NCBI GenBank assembly: GCA_019115285.1
Contig: DXDU01000010.1
Span: 1-51,590 of the forward strand
Reading direction: 5' to 3'
From: Candidatus Acutalibacter pullistercoris
GTDB taxonomy: Bacteria > Bacillota > Clostridia > Oscillospirales > Acutalibacteraceae
DNA: 51,590 nt
Shown here: positions 1 to 51,590 of the stretch, piece by piece
Position numbering within the stretch: position 1 is the stretch's first letter
How the letters are laid out: every line of letters begins with the position of its first letter
Program-made: the position numbers and the translations under genes
The notes under the pieces: model-generated
The model's database searches: none
Seen by the model: the letters and a program-made list of their open reading frames with translations, nothing else
Told to the model about the DNA's origin: nothing

Positions 1-507
1 CTCTTCCCCGTCCCCTAAGAAGAACAGGTCGAAGAAGTCCGCCAAAGGCTCTGGGTTGCAGGCGCAGGGGCCGCCTCCCACCACAATGTGGCGGAGCTCG
101 TGGCGGTCCGCCGCCCGCAGGGGGATGCCCCCCAGTTTCAGCATGTTCAGCACGTTGGTGTAGCTCAGCTCGTACTGCAGGGTAAAGCCGATAAAGTCAA
201 ACTCTGTCAGAGGGTCCCCGCTCTCCAGGGCGTACAGGGGCACCCCCAGCTCTTTCATCTTGTCTTCCATGTCCACCCAGGGGGCGAACACCCGCTCGCA
301 CCAAAAGTAGGGCACCTCATTAAAGGCGCCGTAGAGGATCTTGATCCCCAAGTGGGACATGCCGATCTCGTAGGTGTCGGGAAAGCAGAAGGCAAAGCGC
401 ACGTCCACCTGCTCCTTGTCCTTTACCACCGAATTGAGCTCGCCGCCCACGTACCGTCCTGGTTTCTGCACTTGCAGCAGGACTTTTTCCAAAGCGTCAG
501 GGTACAT
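1..507 (-). CDS. Radical SAM protein, TIGR03960-like, N-terminal part (gene runs off the window)
   Basis: Only the first 169 codons are present; the gene continues beyond base 1. The visible protein starts MYPDALEKVLLQVQKPGRYV and contains FAFCFPDTYEIGMSHLG and IVVGGGPCACNPEPLADFFD, which I recognise as the B12-binding-like N-terminal region of the TIGR03960 family of uncharacterised radical SAM proteins. The CxxxCxxC cluster would lie in the missing part. The ATG at 505-507 overlaps the end of the M50 protease gene by 11 bases, so the two are cotranscribed. In other Clostridia this family sits between a SpoIVFB-like protease and the ribonuclease G / rplU region. Family identity is fairly secure; the reaction is unknown. 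Confidence 0.8.
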   Translation of the reverse strand, partial: MYPDALEKVLLQVQKPGRYVGGELNSVVKDKEQVDVRFAFCFPDTYEIGMSHLGIKILYGAFNEVPYFWCERVFAPWVDMEDKMKELGVPLYALESGDPLTEFDFIGFTLQYELSYTNVLNMLKLGGIPLRAADRHELRHIVVGGGPCACNPEPLADFFDLFFLGDGEE

Positions 508-1177
508 AGCCACACGTTTCCTTTTCTCCGTAGTCAGGGCTATTATACCTTGTTTTCCCCCGGTTTGCAACAGCCCTCCGGGGCGGAGTCTCCTTCCCCA
601 GAAGATAGCACGCAAGGTAAAGGCTCATGGCGAGCAGGGAGAAGTTCCCCGGGGAGCGAAACACCACCAGCAATCCCAATATGCCCAAGGGCAGCACCAG
701 CCCCGCCGAGACCCACCAGCACAGGGTCTCCCCCAGGGCGGGAGAGAGCTGCCGGGACAATAGGGCCTCCAGGGCCAGGCCCCCGTCCAGTGGGAGGATG
801 GGCAGGCTGTGAAGCAGTCCCAAACCCAGGCAGCAGAGGAAGAAATGCCGCTCCCCCCAGCCCGCGGCCTGACCCGCGGCCCACGCCAGCAGGTTGGCCC
901 CAGGCCCCGCCAGGGAGACAAAGGTGCTCTCCCCCCAGGTCAGGGACCGCTTGGCGCTGGGGGTGATCCGGCAGCCCAGGGCGGAGAGGGACACTTGCCC
1001 GGGGGGTGCCCCCAGCAGGGCCAATGCCCCCAGGTGGCCTCCCTCGTGGCAGAGCACCCCCAGGAAAAAGGCGCCGGTCCACAGCCCGCCGGAGAACAGG
1101 GCGCAGTAAGAAAGCAGGGCAAAGCAGGAAAAACCCAGGGACACACGGCAGCTCCCCAGGGAAAATCCCAGCCTCAC
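497..1177 (-). CDS. SpoIVFB-like M50 site-2 metalloprotease
   Basis: A 226-aa multi-pass intramembrane zinc protease. The zinc-binding motif HEGGH (HExxH) lies near residue 40, and the second-site motif LPILPLDGG, with the conserved DG, comes about 85 residues later in a hydrophobic segment. Both the compact size and the motif order fit the SpoIVFB branch, which cleaves pro-sigma-K in the outer forespore membrane. The start is taken as GTG at 1177 because its GTGA overlaps the stop of the preceding small gene; the open frame continues further upstream without protease-like sequence. It follows spoIVA and a one-TM protein and overlaps a radical SAM gene. A sporulation role is inferred from context; the substrate is not shown. 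Confidence 0.82.
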   Translation of the reverse strand: MRLGFSLGSCRVSLGFSCFALLSYCALFSGGLWTGAFFLGVLCHEGGHLGALALLGAPPGQVSLSALGCRITPSAKRSLTWGESTFVSLAGPGANLLAWAAGQAAGWGERHFFLCCLGLGLLHSLPILPLDGGLALEALLSRQLSPALGETLCWWVSAGLVLPLGILGLLVVFRSPGNFSLLAMSLYLACYLLGKETPPRRAVANRGKTRYNSPDYGEKETCGYVP

Positions 1178-1461
1178 ACCAGGAAAAGGCCGGGGGCGGA
1201 GGATGTCTCCTCCTCCCCGGCCCAGCCAGGCAGCTGTATCTCCCGCTCCATTTGGGCGTGGTACCACTGGGCCGCCTGGCGGAACAGCTCTGGCTCCCAG
1301 GCCCGCAGCCCTAACAGCAGGGCCAAAATGGCCCCGCACACCAAGCACTGGAGAAGCAGCAGCCAGCTGCCCTTCTCCCGGTTCCTCTCGGGAGCGTCCC
1401 CAGCCCCAGGGGCCTCTTGTCCCAGGGACTGGATTTCCCGCAGTTTCTCCTGCTCCTGCAT
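1174..1461 (-). CDS. Small single-TM protein between spoIVA and the M50 protease (possible SpoIVFA-like partner)
   Basis: A 95-aa protein with a charged N-terminal stretch (about 32 residues, presumed cytosolic), one strong transmembrane segment (about residues 33-55, LLLLQCLVCGAILALLLGL) and a short 40-residue tail. This is the layout of the N-terminal part of SpoIVFA, the anchoring and inhibitory partner of SpoIVFB, but the LytM/M23 domain is missing. The start ATG lies directly after the spoIVA stop and has no clear Shine-Dalgarno, which suggests translational coupling. Its stop overlaps the protease start by four bases. The SpoIVFA analogy rests on position and topology only; I see no decisive sequence motif. 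Confidence 0.65.
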   Translation of the reverse strand: MQEQEKLREIQSLGQEAPGAGDAPERNREKGSWLLLLQCLVCGAILALLLGLRAWEPELFRQAAQWYHAQMEREIQLPGWAGEEETSSAPGLFLV

Positions 1462-1462
1462 G

Positions 1463-2938
1463 TCACAGGATGATGCACAGCAGGCCGCTGCACCCCTCGT
1501 TGATCACCCGCTCGATGGTCTCCCGCACTTTGTCCCGGGCGTCCACCGGCATGCGGTAGAGCTTGTTGTGCATCCCCTCGCTGACCAGGGAGTGCAGGCT
1601 CTTTCCGAAGATGTTGGACTCCCAGATCTTCACCGGGTCCTCCTCGAACTCCTTTAAGAGGTAGAGCACCAGTTCCTCCGACTGCTGTTCCGACCCTACG
1701 ATGGGGGTGATCTCCGTGTAGATCTGGGTGCGGATCATGTGGATGGAGGGGGCGGTGGCCTTCAGCCGGATGCCGTACTTGCCGTTTTGCTTTAAGATCT
1801 TGGGCTCCTCCAGGGTCAGCTCCTCCACCTGGGGCATGACGATGCCGTAGCCGGTGTCCTGCACGTCCTGGTAGGCTTGGCGGAGCTTCTCGAACTCCTT
1901 TTGGGCCTGGGTCAGCTCGTTTAGCGCCGCCAGCAGTTCCCCCTCATCCTGGACGGACAGGCCGGTCTGCTCCCCCAGCACCTGGTAGAACAGGGACTGG
2001 TCGAAGGCCAGCCGGCAGCTGCCCCGGCCCCGTCCCAGATCCAAAGCGGGGGCTTCCATGGCCTGGACGTAGGGACAGCCCTCCAGGGCCTGGAGCATCC
2101 CGCGGATCTGGCCCATGCGCTGGATGTCCCACTCCTGCTTGACTTGGCCGATCACGGCCTCCAAGAGCCAGTGGTCCGGCGGGAGGGCGGCCACCCATCC
2201 GGGCAGGTCCACTTCCACCTCCCGTACCGGGAACTGGTACAGCAGCTGCCCCAGCACCCCTTTGATGTCCTCCTCCGTCAGCTCCAGGCAGTTGACAGGC
2301 ACCGCGGGGACCCTGTACTTTTCCTCCAGCCGGCGGGAGAGTTCCAGCGCCCCGGCGGACTGGGGCTCCACACAGTTTAAAAGCACCACAAAGGGACGCC
2401 CTGTCCCCCGCAGCTCCTCCACCACCCGCTCCTCGGCCTCCTCGTACTCCTCCCGGGGGATGTCGCTGATGCTCCCGTCGGTGGTGACCACCAAGCCGAT
2501 GGTGGAGTGCTCGGTGATGACTTTCTTGGTGCCGATCTCCGCCGCCATGTTGAAGGGGATGGGGTCCTCGAACCAAGGGGTGCGCACCATCCTGGGCTGG
2601 TCTTCCTCAATGTAGCCGATGGCGCTGGGCACGATGTAGCCCACGCAGTCGATGAGCCGCACCTGGAAGGCAGCGTCCTCCTCCACCTGCACGGTGGCGG
2701 CCTGCTCTGGGATGAACTTGGGTTCGGTGGTCATGATGGTCCGGCCCGCGGCGGACTGGGGCAGCTCGTCGATGGCCCGCTCCCGGGCCAGGCCCTCTTC
2801 CATGTGGGGCAGGACCACCGTGTCCATAAACTTCTGTATGAAGGTGGATTTCCCCGTGCGCACCGGGCCCACCACCCCCACGTAGATCTCCCCGCCTGTG
2901 CGGTCCTGCATGTCTTTGTATACGTGAAAGGTCTCCAT
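1463..2938 (-). CDS. spoIVA: Stage IV sporulation protein A
   Basis: A 491-aa protein, close to the 492 residues of B. subtilis SpoIVA, and recognisable throughout. SpoIVA is a cytoskeletal ATPase that polymerises on the mother-cell face of the forespore membrane and forms the basement layer of the spore coat. The N-terminus METFHVYKDM is followed by a Walker A motif GPVRTGKS at residues 24-31 and a Walker-B-like LIDCVGY near residue 98. The C-terminus ends CSGLLCIIL, as expected for the membrane-targeting tail. The ATG at 2938 is chosen over the longer frame because GGGAG lies just upstream and family members begin there. The gene lies 29 bases after a SipL-type gene. Confidence 0.97.
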   Translation of the reverse strand: METFHVYKDMQDRTGGEIYVGVVGPVRTGKSTFIQKFMDTVVLPHMEEGLARERAIDELPQSAAGRTIMTTEPKFIPEQAATVQVEEDAAFQVRLIDCVGYIVPSAIGYIEEDQPRMVRTPWFEDPIPFNMAAEIGTKKVITEHSTIGLVVTTDGSISDIPREEYEEAEERVVEELRGTGRPFVVLLNCVEPQSAGALELSRRLEEKYRVPAVPVNCLELTEEDIKGVLGQLLYQFPVREVEVDLPGWVAALPPDHWLLEAVIGQVKQEWDIQRMGQIRGMLQALEGCPYVQAMEAPALDLGRGRGSCRLAFDQSLFYQVLGEQTGLSVQDEGELLAALNELTQAQKEFEKLRQAYQDVQDTGYGIVMPQVEELTLEEPKILKQNGKYGIRLKATAPSIHMIRTQIYTEITPIVGSEQQSEELVLYLLKEFEEDPVKIWESNIFGKSLHSLVSEGMHNKLYRMPVDARDKVRETIERVINEGCSGLLCIIL

Positions 2939-2967
2939 AGGTCTCCCTCTCTCCGGGGGCAAGGGCC

Positions 2968-4500
2968 TCACCGGTTACAGATGATGATAGGCCGCCGGTC
3001 CGGCAGCGCGTCTTCCGCCAGGCCGTTTAAAGCCCGCAGCTCTTCCATGCTGGCCCGGTGGCTCTTGCCGATCTCCCACAGGCTCTCCCCTTGGGAGGCG
3101 TACACCACCAGCAGCTTGTGCTCTTTGGGATAGGCCGGGACGTTCTCCTTGCTGGGGGCGCCGGTGAGAAACCTTCGCTCCTCCTCCCGGCACACCAGGG
3201 CGGAGACCTCCGTCTCGGTGGAGACCTCCACCGCGTTCCGGTCCACGATGCGGTACTCCCATAGATTGGTCCTGCCCCAGACCCGGCACTTGCCTCCAGT
3301 CACGCCCGCCCCTTCCGCCGGGAAGGCGGCGTCGCAGCTCTTTTCGGCGCAGCAAAGCTTCCCCTGGGCGTTTTCGTAGAGCAGGCACAGGTTCCACTTG
3401 GCGCGAAAGGTTAAGGCTCCCTGCTCCGTCACGGCTTGGACGGTGCTTTGCTCCTGCCACAGGTCCACCACCCGGCGGATTTCCTCCCCGCCCAGGGACA
3501 TGGTGACTTTCTTCTTGCACACCTGGGAGACCGTCTCCGCCTGGCGGAGGAAGGTGCCCTGCTCCCAGCGCAGATTAAGGGGCCGGGTGCGGGAGTAGGC
3601 GTCCTCCAAGAGATGCACCTCACAGGGCTTGTAAAGCAGGGCCAGCACCGTCAGCTTTACGGTGACAGACACGCTGGTGTTCTCCCCCATGTCGTCCTCC
3701 CTGGGCTGGATGGAACACTCCCCGGGGTAGGCCCGCAGCCAGCACAGGCACCCTTCCCCGGCGCCGTTGCAGGCGATGGTTTGGGAAAAGCTCAGGGAGG
3801 CGCTCATGGTTTCCGGGCCGGCCTCTCCCGCCGGCAGGTAGAGGAAGGACACCTCCACCGCCCCGGCCGCCCGGATCTGCTCCTCCTCCACCCGGACTTC
3901 CGACACCCGGCAGGCGGCGTCCCACCGGAGGATGGCGTCCACAGGGGGCTTGCCGTTTTTGAAGGGGATCTGGTCCTCCACCTGGAAGCTGTGGCTCACG
4001 GCGTTGACCGCCTGGTAGCCCTCCAGGGTCTGGGAGCGGACCTCCAGGCCCTCTCCCTCCAAAGCGGTTGGGAGCTCTAAGGTGCGCTGGCACACGGCCA
4101 GGGCCTCCAGGCTCACCGCAGCGTGGATCTCGATCCGCCTGGCCCCGGAGGCCCGGCAGGTCAGGTGGCTGATCGAGGCTGTCGCCGCGGCCACCGCCAG
4201 GTCCCCGCTGCCCTTGAGCTTTCCCACGGCGGAGAACTCCTTTGTGAACTGACAGCTGCGCAGGCCGCTGCCCTTGCTGTCCAGATAGAGCACCCGCACG
4301 TCGCAGATCCCCTCGCACTGCAGCCCGTCCTGGGTTGCCACGCAGGAGGAGACCTGGGGCGTCACCCGGCACTTGAGCAGCTTCTGTATCTCTGGGCAGT
4401 AGTCGGGCAGGTCGTACTGAAGGTCCAGGGGTGCCTCCAGGGACCCGTCGAAAACGGGCTCAAACCACGGATAGGGCTGTTGCATGGCGTTAGGCTCCAT
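2968..4500 (-). CDS. DUF3794/LysM spore-coat morphogenetic protein, SipL-like
   Basis: A 510-aa protein made mostly of DUF3794-type beta-rich repeats (roughly residues 20-430), ending in a LysM domain (about 455-508, including SQGESLWEIGKSHRASMEEL). This architecture matches C. difficile SipL, the SpoIVA-interacting protein that replaces SpoVID in Clostridia, whose LysM domain contacts SpoIVA. Placement directly upstream of spoIVA, in one operon, supports that role. The ATG at 4500 has AAAGGAG eight bases upstream. A sigma-E-like promoter is possible at 4529-4558. LysM here probably mediates protein contact rather than peptidoglycan binding, by analogy with SipL. Confidence 0.88.
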   Translation of the reverse strand: MEPNAMQQPYPWFEPVFDGSLEAPLDLQYDLPDYCPEIQKLLKCRVTPQVSSCVATQDGLQCEGICDVRVLYLDSKGSGLRSCQFTKEFSAVGKLKGSGDLAVAAATASISHLTCRASGARRIEIHAAVSLEALAVCQRTLELPTALEGEGLEVRSQTLEGYQAVNAVSHSFQVEDQIPFKNGKPPVDAILRWDAACRVSEVRVEEEQIRAAGAVEVSFLYLPAGEAGPETMSASLSFSQTIACNGAGEGCLCWLRAYPGECSIQPREDDMGENTSVSVTVKLTVLALLYKPCEVHLLEDAYSRTRPLNLRWEQGTFLRQAETVSQVCKKKVTMSLGGEEIRRVVDLWQEQSTVQAVTEQGALTFRAKWNLCLLYENAQGKLCCAEKSCDAAFPAEGAGVTGGKCRVWGRTNLWEYRIVDRNAVEVSTETEVSALVCREEERRFLTGAPSKENVPAYPKEHKLLVVYASQGESLWEIGKSHRASMEELRALNGLAEDALPDRRPIIICNR

Positions 4501-4528
4501 CGTTTTCTCTCCTTTCCCGTTCTACCCC

Positions 4529-4558
4529 CATGTATACGCCGGACAAAGGGAATTATGC
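4529..4558 (-). promoter_or_regulatory. Possible sigma-E-type promoter for the sipL-like/spoIVA operon
   Basis: On the minus strand GCATAATT (4551-4558) is followed after 14 bases by TATACATG (4529-4536). These resemble the sigma-E -35 and -10 elements with the usual spacing, and the operon is expected to be mother-cell specific. The match is partial, so this is tentative. Confidence 0.35.
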
Positions 4559-4582
4559 GGGACAACGGTGGGCGAGGACGCG

Positions 4583-4615
4583 AAAAGGCCCCGCCGCAGC
4601 CGGCAGGGCCTTTTT
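4583..4615 (-). terminator. Intrinsic terminator after spoVM
   Basis: AAGGCCC and GGGCCTT form an extended GC-rich stem (with GCCG/CGGC inside), flanked by A-runs on the left and T-runs on the right, so it can work in both directions. It begins two bases after the spoVM stop and closes the yicC-spoVM operon. Confidence 0.8.
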
Positions 4616-4616
4616 C

Positions 4617-4715
4617 CTATGCAGTTTCCACTTCCTGGATTTTGGGGACACCGTAGAGCTTTCGCAGCAGAAAGCCCACAAACCCCTTGCGTTTTTCCAC
4701 CACTACCACCTTCAT
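4617..4715 (-). CDS. spoVM: Stage V sporulation protein M (SpoVM)
   Basis: A 32-residue ORF beginning MKVVVVEKRKGFVGFLLRKL, too short for most gene finders. SpoVM is an amphipathic helix that recognises the convex forespore membrane and recruits SpoIVA. The hydrophobic start, the basic residues and the helix with alternating Gly/Phe/Leu and Arg/Lys match the clostridial form. A strong AAAGGAGG lies eight bases upstream of the ATG at 4715, a terminator follows the stop, and the position after thiN is the same as in B. subtilis (rsgA-rpe-thiN-spoVM). At 32 residues it is a little longer than the 26-aa B. subtilis protein. Confidence 0.88.
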   Translation of the reverse strand: MKVVVVEKRKGFVGFLLRKLYGVPKIQEVETA

Positions 4716-4728
4716 GGCGACGCCTCCT

Positions 4729-4902
4729 TTACTGGCGAAGTAGAGAGATGCCCATGGCCACCAGAAGCAGCGCCGACAAAAACAGCGTCAGCCCCGTGGG
4801 GCAAAAGCAGGCCAGGGACATGCCCATGCCAAAGGAGATGACGCACAGGCAGCGGGTGCGGCGGTCCTTGATGCAGGAGACGCCGGTGCAGCGCTTCGCC
4901 AT
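4729..4902 (-). CDS. Small Cys-rich membrane protein, hypothetical
   Basis: A 57-aa ORF between thiN and spoVM: an N-terminal region with five cysteines and many basic residues (MAKRCTGVSCIKDRRTRCLC), followed by a hydrophobic C-terminal half that could form one long or two short membrane segments. The ATG at 4902 is preferred to the ATG at 4911 because the AAGGGGG ribosome-binding site touches the latter directly and is nine bases from the former. I do not recognise the family. Its place in the operon next to spoVM makes a sporulation role possible, but nothing in the sequence proves it. Confidence 0.6.
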   Translation of the reverse strand: MAKRCTGVSCIKDRRTRCLCVISFGMGMSLACFCPTGLTLFLSALLLVAMGISLLRQ

Positions 4903-4964
4903 ACTCTCCATCCCCCTTGTTGCCTTCCCGTCTGGTACCAGTCTATTCGGCGGGGGAAAAAGTG

Positions 4965-5606
4965 TTACGGCTGGTAGACCACCACCAGGGCGGTGCCGCT
5001 GTGCACCCGGATCTCCGCCAGGTCCTCCACCACGCTGTTGCTCACCCCCATGCGCATGCCGCCGCAGGTGAGGGTGCCGTACTGCAGGGGGTATTCCAGG
5101 CCGTTGTAGGTTACGGTGCAGTTGGGTCCGCAGTAGGGGAACACCGACACAGTGGCCCCTTTCATCTTGGTCATCTTCAGCTTCTCCTCCCGCAAGAGGA
5201 AGAGCCTGGTGTGCTCCCGGGCCAAAAAGCCCTGGGCCCCGTGCTCCCGGAGAAACAGCAGCACCTCGATGTTGGCGATGGAGTGGTCCATCCGCTCCCC
5301 GCCCAAACACCCCAGCAGCACAAAGGCCCGCAGCCCCTTGGCAAGGCCCCGCATGGCGGCGAACATGGTGTCCGTCACGTCCTTGTGGATCGGCAGAGTC
5401 AGGGTGCGTATGTTCTTGGGAGGCTCCTTCTCGGCGGAGTCAAAATCTCCCACAATCAGGTCGGGGGTGACTCCCAGTTTCAGGGCCTGCTCGTACCCGG
5501 CGTCGGCGCAGATGATAAAGTGGTCCTTGGGGGCGAACTCTTGCAGCAGCTCCTTGGTGATGGGAGCCGCGCCGATGATCATACAGTTTTGTTTTTCAGC
5601 TGCCAT
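4965..5606 (-). CDS. thiN: Thiamine pyrophosphokinase
   Basis: A 213-aa enzyme that transfers pyrophosphate from ATP to thiamine, giving thiamine diphosphate. The N-terminal catalytic half contains CADAGYEQALKLGVTPDLIVGDFDS and the KDVTDT motif, whose Asp residues bind Mg-ATP; the C-terminal half is the beta-sandwich thiamine-binding domain (KGATVSVFPYCG, GMRMGVSNSV). The ATG at 5606 (MAAEKQN) is chosen; the open frame upstream runs inside rsgA. The gene overlaps the rsgA end by 28 bases. rpe, which usually separates rsgA and thiN, is absent. No TPP riboswitch precedes it, as expected for a gene inside a housekeeping operon. Confidence 0.93.
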   Translation of the reverse strand: MAAEKQNCMIIGAAPITKELLQEFAPKDHFIICADAGYEQALKLGVTPDLIVGDFDSAEKEPPKNIRTLTLPIHKDVTDTMFAAMRGLAKGLRAFVLLGCLGGERMDHSIANIEVLLFLREHGAQGFLAREHTRLFLLREEKLKMTKMKGATVSVFPYCGPNCTVTYNGLEYPLQYGTLTCGGMRMGVSNSVVEDLAEIRVHSGTALVVVYQP

Positions 5607-6475
5607 TGCTTGACATCCTTTATCTCTTGATACATGGCCACATAGCTCTTGTGGCGGCTTTTGGCGATCTTCCCATCTTCCACGGCCCGCAGAATGGCGC
5701 AGCCCTTCTCGCAGGTGTGAGAGCAGGAGGTGAACTGGCACTGCCCCAGATAGGGGGAAAACTCCCGAAAGCCGTGGGGCAGCTCTTCCTTGTCGGTGAG
5801 CTGGTACCGCTCGATGTCGAAGGTGGAAAAGCCCGGGGTGTCCGCCACGTAGCTTTCCTCCCCGATCTTATAGAGCTCCACCTCCCGGGTGGTGTGACGG
5901 CCCCGGCCCAGCTTCTGGCTGACCTCCCCGGTCTTGAGCTGGAACTGGGGAAACAGCGCGTTTAGCAGAGAGGACTTCCCCACCCCGGAGTTCCCTGTAA
6001 AGGCGGAGATCTTTCCATCCAGCAGCCGGCGGATCTCCTCCACCCCCTGGCCGGTGACGGAGGACACCGCCACGCAGCGGATGCCCGCCAGCCGGTAGAT
6101 TTCCTCCAATTCTTCCGCCTGCTCCAGGTCGGTTTTGGTCACCACCAGCACAGGCTCGATGCCCGCGAGCTCCGCCACGGCGATGGTCTTGTCCAGAATG
6201 AGGGGCTCCGGCCCCGGGTCCCGGACGGAGGTCACCAGGAACAGCCGGTCCAGGTTGGCCACAGGGGGCCGCACCAGAAAGTTCTTCCTGGGCAGGATCT
6301 CCTGGATGGCCCCGGTCTTGTCCTCCTCCCCCAGAATCCGCACCCGGTCCCCCGCGTAGGGAGAGATCCTGGCTTTCCGGAACTTTCCCCGGGCGGTGCA
6401 CAGGTACATGCCCTGCTCCGTCTCCACGTGGTAGAAGCCCCCCACGCTCTTTCTCACATACCCAAAAAGCTCCAT
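5579..6475 (-). CDS. rsgA: Ribosome small-subunit biogenesis GTPase RsgA
   Basis: A 298-aa circularly permuted GTPase that checks maturation of the 30S subunit and releases upon GTP hydrolysis. An N-terminal OB domain (about 1-70) is followed by the permuted G motifs: G4 TKTD near residue 113, G1 GNSGVGKSS near 160 and G3 DTPG near 213. A C-terminal zinc knuckle (CQFTSCSHTCEKGC, about 246-259) completes the fold. The ATG is four bases after the prkC stop, with GGAG in the junction. Coupling to prkC/prpC is widely conserved, and RsgA (CpgA) is a known PrkC substrate in B. subtilis. Confidence 0.97.
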   Translation of the reverse strand: MELFGYVRKSVGGFYHVETEQGMYLCTARGKFRKARISPYAGDRVRILGEEDKTGAIQEILPRKNFLVRPPVANLDRLFLVTSVRDPGPEPLILDKTIAVAELAGIEPVLVVTKTDLEQAEELEEIYRLAGIRCVAVSSVTGQGVEEIRRLLDGKISAFTGNSGVGKSSLLNALFPQFQLKTGEVSQKLGRGRHTTREVELYKIGEESYVADTPGFSTFDIERYQLTDKEELPHGFREFSPYLGQCQFTSCSHTCEKGCAILRAVEDGKIAKSRHKSYVAMYQEIKDVKQWQLKNKTV

Positions 6476-6478
6476 GCC

Positions 6479-8575
6479 TTACTCCGTCCAGCCTTCGTCG
6501 CTGGTCTCATCGGAAGAGGAACTGTCCTCCGTGTCGGAAGAAGGCTCCTCCTCGGTGGAGGAAGAAGAGGGCTCTTCCTCCCCGCCGGAACTGGTCTGCG
6601 GTTGGAAGGGGATGGTCTGGGTGACTGTGACGGTCTGGTTGTCGTAGTCGAAGTTCAGGTACATATACTCCTGGTCGTCCAGGGTGACCACCACGGCGTC
6701 GGTGCCGCTGGTGCCGGTAAAGCTCAGACTGTAGGTGCCGGCGTAGGAGGGGTTCACCGTGTCGGTGCGCTCCATGGTGCCGTTGCGGTAGACCTTCACC
6801 GTCACGTCCTGAGACACCCCCGCGGGCAGGGAGATGCTGTAGCTCAGCTCCTTGGTGGCCCCCTTGCCGGAGCTCACCACCAGGTCGATGGTGGCGCCCT
6901 CAGAGACCTCGGTGCCGGAGCTGGGGTTCACGCTGAGCACCGTGTCCTTGGGCTCGGTGCTGGTGTCGTCGTAGTTGACAGACCCGATGGTAAAGCCCTG
7001 GTCCTCCAGCAAGGCGGTGACGTTGTACACTAAATCGCCCACCAGGTTGTCGGGGACCTTCACCTTCTTGTCGTCGGGGCCTTTGCTCACCCGCAGGGTG
7101 ACCACGGTGCCCACGTCCACCTGCTCCCCGGCCTGGGGATCGGTGCCCACCACATAGCCCACTTCGATCTCATCGTCGGCCACGTCCTCAATCTTGGCCT
7201 CCAGGCCAAACTCCTTGAGCAGGGCGATGGCATCGGCGGAGCTGTAATTCTTCACGTCAGGCACGTCGGTCTTCTCCACGCTGCCGTTGATGAGCAGCTC
7301 CACCTGCCGGCCCTTCTTCACCATGATCCCCGCCTTGGGGTCCTGGTTCAGGATCTCCCCAGGCTGCTTCTCCGGGTCGTTGCCCTCGGTGGTGGTGAAC
7401 TGGAAGTTCTCCGTCAGCTCCTCGTCCGCCAGCACGTCGGTGTACAGCTTGCCCACCAGCTGGGGCATCTCGATCTCCTGGGCCACTTCCGGGGTGGTGA
7501 TCTCGTCCCAGTTGTTCAACAGCCAGATGGCTCCCACGAACAGGGCCACCAGCACCACCGCGGCCACCACGCCCTTTACCACCATGGCGCTTTTGGCGCT
7601 CTTCCGGGAGCGCACCAGCTCCTCCTCATACTCGTAGTTGTCGTTGTACGAGGCGGGGAACCGGGTGGAGTTGTCGTAGGCCTCCATGCTTCTGGCGCCG
7701 TTGTAGGCGCCGCCGATCTGGGCGGGGCCGTAGTGGAAGACCATGTTGGGGTTGCGCCGGAAGGCCTCGATGTCGTCCAGCATCTCCCCGGCGGACTGGA
7801 ACCGGTCCACCGGGTTCTTCTCCATGGCCCGCATGGTGATTTGCTCCAGCCCCTTGGGGATGGAGGGGTTCACCTCCCGGGGCATGGCGGGCTTTGCCTG
7901 CAGCTGCATCAGGGCCACGGACACGGCGTTGTCCGCGGTGAAGGGCAGCTTCCCGGTGAGCATCTCGTAGAGCATGACGCCCACGGAGTAGATGTCCGCC
8001 TTGTTGGTGATGTAGTCTCCCCTGGCCTGCTCCGGGGCGATGTAGTGCACAGAGCCGATGGCCTTGTCGGTCATGGTCTGGGTCTCGCTCTGCAGGAACC
8101 GGGCGATGCCGAAGTCGGCCACCTTGATGGTTCCGTCCCGCAGCAGCATGATGTTCTGGGGCTTGATGTCCCGGTGGATGATGCCCTTCTCGTGGGCGTG
8201 CTCCAGGGCCAGCAGAATCTGGGTGGTGAAGTGCAGGGCCTCCTGCCAGCGGATGGTCCCTTCCTGCTCGATATACTGCTTCAGGGTGATGCCGTCGATG
8301 TACTCCATGACGATGTACTGGATCTGGTCCCCGAAGCTCACGTCGTACACCCCCACGATGTTGGGGTGGGACAGCAGGGTGATGGCCTTGGCCTCGTTGC
8401 GGAAACGCCGGAGAAAATCGCTGTTGTTGGAGAACTCCTCCTTCAGGATCTTGATGGCCACCCACCGGTCGCCCACCCGGTCGTAGGCCTTGTACACGTA
8501 GGCCATGCCTCCCACGCCGATGAGCTCGTGGATTTCGTACTTGCCGTCCAGGCGCTTTCCAATATATTTATCCAT
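6479..8575 (-). CDS. prkC: PASTA-domain serine/threonine kinase PrkC
   Basis: A 698-aa membrane receptor kinase. The cytosolic kinase domain (about 12-270) has the glycine loop GVGGMAYVYKA, the ATP-lysine in VAIKIL, the catalytic HRDIKPQN and the DFGIAR motif. One membrane segment lies near 335-357 (VVAAVVLVALFVGAIWLL). The extracellular part has three PASTA repeats (about 372-575), which bind muropeptides or lipid II, then an extra beta-rich domain and a Ser/Glu-rich acidic tail. PrkC signals cell-wall state, growth and spore germination. It lies downstream of its cognate phosphatase prpC and is separated from it by 37 bases. Confidence 0.97.
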   Translation of the reverse strand: MDKYIGKRLDGKYEIHELIGVGGMAYVYKAYDRVGDRWVAIKILKEEFSNNSDFLRRFRNEAKAITLLSHPNIVGVYDVSFGDQIQYIVMEYIDGITLKQYIEQEGTIRWQEALHFTTQILLALEHAHEKGIIHRDIKPQNIMLLRDGTIKVADFGIARFLQSETQTMTDKAIGSVHYIAPEQARGDYITNKADIYSVGVMLYEMLTGKLPFTADNAVSVALMQLQAKPAMPREVNPSIPKGLEQITMRAMEKNPVDRFQSAGEMLDDIEAFRRNPNMVFHYGPAQIGGAYNGARSMEAYDNSTRFPASYNDNYEYEEELVRSRKSAKSAMVVKGVVAAVVLVALFVGAIWLLNNWDEITTPEVAQEIEMPQLVGKLYTDVLADEELTENFQFTTTEGNDPEKQPGEILNQDPKAGIMVKKGRQVELLINGSVEKTDVPDVKNYSSADAIALLKEFGLEAKIEDVADDEIEVGYVVGTDPQAGEQVDVGTVVTLRVSKGPDDKKVKVPDNLVGDLVYNVTALLEDQGFTIGSVNYDDTSTEPKDTVLSVNPSSGTEVSEGATIDLVVSSGKGATKELSYSISLPAGVSQDVTVKVYRNGTMERTDTVNPSYAGTYSLSFTGTSGTDAVVVTLDDQEYMYLNFDYDNQTVTVTQTIPFQPQTSSGGEEEPSSSSTEEEPSSDTEDSSSSDETSDEGWTE

Positions 8576-8612
8576 AACAGTTTACCAAACCTTTCTCTGT
8601 GATGCCGTAAAC

Positions 8613-9350
8613 TCAGTCATTGCGGACGATGGCCACCGTAATGTTGTCAGAGCCGCCTTTGTCCACGGCGTATTGGATCAGCTGTTTCGCAAGCGCCTGT
8701 CCGTCTTCTCTGTACTCTTCCAAATAGTGATCCAGCACACTGTCCTCGGTATACCCGCTGAGCCCGTCGGAGCAGGCCAGCGCCGCGTCCCCCGGGGCGA
8801 AGTCAAAGTGGTCGTAGTCGCACTCCACCGTGGGGTGGACCCCCAGCACCCGGGTGATGATGTTCCGCCGGGGGTGGACCCGGGCCTCCTCTTTGGTGAT
8901 CTGGCCGAAGTTCACCAGGTCCTGGACGTAGGAGTGGTCCATGGTGACCTGCCGGAAGCCCTCCCCGTTTTTCAGGTAGGCCCGGCTGTCCCCCACGTGG
9001 GCCACGTGGAGCCTGCCCTGGGTGGCCACCAGAACCACGGCGGTGGTGCCCATGCCCCGCAGCTCTTCCCGCTCCTGGGCCAGCTGGTACACGGCGTCGT
9101 TGGCTCCCGTCACCGCCTGGACCAGCAGGTCCCGCAGCCCCTCCTGGGGCAGGTCTTCCCGAAAGCCCCCCAGCAGCTTTTCTTTGATGTGCTCCACGGC
9201 CACGGCGCTGGCCACATTGCCGCCCCGGGCGCCGCCCATGCCGTCGCAGACCACAGCCCAGGCGCTTTGCTGGGAAAACACCCCGCCGTCGCAGGCGTCT
9301 TGGTTGGAGGAGCGCACCGCGCCCACATCTGTTTCGAAGTCAACTTTCAC
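8613..9350 (-). CDS. prpC: PP2C-family protein phosphatase PrpC
   Basis: A 245-aa metal-dependent Ser/Thr phosphatase that reverses PrkC phosphorylation. The PP2C motifs are in order: TDVGAVRSSNQDA, VCDGMGGARGG, HVGDSRAYL, ACSDGLSGYT and GGSDNITVAIV, with the Mg/Mn-binding Asp residues intact. The start is GTG at 9350, eight bases after AAAGGAGG; this makes an 11-base overlap with rlmN. The rlmN-prpC-prkC-rsgA order is the standard one in Firmicutes. Confidence 0.96.
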   Translation of the reverse strand: MKVDFETDVGAVRSSNQDACDGGVFSQQSAWAVVCDGMGGARGGNVASAVAVEHIKEKLLGGFREDLPQEGLRDLLVQAVTGANDAVYQLAQEREELRGMGTTAVVLVATQGRLHVAHVGDSRAYLKNGEGFRQVTMDHSYVQDLVNFGQITKEEARVHPRRNIITRVLGVHPTVECDYDHFDFAPGDAALACSDGLSGYTEDSVLDHYLEEYREDGQALAKQLIQYAVDKGGSDNITVAIVRND

Positions 9351-10398
9351 CTTGGTCCCCTCCTTTGTAGTTCCTCCTGAGCTGTCCGCAGGAGGCGTCG
9401 ATATCCGAACCCAGGGTTCGCCGCACGGTGGCGGTGACCCCCAGGGACTCCAGGATCGAGACGAACCGCTGGATCCGTCCGGTCCCGCTCTTTCGATAGC
9501 CTGTGCCCGTCACGTCGTTGACGGGGATGAGATTCACGTGGGCCAGAATGCCCTTGAGCCGGGAGGCCAGCTCCCTGGCGCACCAGTCCATGTCGTTCAC
9601 GCCGGCGATCATGGCGTACTCAAAGGAGATCCGCCGGCTGGTGGTCCTGCTGTAGTAGCGGCAGGCCTTTAACAACTCCTCCACGTTCCAGCGCTTGTTC
9701 ACCGGCATGGTCCGGGAACGTATCTCGTCGTTGGGAGCGTGCAGGGAGATGGACAAGGTCAGCTGCAGCTTCCTGTCGGCCAGGTCGTAGATCTTGTCCA
9801 CCAGGCCGCAGGTGGAAAGGCTGATGTGCCGCATGCTCAGGTCCATGCCCTGGGGGCAGGTGATGAGCTCTAAAAACCGCAGCACGTTCTGGTAGTTGTC
9901 CAAAGGCTCTCCCATGCCCATGAGCACCACGTGGGAGATGCGCTCTCCCAGGTCGAGAGAGGCCGCCTGCACCTGAGAGAGGATCTCCGAGGCGGAAAGG
10001 TCCCGGGAGAAGCCGCTCTTTCCGGTGGCGCAAAAGCTACAGTTCATTTTACACCCAACCTGGGTGGAAATGCAAATAGAAGTTCCATGATGATACCGCA
10101 TCACCACGGATTCCACAAATTCGCCGTCGTAGAGCTGAAAAAGGTACTTCACCGTGCCGTCTTTGGACACCTGCTTCCTGGCGGCCTGGGCCCCCCGGAT
10201 CTGGTACCGCTGGGAAAGGGACTCCCGCAGGTCCTTGGAGAGGTCGGACATCTGGGAAAAGTCCGTAACGCCCCTGGACAGCCACCGGAAGACCTGCCCC
10301 GCCCGGAACTTGGGGCAGCCCAGTTCCCCCAGGGCCTGCTGCAGCTCCGGCAGGGTCAGGGATTTGATATCTCTGGGATCGAGGAATTCTGTGCTCAT
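9340..10398 (-). CDS. rlmN: 23S rRNA A2503 / tRNA A37 C2-methyltransferase RlmN
   Basis: A 352-aa radical SAM enzyme that methylates C2 of A2503 in 23S rRNA and of A37 in some tRNAs. The cluster motif is CKMNCSFC, preceded by TQVG. The GEPLDNY SAM-binding segment and the catalytic resolving Cys in DIDASCGQL near the C-terminus are visible. The ATG at 10398 (MSTEFLDPRD) overlaps the rsmB stop by four bases (ATGA). Length and motifs are normal. Confidence 0.97.
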   Translation of the reverse strand: MSTEFLDPRDIKSLTLPELQQALGELGCPKFRAGQVFRWLSRGVTDFSQMSDLSKDLRESLSQRYQIRGAQAARKQVSKDGTVKYLFQLYDGEFVESVVMRYHHGTSICISTQVGCKMNCSFCATGKSGFSRDLSASEILSQVQAASLDLGERISHVVLMGMGEPLDNYQNVLRFLELITCPQGMDLSMRHISLSTCGLVDKIYDLADRKLQLTLSISLHAPNDEIRSRTMPVNKRWNVEELLKACRYYSRTTSRRISFEYAMIAGVNDMDWCARELASRLKGILAHVNLIPVNDVTGTGYRKSGTGRIQRFVSILESLGVTATVRRTLGSDIDASCGQLRRNYKGGDQGES

Positions 10399-11732
10399 AG
10401 GTCTCCTTTTCTGCGGAACCTGGCGGCGAAAAAGCCGTCGGAACCGCCGTTGCACGGCAGTAGCGTCGCCATGTGGCTGGCCTCCCCCGGCAGCCTGGTC
10501 ACCCCAGGCAGCTGGAAGGGAGCGGGCTCAAATTCGGGGTGGGCCTCTAAAAACCGGCTGGCCACCTGCTGGTTCTCCGCCGGGTTTAAGGTGCAGGTGG
10601 TGTAGAGCAGCAGCCCGCCTGGCTTTACCAGGGTGGCCCCGTTCTCCAGAATGCGAAGCTGGAGGGCGGGCAGCTCTCTCACGGAGGAGAGGGGCTTATA
10701 GCGGATCTCCGGCTTCCGGCGGATCACCCCGTAGCCGGAGCAGGGCACGTCGCACAGCACCCCGTCCATAGGGGGCAGCCCCTCATAGGGCTGGGTGGCG
10801 TCCGCCCGCTTGGCCACCACACAGCCAAGCCCCAGCCGCTGGGCCCCCTGCTGGATCAGCCCCACCCGCCCCTTGTACAGGTCGAAGGCGTACAGGGCGC
10901 CCCGGTCCTCCATGTCCTGGGCCAGGGTGAAGCTCTTTCCCCCCGGGGCGGCGCAGCAGTCGCACAAGGTCTGGCCGGGCTTTGCCTCTAAAAGGGTGCA
11001 GGCCAGCTGGGCGGAGAGATCCTGCACATGGAAGAGCCCTTCCTCAAACTCCGGCAGAGAGGCGGGGGAACCCTCCCCCCGGAGGATGGCGGCCCCAGGC
11101 AGGGTCTCCACCGGCTCCAGCGCCGCTCCCCGGGGAGCGAGCAGCCGCCCCAGTTCCTCCACCGTCACCCGCTGGGTATTCACCCGCAGGTAGAGGGGTG
11201 GGCGCCGGTCAAGGGCTTCCAGCAGCTTAGAAAGGACCTCTTCCCCGTAGGACTTCTGCCACAGGGCCAGCAGCTCTTGGGGGATGGAAGATCGCAAGCT
11301 TCTGGCCTGCAGAGAGTCTCCCTCTGGCAGGGTCAGCTGTTCCTTTCTCCTGGAAAGGTTCCGCAGCACCCCGTTGACAAGCCCTGTAAAGGCCCCTCCC
11401 TTGTAGGTTTTGGCTTCCTCCACCGCCTGGTTCACCGCGGCGGAGTCCGGCACCCGGTCCAGATAGAGGATCTGGTAGGCCCCGCACAGCAGCAGGTTCC
11501 ACACCCAGGGGTCCACTTTTTTCCGAGGGTCGGAGAGGCACTGCCGGAGCAGGTGCTCCAGGGGCAGGCGGCGCTCCAGCACCCCGTAGAAAATGGCGGA
11601 GGCAAGCCCCGCGTCCCGGGGGTCCAGCCCGGCGGCCTGCAGGGCCTTGTCGATGACGATATTGGAATAGCCCTCGTTTTCTGCCATTTGCAGCAGGGCC
11701 TCGAAAGCCACATGTCTCGCGGAAGGTCTCAT
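10395..11732 (-). CDS. rsmB: 16S rRNA (cytosine-967 C5)-methyltransferase RsmB
   Basis: A 445-aa SAM-dependent RNA methyltransferase. An N-terminal NusB-like helical domain (about 1-140) is followed by the Rossmann catalytic domain, with the SAM loop CDCCAAPGGKS, the first conserved Cys in DVPCSGYGV and the catalytic Cys in LLYTTCTLNPAEN. It lies between fmt and rlmN as in B. subtilis. The ATG at 11732 is preceded by AAAGGA. Family assignment is secure. Confidence 0.96.
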   Translation of the reverse strand: MRPSARHVAFEALLQMAENEGYSNIVIDKALQAAGLDPRDAGLASAIFYGVLERRLPLEHLLRQCLSDPRKKVDPWVWNLLLCGAYQILYLDRVPDSAAVNQAVEEAKTYKGGAFTGLVNGVLRNLSRRKEQLTLPEGDSLQARSLRSSIPQELLALWQKSYGEEVLSKLLEALDRRPPLYLRVNTQRVTVEELGRLLAPRGAALEPVETLPGAAILRGEGSPASLPEFEEGLFHVQDLSAQLACTLLEAKPGQTLCDCCAAPGGKSFTLAQDMEDRGALYAFDLYKGRVGLIQQGAQRLGLGCVVAKRADATQPYEGLPPMDGVLCDVPCSGYGVIRRKPEIRYKPLSSVRELPALQLRILENGATLVKPGGLLLYTTCTLNPAENQQVASRFLEAHPEFEPAPFQLPGVTRLPGEASHMATLLPCNGGSDGFFAARFRRKGDL

Positions 11733-11750
11733 AGCAATCCTTTCCCTGGG

Positions 11751-11948
11751 TCAGTCCTCCCCGGCGGGCCCAGGCTCCACCAGGGGCTTTCCATCCCTGT
11801 CCAGCAGGGGGATGATGCTGGAACATCCCATCCCCACAAAATCCAGGTACTGCACTCCGGTCTGCCCATCCACCAGGACGGACAAGTCCCCTCCCCGGAA
11901 GCTCTCGGAGCTCTTCACCGTGAAGCGTTCCTTGCGTTTCTCAAACAT
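11751..11948 (-). CDS. DUF6440-like small protein
   Basis: A 65-aa protein (MFEKRKERFTVKSSESFRGG...) with a central VLVDGQTGVQYLDF segment and a C-terminal PLLDRDGKPL. I recognise this pattern as DUF6440, a small beta-rich family common in Clostridia with no known function. Its start overlaps the fmt stop by eight bases and it ends 18 bases before rsmB, so it is an extra member of the fmt-rsmB operon that B. subtilis lacks. Confidence 0.75.
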   Translation of the reverse strand: MFEKRKERFTVKSSESFRGGDLSVLVDGQTGVQYLDFVGMGCSSIIPLLDRDGKPLVEPGPAGED

Positions 11949-12876
11949 TTCCGTCTACTCCAAACCGGGAGCCCTCCCCCAGGGGATGGCCCAGCAGATA
12001 ACTTTTCCCGTCCATGCGCTTGCCCTTGTCGGTCTGCAGCAGGGTGATCTCCAAAGCGCCCTCCCCGCAGTACGCCAGCAAGCTGCCGTATTGGGAGAAG
12101 GCCTTTCCCGGCTCCCCCTTCCCCTCCCGCACCCGGGAGGCCAGGAGCTTCAGCCGGTGGCCGTCCAGCTGGGACACTGCCAGAGGCCAGGGGTTCAGCC
12201 CCCGGATCTGGTCGTGGATCTCTTTGGCGGGACGGGTCCAGTCCACCTCCGCCATCTCCTTGCGGAGCATGGGGGCGTGGGTGGCCTTCGCCTCCTCCTG
12301 GGGAACGGGCGTGAGGTTCCCCCGCTCCAGCTTCTCCAGGGTCTCAGCCAGCAAGTCCGCTCCCAGGTCTTTCAACCGGTCGAACAGCTCTCCGGAGGTC
12401 TCCTCCTCCCCCACGGGCGTCTCCGCGGTGAGCAGGATATCCCCGGTGTCCATGCCCTCGGCCATGTACATGGTGGTGACGCCGGCGGTTTTGTCCCCGT
12501 TGAGCACCGTCCACTGGATGGGCGCCGCCCCCCGGTACTTGGGAAGCAGGGAGCCGTGGACGTTGACGCACCCCAGCCGGGGTGCGTCCAGCACGGCTTT
12601 GGGCAGGAGCTTCCCGTAGGCCACCACCACGATCACGTCGGGGGCCAGGGCGGCGATCTCCCGCTGCACTTCCTCATCCCGGAGGGTGGCCGGCTGGCAC
12701 ACAGGCAGGCCCCGCTCCAGGGCAAGCTCCTTCACCGGGGGCGGCTGGAGCTTATGCCCCCGGCCCTTGGGCTTGTCCGGCTGGGTGTACACCGCCAGCA
12801 CCTGGTGCCCCGCCTCCAGCAGCTTCTGCAGAGAGGGCACCGCGAAGTCCGGCGTGCCCATAAAGATCACCCGCAT
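11941..12876 (-). CDS. fmt: Methionyl-tRNA formyltransferase
   Basis: A 311-aa enzyme that formylates initiator Met-tRNA using 10-formyl-THF. The N-terminal Rossmann domain begins MRVIFMGTPDFAVPSLQ; the family motifs NVHGSLLPKYRGAAPIQW (catalytic His and Asn region) and TGVTTMYMAEGMDTGDIL are intact. The C-terminal OB-like domain binds the tRNA. The ATG at 12876 lies four bases after the def stop; the open frame further upstream overlaps def. def-fmt pairing is typical, since Def removes the formyl group that Fmt adds. Confidence 0.97.
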   Translation of the reverse strand: MRVIFMGTPDFAVPSLQKLLEAGHQVLAVYTQPDKPKGRGHKLQPPPVKELALERGLPVCQPATLRDEEVQREIAALAPDVIVVVAYGKLLPKAVLDAPRLGCVNVHGSLLPKYRGAAPIQWTVLNGDKTAGVTTMYMAEGMDTGDILLTAETPVGEEETSGELFDRLKDLGADLLAETLEKLERGNLTPVPQEEAKATHAPMLRKEMAEVDWTRPAKEIHDQIRGLNPWPLAVSQLDGHRLKLLASRVREGKGEPGKAFSQYGSLLAYCGEGALEITLLQTDKGKRMDGKSYLLGHPLGEGSRFGVDGNV

Positions 12877-12880
12877 GATC

Positions 12881-13387
12881 TCACTCCCCCTTTTCGGAGT
12901 CCTGCTCCTCCTGCTCCAGCAGCGCATCCAGTTCGTCCTGGCTGAGGATGCGGCTGGCGTGGGAGGTGAACAGCACGCCTTTCAGGTGGTCGATCTCGTG
13001 GCAGAAGGCCCTGGCGCACAGGTCCTCCCCCGTCTTCTCGAACCAGGCGCCGTTTCTGTCCTGGGCCCGGACGGTGACTTTCTTGGGCCGGGTGACCACG
13101 CCCCACTCTCCCGGGTCGGAGAGACAGCCCTCCAGGCCGGTCTGCTCCCCTTCCGTGGCGATGATCTCCGGGTTCACCAGCTCGATGGGGCCCTCCCCCA
13201 CGTCCACCACGCACACCTGGCGGAGCATGCCCACCTGGGGCGCGGCCAGGCCGGCGCCCTGGGCGTCTTCCAGGGTCTCCTTCATATCGTCCAGCAGCAG
13301 CCACAGCTTGTCGTCGAAGCGCTCCACCGGCCGGCACTTTTTGTTCAGCACCTCGTCGCCGAATTTCACGATGTTCCGAATGGCCAT
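12881..13387 (-). CDS. def: Peptide deformylase
   Basis: A 168-aa metalloenzyme that removes the N-formyl group from new proteins. The three motifs are intact: GAGLAAPQVG, EGCLSDPGEWG (metal Cys) and HEIDHLKG (HExxH). Two in-frame ATGs are close together; GAAAGG touches the first (13396) and is nine bases from the second (13387), so the second is chosen, giving MAIRNIVKFG. The C-terminal acidic extension (EQEEQDSEKGE) is unremarkable. Confidence 0.97.
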   Translation of the reverse strand: MAIRNIVKFGDEVLNKKCRPVERFDDKLWLLLDDMKETLEDAQGAGLAAPQVGMLRQVCVVDVGEGPIELVNPEIIATEGEQTGLEGCLSDPGEWGVVTRPKKVTVRAQDRNGAWFEKTGEDLCARAFCHEIDHLKGVLFTSHASRILSQDELDALLEQEEQDSEKGE

Positions 13388-13403
13388 TGTCTTCATCCTT
13401 TCT

Positions 13404-15860
13404 CTATAACACGCGGTCCGGGTTGGGGTCCGCGTACACTGTCACTTTTTGGAACTCCCTGCGCCGGGCGAACTCTCCCAGCAGCCGGGCGATCAACTCC
13501 CGTAGCCTGGGGGTGTTCCTGCACTTGATGAGCAGCTTGTACCGGTACTTGTTGCTCACTTTCAGCACCGCCGCCGGGGAGGGCCGCAGCACCCGCAGGG
13601 GCAGCTCTGGGTACTCTTTTCCCGCCAGCTCCCCCAGGTCCTGGAGGAAGGCCTCCGCCGCCTGGCGGGTGAGGGCGTCCTGCTCCCCTACAAAGCCTAT
13701 GACCAACAGGTCCACAAAGGGCGGGTAGAGCATGGCTTTGCGGTAGAGCATCTCCTCCCGGTAGAACTCCGGGTAGTTCTGCTCCGCCGCCAGATGGAGC
13801 ACCCTGTTTTCCGGGGCGAAGGTCTGGATCACCGCCCGTCCAGGGTACTTGCCCCGGCCGGCCCGGCCCACCACCTGGGTGAGCAGGTCGAAGGTCCGCT
13901 CGTTGCTGCGGTAGTCGTCGCTGAACAGGGACTGGTCCGCGGAGACCACCCCCACCAGGGTGACGTTCTCGAAATTCAGCCCCTTGGCCACCATCTGGGT
14001 GCCCACCATCACCTGGTAGTCCCCCCGGGCGAACTCAGAGAGCTTCCGCTCCAGGGCGAACTTCTCCGTGATGGCGTCGGTGTCCACCCGAAGGATCTTG
14101 GCCTCCGGCAGCAGCTCCTGGAGCTGTTCCTCCGCCCGCTGGGTGCCCAGCCCCTGGAAGGTCAGCCCCTCCTTGCCGCAGGTGGGGCAGGTGTCGGTCC
14201 AGGGGATGGAATAGCCGCAGTAGTGGCACATCAGCCGGCGGTTGGCGCTGTGGTAAGTCAGGGAGATGCTGCAGTGGGGGCAGGTGACCACCTCGTGGCA
14301 GGACCGGCAGGAGGCGAAGGTGTGGTACCCCCTGCGGTTTAACAGCACGATGGACTGCCGCCCCTGCCGGAAGTTCTCCACCAAGGCCTGCTCCAGCACC
14401 GGGCCGATGGCCCTTCCGCTGCCGGGGACGTCCTCTAAGTTCCGGTCCACCAGCTCTACCTGGGGAATCTGGGCCGGGCCGAAGCGCTGTTCCAGCTTGT
14501 GGAAGTGGATCTTTCCCTCCTGGGCCATGCGGTAGGATTCCATAGAGGGGGTGGCGGAGGACAGCAGGCAGAAGGCGTCCTCCTGGCCGCAGCGGTACCG
14601 GGCGGCCTCCCTGGCGTCGTACCGGGGGGCGGACTCGGACTTGTAGGTGTGCTCCTGCTCCTCATCCAGGACGATGAGCCCCAGGTCCTTCACCGGGGCG
14701 AACACCGCCGACCTGGTGCCTATGACGATCTGGGCCTCTCCCCGGCGCACCCGTTTCCACTCGTCCATGCGCTCCCCTAAAGAGAGGCCGCTGTGGAACA
14801 GGGCCACCTTGTCCCCGAACCGCTGCTGGAAGGGCCGGATGGTCTGGGCGGTGAGGGAGATTTCCGGCACCATGACGATGACGCCTTTCCCCTCTTTCAC
14901 CACCGCCTGGATGAGCTGGAAGAACACCAGGGTCTTCCCGCTGCCCGTCACCCCGTAGAGCAGGGCGCACCGGCCGCCGGAAGAACGGTCCTTGTACTCC
15001 TGCCACAGGGAGCGGAACACCTCTCCCTGGGCGGGAGACAGGGGCTTTTCCTCCCAGTTCTCCCGGGGGGCCTCCCCCCACTGGGGCCTGCGGTACACCT
15101 CATACTCAAAGAGCTCTACGGCGCCCTTCTGGCACAGGGCTTTCAGCACCGATGGGGAAGCCCCCGTAAAGTAGCACAGCTCCTTCTCCGAGGCTTCCCC
15201 AACATCCACCAGCGTTTGGTACACGTCCCTCTGCCGGGGCGTCAGCTTTCCGGTAAAATCCAGCACGGGCCGGGCCATTTTGGAAGTGGCGTCCCTGCCC
15301 TTGCTGGCGGCGGTGTTCACCTTGCGCGCCACGCCCAGCTGCAGCAGCCGGGCCAGCTCCGGGTGGTCTTTCGAAAGGCCCAGGTCTTTTTCCAGCTTCT
15401 CTAAAGGCACAGACTTCCCCGCCCTGCGCAAAAGCGCTATAACTTGCCAGGCGGTGTCGCTCCACTGTTCCCGGTCGTAGTCCTTAAAGTCCTGGGCGAG
15501 CACCAGGCTCTCCCGCATGCGAAACTGCAGCCCCGCCGGGAGCATGGCCTTCACCGCCTCGAACAGGGCGCAGTAGCACCGGTCCTTCATCCACAAGGCC
15601 AGGTCCAGCATGGGCTGGGACAGCACCGGACCAGCGTCCAGCAGGGAGGTGATGTCCTTGGTACCCTGGGGCCGCTGTTCCGCCCAGGCTGTCTGGAAGA
15701 CCATGGCCACCCGTCCCCTGTTGCCGGCGCCGAAGGGCACCGTCACCCGCATGCCAGGCCGCAGGGAAGGGGCCAGCTCCTGGGGCACGCCGTAGGTGAA
15801 CAGCTTATCGAAGTGATAGACAGCGCCCTCTACCGCCACTTGGGCCAGCAGGAAACTCAT
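13404..15860 (-). CDS. priA: Primosomal replication-restart helicase PriA
   Basis: An 818-aa SF2 helicase that reloads the replisome at collapsed forks. It has an N-terminal 3'-OH-binding domain (VAVEGAVYHFDKLFTYGVP), a winged helix, helicase motif I GVTGSGKT, a motif II of the form DEEQEHTYK (usually DEEHxxxY, so one residue longer), the zinc-binding cysteine set (CRSCHEVVTCPHC and CHYCGYSIPWTDTCPTCG), and motif VI QVVGRAGRG. The ATG overlaps the rpoZ stop (ATGA). Confidence 0.97.
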   Translation of the reverse strand: MSFLLAQVAVEGAVYHFDKLFTYGVPQELAPSLRPGMRVTVPFGAGNRGRVAMVFQTAWAEQRPQGTKDITSLLDAGPVLSQPMLDLALWMKDRCYCALFEAVKAMLPAGLQFRMRESLVLAQDFKDYDREQWSDTAWQVIALLRRAGKSVPLEKLEKDLGLSKDHPELARLLQLGVARKVNTAASKGRDATSKMARPVLDFTGKLTPRQRDVYQTLVDVGEASEKELCYFTGASPSVLKALCQKGAVELFEYEVYRRPQWGEAPRENWEEKPLSPAQGEVFRSLWQEYKDRSSGGRCALLYGVTGSGKTLVFFQLIQAVVKEGKGVIVMVPEISLTAQTIRPFQQRFGDKVALFHSGLSLGERMDEWKRVRRGEAQIVIGTRSAVFAPVKDLGLIVLDEEQEHTYKSESAPRYDAREAARYRCGQEDAFCLLSSATPSMESYRMAQEGKIHFHKLEQRFGPAQIPQVELVDRNLEDVPGSGRAIGPVLEQALVENFRQGRQSIVLLNRRGYHTFASCRSCHEVVTCPHCSISLTYHSANRRLMCHYCGYSIPWTDTCPTCGKEGLTFQGLGTQRAEEQLQELLPEAKILRVDTDAITEKFALERKLSEFARGDYQVMVGTQMVAKGLNFENVTLVGVVSADQSLFSDDYRSNERTFDLLTQVVGRAGRGKYPGRAVIQTFAPENRVLHLAAEQNYPEFYREEMLYRKAMLYPPFVDLLVIGFVGEQDALTRQAAEAFLQDLGELAGKEYPELPLRVLRPSPAAVLKVSNKYRYKLLIKCRNTPRLRELIARLLGEFARRREFQKVTVYADPNPDRVL

Positions 15861-16081
15861 TCCTCTTCTTCCACGTCGTCCTGCACCGGGTCGGGCTCGA
15901 TGATGTAGTACTTGTCCTGGACGAAGTCCTGCACGGCCATGTCCACGGGCTTGTCGGTGAGGACGATCCCTTCGTTCTCGGCCTTCTCGGCGATCTCTCT
16001 GGCCCGCTTTGCCACGGCGATCACCAGGGAATAGTAGCTCTTATGGGGAGTTTTGATAATGTTAGCGGACGGTTTCAGCAT
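15857..16081 (-). CDS. rpoZ: DNA-directed RNA polymerase omega subunit
   Basis: A 74-aa omega subunit that helps the beta' subunit fold and assemble. Helical core KSYYSLVIAVAKRAREIAEKAE is family-like, with a C-terminal acidic tail (DDVEEEE). It overlaps gmk by 20 bases and priA by four. The gmk-rpoZ order is conserved; coaBC, which follows rpoZ in B. subtilis, is missing. Confidence 0.93.
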   Translation of the reverse strand: MLKPSANIIKTPHKSYYSLVIAVAKRAREIAEKAENEGIVLTDKPVDMAVQDFVQDKYYIIEPDPVQDDVEEEE

Positions 16082-16682
16082 GATCCAGCACCCTTTCTAC
16101 AGCAGTTTCGTTGCGATGATATTTTCTCTTCTCCGCCCGGAGGATGGCCCGCAGGTCTTCCACGGCGTCCTCCAGCCGGTCGTTGAACACCACGTAATCA
16201 TAGTCCTTGGCGTGGGGGATCTCCTCCCGGGCCTTTTCCAGGCGTTTGCGCACGGTGGCGTCCTCCTCGGTGCCCCGGTCCCGCAGGCGCTTTTCCAGCA
16301 CCTCCATGGAGGGAGGCAGGATGAAGATAGACACGCACCCGGGCATGAGCTTCTTGATCTGAGCGCCTCCCTGCACCTCGATCTCCAGCACCACGTCCTT
16401 GCCCTGGGCCATCCACTGCTCCACGGGCTCCCGGGGGGTGCCGTAATAATTTCCCACGTACTGGGCGTACTCCAGCATTTTTCCCTGGGAAATCAACTCC
16501 TCGAACTCCTCCTTCTGCAGGAAGTAGTACTGTTTCCCGTGCTCCTCCCCGGGCCGGGGGCTTCGGGTGGTGGCGGAGACAGACAGCACCAGGTTGTCGT
16601 CCTTGGCAAACAGCTCTTTTAAAATCGTACCCTTCCCTCCGCCGGAGGGGGCGGAGATCACGACCAGCAGACCTTCGTTCAT
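16062..16682 (-). CDS. gmk: Guanylate kinase
   Basis: A 206-aa kinase that phosphorylates GMP to GDP. It has the P-loop [10 protein letters not shown] near residue 10, the GMP-binding stretch [17 protein letters not shown], and the lid region [17 protein letters not shown]. The start is ATG at 16682 ([10 protein letters not shown]), overlapping the remA stop by four bases; the longer open frame is remA read in another frame. It belongs to the yicC-remA-gmk-rpoZ block. Confidence 0.97.
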
Positions 16683-16939
16683 GTGGCAGACGCCTCCTGT
16701 TCTTCTTTTTCCTGGAACCGCTCCCCCACCTTTTCCGGCGGGATGGCGGAGAGGACCACATCGCCGCTGTCCATGAGCAGCACCGCCTTGGTCTTGCGTC
16801 CAAAGGTGGCGTCGATGAGGATCCCCTTTTCCTTGGCTTCCTGGACCATGCGTTTGATGGGGGCGGACTCTGGGCTGACCACAGCCACCACTTTCTCCCC
16901 GTTGACCAGGTTGCCGAACCCGATATTCACCAGTTTCAT
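16679..16939 (-). CDS. remA: RemA/DUF370 regulatory protein
   Basis: An 86-aa DUF370 protein, [20 protein letters not shown]..., with the conserved [15 protein letters not shown] and [20 protein letters not shown]. RemA is a DNA-binding, ring-forming activator of matrix and osmoprotection genes in B. subtilis. Its position between yicC and gmk is the usual one. The C-terminal tail ([12 protein letters not shown]) is not conserved. Confidence 0.93.
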
Positions 16940-16945
16940 ATGCGG

Positions 16946-17812
16946 TCACTCCACGTTCTGGACCTGTTCCCGGATTTTCTCAATCTCGGACTTGATGTCC
17001 ACCACCAGGTAGGCGATCTGGGAGTTGACGGACTTGGAGCCGATGGTGTTGGCCTCCCGGTTCATCTCCTGGACCAGGAAGTCGATTTTGCGGCCCACCG
17101 GGTCCTGGGACTGGGAGAGCTTCTGCAGCTGCTGGAAATGGCTGCGCAGCCGCACGGTCTCCTCGTCCACCGCCACCTTGTCGGCGAACACCGCCACCTC
17201 GGTGAGCACCCGCTGCTCGTCTAAGTGGGCGTCCCCCAGCAGCTCCTGAATCTTCCCCCGCAGCCGCTCTTGGTAGTCGGCCACGGTCTGGGGGGTGTGT
17301 TCCTCCACCTGGTCCACCAGGGTGAGGATCTTCTCCGCCCGGGAGAGGATGTCCTCCCGCAGCTTTTCCCCCTCCACTTCCCGCATGCGCAGGAAGGAGT
17401 CGAGGGCGGGCTGGGCCACTTCCAACACCGCCTGCCAGATCTCCTCCTCGTTTTCGGGGGCCCGGTGCACGGTGAAGATGTCCTGGTACCGGGAGAGCAA
17501 GGCCAGGCTGGGGCCGTCGGGCAGGCCATAGCGCTCCTGCAGCTCCCGGAAAGCCTGGCAGTAGCCGGCGGCCAGGGAGTGGTTCACCTGCACCTGCACG
17601 TCGGCGTCTTCCAAGGTCTCAATCTGCAAGTACACATCCACCTTTCCCCGGGAGATCTCCCCCTGGAGGTACGATTTCAGCTTGTCTTCCAAAAAAGCGT
17701 AGCCCCGGGTGATCCGGAAGCTGCACTCGAAATATTTATGATTGACGGACTTGATTTCAAAGATCATGTGCCTGCCGCCTACCATGGCTTCTTGGCGGCC
17801 GTATCCTGTCAT
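16946..17812 (-). CDS. YicC/YloC-family endoribonuclease
   Basis: A 288-aa YicC-type protein (MTGYGRQEA..., IKSVNHKYFE, LDEQRVLTEVAVFADK and the C-terminal GSKSVNSQIAYLVVDIKSEIEKIREQVQN). Family members are endoribonucleases linked to RNA decay and stationary-phase survival. The annotated ATG at 17812 has no good ribosome-binding site; an in-frame CTG at 17821 lies nine bases after GAGGG and would add LKS, giving the common family start xxKSMTGYGR. It is the first gene of the operon that runs to spoVM, with a promoter at 17918-17947. Confidence 0.93.
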   Translation of the reverse strand: MTGYGRQEAMVGGRHMIFEIKSVNHKYFECSFRITRGYAFLEDKLKSYLQGEISRGKVDVYLQIETLEDADVQVQVNHSLAAGYCQAFRELQERYGLPDGPSLALLSRYQDIFTVHRAPENEEEIWQAVLEVAQPALDSFLRMREVEGEKLREDILSRAEKILTLVDQVEEHTPQTVADYQERLRGKIQELLGDAHLDEQRVLTEVAVFADKVAVDEETVRLRSHFQQLQKLSQSQDPVGRKIDFLVQEMNREANTIGSKSVNSQIAYLVVDIKSEIEKIREQVQNVE

Positions 17813-17917
17813 GCTTTTCAGCGTAAGTCACCCTCTCTGCGGGCGCCCAGCCGGCGCGTTCTCTGGCAGCGCCCCTTCCCCTCTCCCAGAAGAGAAGCCC
17901 TGCTGCCCTAAGTAATG

Positions 17918-17947
17918 ATTGTACCATACCACGGCTCTTTCATGCAA
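17918..17947 (-). promoter_or_regulatory. Sigma-A-type promoter of the yicC-to-spoVM operon
   Basis: Minus strand: TTGCAT (17942-17947), an 18-base spacer, then TACAAT (17918-17923). The start of transcription would be about 90 bases before yicC. Confidence 0.7.
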
Positions 17948-17995
17948 GGGATTTCCCATACTTTCAGAGAATCTTAAGAAAGAACCCCTCTCCGC

Positions 17996-18018
17996 GAAAA
18001 ACGGGCCCAGAGGGCCCG
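17996..18018 (-). terminator. Intrinsic terminator after the scpA-rluB-GNAT operon
   Basis: A perfect 7-bp stem CGGGCCC/GGGCCCG with a three-base loop, followed on the minus strand by TTTTT, starts six bases after the last gene of the operon. Confidence 0.85.
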
Positions 18019-18023
18019 CGGCG

Positions 18024-18410
18024 TCACTCGTAGCGCACAATGGTGCTCATGGGGGTAAAGGCGTGGGTGTCGTCCACCTCAAAGCCCCGGGCTTTAAAGA
18101 AATCAAAAAAGTCCGGGAAGGCCGTGACGATCTCCGTGGCGCCGAAGGTCTCCCCGTAAGAGGCCGCCGAGCGCATGAGCGTGTCCAGGAAGAAGGCTGT
18201 CTCCCCCTGGGGCTTTTCCGAAAAATCGTAGTCCCCGGCCCACAGCCGCAAGATCCGCAGCTGCGCGCCCCGCAGCTCCACCGCCACGGCGCCCACCTGC
18301 TCGCCCCGGTCCGTCATGGCCAGGACCCTGGCCTTATCGCCGGCCCCGTCTGCCTGGGCCAGCAGTTCCCGCTCTTTTTCTCTGTCCTCCATGGGAAGGA
18401 TCTGTATCAC
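18024..18410 (-). CDS. GNAT-like small protein, hypothetical
   Basis: A 128-aa protein beginning MIQILPMEDREKERELLAQA, with a beta-strand-rich centre (QVGAVAVELRGAQLRILRLW) and a C-terminal FPDFFDFFKARGFEVDDTHAF that resembles the end of an acetyltransferase fold (F..F.ARGF). The acetyl-CoA loop (Q/RxxGxG/A) is not clear, so it may be a divergent or inactive GNAT. Its first 77 bases overlap the end of rluB in another frame. It is the last gene of the operon. Confidence 0.65.
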   Translation of the reverse strand: MIQILPMEDREKERELLAQADGAGDKARVLAMTDRGEQVGAVAVELRGAQLRILRLWAGDYDFSEKPQGETAFFLDTLMRSAASYGETFGATEIVTAFPDFFDFFKARGFEVDDTHAFTPMSTIVRYE

Positions 18411-19152
18411 GCTGCTCTCCTCCTTTTCCTTTCCCGGCCTCCGCTAAAAGGCCCCGGATCTCCTCTTTTGTCAGCTCCCGGTGTTTGCCCTGCTGGAGCA
18501 TCCCCAGCCGCACCGGGCCGATGGCCACCCGCTTTAGACGGGCCACTTCCAGCCCCAGGGCCTCGCACATCTTCCGGATCTCCCGGTTGCGCCCCTCGTA
18601 CAGGACGATCTCCAGCACCACCCGGCCCTGTTCCTGCTGCAGCACTCGGACCTTGGCCGGGGCGGTCTTTCTCCCGTCAATGACCACGCCGGTGCTCATC
18701 CTGGTGAGCTGCTCCTCGTTGACCTGGGGGCGCACTGTCACCCGGTAGGTCTTGGCCACGTGGCTTTTGGGATGGGCCACCTTGTTGGCGAACTCCCCGT
18801 CGTTGGTCATGAGCAGCAGGCCCTCGGAGTCCTTGTCCAGCCGCCCCACCGGGTACACCCGGACGGGGACGTCCTCCACCAGCTGGGCCACGCACTTTCT
18901 GTCCCGCTCGTCCCGCAGGGTGGTGACGAAGCCCCTGGGCTTGTGCAGGGCCAGGTACACCTTCTCCCGAACCTGAGCCACGGGCTCCCCGTCTACGGCC
19001 AGCAGGTCTTTTCCAGGGACCATGCCGTCCCCCAGCTTGACGGGCCTGCCGTTTACGGTGACCCGCCCCTGGGCGATGAGCTCTTCCGCCTTCCGCCGGG
19101 AGGCCACGCCCCAGGCTGCCAGCACTTTCTGCACTCTCTCTTTTTCCGCCAT
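18334..19152 (-). CDS. rluB: RluB/RsuA-family pseudouridine synthase
   Basis: A 272-aa enzyme that converts a uridine in rRNA to pseudouridine. The N-terminal S4 RNA-binding domain (about 1-60, RVQKVLAAWGVASRRKAEEL) is followed by the RsuA-type catalytic domain with the active-site Asp in GRLDKDSEGLLLMTNDG. The last 35 residues are a basic, low-complexity tail (GQRKRAGTAGPGRRGRR) that overlaps the next gene. In B. subtilis rluB likewise follows the scpAB/ytfI-like group. Large-subunit specificity is inferred from family and context. Confidence 0.92.
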   Translation of the reverse strand: MAEKERVQKVLAAWGVASRRKAEELIAQGRVTVNGRPVKLGDGMVPGKDLLAVDGEPVAQVREKVYLALHKPRGFVTTLRDERDRKCVAQLVEDVPVRVYPVGRLDKDSEGLLLMTNDGEFANKVAHPKSHVAKTYRVTVRPQVNEEQLTRMSTGVVIDGRKTAPAKVRVLQQEQGRVVLEIVLYEGRNREIRKMCEALGLEVARLKRVAIGPVRLGMLQQGKHRELTKEEIRGLLAEAGKGKGGEQRDTDPSHGGQRKRAGTAGPGRRGRR

Positions 19153-19173
19153 AGGCGCAACTCTCCTTCTCTC

Positions 19174-20253
19174 TCATGGGCTGGGGCAGTCCTCCGCCGC
19201 CTGCAGGGGGACGGAGGACACCACCGCCCCGTCTAACAAGGCCCGCAGCTCGCCCACTGTCTCCCCCGCCCCCACCGGGGCGTAGAGGAACCTGGGCAGG
19301 ACCGCCTGCAGCTCTAAGGAATCCCGGTCCCCGGGGGCCAGGGCGAAGACCTCCCCCAGCTCTCCCGTGATTTTCACCTGCTCCCTCTCGCCGCCGGCCA
19401 CCGGCAGGGCGGTTTCCCACCGCTCCCCCCGGAGCCTGTACCGCTCCACCTGGGAGAAGCCGTAGTCCAGCAGCGCCTTGTGATCCTCCCAGTCGTCGGG
19501 GGCGTCCAGGGTCACCGCGATCAGCAGCACCCCCTCCCGCCGGGCGGCGGACACGAGGCACCGGCCGGCCTTCTGGGTGTAGCCTGTCTTCACCCCCAGG
19601 CAGCCGTCGTAGCTGCCCAAAAGCCGGTTGTGGTTTTCCAAAGTCACGGTTTTCTCCGGCTCCGCCCAGGCGGCCTCCCAGGTCCGGGAGGAGCACAGCT
19701 CCAAAAAAGCCGGCAGCCGCAGGGCCTCCCGGGCCAGCAGCCCTAGGTCCACGGCGGTGGAACAGTGCCCCTCATCGTCCAGCCCCGAGGGGGTGACAAA
19801 GTGGGTGCCGGTCAGGCCCAGGTCCTGGGCCCGCTGGTTCATCCGCTGGGCGAAGGCTTCCAGGCTGCCGTCCAGGAACAGGGCGGCGGCGTTGGCCGCG
19901 TCGTTCCCAGAGGACAGCAGCATTCCCGCCGCCAGGCCGGAGAGGGAGATCTGGTCTCCCGGCAGCAGCCCCATGGAGGAGCCCTCCACCTGGGTCATCT
20001 CCTGGGTGATGGTCACCACAGGGTCTCCCAGGTCCTCCGCCGCCTCCAAAGCGAGCAGCGCCGTCATGATTTTGGTGGTGCTGGCCATGGGCAGGGGTTC
20101 TCTCCCCTGGCGTTCCCACAGCACAGCCCCTGTGGCCCCGGACAGCAGCGCCGCGCTTTTGGCGGACAGGGCAGGCTCCGCCGCCCCGGCCCTCATCCCA
20201 GAAAACAGCACAAGGGCCGCGGCCAGTCCGGCTAAGTATTTCAGTCTCCCCAT
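19174..20253 (-). CDS. D-alanyl-D-alanine carboxypeptidase (S11, DacF-like)
   Basis: A 359-aa penicillin-binding protein that trims the terminal D-Ala from peptidoglycan stems. A signal peptide (about 1-24, LAGLAAALVLFSGMRAGAA) is followed by the catalytic motifs SxxK (STTK, residues 58-61), SxN (SGN, near 115) and KTG (near 225), and a C-terminal beta-rich domain (about 275-350). In B. subtilis dacF is forespore-expressed and acts on the cortex; here the neighbours scpAB, ytfI and ytfJ are those of the same region, so a sporulation role is likely but not certain. Confidence 0.93.
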   Translation of the reverse strand: MGRLKYLAGLAAALVLFSGMRAGAAEPALSAKSAALLSGATGAVLWERQGREPLPMASTTKIMTALLALEAAEDLGDPVVTITQEMTQVEGSSMGLLPGDQISLSGLAAGMLLSSGNDAANAAALFLDGSLEAFAQRMNQRAQDLGLTGTHFVTPSGLDDEGHCSTAVDLGLLAREALRLPAFLELCSSRTWEAAWAEPEKTVTLENHNRLLGSYDGCLGVKTGYTQKAGRCLVSAARREGVLLIAVTLDAPDDWEDHKALLDYGFSQVERYRLRGERWETALPVAGGEREQVKITGELGEVFALAPGDRDSLELQAVLPRFLYAPVGAGETVGELRALLDGAVVSSVPLQAAEDCPSP

Positions 20254-20302
20254 GGTCTCCCCTCCCCAGCAAAGCTATGCGAAGGGGCTTGGGGCCTATG
20301 CC

Positions 20303-20737
20303 TTACTCCTGGGACAGGATCTCCTCTCCCTGGGGCTGGGGCTCCTCCTGCGAGGGCTGCTCCCCCCGGAAGTTCTGCACCAGGGCGTTGAGCTTGTCCA
20401 TCACGTCGGGGATCTTCTCCAAAACCCGGTCCACGGGGCTGAAGTAGGGCTCGATCTGGAGGATGCGCACGCTGCCGTTCTTCACCGCCAGAAAGGCGAT
20501 GGGGGTGATGGTGATCCCGGCGCCGCTGCCTCCGGCAAACAGGCCCTTGTTGGGCTGGGCCTTAGAGGGCAGGTCCGTCCCCCCCGAGGCGAAGCCGTAG
20601 CTCACCCGGGAGATGGGGATGACGGTGGTGCCGTCCTGGGTGGGGATGGGATCCCCGATCACCGTGTTCACGTCCACCATTTCCTTGATCTTGTCCATGG
20701 TCACGCCCAAAAAGCCGTTCAACTGGTTTTCGCTCAT
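20303..20737 (-). CDS. ytfJ: GerW/YtfJ-family sporulation protein
   Basis: A 144-aa protein with the family core VNTVIGDPIPTQDGTTVIPI, a Gly-rich segment (LFAGGSGAGITITPIAFLAV) and an amphipathic SPVDRVLEKIPDVMDKL. YtfJ (GerW) is a spore protein needed for normal germination in B. subtilis. The C-terminal Gln/Glu/Pro-rich tail is variable. It follows ytfI, as in B. subtilis. Confidence 0.9.
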   Translation of the reverse strand: MSENQLNGFLGVTMDKIKEMVDVNTVIGDPIPTQDGTTVIPISRVSYGFASGGTDLPSKAQPNKGLFAGGSGAGITITPIAFLAVKNGSVRILQIEPYFSPVDRVLEKIPDVMDKLNALVQNFRGEQPSQEEPQPQGEEILSQE

Positions 20738-20747
20738 AGCTCAAAAC

Positions 20748-21404
20748 CTATCCTTTCTTTCCCCGAGGGGGTATGTTCCCTGCCACCTGGAGCTTTCGCA
20801 GCAGCGGCAGTCCGTTCCAAAAAAGATGCCAGGCCTCCCCCAGCACAAACAGGGGGAGAATGGAAGCCCTGGCGGAAAACAGGGCCGTGGTCTCCCGGGA
20901 GCCGTAGTCCAGGTCCACCGTGACCCCCGCCTTTTTGCAGGGGAGCAGGCTGAGAATCACCCCGCAGGCGGCGTACACCGCCCCGGACACCTGCCCGTAT
21001 TGTATGGCGGCCAGGGCGGCGTCTTCCTCGCCCCCCAGGCACACGTAAAGGTCAAATTCCCGCAGCCGCACCCTGCGGCCCAGTTTCCCGGCGGCGTCCT
21101 TCAGCAGCCGGGAGAGCTCCCCCAGGGTCTCCAAAAGTCCGGAGAGCCCCCTCTTTCTCAGCAGGGCCCGGACTTTCTCAATCCCCCGCCGGACTTTGCT
21201 CCAGGGGGAGCCGGGAGTCCCTTCCTCCGGGGGAGCTTCCTCCTGGGAGGGCTGCTCCTCCTGGGGCCACAGGGGGAACCGGAACCACAGCCAGCGCAGT
21301 TCCACCGAGAACTCCTCCCGGAAGGCCACCGCCACACGCAAGGGCAGCAGCGTCAGGAGAAAGAGCAGCAGCAAGATCCCGAGGATCACTAGGAGAACGA
21401 TCAT
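20748..21404 (-). CDS. ytfI: DUF2953 (YtfI-like) membrane protein
   Basis: A 218-aa protein with an N-terminal membrane anchor (MIVLLVILGILLLLFLLTLL), a soluble segment with a Glu/Pro-rich insert (about 55-75), and YVCLGGEEDAALAAIQYGQV ... VDLDYGSRETTALFSARA typical of DUF2953. The function is unknown; it is a usual neighbour of ytfJ and scpB in spore formers, and lies 10 bases from ytfJ. Confidence 0.85.
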   Translation of the reverse strand: MIVLLVILGILLLLFLLTLLPLRVAVAFREEFSVELRWLWFRFPLWPQEEQPSQEEAPPEEGTPGSPWSKVRRGIEKVRALLRKRGLSGLLETLGELSRLLKDAAGKLGRRVRLREFDLYVCLGGEEDAALAAIQYGQVSGAVYAACGVILSLLPCKKAGVTVDLDYGSRETTALFSARASILPLFVLGEAWHLFWNGLPLLRKLQVAGNIPPRGKKG

Positions 21405-21419
21405 GTCACACAGCCTTTC

Positions 21420-21980
21420 TCACTCGGGGATGATTTCCTGGGGAGCCCCGCCTTGGGGACCCTCCTCTTCCTCTCTGGGGGGCGGGGGCAGCTCCTCGAT
21501 GGAGGAGAGCCCGAAGCACCGCAGGAAGTTTTCCGTGGTGCCGTAGAGCAGCGGCCGGCCGGGCAGTTCCATCCGGCCCCGCTCCTCCAAAAGCTCCTTC
21601 TGCACCAGGCTGCCGATGACCCCCGAGCAGTCCACCCCCCGGACCTGTTCCACGAAGGCCTTGGTCACCGGCTGGTTGTAGGCCACCACCGCCAGCACCT
21701 CCATGGCCGCCTGGGACAGGGGCGCGTTGCGCTTCAGTTCCAGCGCCTCCCGCACCGGCTGGATAAAGGCGGGGTTCGAGGTGAACTGGGCGGTGTTTTC
21801 CAATCGCAGCAGCCGAATGCCGCTGCCGGGGGCGTTGAACTTTTCCTGCAGTTCCTCCAGCAGTTCTTCCACCGCGTAGGTGCGCAGGCCCAGCACCTGG
21901 GCGATGCGCTCTAATGCCACCGGCTCCCCGGCGGCGAAGAGAATGGCCTCTATCTGGCCTTTCAATTTCTCCCGGTCCAT
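21420..21980 (-). CDS. scpB: Segregation and condensation protein B
   Basis: A 186-aa winged-helix protein that dimerises and binds ScpA in the SMC condensin complex. Family signatures are QIEAILFAAGEPV and EVLAVVAYNQPVTKAFVEQVRGV. The start ATG at 21980 is one base after the scpA stop; the longer open frame lies inside scpA. The C-terminus has a Pro/Glu-rich extension. Confidence 0.95.
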   Translation of the reverse strand: MDREKLKGQIEAILFAAGEPVALERIAQVLGLRTYAVEELLEELQEKFNAPGSGIRLLRLENTAQFTSNPAFIQPVREALELKRNAPLSQAAMEVLAVVAYNQPVTKAFVEQVRGVDCSGVIGSLVQKELLEERGRMELPGRPLLYGTTENFLRCFGLSSIEELPPPPREEEEGPQGGAPQEIIPE

Positions 21981-21981
21981 G

Positions 21982-22689
21982 TCACTTCCCCCTTTCCAGC
22001 AGGAACACTTCTTCCTCGTCTCCCTGTCCCTCGATGCGGATGCGCTTGTCCTTGACAAGCTCCAGCACCGCCAGAAACGCCGCCACCCGCTCGGAGCGGT
22101 CGTGCTTTCCGGCGAACAGGGCCTGGAAACGCACCCGTTTGCCCTTCCACAGCTGGCGCAGCACAAACACCACCTGGGACGCCACGGAGACGATCTTCTT
22201 TGTCACCAGGGCGGAGAAGCTCTCCGGCTTGGGGGGCAGCAGGCTCTTCCCCTTGCCCCAGGCCGCGGCCAGGGCCTGGGCCAGTTCCCTGGGGTCGTGG
22301 CGGCGGCGGTACGTCAGGTCCGGGGAGAGTTTCTCCGGCGCCCGCACCAGAGAGTCGAAATTTCCCCGCCTCCCCAGCTCTTTCGCCACCCGCTGGCACT
22401 GCTGGTACTCCAGCAGCTGCCCGGCCAGCTCCAGCCGGGGGTCTTCCTCCTCTTCCTTTCTGGGCAGCAAGAAGGCGGCTTTGATCTGCACCAGCCGGGC
22501 GGCCATCTCCAAAAACTCGCTGGCCACGTCCATATCCGCCTCCTGCATCTGGCGGATCTGCTCCATGTACTGCTCCAGCAGCTGGGCGATGGGAATGTCG
22601 GTGATCTCTATCTTATTTTTGGCGATCAGCGCCAGCAGCAAGTCCAAAGGTCCCTGGAACACGTCCAGCTCATACTGCAGCTTCTCCAT
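21982..22689 (-). CDS. scpA: Segregation and condensation protein A
   Basis: A 235-aa kleisin that bridges the SMC heads. It begins MEKLQYELDVFQGPLDLLL, the conserved SMC-binding start, and has EITDIPIAQLLEQY and EFLEMAARLVQIKAAFLL. The ATG at 22689 overlaps the stop of the upstream site-2 protease; a GTG one codon earlier is also possible. scpA-scpB follow a site-2 protease, a common order in Firmicutes. Confidence 0.95.
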   Translation of the reverse strand: MEKLQYELDVFQGPLDLLLALIAKNKIEITDIPIAQLLEQYMEQIRQMQEADMDVASEFLEMAARLVQIKAAFLLPRKEEEEDPRLELAGQLLEYQQCQRVAKELGRRGNFDSLVRAPEKLSPDLTYRRRHDPRELAQALAAAWGKGKSLLPPKPESFSALVTKKIVSVASQVVFVLRQLWKGKRVRFQALFAGKHDRSERVAAFLAVLELVKDKRIRIEGQGDEEEVFLLERGK

Positions 22690-23384
22690 CACAGCACCCC
22701 AAAAGCCCTGAAGGGAGCTTCCGCCAGGGAGAAGATGGCGTTACCCAAAATCGTCTGGGCCCGGTACAGGGGGCCGGACATGGCCCCGGAGAGGATGAGT
22801 ACGAAGACGATGAGGGAGCACACATTCTGGTAGCGGTAGTAAACGGAGAGCATTCTGTCGCTGAGGAAGGCCCCCAGGATCCTGGAGCCGTCCAGGGGCG
22901 GGATGGGCAGGAGATTGAACACCGCCAGGGAGATGTTCACCAAAACATAATAATACAGGGCGTTGAAGAAAAACAAAGTCACGGTGGTGGCGGTGGCGAA
23001 GGCCTCCATGGCCGCCATGACCAGGGCCCCGGCCAGGGCCGCCAGCAGATTGGCCACCGGCCCCGCCAGCGCGGTCAGGGCCATGCCCTGTTTTGGTTTC
23101 TTAAAGTAACGGCTGTCCACAGGCACGGGCTTTGCCCAGCCAAAGCCAAAGAGCAGCAGCGCCAAAGCCCCCATGGGGTCCACGCTGGCCAAGGGGTTCA
23201 GGGTGAGCCTGCCTGCCAGTTTGGCGGTGGGGTCCCCCAGCTTCCCCGCCACCCAGCCGTGGGCGAACTCGTGGAGGGGCAGGATGCAGAGGATCACAAA
23301 GAGAACGGAAAGCACCTGGGCCAGCACCTGGGAAAAGTCCACCTGCTGCCCCACGCTGAGCTGCCGGATCACATCGAATAACAT
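22689..23384 (-). CDS. Site-2 protease family (M50) membrane protein
   Basis: A 231-aa polytopic intramembrane metalloprotease. Zinc motif HEFAH (HExxH) near residue 39, and the second-site motif NLLPIPPLDGSRIL with the conserved Asp. The conserved RLTLNPLASVDPMG segment marks the YwhC/S2P subgroup found beside scpAB. The ATG at 23384 has AAGGAGG upstream and a sigma-A promoter at 23409-23437. The substrate is unknown. Confidence 0.92.
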   Translation of the reverse strand: MLFDVIRQLSVGQQVDFSQVLAQVLSVLFVILCILPLHEFAHGWVAGKLGDPTAKLAGRLTLNPLASVDPMGALALLLFGFGWAKPVPVDSRYFKKPKQGMALTALAGPVANLLAALAGALVMAAMEAFATATTVTLFFFNALYYYVLVNISLAVFNLLPIPPLDGSRILGAFLSDRMLSVYYRYQNVCSLIVFVLILSGAMSGPLYRAQTILGNAIFSLAEAPFRAFGVL

Positions 23385-23408
23385 GGCAAACCTCCTTGTA
23401 CGAATTGG

Positions 23409-23437
23409 ATTATACCCTATTTCCAGAAAAAACACAA
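23409..23437 (-). promoter_or_regulatory. Sigma-A-type promoter for the M50-scpAB-ytfIJ-dacF-rluB operon
   Basis: Minus strand: TTGTGT (23432-23437), a 17-base spacer, TATAAT (23409-23414), about 20 bases before the ribosome-binding site. It is back to back with the rpmB promoter. Confidence 0.78.
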
Positions 23438-23454
23438 TTCCCTTGAAAAAAAAC

Positions 23455-23483
23455 TTGCATTCCCCGGGGGAATCTGCTATAAT
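23455..23483 (+). promoter_or_regulatory. Sigma-A-type promoter for rpmB
   Basis: TTGCAT (23455-23460), a 17-base spacer, TATAAT (23478-23483). The two divergent -35 boxes are separated by only 17 bases. Confidence 0.85.
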
Positions 23484-23531
23484 TCTATTCGTTGCAAATT
23501 TCGAGTCCGCTCTTTTAAGGAGGTGCAGAAG

Positions 23532-23720
23532 ATGGCAAAATGTGATTTTTGCGGAAAGGACGTTTCCTTCGGCATCAAGGTGTCCCATTCCCACAGACGT
23601 TCCAACCGGACCTGGAAGCCCAACATCAAGCGCGTCAAGGCGGTAGTCAACGGCACGCCCAAGCGCGTGTACGCCTGCACCCGTTGCTTGCGTTCCGGCA
23701 AGGTCACCCGGGCTGTCTGA
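23532..23720 (+). CDS. rpmB: 50S ribosomal protein L28
   Basis: A 62-aa ribosomal protein, MAKCDFCGKDVSFGIKVSHS. It is the zinc-binding (C+) form, with CDFC at the N-terminus and CTRC near the C-terminus. The ATG at 23532 has AAGGAGG eight bases upstream; a GTG three codons earlier falls inside the ribosome-binding site. It is a single-gene transcription unit with its own promoter and terminator, the only plus-strand gene in the first 43 kb. Confidence 0.97.
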   Translation: MAKCDFCGKDVSFGIKVSHSHRRSNRTWKPNIKRVKAVVNGTPKRVYACTRCLRSGKVTRAV

Positions 23721-23747
23721 TCAGTCCCACCGAGTAAGAGAAACAAG

Positions 23748-23782
23748 GAGCCGCCTTTTCGAAGGGGCTCTTTTTTCTTTTT
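23748..23782 (+). terminator. Intrinsic terminator of rpmB
   Basis: A bulged stem (GAGCC/GGCTC plus CCTT/AAGG around a TTCG tetraloop) is followed by TTTTTTCTTTTTAT. Confidence 0.85.
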
Positions 23783-23795
23783 ATGTTCTCCCCCG

Positions 23796-23838
23796 GCGAA
23801 AAAAGCAGGAAGGTTCACCCTTTCCTGCTTTTTCTTTT
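23796..23838. terminator. Bidirectional terminator between rpmB and the phospholipase-like gene
   Basis: A perfect 11-bp stem, AAAAGCAGGAA (23801-23811) with TTCCTGCTTTT (23822-23832), with T-rich flanks on both strands, directly after the minus-strand gene stop. Confidence 0.85.
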
Positions 23839-24707
23839 TATCCAAAGGGCCTCTCCCCGGTGAGCCGGGCGAAGTCCCCGGTCTGGAAGCGGCGTATGAG
23901 TTCCAGGGCAAGGTTCTCTGCCTGGTCCATCAGGTCGAAGAAGTTCTGGCTGGAGGGCGGGTCCCCCCAGGGCTGGCGCTGGATGTTGGCGTAGTCCACC
24001 CCGTCGTCCTCGGTGATGGGCACCAGGTGGGAGGTGATCTTCCCGGGCTTTCCCCGCTCCAGCCGCTGGAACACCTGGCGCTTCAGGCCGGTCCTGTCGT
24101 TGAGCAGGGCGAAGACCAGGTGGGCGTCCCGGGTGGCCTGGAGCACCAGGGCCTCGGGCACGTCCTCCCCGTACAGGTCTAGCAGCAGGGCGGCGTACAG
24201 TTTGGCGATCCGCCGCTGCACCCCCTCATTTTTGGGGAACATCCTCTTTAAGTGGACTTCCGAGGGCAGCATCCCCGTCTCCCGCCGGAGGACGATGGCG
24301 TCCAGGGCGGCTTCCACCTCCCCGTGCATGGTGGACTGGGTCTCCCAGGGCCGGGTCTTCCGCAGGTGGGCCGCCAGGTCGTTGACGTAGGGATGGGCGG
24401 TGGAATCCAGGGCGTAATGGCAGACAAAGCCCAGCACATAGGACCGGTAGGCCGGGTCCTTGTGGCGCTCCAGGAAGTTCCGCAGAGACTGAAACGTCTG
24501 GGAGGGCTTTGTCTCGCTGTGGAGCTTGTCCCCGTAGTCCCGCAGGTCCCGGCCCTTCATCCAGGGCAGGTACCGGTGGCAGAACAGGAAGTCCGGCCCC
24601 TGGGCGCCCCAGTAAAAGGGGCACTCCTGGATTCCCTGCCCCTCCTCCTGAGAGAGCCGGGCCAGCACGTTTTTGGCGAAATGATAGTGGGTCAGACAGG
24701 CAGGCAT
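23838..24707 (-). CDS. Zinc-dependent phospholipase C-like protein
   Basis: A 289-aa protein of the zinc-dependent phospholipase C (PF00882-type) helical fold. Visible family features are the N-terminal ACLTHYHFAK with its His, YWGAQGPDFLF with the metal Asp, and VCHYALDSTAHPY followed by HGEVEAALD, which would supply the His and Glu/Asp zinc ligands. There is no signal peptide, so it is predicted cytosolic, unlike secreted clostridial alpha-toxins; homologues of this type are common and uncharacterised in Clostridia. The ATG has AAGGAGG upstream and overlaps the previous gene by 16 bases. Confidence 0.82.
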   Translation of the reverse strand: MPACLTHYHFAKNVLARLSQEEGQGIQECPFYWGAQGPDFLFCHRYLPWMKGRDLRDYGDKLHSETKPSQTFQSLRNFLERHKDPAYRSYVLGFVCHYALDSTAHPYVNDLAAHLRKTRPWETQSTMHGEVEAALDAIVLRRETGMLPSEVHLKRMFPKNEGVQRRIAKLYAALLLDLYGEDVPEALVLQATRDAHLVFALLNDRTGLKRQVFQRLERGKPGKITSHLVPITEDDGVDYANIQRQPWGDPPSSQNFFDLMDQAENLALELIRRFQTGDFARLTGERPFG

Positions 24708-25597
24708 AAGATGTCCTCCTTACAAAGTTCCTCCCAGCTGGGCAGCCAGGGAAAGGGCGATGTCAGGTCCCGAGGCAGCGGGGAGGTAAAAGTCCGGTCC
24801 ATGGCGAGGGCCGGGCAGGTGAGCCGCACCGCGGCGCAGTGCAGCGCCTGCCGGGGGACCCATTCCCTGCTCCCCCCGTACAGGTCGTCCCCCGCCAGGG
24901 GGTGGCCGATCCCCGCCATATGGCAGCGGATCTGGTGGGTCCGGCCTGTTTCCAGGGAAAGGCACAGCAGGGTGTGTCCCCCGCCCTGGGCCAGGGCCCG
25001 CCAGTGAGTCACCGCCCGCTGGCCTGTGCCCGTCACCCGGCGGATCTTGCTCTCTGTCCCCAGGCCTATGGGCTGGTCGATGGTGCCCTCCCCGGCGAGC
25101 TCCCCCTGGCACAGGGCAAGATAGCGCTTCTCTGTTCCCGCCCCCGCGGCGGCCCGGTGCTTTGCCAGCACCAGCACCCCGGAGGTGTCCCGGTCCAGCC
25201 GGTACAGGGGCCGCACCCGGTGGGACTGCCCGGTGCTCTGGTAGTGGTAGGCCACCCGGTTTAATAGGCTGTCCCTGTCGTGGCCCGGGGAGGGATGCAC
25301 CGGCATGGCCGGCGGCTTGTGGACGATGAGGAAGTCCTCATCCTCCCACAGCACGGAAAGCTCCCCCGGCGCCGGCGGGTACTCCATGGGCTCCTTAGGA
25401 AAGGTCAGGGTGAGCAGGTCGTCTTCTTGCAGCAAGTCCACGCTGCGGCAGGCTTCCCCGTTTTTGAGAAGCCCTCCCGGGCTGTGCTTTAGTTCGATCA
25501 CCACGCTGGAGGAAAACCCCAGCCCCCGCCGGAGGTAGTCCTGCACTGTCCGGCCGGCCCACTGCGCCGGGATGCGCCAGCGGAGGACCCGGCTCAA
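24692..25597 (-). CDS. RluA-family pseudouridine synthase
   Basis: A 301-aa RNA pseudouridine synthase. The catalytic Asp is in RPLYRLDRDTSGVLVLAKH; other family segments are FLIVHKPPAMPVHPSPGH and LETGRTHQIRCHMAGIGHPLAGDDLYG. An N-terminal S4-like region (about 1-75) is present. The start is TTG at 25597, whose TTGA overlaps the ispA stop. Target RNA cannot be told from sequence. Confidence 0.92.
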   Translation of the reverse strand: MSRVLRWRIPAQWAGRTVQDYLRRGLGFSSSVVIELKHSPGGLLKNGEACRSVDLLQEDDLLTLTFPKEPMEYPPAPGELSVLWEDEDFLIVHKPPAMPVHPSPGHDRDSLLNRVAYHYQSTGQSHRVRPLYRLDRDTSGVLVLAKHRAAAGAGTEKRYLALCQGELAGEGTIDQPIGLGTESKIRRVTGTGQRAVTHWRALAQGGGHTLLCLSLETGRTHQIRCHMAGIGHPLAGDDLYGGSREWVPRQALHCAAVRLTCPALAMDRTFTSPLPRDLTSPFPWLPSWEELCKEDILCLPV

Positions 25598-26478
25598 GAC
25601 TCCCGCTCCACCAGGGACAGGGCAAACTCCCGCAGGAAGGTGGTGTCTCCCGGGAAGGCCTCCAGGGCGTCCAATGCCTCTTTCGTGTACTGCTCCACCA
25701 GCCGCTGGGCCTCTTCCACCCCCAGTAGAGACACGTAATTCCGCTTATCCCGGGCGGAATCCATCCCCGTGTTCTTCCCCAGTTTGGCGGCGTCCCCCAG
25801 CACGTCCAGCACGTCGTCCCGCAGCTGGAAGGCCATGCCCAGGCCAAAGGCGAACTGCCTGGCGGCCTGAAGCTCCTTCTCTCCCGCGCCGGCGGCGGTG
25901 CAGCCCATGGCGCAGGCCGCGGCGATGAGCGCCACTGTCTTGCCCCGGTCCATCTGGGCCAAAATCTCCAGGGTGACCTCCTTCCCCTCCTGCTCCAGGT
26001 CGATGCACTGGCCGCCCACCATGCCCTGGGCTCCGGCGTACTCCGCCAAGAGCCTGGCCCCGTCCCGGGCGGCGGCAGGGTCCCCCTGGAAGGACAGCCC
26101 CTGCTGGAAGGCCAGGGTGAGCAGACCGTCTCCTGCCAGTAGGGCCATGGCCTCCCCGTAGATCTTGTGGTTCGTAGGCCGGCCCCGGCGCAGGTCGTCA
26201 TCGTCCATGCAGGGCATGTCGTCGTGGATGAGGGAGTAGGTGTGGATCATCTCCACGGCGCAGGCGAAGGGCAGGGCGGACAGGGCCTCTCCCCCGCAGG
26301 CCTCACAAAAGGCCAGAGCGAGGATGGGCCTGATCCGCTTGCCCCCGCTGAGCAGGCTGTACCGCATGGCCTCCCGCACCTTCCCGGAGAGGTCTCCCTC
26401 CCGGGGGGCAGGCAGGGCCTGCTCCAAGGCCTCTTCGATCTTCTGGCGGTACCAGGCCGCCTGTTCCTGTGTGGTCAT
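25594..26478 (-). CDS. ispA: Polyprenyl (farnesyl) diphosphate synthase
   Basis: A 294-aa trans-prenyltransferase that builds farnesyl (C15) or geranylgeranyl (C20) diphosphate from IPP and DMAPP. The first Asp-rich motif is DDMPCMDDDDLRRGRPTNH and the second is FQLRDDVLDVLGD. The genes xseA-xseB-ispA are in their usual order. The ATG at 26478 overlaps the xseB stop by four bases. Product length is not fixed by what I can see. Confidence 0.94.
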   Translation of the reverse strand: MTTQEQAAWYRQKIEEALEQALPAPREGDLSGKVREAMRYSLLSGGKRIRPILALAFCEACGGEALSALPFACAVEMIHTYSLIHDDMPCMDDDDLRRGRPTNHKIYGEAMALLAGDGLLTLAFQQGLSFQGDPAAARDGARLLAEYAGAQGMVGGQCIDLEQEGKEVTLEILAQMDRGKTVALIAAACAMGCTAAGAGEKELQAARQFAFGLGMAFQLRDDVLDVLGDAAKLGKNTGMDSARDKRNYVSLLGVEEAQRLVEQYTKEALDALEAFPGDTTFLREFALSLVERES

Positions 26479-26681
26479 TCCGTCTCCTCCTCCACGGCGG
26501 TGAGCTCCGTCACCTTCTGCTGGGCCTTCTCCAAGATCTGGTAGCACTGGGCCGAGAGCTTGGCCCCTTCCTCAAAGAGCTTCATGGAGTTCTCCAGGGA
26601 CTCCTCCCCCGTCTCCAGCTTCTCCACAATCTGGGAGAGCCTGGCCATCGCTTCCTCAAAGTTCATTTTTTTCGCCGCCAT
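26475..26681 (-). CDS. xseB: Exodeoxyribonuclease VII small subunit
   Basis: A 68-aa helical protein (MNFEEAMARLSQIVEKLETG..., EESLENSMKLFEEGAKL) that binds XseA to form the single-strand-specific exonuclease VII. It overlaps the xseA end by 26 bases. An internal Met (MNFEEAM) could be an alternative start. Confidence 0.95.
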   Translation of the reverse strand: MAAKKMNFEEAMARLSQIVEKLETGEESLENSMKLFEEGAKLSAQCYQILEKAQQKVTELTAVEEETE

Positions 26682-27888
26682 CGCTGCCGCTCCTTTCCAA
26701 CACTTTCGCTGTGGCCTGACCCCGGTTCACCCGAAGGGTCACCACTTCTCCCGGGGTGAGCTCCCCGGCGTCCCGGACCGCCCGGCCCTTCTCGTCCAGC
26801 ACCACGGCGTAGCCCCGGGACAGGACCTTCAAGGGGCTCAGGGCGTCCAGCTTCTCGGCGTACAGGGAGAGCTTGCCCCGCCCTTCCTCCACCTGGCGGG
26901 CCATGGCGTTTTTCAGGTTCTCGTCCAGGTGAGCCAGCCGCTGCCAATGCCCTGAAAGGAACCCGTCCGCCTGGCCCAGGGGGGAATTCTCCACCAAAAT
27001 GTCCACCGCCTGGCGAAGGGCCGCCACGGTGTCCGCCGCCTGCTGTCGGAAGTACCGGTTGAGGGACAGGAACCTGGGCAGCAGCTCCTCCCGGTCGGGG
27101 GTGCACAGCTCCGCCGCGGCGCTGGGGGTGGGGGCCCGCAGGTCGGCGGCGAAGTCGCAGATGGTGAAGTCCGTCTCGTGGCCCACCGCCGACACCACCG
27201 GGATCTGGGAAGCCGCCACGGCACGGGCCAGGCCTTCGTCGTTAAAGGCCCACAGGTCCTCCAGGGAGCCCCCTCCCCGGCCTAAAATAATCACGTCGCA
27301 GGCGTTTTTCCGGTTCAGCTCCCGCACCGCCTGGATGAGCTGTGCGGGGGCTCCCTCCCCCTGGACCAGCACCGGGCACAGGATAATCTGGGCTGCGGGC
27401 CAGCGCCTGGCGGTGATCTGCAGGATGTCCCGCACCGCCGCCCCTGTGGGCGAGGTGACCACCCCGATGGACGCCGGATACCGGGGAATGGGGCGCTTCC
27501 TGTCCTGGTCGAAAAGCCCTTCCTGCGCCAGCTTTTCCTTGAGCTGCTCGTAGGCAAGGCTCAAAGCCCCCACGCCGTCGGGCTGCATGTCCTCGGCGTA
27601 GAGCTGGTACTGGCCGGTGGGCTCGTACACAGAGACCCTTCCCCGGATGATGACCTTCATCCCGTCCCCCGGCCGAAAGCGCAGCCGCCGGGCGGCGGAG
27701 GAGAACATCACCGCCTTGAGCACCGACTTCTCGTCCTTCAAAGAGAAGTACAGGTGCCCCGACCGGTAATGGTCTGTGAAGTTGGAGATCTCCCCGGTGA
27801 CCAGCACGTCCGAAAGCCTGCCGTCCCCCTCGATGAGGGACTTGAGAAAGAAGTTCACCTGAGAGACGGTGAGAATGGAAGATGTCAT
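26656..27888 (-). CDS. xseA: Exodeoxyribonuclease VII large subunit
   Basis: A 410-aa catalytic subunit. The N-terminal OB-fold (LTVSQVNFFLKSLIEGDGRL, about 1-100) is followed by the catalytic core with RGGGSLEDLWAFNDEGLARA and VGHETDFTICDFAADLRAPTPSAAAE, and a C-terminal helical region. The ATG at 27888 overlaps the preceding stop (ATGA). Length is typical. Confidence 0.96.
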   Translation of the reverse strand: MTSSILTVSQVNFFLKSLIEGDGRLSDVLVTGEISNFTDHYRSGHLYFSLKDEKSVLKAVMFSSAARRLRFRPGDGMKVIIRGRVSVYEPTGQYQLYAEDMQPDGVGALSLAYEQLKEKLAQEGLFDQDRKRPIPRYPASIGVVTSPTGAAVRDILQITARRWPAAQIILCPVLVQGEGAPAQLIQAVRELNRKNACDVIILGRGGGSLEDLWAFNDEGLARAVAASQIPVVSAVGHETDFTICDFAADLRAPTPSAAAELCTPDREELLPRFLSLNRYFRQQAADTVAALRQAVDILVENSPLGQADGFLSGHWQRLAHLDENLKNAMARQVEEGRGKLSLYAEKLDALSPLKVLSRGYAVVLDEKGRAVRDAGELTPGEVVTLRVNRGQATAKVLERSGSDGGEKNEL

Positions 27889-28817
27889 GAGCCAAACCTC
27901 TTTTTCCAGGCCAGGATCGCCGCCCCGGCCCCGTTGTCCGAGGAGAATTCTGGGGCGGCGAAGGCCGCGCCGTACTTCTCCCCCAGCTTCTCCCGGAGGA
28001 TGGAGTTGGAGCACACCCCGCCGGAGAACACCACCGGCCGGGGGCCGTACTCCAAAAGGAGCTTTTCGCACATGGCGTCCAGGGTCTTTAAGATCCACTC
28101 CAGGCAGGTGCGGGCCACCTCCGCCTTGGTGTGGCCCGCTTCCCAGAGCTTCCTGCACTGGTTCTCCACCCCGGACAGGGAGCAGTCAAGGCCCTTGAGC
28201 ACCGCCTTGGCGGAAACCGGGCCCTCCCACTGGAGGGCCTCCCGCTCCAGGGCCGGGCCGCAAGGGAAGGAGAGCCCCAGCATGACCCCCACCCGGTCCA
28301 CGGCTTGTCCGGCTTTCAGATCCAGGGACCCCGCCGCCCTTCTGGGCAGGGGGATGCCGTCGGGGCCGGGCTCCACCAGTAAGGCCTCGGTGGTGCCCCC
28401 GGACACGTGAAAGGCCAGAAAGGGCAGCTCCAGCAGATCCAGCCGCCCGGCGGAGTACAGCGCCGCCGCCAGGTGACCCTGCTGGTGGGAGAACTCCTCC
28501 ACCGGCGCCCCCCAGGCCTGTCCCAGGGAGCGGGCGAAGCCCTTTCCCACCAGGAAGCAGGGCATGTAAGAGCCCTCCTCCGTGGTGGGGGTGACGGACA
28601 CCCCGATGGCCTGTGCCGGGCCCAGAGAGAGAGCGGGCTCCAGCACCTGGGGCAGCTGCCGCACGTGGTGGAACACCGCGTCGCTCTGGCGCAGGCCCCG
28701 CTCCCCGGGCTTGACCGGCAGGAGCATCTTCTCGTTTCGCACCACCCTTCCGCCCTGGAAGACCCCGGCGGAGGTGGTGTAGTTGCTGGTGTCTATGCCC
28801 AGGCAGCGCTCATTCAC
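27885..28817 (-). CDS. TsaD/Kae1-like protein (paralogue of the t6A enzyme)
   Basis: A 310-aa ASKHA-fold protein related to TsaD, the threonylcarbamoyl-transferase of t6A tRNA modification, but diverged. It keeps an N-terminal [14 protein letters not shown] (TsaD has ETSCDET), the metal HxxxH as HQQGH, a GG-T loop [10 protein letters not shown] (TsaD has SGGHT), [15 protein letters not shown], and the C-terminal metal Asp in FSSDNGAG. Canonical TsaD is presumably elsewhere on the chromosome. It lies between nusB and xseA, overlapping both. Function is unknown; it may act on another substrate or be a regulator. Confidence 0.75.
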
Positions 28818-29229
28818 CGCTGTTCTCCCGGGGGGCGCAGTGGGCCTTGGCCACAGAGGCCAGCACCCCGTTGACGTAAGAGGCGTCGTCCTTGCCGCCG
28901 TAGGTCTTGGCCAGCTCTACCGCCTCGTTGATGGACACGCTGGGAGGGATGGTGTCGTCGTAGAGCAGCTCGTACACCGCCAGCCGCAGCAGGGCCAGGG
29001 TGACTTTGGACAGCCGGGTCAGGCTCCAGCCCCGGATGTTCTCCCCGATCACCTTGTCGATGTTCCCCTGGTTTCGTTCAGCCCCCAGGGCCGCCTCCTC
29101 GGCGTAGGAGCCGGGCACAAAGTCCCGAGCCTCCTGGGCGGACTGGAGGATCTCCTCCATGGGAGCGCCTCCCACGGCCTGCTCAAACAGCAGGCAGAAG
29201 GCCTGTTCTCTCGCTTGTCTTCTGGTCAT
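28810..29229 (-). CDS. nusB: Transcription antitermination factor NusB
   Basis: A 139-aa all-helical protein that binds boxA RNA with NusE (S10) in rRNA antitermination. Signatures are [32 protein letters not shown] and [13 protein letters not shown]. The ATG has AGAGGAAG upstream. It heads the operon nusB-tsaD-like-xseA-xseB-ispA-rluA-phospholipase. Confidence 0.95.
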
Positions 29230-29266
29230 TCCCGCACTTCCTCTCTTTCTAAAAGGGCCGCGAAAG

Positions 29267-29297
29267 GGAAAAAGCCCGCCGCGAATGTGCGGCGAGC
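29267..29297 (-). terminator. Intrinsic terminator (spoIIIA end and/or nusB leader attenuator)
   Basis: A 9-bp stem GCTCGCCGC/GCGGCGGGC (one G-T pair) with loop ACATTC, followed on the minus strand by TTTTT. It lies downstream of spoIIIAH but also downstream of the likely nusB promoter (29364-29391), so it would interrupt the nusB leader. Confidence 0.75.
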
Positions 29298-29363
29298 CTG
29301 CTTCTTCCCAAGGGTTCCTGCAATTTTCAAGCTTCGCCGCGGCCCACCGGTCGCTATGAAGCT

Positions 29364-29391
29364 ATTATACCACAAGTTCCCAGCAAAACAA
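29364..29391 (-). promoter_or_regulatory. Likely sigma-A promoter for the nusB operon
   Basis: Minus strand: TTGTTT (29386-29391), a 16-base spacer, TATAAT (29364-29369), immediately after the spoIIIAH stop codon. The -10 is perfect, the spacer slightly short. Confidence 0.65.
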
Positions 29392-29952
29392 CTACTTTGT
29401 GCCAACGATCTTGATTTTATCCGCGGTAAAGCCGGTCTGCTCCACCACCGCCTCCTGGACGATAAGCACGTCGGCGCTGGTGAGCTCCCCCGCCACCACC
29501 ACGGTGCACTTCTCCCCGGAGATGGCGGCCACGCTGTCCTCATAGCCCTTGGCGGCCAGCAGGTTCTCCACATTGGTTTCCCGCAGGATGTTCTGGGCCA
29601 GGGCGGAGGCCTCTTCCACGGCGGTTTGCTTCGCCTGGGGATCGGACTCCACCCCTTCCAGCACCTGGTCTAACAGCTCCGTGGCCTGGTCCCTGGCGTT
29701 CTGCCGGTCCAGCCGGACCTGGGACAGCACATCCTCGCTCCCACTCTGGGAAGCCTCGCTTTCCACCGTGTCGTTGACGGTCTCCACGTAGGCATTGTTC
29801 ACCAGCTGGGCCGCCCCCAGCTGGCTGGAGGGGTCCTCTTCCTCCTCCAGGGGGAGCTGGCCCGTCCCCGCGAACTGCCAGTTGAGATAGACCGCGGCCC
29901 CCAGCGCCAGGATCATGGAAGCCAGGACCAGCTGTTTTCTCCCGATCTTCAT
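29392..29952 (-). CDS. spoIIIAH: Stage III sporulation protein AH
   Basis: A 186-aa mother-cell membrane protein with one N-terminal membrane segment (KQLVLASMILALGAAVYLNW), an acidic low-complexity linker and a C-terminal domain of the ring-building (YscJ/FliF-like) fold (about 95-186, GEKCTVVVAGELTSADVLIV). It binds forespore SpoIIQ to form the channel between the two cells. It is the last gene of the spoIIIA operon; a terminator follows at 29267-29297. Confidence 0.95.
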   Translation of the reverse strand: MKIGRKQLVLASMILALGAAVYLNWQFAGTGQLPLEEEEDPSSQLGAAQLVNNAYVETVNDTVESEASQSGSEDVLSQVRLDRQNARDQATELLDQVLEGVESDPQAKQTAVEEASALAQNILRETNVENLLAAKGYEDSVAAISGEKCTVVVAGELTSADVLIVQEAVVEQTGFTADKIKIVGTK

Positions 29953-29977
29953 TGTCAGTACCTCCTGTTGTGTGATG

Positions 29978-30508
29978 TTACCCTGCTTCCGTCACAAGGA
30001 CCCTGGTGGAGGGCAGGTCCAGGGCGGTGCGCACAGCCATGGTCAGCCGCTCTTGAAACTGGGCCTCCCCGCCCCGGGCGCTGACGATTACCACCCCTTT
30101 GATCTGGGGGCTTCCCTGGGTGATCTCCAAGGCATGCTGGTTCCCCTCCCGGTCCTTGAGGATCACATGGCCTGTCTGGGAGGAGCTGTCCTCCTCCCCC
30201 TCCCTGGTCTGGGCGCTGTGGGAGCTGTCCTGGGCGTAGACGTGCTCTCCCTGGTCCTCCAGGGTGACCAGAACCTGGGGGGACTCCTCCCCGGTGATGG
30301 CCCGTACCAGTGCCCGAAGGTCCTCCTCCAGCTCCTCCCGGTAGGCAGCCCCATCCTCCTGGGGAGCGTCCCCTTCCTCCTGGGGCGCGGGAGAGCTGTC
30401 CCACAGGCTGCCGGCGCAGAGCAGGGCGATGCCGCAGATCCCCAACAGCACGGCCGCCTTCCCCAGAGGGAGCTTCTTCCCCCACCCCAGCAGCGTCTCT
30501 TTCTTCAA
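29978..30508 (-). CDS. spoIIIAG: Stage III sporulation protein AG
   Basis: A 176-aa protein with an N-terminal membrane segment (AAVLLGICGIALLCAGSLW) and a C-terminal ring-building domain (about 60-176, QVLVTLEDQGEHVYAQ...). SpoIIIAG forms the large ring of the sporulation channel. The chosen start is TTG at 30508 (LKKETLL), since the SD AGGGGGTG lies about six bases before it; a GTG at 30517 is the alternative. An acidic Glu/Asp/Pro insert (about 45-65) is typical of the clostridial form. Confidence 0.92.
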   Translation of the reverse strand: MKKETLLGWGKKLPLGKAAVLLGICGIALLCAGSLWDSSPAPQEEGDAPQEDGAAYREELEEDLRALVRAITGEESPQVLVTLEDQGEHVYAQDSSHSAQTREGEEDSSSQTGHVILKDREGNQHALEITQGSPQIKGVVIVSARGGEAQFQERLTMAVRTALDLPSTRVLVTEAG

Positions 30509-30509
30509 G

Positions 30510-30980
30510 CTACCCACCCCCTGTCTGGGTGCGGATCGAAAGCTCCTCCCCCAGCACCCCCCGGAGCAGGGCCAGGGCCCGCTCCTCCTGGGAGGGGTAG
30601 GCAAACCAAAGCTCCACCCCGGTACATTCTATGCCGCCCTCCTCTCCAATATCTGTCTCCACCTGGATTTTTTCCGCGGTCACGCCGCCCGCCTCCAGCA
30701 GCCCCAAAAGGGAGCGTTCCAGCTCCTCCTCCACGGCGGCCTGGGTCTCCTCCTCCACGAAAGAGCGCAGCTCCTGGCCGGCGGCCTCCCCCTGGGCCTG
30801 GGGCAGCTCCAGGTCCCACTCCCCGGTAAACAGCGCCCCCACCAGCCCTAAGAGCACCACCAGCACCGCCAGGCCCCGGGCAAAGGCCAGGGTCTTGTCC
30901 TCCTCCCACAGCCGGGTGACAAGCTCCGACCCCACAAGGAACAGACACGCCGCCCCGGCGGCTTCCAGCACGTCACTCAT
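30510..30980 (-). CDS. spoIIIAF: Stage III sporulation protein AF
   Basis: A 156-aa protein with two N-terminal membrane segments (AAGAACLFLVGSELV and GLAVLVVLLGLVGALF) and a soluble C-terminal domain with the ring-building fold (IQVETDIGEEGGIECTGVEL). The start is ATG at 30980, overlapping the spoIIIAE stop by four bases. The stop TAG lies two bases before the spoIIIAG TTG. Confidence 0.92.
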   Translation of the reverse strand: MSDVLEAAGAACLFLVGSELVTRLWEEDKTLAFARGLAVLVVLLGLVGALFTGEWDLELPQAQGEAAGQELRSFVEEETQAAVEEELERSLLGLLEAGGVTAEKIQVETDIGEEGGIECTGVELWFAYPSQEERALALLRGVLGEELSIRTQTGGG

Positions 30981-32089
30981 AAGCTTCCTTTCACAAAGAG
31001 CACCACCGCCGCCGTCACCACCGTGACACAGAAGATGCTGCACAGCACCGCCAGGGCCATTTTGGCGGCGCTGCCCAAAGCCCCCAGCAGCCCAGAGAGC
31101 TTAGGCACTTCCAGCAGGTCCCCGGCGATCTGCCCCAGGGTGCACACGGAGATCCACATTCCCGCCTGTATCATGGCCGGGGCGAACAGGCACAGCGCCG
31201 CCAAAATTCCAAAGGCGCCCACCCCGGACTTCACCAGCAGCAGGCTGCTCTGGATGGCCCCCACCGCGTCTCCCAATGCCCCGCCCACAATGGGGATGGC
31301 GGAGGAGGCCAGAAGCTTTGCCGTCTTCCCCGAGGCCGCGTCCACCTGGGCGTTGAGGGCCGTCTGGATGGACAGCAGCCCGGAGTACAGGGTGACAGAG
31401 GCCGCCAGGGTCCACTTGGCCGCGCCGTACAGGCTGGAGGTGAATTTCCCCAGTTTGGCGGAGGAGACGCTGCAGGCCAGGGACAAGGCCAGAAACACCC
31501 GGAGCAGGGGCAGCACAAAGCCGTTTACCAGCAGGGGAATTCCATTGCCCGCGGCCAGGGGGAGAAAGCTGTAAGAGGCCCCGGTGACGGAGGCGCCTCC
31601 CGCCAGGAGCAGCCCGGCGTACACGGGAACGCTGGCCGCCAAAAAGGCCGAGGCGCTTTGGGCCAGGGCCTCCACCTGCCGGAGCAGCCCCAGCAGAGGC
31701 TCCAGCAGCAGGACGGCGCAGGCCAGGCTTCCCACCAGGGGCGCGGTCTCCCCCAGGTGCTTCCCCTCAAAGCAGCCCGCCAGCCGGCACAGCACCGCCA
31801 CCGCCACCACGCCCGCCAACGCCCGGAAGGGCTCCCCCAGTTGCTCTCTCGTCCACTGGGAGAGCCCTTGCCACAGGCCGGTAAGCTCCAGGTCTCCCCC
31901 CACCATGGCTCCCTCCACCCCGGCCCAGGAGAGCATCTCTTTGGTGTCCCCGTCCAGGCTGTCGTACAGAGACTGGGCCCCGCTCCTCTCGTAGAGATCG
32001 TCTTCCTCCGCCGCCATGGCCCTGCTCCCCGGCAGGAGCAGGCACAGGGCCACAAGGAGCAGGACCGCCGCCTTTTTCCCACCGGACAC
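30977..32089 (-). CDS. spoIIIAE: Stage III sporulation protein AE
   Basis: A 370-aa polytopic membrane protein, the probable membrane core of the SpoIIIA channel. It has a cleavable-type signal sequence (KKAAVLLLVALCLLLPGSRAM) and many hydrophobic segments after about residue 90. The start is uncertain: GTG at 32089 has AGGGGGTG five to six bases upstream and is chosen; GTG at 32095 is the alternative. Both lie just inside the spoIIIAD end. Confidence 0.93.
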   Translation of the reverse strand: MSGGKKAAVLLLVALCLLLPGSRAMAAEEDDLYERSGAQSLYDSLDGDTKEMLSWAGVEGAMVGGDLELTGLWQGLSQWTREQLGEPFRALAGVVAVAVLCRLAGCFEGKHLGETAPLVGSLACAVLLLEPLLGLLRQVEALAQSASAFLAASVPVYAGLLLAGGASVTGASYSFLPLAAGNGIPLLVNGFVLPLLRVFLALSLACSVSSAKLGKFTSSLYGAAKWTLAASVTLYSGLLSIQTALNAQVDAASGKTAKLLASSAIPIVGGALGDAVGAIQSSLLLVKSGVGAFGILAALCLFAPAMIQAGMWISVCTLGQIAGDLLEVPKLSGLLGALGSAAKMALAVLCSIFCVTVVTAAVVLFVKGSL

Positions 32090-32103
32090 AGGCACACCCC
32101 CTC

Positions 32104-32502
32104 TCAAAGCTGCAGCAAAGTCTCGAGCCACTGAAGCAGCTGCTGGAACAGGGGCAGCGCCGCCCAGAGGATCCCCAGTTTGGCCGCCAGCTCCACGCCC
32201 CAGGCCAGGGAGTTCTCTCCCCCGTCCCGGCACAGCTGTCCGGTGAACTGTCCCCCCAGGCCGATACCCACCGCCTTGAGCAGCACGGCAAAGCACTCCC
32301 CCGGCAGGCCGCTGTGGCCGGAAAAGGTCTCCAACTGGCGGAACAGGGGCTGGGCCTTGTCAAGGGCCCCCAGCAGCAGGACCACCGCCGCCGTGGCGGT
32401 CATCAGCAGGGCGGTCTCTTTGCTGCCCCGCTTTACCAGGGCCGCCAGCAGGCAGACGCACACCGCGCAGGCCCCCCAGGCAAAGACTTCCATTCCCGTC
32501 AT
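32104..32502 (-). CDS. spoIIIAD: Stage III sporulation protein AD
   Basis: A 132-aa membrane protein with about four hydrophobic segments, including ALLMTATAAVVLLLGALDKA. It resembles the SpoIIIAC/AD small-membrane family, FliQ-like components of the channel. ATG at 32502 overlaps the spoIIIAC stop (ATGA); ATG at 32493 is an alternative. Confidence 0.93.
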   Translation of the reverse strand: MTGMEVFAWGACAVCVCLLAALVKRGSKETALLMTATAAVVLLLGALDKAQPLFRQLETFSGHSGLPGECFAVLLKAVGIGLGGQFTGQLCRDGGENSLAWGVELAAKLGILWAALPLFQQLLQWLETLLQL

Positions 32503-32693
32503 AGGCCGAAGATGGTCTTGATGGTCTGAAACAGGTCGTTGATCTGGTCCACGATCATCATCAGCACCACGATGAGCCCCGCCAGGGTGGTCATCATGGC
32601 CTGCTCCTCCCTGCCCGAGCGCACCAGCAGCTGGTTGAGCACCGCCACGATAATGCCGATGGCGGCAATGCGAAAGATCAGATCCACGTCCAA
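32499..32693 (-). CDS. spoIIIAC: Stage III sporulation protein AC
   Basis: A 64-aa protein of two membrane helices (IFRIAAIGIIVAVLNQLL and MMTTLAGLIVVLMMIVDQIN), with the RSGREE loop between. The start is TTG at 32693 (MDVDLIF), nine bases after AAGGAAGGG. It is a FliQ-like subunit of the sporulation channel. Confidence 0.95.
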   Translation of the reverse strand: MDVDLIFRIAAIGIIVAVLNQLLVRSGREEQAMMTTLAGLIVVLMMIVDQINDLFQTIKTIFGL

Positions 32694-32723
32694 AGCGCTT
32701 TCCCTTCCTTTCTCTCCGGCCTG

Positions 32724-33215
32724 TCACAGCAGGGCAAGGCACAGGGTGATGCCGCAGAACAGACCCAGGGCCAGGTACAGCCGGGTCTTCCCCGACCGCT
32801 CCTCCCGGGCTTTTCCCAAGCAGGGCCCCAACAGGGCTTCGTACAGCTGGATGTGCTCCAGCTGGTCCTGCACCCCGCTCTCTCCCAGGCCCCGGACAAA
32901 CCCCAGGTACACCGCCCTGTCCTCCTCCCGGGTGAGCAGGCTTTTCCCGGCCTGCTCCAATGCCGCTCTGGGGTCGGCGGCAAAGCAGGGGCGGCGGGCG
33001 GCCTCCCAGCAGAACCGTGAGGCCTTCTCCTCCTGCCGCACCCACTCCCCCAAAGGCCGCCCGGCGTAGCGGATGCTGGCGGCGCACCGGCGCAGCAGGC
33101 TGGAGAGATCCAGCAGCAGCCGCTCCCGGTCCCAGAGCTTCTTGGCCTGGAACAGCCCCCACAGGCCCCCGCTGAGCAGCACCAGTAGCGCCCCCAGGCC
33201 CCTTACGGCTCCCAC
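32724..33215 (-). CDS. spoIIIAB: Stage III sporulation protein AB
   Basis: A 163-aa protein with membrane segments at both ends (GALLVLLSGGLWGLFQA and LYLALGLFCGITLCLALL) and a helical middle with LLLDLSSLLRRCAASIRYAG. SpoIIIAB is distantly GspF-like. The start is GTG at 33215, overlapping the spoIIIAA end by 13 bases. No strong ribosome-binding site is seen, so translation is probably coupled to spoIIIAA. Confidence 0.93.
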   Translation of the reverse strand: MGAVRGLGALLVLLSGGLWGLFQAKKLWDRERLLLDLSSLLRRCAASIRYAGRPLGEWVRQEEKASRFCWEAARRPCFAADPRAALEQAGKSLLTREEDRAVYLGFVRGLGESGVQDQLEHIQLYEALLGPCLGKAREERSGKTRLYLALGLFCGITLCLALL

Positions 33216-34147
33216 TTCGCGAGCAGGACTTCCCCCTGCCCCTGGGCCTCCGCACGAAACAGCGCCCCCAGCTGCCCAGGCCGCTGCCGCCCTTGCAGGC
33301 AGGCCACGGTCTGAAAGGCCCCGGTCTCCAGCAGGGCCTTGGCCAGGGGGCGGCGGAGCAGGTCTTCCTCCCCGCCGTGAAGGGTGGCCAGCAGCCCGGC
33401 CCCGGCGAAGGCGTACCGGCTCACCGTGGGCAGGTCTTCCTTTCCCAGCTCATCGCACACCAGAAACTCCGGGGAGAGGCACCGCAGGGCGGTCTCCATC
33501 CCCGCCGCCCTGGGGTACCCCCGGAGCAGGTCTGCCCCCGGCCCCAGGCCGAAGGCTCCCAGCTCCCCCCGCTGGTCCAGCACCGCCACCCGGCGGCAGG
33601 GGGAGAACTTCCCCCAGGAGAGGGAGCGCACCGCGTCCCGGAGCAGGGTGGTCTTGCCGCTGCCCGGTTCCCCCACCAGCAGCACCCCGGCGGAAAAGTC
33701 CACCCCCGCCAGGAACAGGCAGTCGGCGCAGCCCCGCTGCTCCCTGGGGATGCGGAACACCAGGCTGGTCACATCCCGCAGGCTCTTGACCTTCCCGGCC
33801 TCCACCACCGCCGTCCCGCAGACCCCGGCCCGGCAGCCTCCCTCCAAAGACACGTACCCCTGGCGCAGCTCCTCCTCGTGGCTGTACACAGACTGGCCGC
33901 AGATCTGGAAAAACAGCTGGTCCAGGTCCTCCCGGCTCACTGGGGGAAGGCTGTTCCCCGGGGCCCTGGACACGAGCCCGCCCGGCCCCACAAAGCAGGG
34001 CCCGTCCCGCCCCCAAATCCCCAAGGGCTGGCCCAGGCTTGCCCGGATGTCCCAGGCCTGGTCCTTGATTTCGGTCCCCACCTGCAGCAGGGCCTCCCGG
34101 TACAGGGGGATCTGTTCCGCCACCTTGTCAAAGCTCTCCGTGTCCAT
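33203..34147 (-). CDS. spoIIIAA: Stage III sporulation protein AA (ATPase)
   Basis: A 314-aa GspE/PilB-like secretion-type ATPase that powers the SpoIIIA-SpoIIQ channel. Walker A is GEPGSGKTT (near residue 180), the Walker B region is EFLVCDELGKEDL, and the sensor region ATLHGGEEDLLRRP is present. The ATG at 34147 has AGAGGAGG upstream. A sigma-E-like promoter at 34178-34207 would give a short leader. Confidence 0.96.
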   Translation of the reverse strand: MDTESFDKVAEQIPLYREALLQVGTEIKDQAWDIRASLGQPLGIWGRDGPCFVGPGGLVSRAPGNSLPPVSREDLDQLFFQICGQSVYSHEEELRQGYVSLEGGCRAGVCGTAVVEAGKVKSLRDVTSLVFRIPREQRGCADCLFLAGVDFSAGVLLVGEPGSGKTTLLRDAVRSLSWGKFSPCRRVAVLDQRGELGAFGLGPGADLLRGYPRAAGMETALRCLSPEFLVCDELGKEDLPTVSRYAFAGAGLLATLHGGEEDLLRRPLAKALLETGAFQTVACLQGRQRPGQLGALFRAEAQGQGEVLLAKWEP

Positions 34148-34177
34148 GGCGCTGCCTCCTCTCGCCGCTGTACTCCA

Positions 34178-34207
34178 TGTCTATGGAGCTCGTCCCCGGA
34201 ATAGAAC
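34178..34207 (-). promoter_or_regulatory. Candidate sigma-E promoter of the spoIIIA operon
   Basis: Minus strand: GTTCTATT (34200-34207), 14 bases, CATAGACA (34178-34185). The first element matches the sigma-E -35 in six of eight places and the second shares CATA. spoIIIA is a known sigma-E operon in B. subtilis. Transcription would begin about 24 bases before the spoIIIAA start codon. Confidence 0.45.
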
Positions 34208-34220
34208 AAGCCCCCTAAAC

Positions 34221-34277
34221 GAGGAAACCCCGCCCGGGTCCCTTAAACAGCGGGCCGGGCAGGTCTTTCTTGGGGAA
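34221..34277. repeat. Degenerate copy of the NUDIX-end hairpin (repeat copy A)
   Basis: About 55 bases closely similar to 34361-34417: both share AAACCCCGCCC, AAACAGCGGGCCGGGC and CTTTCTTGGGGA. In this copy the left arm carries substitutions and the right arm has lost bases, so the stem is weaker. It sits just upstream of the spoIIIA promoter. Confidence 0.75.
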
Positions 34278-34360
34278 GGTTAGCTATTTAATTTCTTCCC
34301 GCAGCACGGCACAAAGGGGCGGGTGTGTTCCAGGCGATTTTTCTGATCAGGACTACAAAT

Positions 34361-34417
34361 AAGAAACCCCGCCCAGCTCGCTAAAACAGCGGGCCGGGCG
34401 GGGGCTTTCTTGGGGAC
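34361..34417 (-). terminator. Terminator after the NUDIX gene (repeat copy B)
   Basis: CCCCGCCC pairs with GGGCGGGG and, inside, GCTCGC with GCGGGC, around a TAAAACA loop; a T-rich run (TTTCTTATTT) follows on the minus strand. It starts four bases after the NUDIX stop. Confidence 0.8.
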
Positions 34418-34420
34418 AGA

Positions 34421-34837
34421 TCAGGTCTTGGGTTTCTTCTCCCAGTACTCCAGGAAGGCCTGGAGGAGCTTTCTGTCGTTTTCGTAGGTGACGGTGCCCA
34501 GGGCCAGGCCGGGGGACTCCCAGCGCAGCTCCAGCACCTCTTCCTCCTGGGGGGTGGTCTTGGATTGCTCGCACTTGGCGGCGAAGTAGACCACGTCTTT
34601 CCACACCCCGGGCTTGGGGGAGTAGGACACGGCCTGGCGGAAGCCGGTGTCCAGCTTCACTTTCAGCCCCGTCTCCTCCCGAATCTCCCGGAGGGCGGTC
34701 TCTTCCTCGGTCTCCTTCTTCTCCACGTGGCCCTTGGGGAACGCCCAGTGGCCGCCGTTTTTATGCTTTAAGAGAAGGATCTCTATGCCGTCGTTCTCCC
34801 GGTAGATCACAGCGCCGCAGGACTTCTCTTTCTTCAT
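34421..34837 (-). CDS. NUDIX hydrolase
   Basis: A 138-aa NUDIX enzyme. The NUDIX box is complete: GHVEKKETEEETALREIREETGL. It begins MKKEKSCGAVIYREND and has GGHWAFPKGH before the box, like the Ap4A/diphosphoinositol or RNA-end hydrolase type. The ATG at 34837 is preceded by GGAGG. It is the last gene of the glucokinase-epimerase operon. Substrate cannot be fixed from sequence. Confidence 0.92.
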   Translation of the reverse strand: MKKEKSCGAVIYRENDGIEILLLKHKNGGHWAFPKGHVEKKETEEETALREIREETGLKVKLDTGFRQAVSYSPKPGVWKDVVYFAAKCEQSKTTPQEEEVLELRWESPGLALGTVTYENDRKLLQAFLEYWEKKPKT

Positions 34838-34895
34838 GGCGGTTTCCTCCCAACATTCAGAAAGAGGGAGAGACAGGGTCCCTCCCTCTTCCCTG

Positions 34896-35942
34896 TTATT
34901 TCGCAGAGAAACGGTAAACGGTCTTGGTGGCGAAGGGCACACCAGGCTGCAGATACCGGAAGGGGAACCCAGCGTGGTGCACCGAGTCGGGGTAGAACTG
35001 GGTCTCCAGGCAGAAGGCGGTGTGGGGCCCCATGGGCTTGCCGTCTTTGCCGGTGAGGCCGCTGTCCCCGCCGTTGAAGGTGTACAGCTGCACCCCAGGC
35101 AGGTCGGACCACACCTCCATCACCCGGCCGGACTCCGGCTCGTAGGCCTCGGCGAATTTCCGGAAGCCCTCTCCGTCCACGCAGAAGTTGTGGTCGAAGC
35201 CGCCGCACAGCTGGATTAGGTGGTCGTCGGCGAACATGTCCTGGCCCAGGGGCTTGGTGTTGGTAAAGTCCAACGGCCCGCCCAGCACAGAGGCCACCGT
35301 GCCGTCGGGAATGAGATCGTCGCTGACGGGGGTGGTGTTGCTGGCGTGGATGGTCAGGTAGGTGTCCAGCACGTCCTTCTGGGGATCTCCCGAGAGATTG
35401 AAGAAGGAGTGGTTGGTGGGGTTATAGGGTGTCTCCTTGTCGCAGGTGGCGGCGTACTCCAGCACCAGGCTGTTGTCCTTGGTGACGGTGTAGGCCACGG
35501 TCATCTCCAGGTTCCCGGGGTATCCCTCTTCCCCGTCGGGGCTGGTGTAGGTAAAGACCAGGGAGGGCTCCTCCCCGTCCGTCACCTGGGAATCCCACAG
35601 CACCTGGTGGAAGCCCCCGGGGCCGCCGTGCAGGGTGTTCCTGCCGTCGTTCTGGGCCAAGGGGTACTCTTTTCCCCCCAGGGTGAAGGACGCCCCGCCG
35701 ATGCGGTTGGCGTACCGTCCCACGGTGGCGCCCTGGTAGTTGGCGCCATAATACTCCGGCAGGGTGCGGTGGCCCAGGACCACGTCCCCCAGCTTGCCCT
35801 GCTTGTCCGGGGCCCACAGCTGCACAATGCGGCAACCGTAGTTGGTGGCCACCAATGTCAGCCCCCCGGTACCCCGCAGGGTGTACAGGGCGGCTTCCCG
35901 GCCGTCAGGCAGCTTTCCGAAACGCTCCATTTCCACGGACAT
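34896..35942 (-). CDS. galM: Aldose 1-epimerase (galactose mutarotase)
   Basis: A 348-aa enzyme that interconverts the alpha and beta anomers of aldoses. Family features: NYGCRIVQLWAPD, NRIGGASFTLGG, HGGPGGFHQVLWD (the His), NPTNHSFFNLSG (catalytic His), GFDHNF and the C-terminal CLETQFYPDSVHH (catalytic Glu). It begins three bases after the glucokinase stop. With glucokinase it feeds free sugars, such as those from the nearby glycosidases, into glycolysis. Confidence 0.95.
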   Translation of the reverse strand: MSVEMERFGKLPDGREAALYTLRGTGGLTLVATNYGCRIVQLWAPDKQGKLGDVVLGHRTLPEYYGANYQGATVGRYANRIGGASFTLGGKEYPLAQNDGRNTLHGGPGGFHQVLWDSQVTDGEEPSLVFTYTSPDGEEGYPGNLEMTVAYTVTKDNSLVLEYAATCDKETPYNPTNHSFFNLSGDPQKDVLDTYLTIHASNTTPVSDDLIPDGTVASVLGGPLDFTNTKPLGQDMFADDHLIQLCGGFDHNFCVDGEGFRKFAEAYEPESGRVMEVWSDLPGVQLYTFNGGDSGLTGKDGKPMGPHTAFCLETQFYPDSVHHAGFPFRYLQPGVPFATKTVYRFSAK

Positions 35943-35945
35943 TTC

Positions 35946-36902
35946 TTACGCTTCCTTTCCCAGCAGAGCGGCGCCGATGATGCCGGCGTCGTTGCCCAGC
36001 TCGGCACGGCAGACCTGGGTCTTCTTGGCGGAGTTCATGGCGTACTGCTCCTTGGCCACAAATTCCCGCACGGGGGCCAGCAGGGTCTCCCGCTCGTTGG
36101 AGATGCCGCCGCCGATGCACAGGATGTCAGGCTGGAAGATGTTGATCATATCCACGATGCCCACGCTCAGGTACTTGATGTACTCGTCCACGATCTCCTT
36201 GCCGATGGGATCGCCCTGGCGCATGGCGTCGAAGGCGGTGCGGCCGTTGACCTTCTCAATGTCCCCTTCCACAATGGTCCACAGGGGGGAATCCTTGGGG
36301 GCCTTCTCCATGTGCTCCTTGGTGGTCTTGATCAGGCCGGTGGCGGAGGCGTAAGTCTCCCAGCAGCCGTGGCGGCCGCAGGTGCAGGGACGGCCATCCA
36401 CCACGATGACGGTGTGGCCCAACTCGGCGCCGGCGTAGTTGCTGCCGGAGTAGATCTTGTGGTCGATGATGACACCGCCGCCCACGCCGGTGCCCAGGGT
36501 GATGGCGATGGCGTTGTCAGCGCCCTTCAGGGCGCCGGCCATGTACTCGCCGAACGCCGCGGCGTTGGCGTCGTTCTCCATCAAGACCTTCTTCCCGTCC
36601 AGACGCTGGGAGAGCATCTGCACCATGGGAGTGTTCTTGAAGGGCAGGTTGTTGGCGAACTCGATGATGCCGGTGGACTTGTTGATGGTCCCGGGAGAGC
36701 CAACGCCGATCCACGGAACGTCGTCCAGGGTGATGCTGGCGGCAGCCAGAGCGGCCCGGGCGGTCTCCGCCATGGCGTCGGCCACCTGCTCCGCGCTGTC
36801 CAGCTTGGTCTTGGAGGTGGCGCGGGCGATGATCTTGTTGTCCTCGTCCACAATGCCGACGGCAATATTGGTGCCGCCCAGGTCGATACCGAGATAATAC
36901 AT
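35946..36902 (-). CDS. glcK: ROK-family glucokinase
   Basis: A 318-aa sugar kinase. It has the phosphate-1 motif LGIDLGGTNIAVGIVDED, the catalytic ENDANAAAFGEYMAG, GTGVGGGVI and the zinc-binding CTCGRHGCWETYAS of ROK proteins. There is no N-terminal helix-turn-helix, so it is a kinase and not a ROK repressor. The ATG at 36902 has AAAGGAG nine bases upstream and a promoter at 36953-36982. Glucose is the likely substrate; related hexoses are possible. Confidence 0.93.
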   Translation of the reverse strand: MYYLGIDLGGTNIAVGIVDEDNKIIARATSKTKLDSAEQVADAMAETARAALAAASITLDDVPWIGVGSPGTINKSTGIIEFANNLPFKNTPMVQMLSQRLDGKKVLMENDANAAAFGEYMAGALKGADNAIAITLGTGVGGGVIIDHKIYSGSNYAGAELGHTVIVVDGRPCTCGRHGCWETYASATGLIKTTKEHMEKAPKDSPLWTIVEGDIEKVNGRTAFDAMRQGDPIGKEIVDEYIKYLSVGIVDMINIFQPDILCIGGGISNERETLLAPVREFVAKEQYAMNSAKKTQVCRAELGNDAGIIGAALLGKEA

Positions 36903-36952
36903 AAGGCAAAACTCCTTTGGAAAAATTCTGGGTCTCCCCCATAGCTGCCTTA

Positions 36953-36982
36953 AGTATACTATATCTGCACCAGAAATGTAAA
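36953..36982 (-). promoter_or_regulatory. Sigma-A-type promoter of the glcK-galM-NUDIX operon
   Basis: Minus strand: TTTACA (36977-36982), an 18-base spacer, TATACT (36953-36958). A TTCGCGAA palindrome (36987-36994) lies just upstream of the -35 and could be a regulator site. Confidence 0.72.
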
Positions 36983-36994
36983 TCGCTTCGCGAA

Positions 36995-37344
36995 ATTTTT
37001 TTACAGACATCTCCAAAATCTTTGGGGAACAGGTCTTTCCCCGCCAGATTCCGCCGCGAAAGCCCCACCAGCCAGGCAGAAAAGCCGCTGCCCTCTCCGG
37101 CAAAAGGAGCCGGGCGTCAAGCCCTCATCCAGGCCGCAGACCAATTCTGAGAAGCAAAACCGCAAGACCCAAGCCCCCCTGCCCCATAAGGCGGGGTGCC
37201 GAAATAGATGACAAGTAAAATACTGTGCATCTAGGGAACCAAAGCCCCTGCCCTTTTCCGCAAAAAGTTGCTAGTGCAGCGAAGGCGCGGCGACCCAGCT
37301 CGCAAGGGAACAGCCGGCGCAAACGAGACTATTTGCGTGGCGGA
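36995..37344. other. Intergenic stretch without a convincing gene
   Basis: About 350 bases between the glucokinase promoter and the structured element. Short open frames on both strands lack ribosome-binding sites and familiar sequence. Nothing else is supported here. Confidence 0.5.
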
Positions 37345-37483
37345 GGAGCAAGGCGAACTTTGCTCCGACGTGGGTTGGGGCGACGAAATAGATACCATGT
37401 CGGCGGGGGATAAAAATCGCGACCGCCGCAGAGGCGAGGGTCGCGAACTGCGCGCAGCGTCACGCTGCTGGGTTTACGCTGCG
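37345..37483. ncRNA. Structure-rich intergenic element, possible noncoding RNA
   Basis: Three inverted repeats lie in 139 bases: GGAGCAA/TTGCTCC (37345-37366), TCGCGACC/GGTCGCGA (37417-37446, with GCC/GGC inside), and CGCAGCGT/ACGCTGCG (37453-37483, with a second ACGCTGC between). The density exceeds that of surrounding intergenic DNA. The strand and any function are unknown; it could be a small RNA or a repeated element. Confidence 0.35.
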
Positions 37484-37516
37484 AAAAATAGACCCATCCT
37501 ATACGCCAGCGAAAAG

Positions 37517-37556
37517 AAAAAACTGAGCCCGGAACGCGCAATGCGTCCGGGCTCAG
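37517..37556 (-). terminator. Intrinsic terminator of tRNA-Leu
   Basis: A perfect 11-bp stem, CTGAGCCCGGA (37523-37533) with TCCGGGCTCAG (37546-37556), followed on the minus strand by TTTTTTCTTTTC. Confidence 0.9.
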
Positions 37557-37558
37557 CC

Positions 37559-37645
37559 TGGTGCCGCTAACCGGGGTCGAACCGGTACGGGATCGCTCCC
37601 GAAGGATTTTAAGTCCTTTGTGTCTGCCAATTCCACCATAGCGGC
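37559..37645 (-). tRNA. tRNA-Leu (anticodon UAA)
   Basis: An 87-base class II tRNA. The acceptor stem is GCCGCTA/TAGCGGC with an encoded CCA; the D-arm reads TGGTGGAATTGGCAGACAC; the anticodon stem-loop AAGGA-CTTAAAA-TCCTT gives anticodon TAA; a variable arm (CGGGAGCGATCCCG) and GGTTCGACCCC T-arm follow. It decodes UUA and, by wobble, UUG. It has its own promoter and terminator. Confidence 0.97.
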
Positions 37646-37657
37646 CGATACCCAAGT

Positions 37658-37686
37658 ATTATACCACGGCTCCCTTGGAAAAGCAA
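37658..37686 (-). promoter_or_regulatory. Promoter of tRNA-Leu
   Basis: Minus strand: TTGCTT (37681-37686), a 17-base spacer, TATAAT (37658-37663), 12 bases before the tRNA 5' end. Confidence 0.85.
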
Positions 37687-37714
37687 GAGACATTCCATCC
37701 CGCCATTTCCCGGG

Positions 37715-37755
37715 AAAAAGAAGGCCCGCTCCCCGGAAAATGGGAGCGAGCCTTG
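37715..37755 (-). terminator. Terminator after the GH2 gene
   Basis: A stem AAGGC-CGCTCCC (37721-37733 on plus) with GGGAGCG-GCCTT (37742-37754), loop CGGAAAAT, followed on the minus strand by CTTTTT. Confidence 0.82.
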
Positions 37756-37768
37756 GGCAGTGGGGCCG

Positions 37769-39526
37769 TCAGTCCTCGATGGCGGCCTTCTGCTGGTTAA
37801 TCTCTTTGATAATGTTGATGTCGAACTTCTGCTGGCGGCCGTAGGTGTAAAGGCCGTTTACTTCCTGCTCGATGTCGTAGAGCTGGGTGTAGCAGAAGCC
37901 GCAGATCTCCGGGTCCTGAAGCAATGCTTCCGTCAGGCCCTTATACCGTGCGAAGAACTCCTCGGCGGTCTTGGGGGCGTTGCCGTAGCCCCAGCCCTCC
38001 AGGGACTCGTCCACCCAGCGGATGCCGCCGTACTCGCTGACGTAGATGGGCTGGCCGTCGTAGGGCTGGCAGAACAAGGGGGCGTGGCCGTGCTCTCCCC
38101 AGGGGGTGTCGGTAAAGAAGGGGTGGTCCGCCGGGATGGGGCCCTGCTTTGCCAGCTCCGTCAGGCCGTTCCACCGGGCCTTGAAGGTGACGGGGTCCTG
38201 GTCGTAGTCGTGGATGTCATAGACCTCGGACATCACCCGGAAGTTGCCGCTGGAATCGATGCAGGGGCGGGTGGGGTCCAGGCGCTTGGTGAGCTTGTAA
38301 ATGCTGGAGAGCAGGGCGTTCTGCTCCTTCTCCTCGTGGTAGCCCCAGGTCTCGTTGAAGGGGCACCAGCCCACGATGGCCGGGTGGTTGAAGTCCCGCT
38401 CCACGGCCTCGCTCCACTCGTTGAGGTAGGTCTCGGTGGCCAGGGGGTTGGAGTGATCCATGCCCCAGTTGGGGTACTCGCCCCAGACGATGTAGCCCAG
38501 CCGGTCGCAGTGGTACAGGAACCGGGCCTCGAAGACCTTTTCGTGGAGCCGGGCGCCGTTGAAGCCCGCGTCGTAAGAGAGCTGGATGTCTTTTACCAGG
38601 TCCTCCTCGGTGGGGGCGGTGTAAATACCGTCGGGGTAGAAGCCCTGGTCCAGCACGGTGCGCAGGAACAGGGACTTGCCGTTGAGCAGGAACTTCCGGC
38701 CCTCAAACTTGGCGGTGCGCAGGCCGAAGTAGCTCTGCACCCGGTCCTCCCCAAAGGTGAGGGTCAGATCGTACAGGCCGCCCTTTCCGGGCTCCCACAG
38801 GTGGGTCTCCGACAGGTCCAGCTGGGCGGAGAAGAAACCCCCGGACACAGGCAGGGACACGCGCCCCACCTCTTTGCCTTCCCAGGAGGCCTGGGCGGTC
38901 AGGGTGCCGGCCCCCTTGGTCTCGCCGGTGAGGGTCACCTTGCCGTTTTCCACGTCGGTGTAGTACCGGGCGGAGACAATGTAATTTTCGGGCACGAACT
39001 CCAGCCACACCGTCTGCCAGATGCCGGTGGTGCGGGTGTAGTCGCAGGCGTTGGAGTAGTACTTGTCCGCCTGCTTGCCCTTGGGCTGCAGGCCGCTGCG
39101 CACGTGGTCCTGCACCGCCAGGAACAGGGTGTTCTCCCCGGCGGTCACGAAAGAGGTGATGTCGAAGGAGAAGGAGGTGTAGCCCCCCTTGTGGCTGCCG
39201 GCCCTCTGACCGTTGACCACCAGGACGCACTCGTAGTCCACGGCGCCGAAGTGCAGCAGCACCCGGCCCTTACCCTCCTCCTCGGTGAGGGTGAAAGTTC
39301 TGCGGTAGGCCACGCCGTCCATAAAGTCGGTGTAGCCGATGCCGGAGAGCTTGCTCTCCGGGCAGAAGGGCACCAGGATCTGCCGGTCCCAGGTCTCCTC
39401 CTTCCACAGCTCCCGCTCCAGGGCGCTGCAGCCAAAGTCAAACGAAAAGTCCCACAGGCCGTTGAGGTTCTTCCAGCTGGCCCGCTCCCACTGGGGATTG
39501 GGATGTTCCGCGCGCGGCATGTTCAT
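37769..39526 (-). CDS. Glycoside hydrolase family 2 enzyme (beta-galactosidase/beta-glucuronidase type)
   Basis: A 585-aa retaining glycosidase with the GH2 layout: a jelly-roll sugar-binding domain (about 1-185), an Ig-like domain (about 190-280) and a TIM barrel (about 285-585). The acid/base Glu is in NHPAIVGWCPFNETWG and the nucleophile Glu in IYVSEYGG. It has no signal peptide, so it acts inside the cell on imported oligosaccharides. The ATG at 39526 has GGGGAG upstream; a sigma-A promoter lies at 39589-39617. Which sugar it removes cannot be told from motifs alone. Confidence 0.92.
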   Translation of the reverse strand: MNMPRAEHPNPQWERASWKNLNGLWDFSFDFGCSALERELWKEETWDRQILVPFCPESKLSGIGYTDFMDGVAYRRTFTLTEEEGKGRVLLHFGAVDYECVLVVNGQRAGSHKGGYTSFSFDITSFVTAGENTLFLAVQDHVRSGLQPKGKQADKYYSNACDYTRTTGIWQTVWLEFVPENYIVSARYYTDVENGKVTLTGETKGAGTLTAQASWEGKEVGRVSLPVSGGFFSAQLDLSETHLWEPGKGGLYDLTLTFGEDRVQSYFGLRTAKFEGRKFLLNGKSLFLRTVLDQGFYPDGIYTAPTEEDLVKDIQLSYDAGFNGARLHEKVFEARFLYHCDRLGYIVWGEYPNWGMDHSNPLATETYLNEWSEAVERDFNHPAIVGWCPFNETWGYHEEKEQNALLSSIYKLTKRLDPTRPCIDSSGNFRVMSEVYDIHDYDQDPVTFKARWNGLTELAKQGPIPADHPFFTDTPWGEHGHAPLFCQPYDGQPIYVSEYGGIRWVDESLEGWGYGNAPKTAEEFFARYKGLTEALLQDPEICGFCYTQLYDIEQEVNGLYTYGRQQKFDINIIKEINQQKAAIED

Positions 39527-39588
39527 TTGGTAACTCCCCTTTTTTACAAGTTGTGGTCTGTCTCTCCTCGAAAGACACAAACAATGCG

Positions 39589-39617
39589 ATTATACCCGCC
39601 CCGAAGAGAGATGTAAA
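39589..39617 (-). promoter_or_regulatory. Sigma-A-type promoter for the GH2 gene
   Basis: Minus strand: TTTACA (39612-39617), a 17-base spacer, TATAAT (39589-39594). The GH2 gene therefore has its own promoter despite following the fucosidase operon. Confidence 0.8.
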
Positions 39618-39648
39618 GTGGTGTGTCTGCTTTTTTCCATATTTTTCT

Positions 39649-41769
39649 TTAGGCGGGCTCAATCACCCAGTCCCGGGTGAGGCAACGGCTGCCCTCCCGC
39701 ACTGCCAGGCCGGCGCAGCCCTGGGGGTAAGGCTCCTCATCCCGCCAGGAGAGGACCACCTCCCCCTCCGCGTACAAGGTGATCCGGTCCCCCTTGGCCT
39801 CCAGAGTCAGGCGGTACTCCTTGCCGGGCTCCCAGGGGTAGTGGGTCTGGGCCACGGGCACGTAGCCCTTGCTGTTCTTCAGCAGGGCCAGGTTTCCCTT
39901 GCCCCAGAAGCCCCCGGCGTAACACCGCAGCGCCCCCTGCACCCGCACCTGGAGCAGGTGGATCTCCCCCGCCTCCGGCCGCAGGGTGGCGGTGACTTTG
40001 TAATCCCGCCACAGGTGGTGGCCGGTGTAGGCTTCCCCCACGTCCGCGCAGGACAGGGAGAGCCAGGGGCCGTCTATGTCGCAGTGCCCCTTGAACCGCC
40101 CGAACTGGGGCACCTCCCGGTGCAGTCCAGTCCACTGGTCCATCTCCATGTGGGAGAAGTCCAGGCGGTAGTCAGGCGCCCCGGCGATGGACAGGTCATC
40201 CACAAAGGCCTCCAGGTCCCCCTGGGCGAAGCCGCTGGCGGTGGAGCCCGAAATCACCCCCACCTCCTGGATGGGGCCTTCCTGGCCTCCGGGGATCGAC
40301 AGGGTCAGCTGCCGCCAGTCCGTCCCGGCGGGCAGGCGCTCCCCCCGGAAGACCTCCCCTGTGGCCCCGTTTTTGGCGTAAAGCTGCAGGTAGCTGCCAG
40401 AAAGGTTCTCACTCTCCAAAAGCTTGGCGCTGACTTTTACGGTCTGCCCGGGGTAGGCCAGGGGGGCGAAGAAAGGGTCGTACCGGGAGTCGGTAAAGTC
40501 CTGGGAGCTGTAGTAGGTCTGCTTGTAGAAGCAGGCCTCTTCCCCGCCGTGGAGGCCGCAGGCGGAGACCCGGAGGCAACGGCTGCCGGTGCAGGCGTCC
40601 TCCCCGGTGTTGCGCAGGGCCCGCAGGCCCGCTCCCCGGCTGCGGAAGGCGTGGGTGCTGCCCGGGTACTCAAAGTGGCAGGTCTCCAGGTCCCCCTCCA
40701 AGATGCGGTCCCAGGGAGCGGGCGGCCGCTCCCCCGCCAGCTCGTAGCCCAGCTTGGCGAAATAGCTGGCACCAAAAGGCACGTCCATGGCGTTGAGGGA
40801 GGGGATCACGCAGGAGTTTGCCAGAAAGTCCCCGATGGGCGCCCGCCATTTCTCGTAGTCGATGCCCTCCAGCCCGCAGTGGATGCCCAGGATGCTCCCC
40901 ACGTTGCCCACGTTGCAGTCCGTGTCCCAGCCGCACATGTTGCAGATACACAAGGTCTTCCCAAAGTCTCCCTCCCCGTAGAGCATGGAGAGGACCATCA
41001 CCCCGGCGTTGGGGATGATGTGGCAGTTCCCCGGGTATTTGTCATAGCCGAAGTTTTCCTCCACAAACCGGTAGCAGTCCCGCCAGTCCTGGGGGTGGGC
41101 CGTGTGGAAGTCCCGCACCGCCCGGACCACCCTGGCGTACTCGCAGTCCGCCGGAATGTATGCCAGGGCTTTTTCCAGCACCGTGGGCAGGTCCGGCTCT
41201 ACAAAGGCCAAGCTGATGCAGCAGGCCACGTAGATCCCCCCGTACACCCCGTTGCCGTCGTGGGTGACGCTGGCGGCCTTCTCCGCCAAAGACGCCGCCA
41301 GGGACGGGTCGCCCGGGGCCACATAGCCCCAGGGGTCGATGAAGATCTGCCCGCCGATCTGCTCCGCCACCGCGGCGCCGTTTTGCGCCATGCTGCCGCT
41401 TCTGGGGGCGGGAATCCCCGCCTGGAGATTTAAGTAGGCGGTGTGCTCGGTGGAGACGCCGTAGCCGCCCCACCAGAAAAAGCCGTGTTCATAGGGGGCG
41501 TAGTTGAGCAGGGCGTCCCCCACGTCCTGGGGGGAGAACAGCTGCCGGTCCCGGCACTCCGCCAGGCCTCGGATGAAAAACAGGGGCCCGTTGCTGTCGT
41601 CGTCGGCGGCGAAGTTCTTATAGCTGTGGGGGTAACCGTCCAGCTCCCCCAATACCCGGCGGATCTTGTGGTAGTCCCAGCCCTCGATGGCGCTGCCCAT
41701 GCGGATGCCGATGAGCTTTCCCAGCCACCCGGCGTAGACCTTTTCTATGTACTGTTCGGGAATCTTCAA
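39649..41769 (-). CDS. ADP-ribosylglycohydrolase (DraG)-fold protein with C-terminal beta-sandwich region
   Basis: A 706-aa protein. Residues about 1-350 match the DraG fold: YAGWLGKLIGIRMGSAIEGW (family: GCLLGxAxGDA), FAADDDSNGPLFFIRGL (acidic metal loop) and CGWDTDCNVGNVGSILGI (metal DxD). The remaining half is beta-rich and looks like one or two jelly-roll domains of the carbohydrate-binding type (TDWRQLTLSIPG..., KEYRLTLEAKGDRITLYAEG). There is no signal peptide. It overlaps the GH29 fucosidase start-to-stop (ATGA), so the two are made together. This context suggests a glycosidic bond other than ADP-ribose as substrate; that is inference. Confidence 0.82.
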   Translation of the reverse strand: MKIPEQYIEKVYAGWLGKLIGIRMGSAIEGWDYHKIRRVLGELDGYPHSYKNFAADDDSNGPLFFIRGLAECRDRQLFSPQDVGDALLNYAPYEHGFFWWGGYGVSTEHTAYLNLQAGIPAPRSGSMAQNGAAVAEQIGGQIFIDPWGYVAPGDPSLAASLAEKAASVTHDGNGVYGGIYVACCISLAFVEPDLPTVLEKALAYIPADCEYARVVRAVRDFHTAHPQDWRDCYRFVEENFGYDKYPGNCHIIPNAGVMVLSMLYGEGDFGKTLCICNMCGWDTDCNVGNVGSILGIHCGLEGIDYEKWRAPIGDFLANSCVIPSLNAMDVPFGASYFAKLGYELAGERPPAPWDRILEGDLETCHFEYPGSTHAFRSRGAGLRALRNTGEDACTGSRCLRVSACGLHGGEEACFYKQTYYSSQDFTDSRYDPFFAPLAYPGQTVKVSAKLLESENLSGSYLQLYAKNGATGEVFRGERLPAGTDWRQLTLSIPGGQEGPIQEVGVISGSTASGFAQGDLEAFVDDLSIAGAPDYRLDFSHMEMDQWTGLHREVPQFGRFKGHCDIDGPWLSLSCADVGEAYTGHHLWRDYKVTATLRPEAGEIHLLQVRVQGALRCYAGGFWGKGNLALLKNSKGYVPVAQTHYPWEPGKEYRLTLEAKGDRITLYAEGEVVLSWRDEEPYPQGCAGLAVREGSRCLTRDWVIEPA

Positions 41770-43154
41770 CCCTGTTCCTCCTCTCCTGTCTCCAATCGGA
41801 ACACCAGGGCCAGGGGCGCGGAGCCGGCCCGCCTGGCCTCAGGCACCTTCACTTGCAAGCCTCCGGCCACCCTGGCAAAGGTCGCTTCCTCCCCGGTGTC
41901 CACCAGGGTGATCTTCCGCACCTCCCCGGGGTAGGCCAGCAGGAGCTCCGGCTCCACCGGCTCTACGGGGCTTTCGTAAGTCCGCAGGGCGTACACGGCG
42001 GAGCCATTTCTGGTAAAGGCCACCGGCCCCGCCTGGTAGGGCGGGCAGACCTTGGTGCCGTAAATGGCCTCCCCGTAGGTCTTCAGCCACTGGCCCAGCC
42101 CCCGCAGGCTGTCCCAGGCCTCCACGGGGACTCTCCCGTCGGGCTGGGGGCTGACGTTCAGCGCCAGGTTGCCCCCTTTGGCCACGATGCCCACCAGGGT
42201 CCCCACCAGCTCCCGGGGGGTCTTGTACCGGTCCCCGAACTTGTAATCGAAGTCGGTGCCCAGAGTCAGGCAGCTCTCCCAGGGGATGCCCAGGGGTTCC
42301 GGGGGCACCAGCATCTCCGGGGTCACGTAGTTTTCATAGGGACCGCCTGCGGTGCGGTCCACCACCAACAGCCCCGGCTGCAGGGCCCGGGCCTTTGCCG
42401 CCAGCTCCCCGATGTGCAGATCCTGGCCGTTTTCCGGGCAGACCCACCCGGCGTCCAGCCAGAGGATGTCAACCGGGCCGTAGTTGGCGCACAGCTCCAG
42501 CACCTGCCCTTGGGTGAACTCCACAAACTTTTGCCAGCGCTCCGGCTCCTTCATGGGGTCGTAGGCCGGCCCTCTGTGGGTAAAGGTCCCGTCGTCCTCC
42601 GGGCCCCGATAGAGAGAGGTGTGCCAGTCCGCCTTGGAGAAATACGCCCCGATGCCCAGCCCCTTCTCCCGGAAGGCCTGGAACATGGCCCCCACCAAGT
42701 CGGCGTAGCGCTCCGTGCGGTAGGGGCAGTCCGGCCCGGTGACTTTGTAGTCCGTCCACTGGGTGTCCCACAGGCAGAAGCCGTCGTGGTGCTTGGTGGT
42801 GAGCAGCAGGTACTGGAAGCCGCAGTCCGCCGCCATGCCCGCCCACTCCTGGGGCTGGAACCGCACCGGATAGAAGGAGCGGTTCAAATTCCTGTACTGG
42901 CGCTTGAACTCCCCCGGGTCCTGGGTCCAGTTCACCTGCCGCCGGGACCACTCCTGGTCCTCGTCGCTCAGTCCCCAGGAGGCCACCATGCCCATCTGGC
43001 AGTACAGCCCCCAGTGAATCATCAGCCCCAGCTTTCTGTCTTGGAACCAGCGGAGTTTCTCCCGCACCGCCGGGTCTTCCGGCGGCACATACCCCTCTTT
43101 CCCCGTGTAGGTGTGGACGCCCTGTTCCACCACCGTTTTCTCTTCCGTGCTCAT
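41766..43154 (-). CDS. Alpha-L-fucosidase, glycoside hydrolase family 29
   Basis: A 462-aa retaining fucosidase. GH29 signatures are FGxxIHWGxY as LGLMIHWGLYC, YLLLTTKHHDGFCLWDTQWTDY, and VDILWLDAGW with the nucleophile Asp. The C-terminal domain is a small beta-sandwich (about 370-462). There is no signal peptide, so it works on imported fucosylated oligosaccharides. The ATG at 43154 has GGGAGGAG upstream and a sigma-A promoter at 43191-43219. It is the first gene of a two-gene operon with the DraG-fold protein. Confidence 0.94.
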   Translation of the reverse strand: MSTEEKTVVEQGVHTYTGKEGYVPPEDPAVREKLRWFQDRKLGLMIHWGLYCQMGMVASWGLSDEDQEWSRRQVNWTQDPGEFKRQYRNLNRSFYPVRFQPQEWAGMAADCGFQYLLLTTKHHDGFCLWDTQWTDYKVTGPDCPYRTERYADLVGAMFQAFREKGLGIGAYFSKADWHTSLYRGPEDDGTFTHRGPAYDPMKEPERWQKFVEFTQGQVLELCANYGPVDILWLDAGWVCPENGQDLHIGELAAKARALQPGLLVVDRTAGGPYENYVTPEMLVPPEPLGIPWESCLTLGTDFDYKFGDRYKTPRELVGTLVGIVAKGGNLALNVSPQPDGRVPVEAWDSLRGLGQWLKTYGEAIYGTKVCPPYQAGPVAFTRNGSAVYALRTYESPVEPVEPELLLAYPGEVRKITLVDTGEEATFARVAGGLQVKVPEARRAGSAPLALVFRLETGEEEQG

Positions 43155-43190
43155 CCTGACTCCTCCCAGCGTTTTGCAGTCTTCCCCCCT

Positions 43191-43219
43191 AGCATAGCCT
43201 GTTCCCCAGGGGATGTCAA
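43191..43219 (-). promoter_or_regulatory. Sigma-A-type promoter of the fucosidase operon
   Basis: Minus strand: TTGACA (43214-43219), a 17-base spacer, TATGCT (43191-43196). Confidence 0.82.
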
Positions 43220-43248
43220 CCGCCGGTGTTTTTCTTTTCCCCCGCCCC

Positions 43249-43277
43249 TTGCAAACGAGCCTGGGGTTTGGGATAAT
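43249..43277 (+). promoter_or_regulatory. Sigma-A-type promoter of xpt
   Basis: TTGCAA (43249-43254), a 17-base spacer, GATAAT (43272-43277). The leader would be only about 24 bases, too short for a riboswitch. Confidence 0.75.
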
Positions 43278-43307
43278 ACAGAAAAAGGAATGGGGAGGCG
43301 ACCGTGT

Positions 43308-43889
43308 ATGAAACTGTTGGAGGACCGCATCCTGCGGGACGGCCAGGTCCGGCCGGGGCAGGTGCTGAAGGTGGATTCCTTTCTCAACCACCAGCTGGAC
43401 GTGGAGCTGCTGGACCGGTTGGGAGCAGAGTTTTACCGGCTCTTCCGGGAAGACCGTGTCACCAAGATCCTCACCATAGAGGCCTCGGGCATCGCCGTGG
43501 CCTGCCTGGCGGCCAGACACTTCGGGGTACCGGTGGTCTTCGCCAAGAAGGCCAAGAGCAAAAACTTAGACGGGGACCTGTACACCGCCCCTGTCACCTC
43601 CTACACCTACGGCCGGGAGTACCAGATCACCCTGGCCAAGAAGTTTCTGGGGCAAGAGGACCGGGTGCTGCTGCTGGACGACTTTTTAGCAAACGGCAAG
43701 GCCATGCAGGGGCTGCTCTCCGTCTGCCACCAGGCGGGCTGCGCCGTGGCGGGCATCGGGGTGTGCATTGAAAAGGGCTTCCAGCCCGGGGGCAAAGAAC
43801 TGCGTCAGGCGGGCTACAAGCTGCGCAGCCTGGCCACTGTGGAGGAGATGACAGAGGACTCCCTGACCTTCCGCCCCCAGGAGGAATAA
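43308..43889 (+). CDS. xpt: Xanthine phosphoribosyltransferase
   Basis: A 193-aa purine-salvage enzyme that makes XMP from xanthine and PRPP. It begins MKLLEDRILRDGQVRPGQVL and has VDSFLNHQLD, TIEASGIAVACLAA and the PRPP-binding loop VLLLDDFLANGKAM, all typical of type I xpt. The ATG at 43308 has GGGGAGG upstream. It is alone on the plus strand and convergent with the flavoprotein gene. In B. subtilis xpt-pbuX has a guanine riboswitch; here none precedes it. Confidence 0.94.
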   Translation: MKLLEDRILRDGQVRPGQVLKVDSFLNHQLDVELLDRLGAEFYRLFREDRVTKILTIEASGIAVACLAARHFGVPVVFAKKAKSKNLDGDLYTAPVTSYTYGREYQITLAKKFLGQEDRVLLLDDFLANGKAMQGLLSVCHQAGCAVAGIGVCIEKGFQPGGKELRQAGYKLRSLATVEEMTEDSLTFRPQEE

Positions 43890-43905
43890 AACGGGCACAG
43901 AAAAT

Positions 43906-43935
43906 GGGCCGGAGAGCGAAACCGCTCCCCGGCCC
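43906..43935. terminator. Shared terminator between xpt and the flavoprotein gene
   Basis: GGGCCGGAGAGC pairs with GCTCCCCGGCCC (one A-C mismatch) around GAAACC, between two convergent stop codons. Confidence 0.8.
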
Positions 43936-43949
43936 TGTTCTATCTTGAT

Positions 43950-45350
43950 TTATTCTTCCTGCTCCGCCAGCAGTCGGCCCATGAGCACCCCCATGGCCGA
44001 GGCCATCATCAGGCCCCTGGTCCAGCCGGAGGAATCCCCCAGGCAGTGGAGGTGCTTCACGCTGGTGTTCAGCTCCTTGTCCATCTTCACCCGGTTGCTG
44101 TAGAATTTCAGCTCCGGGGAGTAGAGCAATGTCTCCACCGCGGCGAAACCTGGCACCACGTGGTCCACCGCCTGCATGAAGTTCAGAATGTTCACCATGG
44201 CCCGGTAGGGCATGGCGGAGGTGATGTCTCCCGCCACGGCGTCGGGCAGGGTGGGCCGCAGGTTGGAGCGGGACAGCTCCTCCTGCCAGGTGCGCTTACC
44301 GTCCAGAATGTCCCCGTACCGCTGGACCAGTATGTGCCCCGCCCCCAGCATGTTGGTGAGCTCCCCCACCTTCTGGGCGTACTCGATGGGCTGGTCGAAG
44401 GGCTCGGTAAAGTGGTGGGAACAGAGAATGGCCAGATTGGTGTTCTGGCTCTTCAAGTCTTTGTAGGAGTGGCCGTTGACCACCGCCAGGTCGTTGTCGT
44501 AGTTTTCCTGGCTCACAAAGCCGCCGGGATTCTGGCAGAAGGTGCGCACCTTGTTCTTAAAGGGCTTGGGGTAGCCGATAAGCTTGGACTCGTAGAGGAC
44601 GTTGTTCACCGTCTCCATCACCTCGTTGCGCACCTCCACCCGCACGCCGATATCCACCGGGCCTGGGGCGTGGGCGATGCCGTGGCGGGCGCAGAGCTTG
44701 TCGAACCAGTCCGCCCCCCGGCGGCCCGCGGCCACAACGGTCTCCTTGGCGTAGACCTCAAACTCCGTCTCCCCCTGGGTGAGCCTGGCCCCCAGGCAGG
44801 CCCCATCCTTCAGGAGCAGGTCGTTGCAGGCACAGCCGAAGCGGATCTCCACCCCGTGCTCCAGAAGGTAGCCCTCGATGGCGCCGTAGATCTCCTGGGC
44901 CTTCTCTGTGCCCAGGTGGCGGATGGGGCAGTCCACCAGCTTCAGGCCGGTTTGAATGGCCCGCTTGCGGATCTCCTTGATGGCCTCCTTCTCCCCCACG
45001 CCCTCCACGTGGGCGTCGGCGCCGAACTCCAGGTAGATGGAGTCTGCGTACTGAATCAGGCTCTCCGCCTGCTCCTCCCCGATGAGCTGGGGCAGGTCGC
45101 CTCCCACCTCGGTGGAGAGGGACAGCTTCCCGTCGGAGAAGGCCCCCGCCCCGGAGAACCCGGTGGTGATGTGGCAGTAGGGCTTGCAGCTCATGCAACG
45201 GCCGGTGGTGGCTTTGGGGCAGCGGCGCTCCTCGATGGCCTTGCCCTTCTCCACCAGCAGGATCTTCCCCTTGCTCCCCTTGCGCAGCAGCTCCATGGCG
45301 GTAAAGATCCCCGCCGGCCCGGCTCCGATAATCAGCACGTCTGTGTTCAT
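43950..45350 (-). CDS. FAD-dependent oxidoreductase (COG2509-like)
   Basis: A 466-aa flavoprotein. The FAD-binding GxGxxG is at the N-terminus (MNTDVLIIGAGPAGIFTAME); a Cys-rich segment RRCPKATTGRCMSCKPYC follows near residue 45, then GFSGAGAFSDGKLSLS, and the C-terminal FAD motif HCLGDSSGWTRGLMMASAMG. This pattern belongs to the uncharacterised COG2509 dehydrogenases. The ATG at 45350 is chosen over a GTG at 45359 whose spacing to AAAGGG is too short. A purine-type riboswitch precedes it (45427-45495). The reaction is unknown; a link with purines is inferred from the riboswitch. Confidence 0.86.
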   Translation of the reverse strand: MNTDVLIIGAGPAGIFTAMELLRKGSKGKILLVEKGKAIEERRCPKATTGRCMSCKPYCHITTGFSGAGAFSDGKLSLSTEVGGDLPQLIGEEQAESLIQYADSIYLEFGADAHVEGVGEKEAIKEIRKRAIQTGLKLVDCPIRHLGTEKAQEIYGAIEGYLLEHGVEIRFGCACNDLLLKDGACLGARLTQGETEFEVYAKETVVAAGRRGADWFDKLCARHGIAHAPGPVDIGVRVEVRNEVMETVNNVLYESKLIGYPKPFKNKVRTFCQNPGGFVSQENYDNDLAVVNGHSYKDLKSQNTNLAILCSHHFTEPFDQPIEYAQKVGELTNMLGAGHILVQRYGDILDGKRTWQEELSRSNLRPTLPDAVAGDITSAMPYRAMVNILNFMQAVDHVVPGFAAVETLLYSPELKFYSNRVKMDKELNTSVKHLHCLGDSSGWTRGLMMASAMGVLMGRLLAEQEE

Positions 45351-45388
45351 GTGATCCACCCTTTCAAATAGTACTGGGAACAGGCACG

Positions 45389-45426
45389 AAAAAACCGCCT
45401 GGGAAGACTGTGCCCGTCCAAGACTG
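45389..45426 (-). promoter_or_regulatory. Expression platform of the purine riboswitch
   Basis: On the minus strand CCCAGGCGG (45395-45403) is followed by TTTTTT (45389-45394). The only good partners for CCCAGGCGG are the CCGCCTTGG stretches inside aptamer arms P2 and P3, so terminator formation would have to break the aptamer. GGGCAC and GTGCC flank the U-run and may form an alternative stem. Confidence 0.5.
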
Positions 45427-45495
45427 ACGAGTCATAGTCGGCCCCAAGGCGGCCGGTAGAAACGTTCCCCCAAGGCGGGAACCTATATAACACGT
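45427..45495 (-). ncRNA. Purine (guanine-type) riboswitch aptamer, variant loops
   Basis: On the minus strand the elements of RF00167-type aptamers are in order: P1 ACGTGTTAT/ATGACTCGT (one mismatch), J1/2 ATAG, P2 GTTCCC/GGGAAC, J2/3 GTTTCTAC, P3 CGGCC/GGCCG and J3/1 ACT. J3/1 carries C at the base-recognition position, which predicts guanine or hypoxanthine binding. Both terminal loops are GCCTTGG, unlike the standard AUAUGG and CCGUAAA loops; the terminal GG of L2 and the CC of L3, which pair in known structures, are kept. It lies between a sigma-A promoter and a flavoprotein gene. Confidence 0.82.
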
Positions 45496-45508
45496 TTGCC
45501 AAGAGTTA

Positions 45509-45537
45509 CTTATACCACACCAAGGCTTGTTTGTCAA
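45509..45537 (-). promoter_or_regulatory. Sigma-A-type promoter of the riboswitch-flavoprotein unit
   Basis: Minus strand: TTGACA (45532-45537), a 17-base spacer, TATAAG (45509-45514). Transcription would start close to 45502, a few bases before the aptamer. Confidence 0.82.
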
Positions 45538-45616
45538 GGGGAATGACCGCCCGCCCAACCTCAGCCCTGCCTAAAATCCGGCGTGTTTCTTGTGCAAATC
45601 GCCGCCTGACTTCCAG

Positions 45617-45645
45617 TTGCGTTCCCACTCCACAAATGCTATACT
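45617..45645 (+). promoter_or_regulatory. Sigma-A-type promoter of the degV-family gene
   Basis: TTGCGT (45617-45622), a 17-base spacer, TATACT (45640-45645). Confidence 0.7.
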
Positions 45646-45689
45646 TTGTGCTGATACTATACTACCACAGGGAAAGGTCTGACCCTCTC

Positions 45690-46556
45690 ATGAAACGGAT
45701 CGCCATCGTCACCGACAGCAACAGCGGCATCTCCCAGGCGGAGGCCCAGCGCCTGGGGATCTCTGTTTTGCCCATGCCTTTCACCATCGACGGGGAGCTT
45801 TACTTCGAGGATCTCACCATCTCCCAGGAGGAGTTCTACCAACGGCTGGAGGCCGGGGCCGCCATTTCCACCTCCCAGCCTGCTCCCGGAGACGTAACCG
45901 ACCTTTGGGACAAGCTGCTGCAAAGTTACGACCAGGTGGTGCACATCCCCATGTCCAGCGGGCTCAGCGGCTCCTGCCAGTCCGCCCGCACATTGGCCAT
46001 GGAGTACGGCGGCCGGGTGGAGGTGGTGGACAACCAGCGCATCTCCGTAACGTTGTGGCAGGCGGTGATGGACGCCATGGTCCTGCGGGGCCAGGGCCTG
46101 GACGCCCGCGAGATTCGGGAGGAGTTGGAGGCTCGCCGGGCCCAGTCCAGCATCTACATCTGCGTGGAGACCCTAAAGTACCTGCGCAAAGGCGGCCGGA
46201 TCACCCCTGCCGCCGCGGCTTTGGGCACGGTGCTCAACGTAAAGCCGGTGCTGCAGATCCAGGGCGGGAAGCTGGACGCCTACGCCAAAGTCCGAGGGAA
46301 GAAAGCCGCCCGCCAGGCCATGATCGACGCCATCCGCAAGGATATGGAGACCCGGTTCCCCAAGGAGTGGGCCGACGGCTCCCTGCAGCTGGAGGCGGCC
46401 TATTCCGGCAACCCGGAGGAGGCCAAGGACTGGAAGAAGGAGCTGCGCAAGGCCTTTGGGACCAAGCGCGTGGACATGGCCCCGCTCCCCCTGAGCGTGG
46501 CCTGCCACATCGGCCGGGGCGCCCTGGCGGTGGCCTGCTCCGTGGCGGTGGGGTAA
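45690..46556 (+). CDS. DegV-family fatty-acid-binding protein
   Basis: A 288-aa protein of the DegV/FakB family, which binds fatty acids for the kinase FakA. It begins MKRIAIVTDSNSGISQAEAQ (the T/S-DS-N motif) and has ISTSQPAPGDVTDLW, HIPMSSGLSGSCQSA and LKYLRKGGRITPAAAALGTVLNVKPVL, all family hallmarks. The ATG at 45690 has AAAGG upstream. The open frame further upstream is spurious. It is a single-gene unit with promoter and strong terminator. Which fatty acid it prefers is not evident. Confidence 0.94.
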   Translation: MKRIAIVTDSNSGISQAEAQRLGISVLPMPFTIDGELYFEDLTISQEEFYQRLEAGAAISTSQPAPGDVTDLWDKLLQSYDQVVHIPMSSGLSGSCQSARTLAMEYGGRVEVVDNQRISVTLWQAVMDAMVLRGQGLDAREIREELEARRAQSSIYICVETLKYLRKGGRITPAAAALGTVLNVKPVLQIQGGKLDAYAKVRGKKAARQAMIDAIRKDMETRFPKEWADGSLQLEAAYSGNPEEAKDWKKELRKAFGTKRVDMAPLPLSVACHIGRGALAVACSVAVG

Positions 46557-46571
46557 CATCAGAATCGCAAG

Positions 46572-46606
46572 CGCGGCCAGGGTGGGACCCCCTGGCCGCG
46601 TTTTTT
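46572..46606 (+). terminator. Terminator of the degV-family gene
   Basis: A perfect 11-bp stem CGCGGCCAGGG/CCCTGGCCGCG with a seven-base loop, then TTTTTT. Confidence 0.95.
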
Positions 46607-46902
46607 GTCCCCCGGCCCCCAGGTAAGAAAACGGCCGGAATTGCCATCACACCGTGTGCCCGTCATCGACCGTTGCCGTCGCGTCATTCAAAACGAAACA
46701 GGCCCCCGCTCCGGCGAACCGGAGGAGGGCCTGTTTTCCTGGGGCTGTAAGGAAGTCTGCGGAGCATCCGCCACACACTCCCTCGCAACTGTTTATAGCT
46801 CTCAGAAGGCTTTGCGCTTGTCTCTCCAGGGAGGTTAGCACCGTCCCGGGAAGCGCAGCACCGCTTCCCCCAGCCACGGGAGCGGCTGGGATTCTCGCTT
46901 GT
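46607..46902. other. Intergenic stretch with hairpins and no convincing gene
   Basis: Between the degV terminator and the membrane-protein gene. Besides the terminator at 46696-46737, a CCCAGCC/GGCTGGG hairpin lies at 46874-46893. Small open frames here run through both hairpins and lack familiar sequence. Confidence 0.5.
46696..46737. terminator. Terminator of the STAND/membrane-protein operon
   Basis: AACAGGCCC pairs with GGGCCTGTT and CTCCGG with CCGGAG inside; A/T-rich runs flank both sides, so it may act on both strands. It is about 165 bases after the last gene of the minus-strand operon. Confidence 0.72.
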
Positions 46903-47739
46903 TCATCCATCCACAAAAAACTGCAGCCAGAGAAAGAAATGGTTATCCCGCACCCAATTGGAAAATTTCTCCTCGTTGTCCAGCGAGGTCTTTATGATCC
47001 CATAGATAAAGGCAAAGGGTGTCAGCAGGGGCATCACCAGCTGGTAGAGGGGGAGGAACATGCAGATCCAAAAATACACCATGGGGAGAGTGGTGAGGAA
47101 AAACCACACGATCAGGTACACAAGCTTCAGCAGCAAGTTCGTTTCGGAGATCTCCCCCATCCAGTTGAGGATCATACAGGCCAAGGTGCCCGCCGAAATG
47201 GCCGCGGCGTTATACAGGAAGAACTTGAGAAGCTTGATAAACCTGAGCCGCAGCACATCGCTGACGATGACCGCCGCACAGCGGATCAGCAGGAAGAAAA
47301 AGACGAACTGCAATCCATCGGTCACATCCCGGAAGGTGAAAAAGACGGTTTCCTCCAGGGGGATGCGCTTCAGCAGGAAAGGCGTGTGCCCCATAAAGAA
47401 ATAGATGACCATGGGGTAATAAAAGCACTTGCAGATAAGAGAGTAGTAAGCGCCCCAATCGCTGGAATCCGAAATTTCCTTCGGGTGCCTCCATCGGTAC
47501 CACCACGCCCGAACCCCAGAGAGTTCCTGCGCTTGTTCCTCGCTATAAGCGTGGGATTTAAAGGACGCAATGGCGCAGGCCCCCGCGGCCACGATCAGCA
47601 AGAGCATTCCAACTAGAATGGATATGTCGTGGCCATAGATCAGATTGTACCAGGGAGGCATGACCCTGCTGCCGATCCATTCCATCAGCTGCGCCGTTTT
47701 GTCTACGGCCCACTCAAAGCCTTCCTCAATAAAGTTCAT
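46903..47739 (-). CDS. Polytopic membrane protein of unknown function, partner of the STAND NTPase
   Basis: A 278-aa protein with about five or six hydrophobic segments, among them ISILVGMLLLIVAAGACAIA (about 39-58), YPMVIYFFMGHTPFLL, FVFFFLLIRCAAVIV, FFLYNAAAISAGTLACMIL and LVYLIVWFFLTTLPMVYFWI. I do not recognise the family. It follows the STAND-type gene by 54 bases and shares its operon. The codons use more A and T than in neighbouring genes, which suggests acquisition. It may be the membrane effector or anchor of the NTPase; that is inference from gene order. Confidence 0.72.
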   Translation of the reverse strand: MNFIEEGFEWAVDKTAQLMEWIGSRVMPPWYNLIYGHDISILVGMLLLIVAAGACAIASFKSHAYSEEQAQELSGVRAWWYRWRHPKEISDSSDWGAYYSLICKCFYYPMVIYFFMGHTPFLLKRIPLEETVFFTFRDVTDGLQFVFFFLLIRCAAVIVSDVLRLRFIKLLKFFLYNAAAISAGTLACMILNWMGEISETNLLLKLVYLIVWFFLTTLPMVYFWICMFLPLYQLVMPLLTPFAFIYGIIKTSLDNEEKFSNWVRDNHFFLWLQFFVDG

Positions 47740-47793
47740 CGATAAAACCCCTTTTTATCTGTATCGTTCTGCGCCTGGTGTTCCGCAATTTCA

Positions 47794-50700
47794 TCAGGCT
47801 TTTTCAGGTGATTCCAGGCTTTTTAAGTGATCCAGAATCCTGTTGAGCACCTGCACGGCGGCTTCCGCTCTGGCGGAAACGAAGGTGGCAAGCTTTGGCT
47901 TTTCCTTGGTGTTGAGCACTACAAAGCCTTTCTCCGCGGTGAAAGGTTCCAGGTCCCTTAACAGGACCTCCCCTTGCCGGGACCCTGACTCCCGGTACAG
48001 GAGGCCGCTGGTAAACAGCAGGAAGCCGTTCTTGGCGTTGCCCAGAACCGTGGCGTCGAACAGGCACAGCACATAGGGGATCATCTCCCCTTTCGGGTCG
48101 CCGCCGTAAGTTTTCAGGGCATTGCGCAGCTTTTTCTCCGGGATGACGGTAAAAGCCGTGTACAGGTCCGCCGGCTTATACTCGGCCACCAGCTGCCGGA
48201 CCGCTTCCGCCATGGTGATGGAGCCGCCCTCCTCCCCCTCATCTTCGTTCTGGAAGGTCTCTTCTTGTGGAGGAGCCGGGGAAGGCTCTGCAGCGGGAGC
48301 GGGCTCCGGCTGGGTCTCCGGCCCGCCCGAAGTTTCTCCCCCAAACACGCTGGCCATCACCTCTACGGCTGGAGATTCGTCTATCTCTTCGGGCAGAAAT
48401 TCCAGGTCATCCAGCAGGTCCCCCACCGGGAACAGCGCTTCGCCAGGACGCTCCATAGCGTCGAAAACATCCCGCAGCTGCTGCCGGTATTCCGCAATCG
48501 AGACGGAGCCAAGATCCGTTCCCTTCCACAGGACGTAGGCCTGCCGGGTAAATTCGCTTTCCTCCCCCAGCCTCCTCTTGAGAATGGAATAAGCACGGGA
48601 GAAAATAGCGGAACAGTCCGGCCAACTTCTAAAATCCAACTGGGCGGAGCAACTCATGAAGCGCAGGAAACCGTCCACCATCTGGACCATGGCAAAAGCG
48701 CCGCTGTCTGTTCCGTAATACCGCCGGGCCAGTTCCAGCAGCTTCCCGGTGACGGCCAGGCCCCGATCCGGCTCCCCGGTGTTTAAATAGGCCTGGCATT
48801 CCAGGAGGTACCACAGGTAAGCCTCTTTGCTGGCAGGTTCATACCGGTCCGCCACCAGCCGGGAGCCCTCCTCCAGAAGGGCAAAGATCCGCTCCTTCTC
48901 CTCCTGGGAAATCTCCTCTTGCAGGACCAGCTCTTTCAGGTCTTTCCGGATCTGAGAAAGCCTGTGGTCGCGAACCCCTTCCGCTGTCTCAACGGGGGCA
49001 GCCTCCCCATTGTCTGCACGCTGCCGCCACAGCTGGGCTTTCTGGGGCTGATCCATCAACTCCCAGGCGTTTGCCAGCTGCCCGGCGACCTTGGAAGCGT
49101 AGGGTTCCTCGTGTTGAAACAGGGCCCACAGCGGCTCCACATGCTCCACGAAATCGGTGGCGTTCAGGCAGGCGAGGGTCACACGGGCGTACTGCAGGAT
49201 TACGGCGCACAGGACTCTCACCTCCCCGCACCGTTCCAAGCGGGCGAGGACCTTCTCCAAAGCGCTCTGGCTGTCTTCCGGCCGGGAAGCGTAAAACAGG
49301 CCGATGCCGTTGTACCCCTCCACCAGCGCCTCCAATACACCGCTCGGGCACTGCGTGTGAGCCCACTCCTTTAAAAGCTGCAGCACGGAGAAATACGTGT
49401 CCAGATCCAGCCGCTGCCGCAGGGCGGCGAGAGGGCTGTCCAGCTGGTCCAAAACCCAGGTCAGGCAGGGCTCTTCCTCCTGGAACGTTCCCAGCAGCAG
49501 CGATACGTACCGCTCCGGCGCGGAAGCAAAGTCCAGGGCGGGCTGAGCCGCCGCTTTGGGCGTTTCCCCTTGCTTGGCGGCCAAGGACCTCCCCAGGGCG
49601 GCAGGGCAGTGTTGGCGGAGGACCTCCCCCACGTTTCGCATCATGCGGAAGGTGGCGCCGTCCTCGGTCAGGACAAAGGAAAAACCACAAATCCGCTCTA
49701 ACAGTGCGGGAGAGAGAGGGACTCCCCCGTCCCGGGCAACGGCCAGGGCCTGCTCCTGGGTCCACTGGCCCAGCACCGCCAGCAGATAGCAGGCTGTTTT
49801 CTCCTCTTCCGTCATGTACCGCACCACCCGCTCGTGAAGGGCGGAAGGCACCACCGTGTCCGAGACTGTGCCCTGCTGGAAATACTGCTCCACATACAGA
49901 TCTAAACTTACCGGCAGGCCGCCGCTGAGGGAGCAGATCTTGTTCCGGACAATGCTGTCCTCTACGCCGGCGGACCGCAAGAACTCCTGGGAGTCTTCCT
50001 CCGCCAGCGTTCCCAGCAGGTATTGATGGAGCACGTTGTCCCAGGCGCCTGGGCTGTCCAATTGAGACCACTTCAGCTTCTCTCTGCCGCCCAGGACCCA
50101 GAGGACACCCGGCAGCCGGGGAATGAGCCCCCCTAAGCCTCGCAGCCACAGGTCATTTTGCAGGGGATCGCCCACCCCGGCAAACTCGTTGACCAGCTTT
50201 TCATAGGTATCCAGGAAGATCACAAAGGGGTGCTTCTCTTTTTTCAGGTTATTGCGCAAGTCCGCGGCGAAGTAGAGGGGGAGCTGATCCCGCAGCTGCC
50301 GGATGTCCATGGACTCCAGGGCCTTCAGCTGCTGGTTTTTCCCGGAGAAGAGGTTTCGGGCCACCGCCACCCCTTCGTCCACCAGCTTGAGGATCCCGCT
50401 GACCATACTGGCCCCCGGAACCATGGAGGCCGCGTCGCACAGGAAGTTGAGGACCTGGCTGCCGCCCACAAAGGATTCGATCTCCTCTTTGTCTGCGTCT
50501 TCCCCGATGCGGCAAAGGAATGTGTAACAGGCAACGTCAAACAGGGGGAACTGAAACCCCCAGCTCTGGGACAGCTTCTTTTTCAGAAGTCCCATCACCT
50601 GGTAAGGCTCCCGGCGCTCCACGAAATCGAAGTCCAAGTCTACAAATTTGGCTTCCGGGCAGCGATGTTTCAATTCTCGGATCAGCTGGCTGTGAAGGGA

Positions 50701-50865
50701 CGTTTTTCCAATGCCTCCCACGCCATAGTAGTGCAGCACGTAGGGTTCCTCCAGCCCCTGCTGAACCTTGGCAAAGGCGTCCCAGAACTGCTGCCGCGGC
50801 TCTACGCGGTCCACAAAAATGCGTTCCGCCTTTGGGCGCTCCATCTCATCCAGGATAAATTTCAT
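47794..50865 (-). CDS. STAND-type NTPase with helical repeats and C-terminal PH-like domain
   Basis: A 1023-aa protein. Residues about 20-330 form a STAND/AAA-type P-loop module: Walker A GVGGIGKTS (48-56), Walker B PFVIFLDTYEK (213-223), an arginine-finger-like GGRE (259-262) and a GGLPVSLDL winged-helix signature (315-323) like the GLPL motif of NB-ARC. About 345-830 is all-helical and probably TPR-like. A Pro/Glu-rich linker (about 848-880) leads to a C-terminal PH-like domain (about 885-1015; NGFLLFTSGLLYRES). There is no catalytic effector domain. The ATG at 50865 has AGGAG upstream. It shares an operon with a membrane protein. Confidence 0.78.
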   Translation of the reverse strand: MKFILDEMERPKAERIFVDRVEPRQQFWDAFAKVQQGLEEPYVLHYYGVGGIGKTSLHSQLIRELKHRCPEAKFVDLDFDFVERREPYQVMGLLKKKLSQSWGFQFPLFDVACYTFLCRIGEDADKEEIESFVGGSQVLNFLCDAASMVPGASMVSGILKLVDEGVAVARNLFSGKNQQLKALESMDIRQLRDQLPLYFAADLRNNLKKEKHPFVIFLDTYEKLVNEFAGVGDPLQNDLWLRGLGGLIPRLPGVLWVLGGREKLKWSQLDSPGAWDNVLHQYLLGTLAEEDSQEFLRSAGVEDSIVRNKICSLSGGLPVSLDLYVEQYFQQGTVSDTVVPSALHERVVRYMTEEEKTACYLLAVLGQWTQEQALAVARDGGVPLSPALLERICGFSFVLTEDGATFRMMRNVGEVLRQHCPAALGRSLAAKQGETPKAAAQPALDFASAPERYVSLLLGTFQEEEPCLTWVLDQLDSPLAALRQRLDLDTYFSVLQLLKEWAHTQCPSGVLEALVEGYNGIGLFYASRPEDSQSALEKVLARLERCGEVRVLCAVILQYARVTLACLNATDFVEHVEPLWALFQHEEPYASKVAGQLANAWELMDQPQKAQLWRQRADNGEAAPVETAEGVRDHRLSQIRKDLKELVLQEEISQEEKERIFALLEEGSRLVADRYEPASKEAYLWYLLECQAYLNTGEPDRGLAVTGKLLELARRYYGTDSGAFAMVQMVDGFLRFMSCSAQLDFRSWPDCSAIFSRAYSILKRRLGEESEFTRQAYVLWKGTDLGSVSIAEYRQQLRDVFDAMERPGEALFPVGDLLDDLEFLPEEIDESPAVEVMASVFGGETSGGPETQPEPAPAAEPSPAPPQEETFQNEDEGEEGGSITMAEAVRQLVAEYKPADLYTAFTVIPEKKLRNALKTYGGDPKGEMIPYVLCLFDATVLGNAKNGFLLFTSGLLYRESGSRQGEVLLRDLEPFTAEKGFVVLNTKEKPKLATFVSARAEAAVQVLNRILDHLKSLESPEKA

Positions 50866-51105
50866 CTCTGCTCCGCTCCTTTTCTTTACGGTACCTGGGA
50901 ACAATCCCTTCGTGTCCCCTGCCCCATCCCACGCTTCGTTAAAACTGCAGGCAAACATCCCGGGGCGCTGTTCCTTCAAGGGAGAACCCCAAAGGGAATC
51001 CCCTTTGGGCGGCGGATTCAGCTTTGGCAAGTTCCTGTCGCTCTCCCTCTCCCCATCACGATTGCCCACAAAGGCCTCTCCCAATGGAAGCCAACCCCGC
51101 CGATT
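50866..51105 (-). other. Long leader of the STAND operon with a perfect hairpin
   Basis: About 240 transcribed bases separate the promoter from the start codon. The frame is open through it, but the ATG at 51111 lies upstream of the expected transcription start and the translated leader has no family resemblance. A perfect 9-bp stem, CCCAAAGGG (50988-50996) with CCCTTTGGG (51001-51009), has a four-base loop; a second weaker hairpin (GTTC/GAAC) follows. Confidence 0.5.
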
Positions 51106-51112
51106 TATCACT

Positions 51113-51141
51113 AGTATACAAAAATATTTCTAGGATAGCAA
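51113..51141 (-). promoter_or_regulatory. Sigma-A-type promoter of the STAND operon
   Basis: Minus strand: TTGCTA (51136-51141), a 17-base spacer, TATACT (51113-51118), with an AT-rich spacer. Transcription would begin near 51105. Confidence 0.75.
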
Positions 51142-51228
51142 GATGAGGCGGCAGGTTTTTCGCCTTTTCCCTTGGCGGAACGGGACGAGGGTTGCTCCGT
51201 CTGCCGGACCATTTGCCCCGAGAGAGGC

Positions 51229-51258
51229 AAAAAAGCCCGGCGCTGCAGCACCGGGCTC
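51229..51258 (-). terminator. Terminator after the P-type ATPase gene
   Basis: A 7-bp stem AGCCCGG/CCGGGCT around CGCTGCAGCA, followed on the minus strand by TTTTTT. It starts 12 bases after the stop. Confidence 0.88.
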
Positions 51259-51270
51259 TTTCGGGAGGCG

Positions 51271-51590
51271 TTATTCTGTTTTGGGCTGGGGCAGGGCGCT
51301 CATGCTGTGAAGGCTCACCCCCAGGGTGGACAGGTTGTGGAGCATGGCGGAGGCGGCGGGAGGCAGCAGCCCCAGAACCCCCAGGGCGATGAGGCACCCG
51401 TTGAAGCCCAGGACGAACCGGTAGTTGTTCTGGATGCGCCCCGTGAGGGCCAGGGCCAGCTGGCGCAGGCGTACCAGCTCCCACAGGCTGTCGGCGGCGA
51501 TGGTGATGTCGGCGATCTCCCTGGCGATGGCCGCCCCGCCGCTGATGGCGATGCCGGCGTCCGCCTCGGAGAGGGCCGGGGAGTCGTTGA
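51271..51590 (-). CDS. Heavy-metal P1B-type ATPase, C-terminal part (gene runs off the window)
   Basis: The last 106 codons of a P-type ATPase; the N-terminal part is outside the window. The visible part opens with NDSPALSEADAGIAISGG, the end of the conserved GDGINDSPAL hinge motif, then AREIADITIAADSLWELVRL and two C-terminal membrane segments (NYRFVLGFNGCLIALGVLGLL). The short C-terminus after the hinge is that of metal-transporting P1B pumps. The metal cannot be told without the missing CPx motif. It is unrelated by operon to the STAND genes, being closed by its own terminator. Confidence 0.9.
   Translation of the reverse strand, partial: NDSPALSEADAGIAISGGAAIAREIADITIAADSLWELVRLRQLALALTGRIQNNYRFVLGFNGCLIALGVLGLLPPAASAMLHNLSTLGVSLHSMSALPQPKTE

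Follow-up and report, generated by a model that had tools for sequence, protein, structure and literature searches.

A compact guanine riboswitch variant overlapping its terminator, predicted to switch on a FAD-dependent dehydrogenase gene in Candidatus Acutalibacter pullistercoris

Guanine riboswitches of the xpt type (guanine-I, Rfam family RF00167) are built on a three-way junction, and the RF00167 alignment gives a consensus with 7 bp in P2, 7 bp in P3 and 7 nt in L3. According to the accessible parts of the structural literature, the choice between C74 and U74 sets purine specificity, with C74 predicting guanine (PMC3764141), and the usual contacts between the loops involve A33, U34, A65 and A66 (PMC5480868, PMC3764141). 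The pbuE adenine riboswitch is an ON switch whose terminator overlaps the aptamer via P3 (PMC9756952, accessible part). Guanine-II and xanthine-II are scaffold variants with predicted ON control, associated with purine salvage and degradation genes; they carry insertions in J2/3 and J3/1, together with U51G in xanthine-II (PMC9295807, accessible part). Among the literature matches listed, with subscription papers and supplements outside the scope, neither the compact geometry described below nor a FAD-dependent dehydrogenase gene preceded by a guanine riboswitch was reported, which is weak evidence of absence.

We analyzed a stretch of 51,590 nucleotides from Candidatus Acutalibacter pullistercoris (contig DXDU01000010.1; hereafter the window). 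The original prediction had described a guanine-type three-way junction closed by two identical GCCTTGG loops from which the usual A and U residues are gone. All of this is present, but on the minus strand (Table 1). Like guanine-I riboswitches, the element has the three-way junction, the J2/3 sequence GUUUCUAC, C74 and a GG in L2 that can face a CC in L3. It differs from them in a P2 of 6 rather than 7 bp, a P3 of 5 bp below an L3 of 7 nt, the absence of A33, U34, A65 and A66, a score under the family cut-off, and a terminator built from P3 and L3. Compared by description, it shares with pbuE the predicted ON logic and the P3 overlap, but has C74 rather than U74, so that guanine is expected, as well as a compact P2 and loops and another gene; it may work in a pbuE-like manner without being an adenine riboswitch. 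With guanine-II and xanthine-II it has in common a variant scaffold, predicted ON control and a purine salvage or degradation context, yet neither J2/3 nor J3/1 contains inserted bases. We put the probability at roughly three in four that this compact guanine riboswitch is a transcriptional ON switch for the FAD-dependent dehydrogenase gene, with L3 shared between the aptamer and the terminator. The residue numbers used here (U22, A33, C74 and so on) are those we take to apply from other purine riboswitches.

Table 1. Positions of the riboswitch, its predicted expression platform and related features in the window.
Feature	Position	Strand	Evidence
-35-like box TTGACA, 17 bp before the -10-like box	45532..45537	-	by eye; identical in three aligned relatives
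-10-like box TATAAG	45509..45514	-	by eye; kept in G022; TATTTA in L009 and L018
Guanine riboswitch aptamer, compact geometry, P1 to P1	45428..45494	-	RF00167, 34.7 bits (45415-45510); model R1, 72 bits (45429-45493, training sequence)
P1, one U.U mismatch	45494-45486 with 45436-45428	-	sequence, folding
J1/2 region TATAG	45487-45483	-	sequence
P2 (6 bp) GTTCCC/GGGAAC, closed by L2	45482-45477 with 45469-45464	-	sequence; P2 columns covary in 25 homologues
L2 GCCTTGG	45476-45470	-	sequence
J2/3 GTTTCTAC, ligand pocket	45463-45456	-	same as RF00167 consensus
P3 (5 bp) CGGCC/GGCCG, also predicted 5' arm of the terminator	45455-45451 with 45443-45439	-	sequence, covariation, terminator pairing
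L3 GCCTTGG	45450-45444	-	sequence
J3/1 AC (A73 C74)	45438-45437	-	RF00167 alignment
Predicted intrinsic terminator, overlaps P3, L3, J3/1 and P1	45389..45453; hairpin 45453-45394, U-run 45394-45389	-	3' strand CCCAGGCGG; minimum-energy fold
FAD-dependent dehydrogenase gene, putative regulated gene, ATG at 45350	43950..45350	-	ORF; Pfam FAD_binding_2 and FAD-depend_C above cut-offs
tRNA gene	37562-37645	-	only Rfam match in the window at cut-off

When 501 bases were scanned against all Rfam families, RF00167 was the sole match up to E = 5, at 34.7 bits and E = 7e-4. The covariance search proposed earlier therefore does find the element with the purine model, but below the curated gathering cut-off of 37 that serves as the reporting threshold, and a scan of the whole window at cut-offs reported the tRNA alone. 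The nearest relative (G022), with four core bases different, reached 40.1 bits and so passed. Purine riboswitches of this compact kind may be under-counted, since such copies fall below the Rfam cut-off. Our own model, R1, was built from 25 compact homologues with the window copy included; it matched the window once, at 72 bits, a score that is not independent because the window is a training sequence. The 2.0-Mb assembly, which is 87% complete, yielded no second RF00167 match, and single-sequence folding gave a weak z of about -1.4 that is uninformative for the aptamer. Judged from its sequence and that of its relatives, the window aptamer is real and represents a structurally altered guanine riboswitch, as the original prediction had considered: the scaffold is compact and the usual loop contacts are lost.

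A pattern fixing the spacing of the window matched 25 stretches in 84,980 species genomes. Two of these were identical over the aligned 65 bases, which together with the window leaves 25 distinct rows. The invariance of the L2 GG and the L3 CC is no evidence here, because the pattern fixed both. Helix covariation was strong: 89.8% of cells were paired, and 155 cells carried double changes where shuffling gave a mean of 51.6 and reached that number in 0 of 500 trials. The alignment and covariation together recover the three-stem P1/P2/P3 junction of RF00167. In 19 of the 25 rows the first and last bases of L3 can themselves pair (GC in 10, AU in 6, GU in 3), so that L3 amounts to a loop of 5 nt (CCUAA, for example) above a P3 of 6 bp; the window clade is among the other six. 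The compact geometry is visible in the sequence itself, and the shortening of P2 and L3, like the terminator that overlaps L3, had been overlooked in the original prediction. For wider counts we parsed 149 loci, dropping 39 without a parsed core. The remaining 110 gave 93 distinct cores, 47 with a 6-bp P2 (compact; many from the pattern that fixed P2 at 6 bp) and 46 with a longer P2. Compact aptamer-like matches also turned up outside Clostridia, in records of Bacteriovoracaceae, Ureaplasma and Bdellovibrio (L020, L022, L023, L029).

The expression platform was studied with equilibrium, ligand-free folds that include no kissing (loop-loop) energy. On these terms the 116-nt leader folds best as a terminator, with a 5' arm that runs from P3 through L3, J3/1 and P1 (-45.9 kcal/mol), against -37.6 kcal/mol with the aptamer enforced. 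Among seven transcript lengths, the aptamer was the best fold at 77 and 87 nt and was lost from 97 nt, just before the strand CCCAGGCGG joins the transcript. The U-run begins 44 nt past P3, and the hairpin consumes P3 bases in the manner of pbuE. Scoring overlap as a terminator arm that pairs back into P3/L3 by at least 5 pairs, we found it in 28 of 47 compact but 4 of 46 longer-P2 cores (Fisher p 2e-7, relatedness ignored), with 19 compact cores lacking it. Among loci gathered with R1, 40 of them hand-picked from a match list, the counts were 9/15 and 4/44. This stricter count replaced a first one made with fewer loci and a looser rule (26/44 compact, 6/34 longer).

An arm-swap comparison, restricted to cores with a usable U-run (43/47 compact, 34/46 longer), points the same way. 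P3 plus L3 of compact cores paired with their own terminator arm at a mean of -8.44 kcal/mol, against -6.69 kcal/mol with swapped arms (0/5000), whereas longer-P2 cores had no own-arm advantage (-4.41 vs -4.09 kcal/mol; 729/5000). Own-arm pairing was poor in several compact cores, for example L020, L022, L029 and L053. Much of the L3 sequence would be explained by this pairing with the terminator. The terminator arm of the window matches P3/L3 at -15.7 and P2/L2 at -13.6 kcal/mol. The 11-mer CCGCCTTGGGG is present in both hairpins (45476-45441), and therefore the arm could also pair with L2.

We next consider the gene content downstream. The dehydrogenase, which we take to belong to COG2509, has as its sole PDB match the uncharacterised protein VP0956 (3nlc), and no NCBIfam model matched it at its cut-off. 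In the 400 nt that follow the core, a homologue begins at 22 of the 47 compact cores and at none of the 46 with longer P2 (p 2e-8; 4/15 vs 0/44 among R1-gathered loci). Of 29 genomes in the genus, three have the gene (E up to 1e-40), and these three are also the ones with the riboswitch. Across the class Clostridia, 90 of 196 genomes carry the gene. Among 32 dehydrogenase loci scanned, a clear nearby riboswitch was found only at the three genus copies; the best 29 others, all from outside the genus, had none, apart from one weak 16-bit match, so the gene does not need the riboswitch. At least one lower-scoring homologue outside that scan carries one (G683, L058).

Twelve compact cores combine terminator overlap with the absence of the dehydrogenase gene downstream, and eight of them precede relatives of deaminases or xanthine dehydrogenase. 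These are 8-oxoguanine deaminase above cut-off (L027, L031, L054), guanine deaminase slightly below cut-off (L030, L040, L041), adenine deaminase slightly below cut-off in a truncated protein (L060) and xanthine dehydrogenase XdhA as a fragment (L082). The other four comprise an xpt-like gene (L004), a protein without NCBIfam match (L102) and two loci at which no ORF was found (L057, L059). A catabolic gene set induced by guanine would fit ON control. Compact cores without overlap precede mixed genes, some presumably encoding a permease, IMP dehydrogenase or a nucleoside-binding lipoprotein as assigned by eye, and therefore compactness alone does not equate to catabolism. Downstream of the longer-P2 cores there are mostly proteins that, on inspection by eye, we take to be Xpt-, NCS2-type permease- and PurE-like. 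The accessible part of PMC12507026 does not list the dehydrogenase among its urate enzymes.

Identical loops, with L2 and L3 both GCCTTGG, occur in the window, G012 and L018; none of the remaining cores among the 93 has them. G012 and L009 (Firmicutes bacterium CAG:94) are one and the same sequence, and G012 is 99% identical to L018 over 525 bases of the dehydrogenase gene; we therefore count two twin-loop lineages, one of them the window's. An exact search for aptamers with GCCTTGG as L2 in 200 genomes of the family returned the window only. A looser pattern matched 16 of 394 genomes of the order (17 sites, at least one of which, G433:C24, is not aptamer-like) and its reversed control 7, and was not used as a count. 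When the chance of L2 equalling L3 was estimated from the columns of the other 23 members, the result was zero because some letters are absent there, and this number is unusable. The promoter spacer contains GCCTTGG a third time (45526-45520, minus strand); this copy is absent from three aligned relatives and was set aside as chance.

The one informative comparison is with G022 (L005/L012), whose loops read GACTTGG (L2) and GCCTGAA (L3). Over the 53-nt core it is identical to the window at 49 positions, and all four differences lie in the loops: A instead of C at L2 position 2, and GAA instead of TGG at L3 positions 5-7. A 13-row protein tree, weakly supported at most other forks and with 38% of the G012 row filled, groups the window with G022 (99/96), G012 with L018 (100/99) and all four together (100/100). 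It follows that G022 changed both loops or that twin loops arose twice; leader exchange by recombination may be an alternative source of the pattern. The terminator arms differ as well. In the folds of the window and G022 each L3 pairs with its own arm, and by eye the G012 arm is also able to pair with its own L3. This co-change, a single event, supports coupling among L2, L3 and the terminator.

From these observations we propose the following mechanism. The aptamer would be transcribed first, with P1, P2 and P3 folding and L2 kissing L3 through G37-C61 and G38-C60. Without guanine, the later strand CCCAGGCGG would capture L3 together with the 5' side of P3 while AGUC pairs with J3/1 and P1, dissolving the aptamer and forming a terminator with six U's. 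Bound guanine would lock the junction, P1 and the loops, leaving L3 occupied and the terminator blocked, so that the gene is read. Because L3 is common to L2 and the terminator arm, the three segments would be expected to change together. Such coupling would have given L3 = GCCUUGG in the window clade, and L2 has plausibly followed since two extra C-G contacts would replace the lost A/U contacts. The aptamer, its compact geometry, the terminator overlap, the linkage to the gene and the joint loop change can be read from sequence; the ligand, the ON direction and the additional C-G contacts are inferred. The element is a guanine riboswitch of a compact lineage, probably of the ON type, in which L3 is constrained by the terminator.

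How the loops touch admits several readings. L2 ends in GG and the aligned L3 bases are CC, allowing the two Watson-Crick pairs G37-C61 and G38-C60, whereas the contacts A33-A66 and U34-A65 have no counterpart, as C and C in L2 stand opposite G and G in L3. The original prediction suggested a symmetric kiss in which each CC pairs with the other loop's GG around U-U, giving four C-G pairs. Both loop sequences allow it, and it is compatible with the mechanism above; the change of C33 to A in G022 alongside that of the L3 G's to A's would fit contacts 33-66 and 34-65. Across the 25 cores, positions 19-20 form standard pairs with 49-50 in 62% of cells, mostly A-U, and the L2-CC/L3-GG half is seen in the window clade alone, G022 having AC with AA. 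Moreover, G022 keeps C34 despite a partner A, its L3 change also suits its terminator arm, and published structures show A33-A66 and U34-A65 as non-canonical pairs next to the G-C ones (PMC3764141, PMC5480868, accessible parts), a geometry that simple C-G pairs may not match. Since the loop co-change is one event in one clade, the symmetric kiss is unproven, and we regard it as a tentative option. Somewhat better placed, though still short of even odds, is the reading that loop identity reflects terminator pairing alone or chance drift, with G37-C61 and G38-C60 as the only kissing pairs. Among compact cores L3 follows the terminator arm, and positions 2 and 3 of L2 vary within the set; the 72 distinct L2 loops of 7 nt include 59 with A at position 2 and 54 with T at position 3. 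However, this reading leaves the joint change of L2 and L3 in G022 unexplained, and the C at L2 position 2 is found in just one of the 72, that of the window.

The remaining alternatives concern what the element does. Guanine might lower expression through an OFF switch or translational control, as for xpt; guanine-I riboswitches usually do so (PMC9295807, accessible part), and our folding model is ligand-free. Forming the terminator, however, requires taking apart P3, L3 and J3/1, and no separate antiterminator was seen in the window leader, which makes this direction unlikely. The ligand variant suggested in the original prediction fares worse. The downstream gene is no classic guanine-riboswitch gene and the RF00167 score is under the cut-off, but every junction base fits the guanine class: U22, J2/3 and C74 are all in place and the guanine-II/xanthine-II insertions are lacking. 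Among homologues, J2/3 GTTTCTAC is kept in 93/93 parsed cores (partly as a search anchor) and C74 in 90/93. Therefore guanine, and not a new ligand, is predicted; a ligand variant was rejected given the canonical pocket, and altered specificity seems very improbable. The J1/2 sequence UAUAG, noted originally as a departure from UAUAA, does lack the commonest last base (A in 61, T in 22, G in 10 of the 93 cores), but with G in ten cores it is not rare and G24 was dropped as a special feature. Least probable of all is a decayed riboswitch, which could account for the low score and for the missing loop contacts by A and U. Against it, the window and G012/L018, two lineages whose proteins share 84-85% identity and whose flanks have diverged, have the same core sequence from TATA to ACTA, and relatives retain TTGACA, the helices and a terminator.

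If the preferred reading of a compact guanine ON switch is correct, the kissing loop is more than a structural clamp, being the place where ligand sensing and termination compete in this lineage, and it would provide a purine-related lead for a FAD-dependent family common in Clostridia whose only PDB relative is uncharacterised. A broader proposal, which we consider speculative and rather doubtful, is that gut Clostridia harbor a lineage of compact guanine ON switches in which L3 takes part in two exclusive contacts, the L2 kiss and the terminator base, so that L2, L3 and the arm co-evolve, reaching twin loops with four C-G pairs in this genus. Such a lineage would mark a guanine-induced catabolic regulon and tie the dehydrogenase to purine breakdown.

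A few further observations were made on purine genes and specificity. In the window, a xanthine phosphoribosyltransferase gene (43308-43889, plus strand; above NCBIfam cut-offs) faces the dehydrogenase gene, their ends lying about 60 bp apart, and a DegV-family protein gene (45690-46556, plus strand) is divergent from the riboswitch transcript. Elsewhere, in G117 (L143), G1024 (L147) and G109 (L149), a dehydrogenase relative immediately precedes an xpt relative in the same orientation, and an R1 match falls between the two. Finally, the compact cores L060, L057 and L059 carry ATTA at J3/1 (U74, adenine type) and have terminators overlapping P3/L3; L060, with the U74 that an adenine sensor should have, precedes the adenine deaminase relative.
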